Assembly: GCA_913031095.1 (NCBI GenBank)
Contig: CAJWGH010000095.1
Coordinates: forward strand, 1-5,217
Length of the DNA: 5,217 nt
From: an uncultured Chloroflexota bacterium
GTDB taxonomy: Bacteria > Chloroflexota > Dehalococcoidia > UBA3495
Direction of reading: 5' to 3'
The notes below the pieces were generated by a model, which saw only the letters and a program-made list of their open reading frames with translations, was not told where the DNA came from and did no database searches. The position numbers were made by a program, and so were the translations under genes. Shown piece after piece: positions 1 to 5,217 of the stretch. How positions within the stretch are numbered: the stretch's first letter is position 1; each line of letters starts with the position of its first letter.

Positions 1-795
1 CTAGAAGTTCATCCCTCGCCCGGCTCCACCTTCCACGGCTATGGTCTGACCTGTGATGGCTCCAGCCCGTTCTGAGACCAGGAATACTATCAGGTCGGCG
101 ACGTCTTGGGATTCCACCATTCGGCCAATCGGTATATCAGCGACGGCGAGGCGTTCCATCTCATCAACAGAGACATTGGCATGCTCCGCGCGGGCATTCA
201 GGCTACGGGTCTGCCTCTCGGTTCGGGTTGTGCCTGGATGGATGCAGTTGACCAAAATTCCGTCTGACGCGAAAGCGTCAGAAAGGTTCTTTGCCAGGTT
301 GGAGACAGACGAATTGGTGATGCCGTTGCTGTTTGCCAGCGTATTAGCTTGGCGGGCCGCCATGCCACCGATGTGGATGATTCTTCCGCCACCCCGTGCC
401 TGCATGTGGGGAATTACCTCACGGGAGCAACGAACATATCCCATCACTTTAACGTTGATATGGTTGAGCCAGTCTTCGTCTTCCAAGTCCATGAATGCAG
501 CGGCCCTGGAATTGACCGCGTTATTGACCAGAAAATCCACCCCGCCGAATTCTGCCACCGTGGTGGCTACAAGGTTCTTGATGTCATCTGGCTTTCCCGT
601 ATCCGCCTGTATAGCTAACACCTTTCGGCCGGTCATGGACCGGATTTCGCTAGCTGTGTTCTCAAGGTCTTCCATGCCCCTCGCACAGATAGACACATCT
701 ACACCCTCTTCAGCCAAGGCTAATGCCGTTGCCCGGCCAATCCCTTTGCTGCCACCGGTAACGATGGCGATTTTTCCCTCTAAAGACAAGTTCAT
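1..795 (-). CDS. SDR-family protein (Rossmann NAD(P)-binding) with degenerate catalytic triad
   Basis: Complete 264-residue protein of classical short-chain dehydrogenase/reductase length. Numbered from the chosen ATG, the cofactor motif TGGSKGIG is at residues 13-20, an acidic Asp at 65 follows the third strand, NNAV is at 91-94, and a PG pair sits near 187-188. The C-terminal TGQTIAVEGGAG matches the usual SDR ending. The fold and NAD(P) binding are therefore well supported. The active site is odd: aligning on the spacing of Ser-x13-Tyr-x3-Lys puts Gly144, Asn157 and Asn161 at the three catalytic positions. It may use other residues, act on an unusual substrate, or be non-catalytic; the substrate is unknown. 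I chose the ATG at 793-795 because AGAGGGA (805-811, minus strand) lies 9 bases upstream. A TTG at 802-804 in the same frame abuts that Shine-Dalgarno sequence and is unlikely. The stop TAG is the first three bases of the window, so nothing downstream can be seen. Confidence 0.93.
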   Translation of the reverse strand: MNLSLEGKIAIVTGGSKGIGRATALALAEEGVDVSICARGMEDLENTASEIRSMTGRKVLAIQADTGKPDDIKNLVATTVAEFGGVDFLVNNAVNSRAAAFMDLEDEDWLNHINVKVMGYVRCSREVIPHMQARGGGRIIHIGGMAARQANTLANSNGITNSSVSNLAKNLSDAFASDGILVNCIHPGTTRTERQTRSLNARAEHANVSVDEMERLAVADIPIGRMVESQDVADLIVFLVSERAGAITGQTIAVEGGAGRGMNF

Positions 796-804
796 GTGAT
801 TCAA

Positions 805-811
805 TCCCTCT
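805..811 (-). promoter_or_regulatory. Ribosome binding site of the SDR gene (decides start)
   Basis: On the minus strand the sequence AGAGGGA is followed by 9 bases and then ATG at 795. The in-frame TTG at 804 directly touches this site, which leaves no spacer. The ATG is therefore the better start. Confidence 0.6.
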
Positions 812-1231
812 AAGTACCCTCTTTTTTACTAGGCGGGGATACAGGTCTGGGTGAGCTTTTACTGGTTGGGCGCTCATTCAGTCCGGCTACAGTCGGAACG
901 GCGCGATCGGACTCCATAAACCCCCAAGACAGGTCATCGTATTTTAGGGAGGAGACCTAACGGTCGCAAAGTCAGCTGAGGGCATCCGGCATGTAAGCAC
1001 CCCGGATAGCCGATTGCCGATGATCAGGCCGGATTGTATTCCGAGGTGTGCTGAGGGTCAACGCGTGGAGTGTGGCGGGAGGTTCCCTTTGACACGTTGC
1101 CGCTTAAGAACTCAATCGATTTGTGAGAAGAATCGGAAGTGTAGCCGAAAAATAATCGGTCACTGGCCGCCATATTTCTGTAGAAACCCTCTTCATAATC
1201 TGGGAATAATTATCTAAAAGATGGAAAAATA
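812..1231. other. Long divergent intergenic region with no convincing gene
   Basis: This stretch separates the minus-strand SDR from plus-strand crcB. I see no credible coding sequence, tRNA or known riboswitch. It holds a candidate minus-strand promoter (listed separately) and a few short inverted repeats: AGTCCG/CGGACT at 880-885 and 908-913, and ATCCGG/CCGGAT at 984-989 and 1002-1007 with a 12-base loop. A perfect TTGACA at 1089-1094 on the plus strand has only a poor -10 partner (TCAATC at 1112-1117), so it is at best a weak crcB promoter. Base composition drops sharply toward crcB, with about 30% GC at 1201-1260. Confidence 0.6.
941..969 (-). promoter_or_regulatory. Candidate sigma70-type promoter for the SDR gene
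   Basis: Reading the minus strand, TTGCGA (964-969, 4 of 6 to the -35 consensus) is followed by a 17-base spacer and TAAAAT (941-946, 5 of 6 to the -10 consensus). Transcription would begin near 934 and give a leader of about 140 bases before the ATG. This is a match to a generic consensus only, and such boxes occur by chance, so the call is tentative. Confidence 0.35.
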
Positions 1232-1264
1232 CTCTCAGAAAACAAGATTATGCCTGACTGAGGG
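1232..1264 (+). promoter_or_regulatory. Hairpin that can cover the crcB ribosome binding site
   Basis: CTCTCAG (1232-1238) can pair with CTGAGGG (1258-1264) to give seven pairs including one G-U, around a 19-base loop. The right arm contains the Shine-Dalgarno sequence GAGGG (1260-1264), which lies 9 bases before the GTG start of crcB. Folding would hide the ribosome site. The pairing is visible in the sequence; a regulatory role is inference, and the large loop makes the stem only moderately stable. Confidence 0.3.
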
Positions 1265-1273
1265 AAAGTCCAA

Positions 1274-1651
1274 GTGTTGTTGATCGTACTAGTAGGGGTT
1301 GGTGGATTTGCTGGCGCTGTACTGCGCTATTTAATCTCAGATTGGGTGAATGGGATTTTCCATACTTTGTCGCTGCCATATGGGACGTTGACTGTTAATA
1401 TCACGGGCTGTTTACTAATCGGGCTACTGGCAGGCCTCTCCGAACACCGTAATTTACTGGGACCGGAAACCCGGACTTTGTTATTGGTTGGCGTATTAGG
1501 TGGTTTTACGACTTTCTCTACATTTGGTAATGAGACAGTAGATTTGCTTAAGGATGGGAAATCCATCGCAGCATTTTCTAACGTTGCTCTTCACGTTTGT
1601 TTGGGCCTGGTTGCAGTCTGGGTCGGGTATTCCGCTGCGGAATTGTCCTAA
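1274..1651 (+). CDS. crcB: Fluoride-selective channel CrcB/Fluc
   Basis: This 125-residue small membrane protein is of normal length for the CrcB/Fluc family, which lets fluoride leave the cytoplasm through a dual-topology homodimer. The family signatures are clear. GGFAGAVLRY is at residues 10-19 with the conserved Arg18. GTLTVNITGCLLIG is at 37-50 with the pore Asn42. GVLGGFTTFSTFGNE is at 73-87, holding the TTFST segment (79-83) and Phe81/Phe84, which correspond to the phenylalanines lining the pore. Four hydrophobic segments are visible, near 1-19, 36-55, 67-84 and 99-119. The start is GTG at 1274, with GAGGG 9 bases upstream. The gene is about 45% GC by a rough count, against roughly 52-57% in neighbouring genes, so it may have been acquired separately. 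It converges on the hydrolase gene 41 bases away. I could not find the fluoride riboswitch often placed before such genes. Confidence 0.95.
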   Translation: MLLIVLVGVGGFAGAVLRYLISDWVNGIFHTLSLPYGTLTVNITGCLLIGLLAGLSEHRNLLGPETRTLLLVGVLGGFTTFSTFGNETVDLLKDGKSIAAFSNVALHVCLGLVAVWVGYSAAELS

Positions 1652-1691
1652 AAAGACGCAGTGGATTTCCTAGATTAGATGGATCCATTGC
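1650..1691 (-). terminator. Possible weak terminator after the hydrolase gene
   Basis: On the minus strand, just after the hydrolase stop, GCAATGGAT (1683-1691) can pair with ATCCACTGC (1658-1666). This gives eight Watson-Crick pairs and one A-C mismatch around a 16-base loop. GTCTTTTT (1650-1657) follows. In the plus direction the mismatch becomes a G-U pair but no T run follows. The location between two convergent genes fits a terminator, but the stem is not strong. Confidence 0.35.
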
Positions 1692-1692
1692 T

Positions 1693-2484
1693 TCACTTAA
1701 GGCCTTGAGCGAAGTCGAGCCAGACCCTGGCGCAAGGTACCGGCAGTATGTGCTGTACGAATCCCTGTACACCTGGGAAAATCACTTTCGTACCATTGGG
1801 GAAAAGGTCTGACGCACTCCTGAAATCACCCAGGACTTCTTCTCGCAAGCTGGCAGCAGCTAGCATCAGCATGGGGGTCTGGACGTTCTTCAATGCGGGA
1901 CCGATATCTCCTCCTGCATTGGCCTGGAACCCGGCCACCACATGGGCCGGGGTCTTCTTCATCTGTTCCGCGTACCAACGGATGTAGGCCGGGTCTACTA
2001 TCTGAGGGTCCAATCTACGGCCGATTGAACTCTCGACCCACACGTTGATTCCTTCTCGTTCGATAAGGTCAGCGCTTTCTTTGTGGTGAGAGTCGAAGTT
2101 AGTCGGCGAGGTGCAGACGGCGAGTGACCTCAGTCGCTCTTGATTGCTTATAGAGAAGTTCATTGAAATTGAACCGCCCACGGTCTCGCCGATAAGGTGG
2201 AACTTGTCTAGCTCCATCTTGTCGACGAACTCTTTCAAGTCATTGGTGAAACTGTCTAGGGTCCAGGGATGTTCAGGGCCGGACACGTCTGAAAGGCCCA
2301 TTCCTCGCATGTCGAATCGGATGACACGGTAGTGTCGGGCGATGATGGGTACCCAGCCGAACCACATCTTATGGCTCTTGGCCATGCCGTGGTGCATGAC
2401 TACCGTCTCGGGTTCAGTCCAGGGGTCGGTGAAGTCGTCGATGCTGTAAAAAAGCTCTATCCCGTCGTCAAGACGAAGTTTCAT
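1693..2484 (-). CDS. Alpha/beta hydrolase-fold protein with Thr at the nucleophile position
   Basis: Complete 263-residue protein with the layout of a single-domain alpha/beta hydrolase. The oxyanion-loop motif HHGM is at residues 31-34, and FDMRGMGLSD at 57-66 matches the typical D-x-R-G-x-G-x-S after the fourth strand. The nucleophile elbow reads GETVGG at 99-104. A candidate catalytic His245 lies in VQHILPVP near the C-terminus. Two things are odd. The elbow has Thr101 (codon ACC, 2182-2184) where Ser, Asp or Cys is expected, and the stretch after strand seven (TPMLMLAAASLREEV, 203-217) lacks the usual Gly-x-x-Asp acid. Glu215 or Glu216 might substitute. It could be an esterase- or C-C-hydrolase-like enzyme with altered chemistry, or a non-hydrolytic relative; the substrate is unknown. 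The ATG start is supported by GGAG 7 bases upstream (2492-2495). It lies 198 bases downstream of the luciferase-like genes on the same strand and may be read with them. Confidence 0.9.
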   Translation of the reverse strand: MKLRLDDGIELFYSIDDFTDPWTEPETVVMHHGMAKSHKMWFGWVPIIARHYRVIRFDMRGMGLSDVSGPEHPWTLDSFTNDLKEFVDKMELDKFHLIGETVGGSISMNFSISNQERLRSLAVCTSPTNFDSHHKESADLIEREGINVWVESSIGRRLDPQIVDPAYIRWYAEQMKKTPAHVVAGFQANAGGDIGPALKNVQTPMLMLAAASLREEVLGDFRSASDLFPNGTKVIFPGVQGFVQHILPVPCARVWLDFAQGLK

Positions 2485-2543
2485 ATCGCTACTCCAGAAA
2501 TTTTTAGACGATTAGGTTCTGCTCCGTAAAGGTGAACCGGGCC

Positions 2544-2565
2544 ACTCTCAAGATGGTATGAGAGT
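2544..2565. repeat. Perfect 7-base inverted repeat upstream of the hydrolase gene
   Basis: ACTCTCA (2544-2550) and TGAGAGT (2559-2565) are exact reverse complements around an 8-base centre. The repeat sits 60-81 bases upstream of the hydrolase ATG. It has no T run on either side, so it is not an intrinsic terminator. On the minus strand the TTGAGA within it (2546-2551) matches the -35 consensus at 5 of 6, but the hexamer 17 bases on (TACGGA) is a poor -10 box. It could be an operator or a leader hairpin. Confidence 0.5.
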
Positions 2566-2682
2566 TGATGTATCCACCCCATAAGATCAAGTGGATTAAT
2601 ATCCCCATTTTATTGACCTTGCTTTGAAGAAGCCACCAAAGTCACTCGCGAGAGCAAGATAAGACTATTGCCGGCGGGCTGA

Positions 2683-3630
2683 TTAAGTTACGGCCATGAC
2701 CTCTTCTGAGAATCGGGCCATGCGGTCTTCAGTCTGGTTGGGGTCGGCTGTGCGGAAGTCAAAGATCAGGTGAGTGACTCCCACGTCTGCGTAGGTCTGC
2801 ACGTCTTGTCGCACCTCATCGGCTGAGCCGCTGAAACGGCGGCGGACGTCACCAGAAGAATTGGCATCATATAGAGGGGCTTTGACCGAGACTTGAATCT
2901 GAGAAGGGTCTCGTCCTGCTTTCTCTGCGTAGTCGTGGAGAAGGGCCAGGTTTTCTGCCAATTCCTCGGGTTCTAGCGGAGCGGCGGGAATGGCGCCGAC
3001 CGGATGCCAGGCGTCGCCGATCTGAGCGGCACGCCTGATAGCGGGTTTGCTCTGCCCACCGATCCAGATGGGCGGGTAGGGTTTTTGCACTGGCTTGGGC
3101 AAAAACGTGATGTTGGAGAAGTTGACATATTTGCCTTCGAATGTCGGGTCGTCGTTGGTCCACAGTTCTATAAAAGCACGCAGATATTCGTTGGTCACCG
3201 CTCCACGCTCAGCAAAGGGCTCGGCGTTCAATAGTTCGAATTCTTCCTCCATCCAGCCGACGCCTGCGCCTAAGATCAGGCGTCCCTTGGACAGCATATC
3301 CAGGGTTGAGAGCATCTTGGCGGTGAGTATGGGGTTGCGGTAGGGAATAATCATCACGCTGGTGACAAGCTTGATCTGCTCTGTGATTCCGGCCAGGTAG
3401 GCCAGGGTGGTGATCTGTTCCAGCCGCTCGTCTGAGGCTGTTGAATGGGCTTGTTGGATGTCACCAGTGATGCTGTAGGGGTATTGGGACTCTACAACGC
3501 GAGGCTGGACCACATGATCGGGCATGACCATACAGAAGAAACCTAGCTTATCTCCTTGCCGGGCGATTATTGCCAGATTATCGGGTTGGGCGGCCGGTCC
3601 GCCGCTTGGTAGGTAGAAGCCGTACTTCAT
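2683..3630 (-). CDS. LLM-class F420/flavin-dependent oxidoreductase, downstream copy
   Basis: Complete 315-residue luciferase-like TIM-barrel oxidoreductase, resembling the probable F420-dependent group in the Rv2161c style. Such enzymes usually transfer hydride from reduced F420, or use reduced flavin for monooxygenation; the exact cofactor cannot be read from sequence alone. Visible hallmarks are MKYGFYLP at the first strand, CMVMPDHV (33-40), the run from LAGITEQIKLVT (79-90) to PYRNP (96-100), GRLILGAGVGWMEEEF (116-131), KPYPPIWIGG (183-192) and GDAW (205-208). Residues 71-315 are identical to the adjacent upstream copy, while residues 1-70 match at only 41 positions. The stop is TAA, whereas the other copy uses TAG. 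The ATG start has AGGAG 6 bases upstream, and that site overlaps the stop of the preceding gene. The two genes form an operon, with this copy second. The substrate is unknown; a role in catabolism of an organic compound is inferred from the neighbours. Confidence 0.93.
   Translation of the reverse strand: MKYGFYLPSGGPAAQPDNLAIIARQGDKLGFFCMVMPDHVVQPRVVESQYPYSITGDIQQAHSTASDERLEQITTLAYLAGITEQIKLVTSVMIIPYRNPILTAKMLSTLDMLSKGRLILGAGVGWMEEEFELLNAEPFAERGAVTNEYLRAFIELWTNDDPTFEGKYVNFSNITFLPKPVQKPYPPIWIGGQSKPAIRRAAQIGDAWHPVGAIPAAPLEPEELAENLALLHDYAEKAGRDPSQIQVSVKAPLYDANSSGDVRRRFSGSADEVRQDVQTYADVGVTHLIFDFRTADPNQTEDRMARFSEEVMAVT
2684..3420 (-). repeat. 737-base direct repeat, copy 1 (in the downstream LLM gene)
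   Basis: Every base here matches 3641-4377 at an offset of 957; I compared the two line by line and saw no mismatch. The identity begins at the first base of codon 71 and ends at the second base of the stop codon. The flanking bases differ immediately on both sides. Synonymous positions are identical too, so selection on the protein cannot explain the match. Confidence 0.95.
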
Positions 3631-3636
3631 CGATAT

Positions 3637-3641
3637 CTCCT
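3637..3641 (-). promoter_or_regulatory. Shine-Dalgarno overlapping the upstream stop codon
   Basis: On the minus strand the end of the upstream LLM gene reads TAG GAG ATA TCG ATG. The AG of the TAG stop is part of the AGGAG ribosome site for the next gene, with a 6-base spacer to its ATG at 3630. A ribosome finishing the first gene stops on the start site of the second, which favours translational coupling. Confidence 0.75.
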
Positions 3642-4587
3642 AAGTTACGGCCATGACCTCTTCTGAGAATCGGGCCATGCGGTCTTCAGTCTGGTTGGGG
3701 TCGGCTGTGCGGAAGTCAAAGATCAGGTGAGTGACTCCCACGTCTGCGTAGGTCTGCACGTCTTGTCGCACCTCATCGGCTGAGCCGCTGAAACGGCGGC
3801 GGACGTCACCAGAAGAATTGGCATCATATAGAGGGGCTTTGACCGAGACTTGAATCTGAGAAGGGTCTCGTCCTGCTTTCTCTGCGTAGTCGTGGAGAAG
3901 GGCCAGGTTTTCTGCCAATTCCTCGGGTTCTAGCGGAGCGGCGGGAATGGCGCCGACCGGATGCCAGGCGTCGCCGATCTGAGCGGCACGCCTGATAGCG
4001 GGTTTGCTCTGCCCACCGATCCAGATGGGCGGGTAGGGTTTTTGCACTGGCTTGGGCAAAAACGTGATGTTGGAGAAGTTGACATATTTGCCTTCGAATG
4101 TCGGGTCGTCGTTGGTCCACAGTTCTATAAAAGCACGCAGATATTCGTTGGTCACCGCTCCACGCTCAGCAAAGGGCTCGGCGTTCAATAGTTCGAATTC
4201 TTCCTCCATCCAGCCGACGCCTGCGCCTAAGATCAGGCGTCCCTTGGACAGCATATCCAGGGTTGAGAGCATCTTGGCGGTGAGTATGGGGTTGCGGTAG
4301 GGAATAATCATCACGCTGGTGACAAGCTTGATCTGCTCTGTGATTCCGGCCAGGTAGGCCAGGGTGGTGATCTGTTCTGGCCATTCGCCGTCACCTGACT
4401 GACCGGCCTCCAGTATGTCGCCGGTTAAGCTGTATGGGTAGGTCGACTTGACCTGGTTGGGCTGCAGGACGTGATCGGGCATGACCATGCAGTAGAAACC
4501 TAGGCGGTCGCCCAGTTTTGCTATATCCGCCAGCGCGTCAGGCTCAACGCCGGCGCCGCTGTTGGGAAGATAGAAGCCATATTCCAT
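3640..4587 (-). CDS. LLM-class F420/flavin-dependent oxidoreductase, promoter-proximal copy
   Basis: Complete 315-residue paralogue of the gene that follows it, with the same luciferase-like family hallmarks: MEYGFYLP at the start, CMVMPDHV at 33-40, YPYS-TGDI at 50-58, GRLILGAGVGWMEEEF at 116-131, PPIWIGG at 186-192 and GDAW at 205-208. It is the first gene of the minus-strand operon. The ATG at 4585-4587 has AGGAG (4596-4600) 8 bases upstream. The first 70 residues differ from the second copy at 29 positions, for example NSGAGVEPDAL against SGGPAAQPDNL near residue 9, and GQSGDGEWP against HSTASDERL at 62-70. The rest is identical. In this fold the N-terminal strands and loops contribute to the cofactor and substrate pocket, so the copies may differ in substrate or partner (inference). 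Cofactor and substrate are not determined here. Confidence 0.93.
   Translation of the reverse strand: MEYGFYLPNSGAGVEPDALADIAKLGDRLGFYCMVMPDHVLQPNQVKSTYPYSLTGDILEAGQSGDGEWPEQITTLAYLAGITEQIKLVTSVMIIPYRNPILTAKMLSTLDMLSKGRLILGAGVGWMEEEFELLNAEPFAERGAVTNEYLRAFIELWTNDDPTFEGKYVNFSNITFLPKPVQKPYPPIWIGGQSKPAIRRAAQIGDAWHPVGAIPAAPLEPEELAENLALLHDYAEKAGRDPSQIQVSVKAPLYDANSSGDVRRRFSGSADEVRQDVQTYADVGVTHLIFDFRTADPNQTEDRMARFSEEVMAVT
3641..4377 (-). repeat. 737-base direct repeat, copy 2 (in the upstream LLM gene)
   Basis: Second copy of the identical block, in the same orientation as 2684-3420 with 220 unique bases between them. No terminal inverted repeats, target duplications or transposase accompany it, so it is a duplicated or converted gene segment and not a mobile element. 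Crossing-over between the copies would remove 957 bases and leave one intact gene with this copy's N-terminus. Confidence 0.95.
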
Positions 4588-4627
4588 GTTAAAGACTCCT
4601 GGAAAACGCCTACCGATTAAGAGGTGC

Positions 4628-4651
4628 TTCAGGCGGGAAACCGTGCCTGAA
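4628..4651. repeat. Perfect 7-base dyad in the leader of the LLM operon
   Basis: TTCAGGC (4628-4634) and GCCTGAA (4645-4651) are exact reverse complements around a 10-base centre. The 24-base dyad lies 41-64 bases before the ATG of the first LLM gene and just downstream of its predicted promoter. This is the place and shape expected of a repressor operator, or of a leader hairpin. No regulator gene is in the window to pair it with. Confidence 0.5.
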
Positions 4652-4681
4652 ACGCCGGCCCGGATGGTTGGTTCCTCAGAC

Positions 4682-4709
4682 TATATATCCACGTGGCTGG
4701 CGTGTCCAA
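4682..4709 (-). promoter_or_regulatory. Candidate promoter of the LLM operon (minus strand)
   Basis: On the minus strand TTGGAC (4704-4709) is followed by 16 bases and TATATA (4682-4687). Shifting two bases gives TATAGT (4680-4685, 5 of 6 to the -10 consensus) with an 18-base spacer. The -35 match is weak (3 of 6). Transcription would start near 4675, about 90 bases before the ATG, and the leader would contain the dyad at 4628-4651. Confidence 0.4.
4689..4696. promoter_or_regulatory. Palindrome CCACGTGG inside the promoter spacer
   Basis: An 8-base perfect palindrome lies between the predicted -10 and -35 boxes of the LLM operon and 22 bases from the -35 box of the divergent MaoC promoter. 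It could be a half or core of a regulator site. Eight-base palindromes also arise by chance, so this is weak. Confidence 0.25.
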
Positions 4710-4717
4710 TGAAATAT

Positions 4718-4746
4718 TTGACACTCGACAGGGTGGCAGATAGACT
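4718..4746 (+). promoter_or_regulatory. Promoter of the MaoC-like gene
   Basis: A perfect TTGACA (4718-4723), an ideal 17-base spacer and TAGACT (4741-4746, 4 of 6) are followed by a predicted start near 4753, about 23 bases before the GTG. This is the best promoter-like sequence in the window. Its distance to the AGGAGGT ribosome site is natural. Confidence 0.6.
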
Positions 4747-4762
4747 TTCGGTGCACTGGAAC

Positions 4763-4769
4763 AGGAGGT
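4763..4769 (+). promoter_or_regulatory. Strong ribosome binding site of the MaoC-like gene (decides start)
   Basis: AGGAGGT is a near-perfect Shine-Dalgarno sequence 6 bases before the GTG at 4776. It fixes GTG as the start in preference to the in-frame ATG at residue 12. Confidence 0.8.
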
Positions 4770-4775
4770 AATTTC

Positions 4776-5217
4776 GTGACTACGCCCGCGTCATTTTTGA
4801 CCGAAGAAATGCGGCAGCAGGCCATTGGCCAAAAGAGTGAGCCAAAGACCATCGACGTGGAGAAAGGCGCGATTATCAAGTTCGCCCAGGCCATCGAAGA
4901 TGACAATCCTGTTTTCAACGACGAGAAGGTTGCCCGAGAGAGTCGATATGGCGGGCTCATAGCTCCACCAACTTTCCTTCGCTCTGTAGGCGTAGACCGC
5001 CCGGCTTACCCATACGATATGCCATTCAATCGGTTGCTGGACGGCGGCAGCGATTGGGAATATTTCTATCCTGTGCGGGCCGGAGACCGAATTACGGCAG
5101 TCTCAGAGATTGCCGATATTAATGAGCGCACCGGCCGAATGGGCCTCATGATTATCACCACTATTGTGGTGACCTACCGGAACCAGTTCGAACAGGTTGC
5201 CGCTACTCAGACCAGCA
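4776..5217 (+). CDS. MaoC/FAS1-like dehydratase N-terminal domain protein (3' end outside window)
   Basis: The reading frame is open from GTG to the window end, giving 147 residues with no stop. The sequence matches the hot-dog-fold MaoC N-terminal type (FAS1-like dehydratase domain) found in enoyl-CoA hydratases and related dehydratases. IGQKSEP is at residues 17-23. The hydratase region FAQAIEDDNPVFNDE spans 36-50 and YGGLIAPPTF 58-67. GGSDWEYFYPVRAGDRITA lies at 90-108, and a final strand with IITTIVVTYRNQ at 126-137. In catalytic hydratase-2 proteins the D-x-N-P motif is followed two residues on by His. Here the motif reads DDNPVF, with Phe47 at that place. Lack of His is common in this N-terminal domain, which usually works with a catalytic MaoC half, either fused or encoded next door. 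That partner would lie beyond the window. The gene is divergent from the LLM operon across a 188-base control region and may serve the same pathway. Confidence 0.85.
   Translation, partial: MTTPASFLTEEMRQQAIGQKSEPKTIDVEKGAIIKFAQAIEDDNPVFNDEKVARESRYGGLIAPPTFLRSVGVDRPAYPYDMPFNRLLDGGSDWEYFYPVRAGDRITAVSEIADINERTGRMGLMIITTIVVTYRNQFEQVAATQTS

What the first reader, a model, noticed from the sequence alone, without database searches (positions are those of the whole stretch)
2684..4377. Tandem LLM oxidoreductases with an identical 737-base C-terminal block and diverged N-termini
Seen: 2684-3420 equals 3641-4377 base for base, including synonymous positions. Immediately before it, the first 70 codons encode proteins only 41/70 identical. 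The block starts exactly at codon 71 and ends inside the stop codon (TAA against TAG). Uniform divergence after a simple duplication cannot give this pattern. Inference: recent gene conversion between older paralogues, or a copy of one C-terminal part fused to another N-terminus, so that only the N-terminal module varies. That would be a natural way to change specificity while keeping the core barrel. A misassembly of two related genes could look the same.
Basis: partly seen in the sequence, partly recalled or inferred. Interest (0 to 1): 0.7.

Follow-up and report, generated by a model that had tools for sequence, protein, structure and literature searches.

The report
Twin enzyme genes sharing a rewritten core
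Two neighbouring enzyme genes in an ocean bacterium keep different front ends while the rest appears to have been copied from one to the other, and the same kind of copying shows up separately in related bacteria, so ordinary family trees of these genes can mislead.

Summary
The window is a whole 5,217-base contig whose nearest named relatives are SAR202/Dehalococcoidia MAGs. Genes A (3640-4587) and B (2683-3630) are tandem TIGR03619 luciferase-like (LLM) oxidoreductases. Six related contigs carry the same A-then-B tandem. Codons 1-70 differ in all seven (61-72% nt identity). The rest is identical in the window, identical from nt 245 in L001, nearly so over columns 244-575 in L003, and 70-82% identical in L002, L004 and L006. 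Trees conflict: codons 1-70 group by type; for the rest a single B clade is rejected (p-AU 6.6e-7) and L001 and L003 pair by genome. Best explanation: repeated gene conversion (or equivalent unequal recombination) between the twins, stopping at or just after the loop at residues 40-70. Known mechanism, informative case; loop function is inferred.

The parts
3640..4587 (-). LLM gene A (315 aa, ATG to TAG), upstream copy, A-type N-terminus
   Evidence: TIGR03619 240.4 bits against cut-off 166.9; PF00296 167.3 bits
2683..3630 (-). LLM gene B (315 aa, ATG to TAA), downstream copy, B-type N-terminus
   Evidence: TIGR03619 240.2 bits; PF00296 164.6 bits
3641..4377 (-). identical block in gene A: codons 71-315 and two bases of the stop codon
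2684..3420 (-). identical block in gene B: codons 71-315 and two bases of the stop codon
4378..4587 (-). A-type codons 1-70 (beta1-alpha1-beta2 and the following loop), not homogenised
3421..3630 (-). B-type codons 1-70, not homogenised
   Evidence: secondary structure taken over from the model of A
4378..4470 (-). A-type loop, codons 40-70, between beta2 and alpha2; proposed specificity segment
   Evidence: type-diagnostic positions; low-confidence stretch in the model; function inferred
3421..3513 (-). B-type loop, codons 40-70
   Evidence: position by alignment to A; function inferred
3631..3639 (-). 9-nt spacer between A stop and B start; the Shine-Dalgarno-like AGGAG overlaps the A stop codon. 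In L001-L006 the spacer is 23-56 nt
4681..4710 (-). promoter-like TTGGACA / TATATAG element upstream of A, present in 10 of 10 upstream regions aligned, including the B-only genome L011
   Evidence: resemblance only, no test of function
2507..2608 (-). remnant (residues 249-282) of a carboxymuconolactone-decarboxylase-family gene that is full-length in several relatives
   Evidence: Pfam PF02627 for the L003 copy
1693..2484 (-). alpha/beta hydrolase, syntenic downstream gene
4776..5216 (+). MaoC/FAS1_DH-type dehydratase (runs off the contig), syntenic divergent gene

Best explanation
A and B are an old tandem pair of F420-type LLM oxidoreductases at a conserved locus of SAR202-type Chloroflexota. 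They probably arose by duplication of a single A-like gene, after which the B N-terminus diverged. Homologous recombination between the direct repeats repeatedly overwrites one copy with the other from about codon 71-82 towards the stop codon, so the barrel core evolves in concert in several of the genomes. Codons 1-70 are spared, above all the loop at residues 40-70. They have diverged to 61-72% nt identity, too little for strand exchange (inferred), and chimeras inside the loop are probably selected against because it sets which substrate is accepted (inferred). In the window the last event is recent. Protein comparisons suggest B was the donor (weak). Shown: identity, tract endpoints, discordant trees, recurrence. 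Inferred: RecA-type conversion as the process, the reason for sparing, the role of the loop.
For: Exact 737-nt identity next to codons 1-70 with synonymous p-distance 0.76. The same tandem in L001-L006, beside a MaoC gene in all six and followed by the alpha/beta hydrolase in L002, L003, L004 and L006; the L001 and L005 loci end first. A against B, codons 71-315: window 735/735 nt; L001 724/735 (100% from nt 245 through the stop); L003 636/717 (three mismatches and one 18-nt gap over alignment columns 244-575, then divergent); L005 312/354 up to its contig end, with six mismatches over columns 373-564; L002 601/735, L004 573/735, L006 511/735. Window and L001 differ in the C part by about 20% whichever copies are compared (586, 583, 583 of 735), so their homogenisations are separate. 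Trees: B one clade in N (100/99.9); W and L001 pairs rejected in N (p-AU 5e-46, 9e-94); B clade rejected in C (p-AU 6.6e-7), where L001 and L003 pair by genome. Longest-run shuffles: W, L001, L003, L005 0 of 2000. 14 of 134 A-type proteins have a B-type protein within 1 of 245 C residues. Donor: the four A proteins with 0-3 N differences from W_A differ in C by 7-23; the six other B proteins with 0-3 N differences from W_B differ in C by 1-4.
Against: L002 and L004 show no unusual run (1100 and 406 of 2000 shuffles reach theirs); L006 has only a 32-nt one (1/2000), in its N part; on third positions alone L005 is weaker (21/2000). In the C tree L004_B and L006_B still pair by type (97/99) and most branches are unresolved. 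The nearest C neighbour is of the same type for 156 of 205 proteins (27 other type, 22 ties). So the process is incomplete and not active in every lineage. No read data: exact identity in the window and in L001 could have been sharpened by an assembler. Conversion and repeated unequal crossing-over leave similar traces. Loop function is inferred only.
Confidence: 0.82

Rival explanations
1. The identity in the window is an assembly artefact: two similar C-parts were collapsed into one, or a repeat loop was walked once more than exists.
For: The window is a whole metagenome contig, and a 737-nt exact repeat is longer than usual short reads (recalled). No reads are available.
Against: Order and neighbours agree with L002, L003, L004 and L006, on contigs of 27-144 kb, whose A and B C-parts differ. 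L001 is another assembly with another tract edge, and the L003 tract is internal with mismatches in it. Collapse alone would not make C follow genome in L003.
Confidence: 0.1
2. The C parts were homogenised by rounds of unequal crossing-over (three-gene arrays gained and lost), not by conversion.
For: Copy number varies at the locus: of 11 genomes of the A/B clade six carry both, four A only, one B only. In the B-only genome L011 the gene sits behind the promoter-like element normally found before A, as a deletion would leave it.
Against: No three-gene array was seen in the 11 genomes. The internal tract of L003, with divergent sequence on both sides, is easier by conversion. This rival changes the process, not the outcome.
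Confidence: 0.2
3. A C-terminal part was fused to the N-terminus of another LLM family, making one gene a chimera.
For: Identity is abrupt at codon 71; three related genomes hold 95-109 LLM matches each.
Against: The best matches of the B N-terminus among the loci searched are single-copy genes of the same family (L010, L009, L112), L009 and L010 at the same place. Among 52 LLM regions of G001, none of the printed alignments (30 largest of 43) other than A-B exceeds 73.8% nt identity. Not all LLM genes of any genome were compared.
Confidence: 0.03
4. A programmed system switches N-terminal specificity modules in front of a fixed core.
For: Four proteins combine the residue 1-36 type of one gene with the residue 40-70 type of the other (P0049, P0058, P0059, P0063).
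Against: Only two N types occur among the proteins compared, and each is conserved; none of the six proteins of the window that were scanned is a recombinase; the repeat finder listed only short imperfect inverted pairs (16-21 nt). The four mosaics have no DNA context and could be assembly chimeras.
Confidence: 0.03

Closest known systems
Gene conversion / concerted evolution between paralogues with a spared functional segment (recalled: opsins, MHC; bacterial conversion in tuf genes and pcaIJF/catIJF of Acinetobacter)
   Same: Identical tracts including synonymous sites, tree discordance, recurrence in several lineages, one segment kept apart.
   Different: Here it is a tandem enzyme pair in uncultured marine Chloroflexota, and the spared part is codons 1-70 including the loop at 40-70. 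No experiment shows why it is spared.
TIGR03619 F420-dependent LLM class oxidoreductases (PF00296)
   Same: Both proteins score above the curated cut-offs. The predicted fold matches LLM barrels: by Z F420-dependent Mer (31.7), tied with 3rao (31.4) and SfnG (31.1); by Foldseek E-value MsuD first.
   Different: Substrate and cofactor untested; long poorly predicted loop before alpha2.
SAR202 FMNO/LLM paralogue expansions (Landry 2017, PMC5395668; Saw 2020, PMC6946804)
   Same: Same bacterial group and enzyme superfamily; 95-109 PF00296 matches in each of three related genomes here.
   Different: In the main texts of both papers 'gene conversion', 'recombination' and 'tandem' occur 0 times (find passages; papers not read in full). 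Saw 2020 favours gene duplication within SAR202 as the source of the diversity (passage).
UGT1 and similar loci with variable first exons (PMC1885805, seen only as a search listing with the start of the abstract)
   Same: Variable N-terminal part with a common C-terminal part (the common part recalled).
   Different: Here each gene has its own C-terminal copy, kept alike by recombination rather than by splicing.

Membership tests
Gene conversion between paralogues | tract of identity covering synonymous sites, flanked by diverged paralogous sequence | tested here: met
Gene conversion between paralogues | discordant trees inside and outside the tract | tested here: met
Gene conversion between paralogues | non-reciprocal transfer with a known donor | tested here: inconclusive
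   protein comparison points to B as donor; P0044, whose N equals W_A, differs in C by only 7
Gene conversion between paralogues | tract confirmed by reads or in a closed genome | not testable with these tools
   no reads; no genome held for the window
Concerted evolution | paralogues within a genome more alike than orthologues between genomes | tested here: met
   C part: met for window, L001 and L003; not shown for L002, L004 and L006, and L004_B pairs with L006_B
TIGR03619 F420-dependent LLM | score above curated cut-off | tested here: met
   240.2 and 240.4 bits against 166.9
TIGR03619 F420-dependent LLM | use of F420 | not testable with these tools
   needs an assay
Programmed N-module switching | recombinase, invertible repeats or silent cassettes | tested here: inconclusive
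   none among the six proteins scanned and only short imperfect inverted pairs in the 5.2-kb window; the rest of the genome is not held

The most novel reading that the evidence does not exclude
Selection keeps residues 40-70 as an indivisible specificity cassette while recombination keeps refreshing the shared barrel and sometimes swaps the beta1-alpha1-beta2 piece (four mosaics). This would be a recombination-driven way to hold two substrate ranges on one core in SAR202 LLM enzymes, leaving a bias in trees of their large paralogue expansion.
Probability: 0.2. Interest if true: 0.62.

Novelty: new member of a known kind. Interest (0 to 1): 0.42.

Why it matters
The three related genomes examined hold 95-109 LLM matches each, and the history of this expansion has been read from protein trees (passages). 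Here is a pair in which about three quarters of the gene can follow another history than the rest. The comparison also narrows what separates the two enzymes without exception to about 30 residues, which makes the specificity question testable by loop swaps. It adds no new mechanism.

Tried and rejected
Fusion of a foreign N-terminus: disfavoured (B N-terminus closest to single-copy genes of the same family).

General mosaicism of LLM genes in one genome: 52 regions of G001 (some hold two genes; G001 has 103 matches, of which one search lists a part) were compared all against all. Apart from the A-B pair none of the 30 alignments printed (of 43) exceeds 73.8% nt identity. Three G004 regions with neighbouring LLM genes (L181, L182, L183) gave no self-match or only ones of 31-73 nt (up to six shown per region). 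The remaining matches were not examined.

IMG/VR viral contigs: 19 stretches matched a pattern, none encodes a relative. PLSDB plasmids: 1283 records match, all below 60% identity. Rfam: no match in the window at E up to 0.5, so no fluoride riboswitch was found before crcB.

Papers: 'gene conversion' with 'luciferase-like monooxygenase' 0 papers; with 'SAR202' 0; with 'F420-dependent' 3 listed, about methanogens or archaea by title and abstract start, not read; with 'catIJF' 0. One search (several terms) held 16, 12 listed, none read. The library holds open-licence PMC papers only.

Circularity to note: A and B types were assigned from residues 40-70, so the perfect split there is partly by construction; the weak type signal after residue 70 and the strong one in residues 1-36 are not. 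The protein set is the 189 distinct proteins among the best 120 listed of two searches, so it is centred on the window. Rows dropped: L005_B, L008_A, L009_A, L010 and L112_A from the protein set; L008_A from the codon alignment; L005 (both genes), L008, L010 and L112 from the trees; P0001 (equal to gene B) from the counts.

Full report
What is there. The window is a complete 5,217-base metagenome contig (the window's own protein is listed with that contig length). Its closest named relatives are SAR202 / Dehalococcoidia MAGs. It encodes an SDR (1-804, -), CrcB (1274-1651, +), an alpha/beta hydrolase (1693-2484, -), two LLM oxidoreductases B (2683-3630, -) and A (3640-4587, -), and a MaoC/FAS1_DH-type protein (4776-5216, +). 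The LLM genes read A then B on the minus strand, nine bases apart.

Observation. The identical run is exactly 737 nt (2684-3420 = 3641-4377). Codons 1-70 match at 41 of 70 residues. Synonymous p-distance is 0.76 in codons 1-70 and zero in codons 71-315. None of 2000 shuffles gives such a run.

The pair is old and shared. Six MAG contigs (L001-L006) carry the same tandem in the same order (L005's B is cut by the contig end). All lie beside the MaoC gene, and in L002, L003, L004 and L006 the alpha/beta hydrolase follows; the L001 and L005 loci end too early to show it. In a family search of 50 genomes, 43 had a match at E <= 1e-140, and 11 belong to the close A/B clade (E <= 1e-190). Of these 11, six have both genes, four have A only (in G008 it is interrupted by a stop at codon 68) and one has B only. 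The single-copy genes of L009, L010 and L112 match the A N-terminus at 74%, 60% and 69% and the B N-terminus at 54%, 64% (over 58 residues) and 53%; those of L009 and L010 stand between MaoC and hydrolase. So B is probably the derived copy; L010 is not decisive.

The C part is rewritten more than once. Nucleotide identity of A and B within a genome is 129-152 of 210 in codons 1-70 in all seven genomes. In the rest it is 735/735 (window), 724/735 (L001, no mismatch from nt 245 through the stop), 636/717 (L003, three mismatches and one 18-nt gap over alignment columns 244-575, then divergent), 312/354 up to the contig end (L005), 601/735 (L002), 573/735 (L004) and 511/735 (L006). The window and L001 differ from each other by about 20% in that part, whichever copies are compared, so their homogenisations are separate events. 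L002 and L004 show no significant run and L006 only a 32-nt one in its N part; L005 is significant on all sites (0/2000) but weaker on third positions (21/2000).

Trees. On DNA of 17 genes, codons 1-70 put all seven B genes in one clade (100/99.9) and reject the window pair and the L001 pair (p-AU 5e-46, 9e-94). Codons 71-315 join the L001 and L003 pairs by genome (100/100, 100/99), the window genes are identical, and a single B clade is rejected (p-AU 6.6e-7, the identical window pair left free). Against full concert, L004_B and L006_B pair by type in the C tree (97/99), and most other branches of both trees are open.

Where the types differ. Of 206 proteins (189 distinct ones among the best 120 listed of two searches, plus 17 window and genome copies) 134 have A-type and 72 B-type residues 40-70. 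Of 315 positions, eight have no residue shared between types: 41, 49, 62, 65, 66, 67, 69 and 70. Normalised mutual information with type reaches 1.0 in 40-70 and 0.86 in 1-36, but at most 0.28 after residue 70. Types were defined on 40-70, so that part is partly circular. Four proteins carry residues 1-36 of one type with 40-70 of the other. Fourteen of 134 A proteins have a B protein within one residue over the whole 245-residue C part, yet for 156 of 205 proteins the nearest C neighbour is of the same type (27 other, 22 ties). The sample is centred on the window.

Structure and role. The AlphaFold2 model of A (mean pLDDT 87.7) has beta2 at 33-37 and alpha2 from 72; between them residues 41-70 are poorly predicted (block means 68, 51, 59). 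The window's tract edge, codon 71, is thus the end of that stretch; in L001 and L003 the last mismatch before the tract is nt 244 and 243. The fold is an LLM barrel: F420-dependent Mer has the highest Z (31.7), tied with others above 30.7, and alkanesulfonate monooxygenase MsuD the lowest Foldseek E-value. D38 and H39 just before the loop are invariant over the 39 sequences of alignment A2; I recall that the matching Asp-His of FGD1 lies at the F420 active site. That the loop sets specificity is inference.

Mechanism. Shown: identical or near-identical tracts with different endpoints in several genomes, and discordant histories. Inferred: RecA-type conversion between repeats 957 bases apart, stopping where homology falls to 61-72%, with or without selection against loop chimeras. 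Unequal crossing-over is a close rival, because copy number varies at the locus and the B-only genome L011 has its gene behind the promoter-like element found before A elsewhere. The donor in the window was probably B: the four A proteins with 0-3 N differences differ in C by 7-23 residues, the six other B proteins with 0-3 N differences by 1-4.

Artefact. No reads or whole genome are available, so exactness in this contig is unverified. The arrangement agrees with larger contigs in which the two copies differ, and the L003 tract is internal with mismatches, so the pattern as a whole is not an assembly product.

Known and new. Conversion between paralogues with a spared segment is a known kind (recalled). 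In the two SAR202 papers on this enzyme expansion (find passages only) the words gene conversion, recombination and tandem occur 0 times, and no paper in the searched library joins 'gene conversion' with SAR202 or with luciferase-like monooxygenase. This is a new, replicated instance with a practical consequence: whole-gene trees of such genes mix two histories.

Noticed in passing
window 2507-2608 (-); L001 5984-6103; L004 5963-6372; L045 5982-6786; L010 6104-6896: A carboxymuconolactone-decarboxylase-family gene follows the LLM gene(s) and is nearly full-length in L002, L003, L007, L008, L009, L011 and L111. It is reduced to its last 34-40 residues in the window and in L001, the two genomes with the freshest C-part identity, shortened in L004, and matched in two frames in L045 and L010.
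   Followed up: partly
window 4681-4710 (-): A TTGGACA/TATATAG promoter-like element is present upstream of the first LLM gene in 10 of 10 loci aligned, including the B-only genome L011.
   Followed up: partly
L008 5001-5948: The A gene of this genome has an in-frame TAG at codon 68, at the edge of the loop; sequencing error or decay not distinguished.
   Followed up: no
L003 4031-4960: The A copy lacks six residues that B has, inside the otherwise homogenised stretch; may be a slip between short repeats.
   Followed up: no
L001 and L003, gene nt 243-245: Two genomes share almost the same left edge of the homogenised tract; common recombination site or shared ancestry was not resolved.
   Followed up: no
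G001, G002, G004: 103, 109 and 95 PF00296 matches per genome at E <= 1e-10, a large LLM paralogue set.
   Followed up: partly
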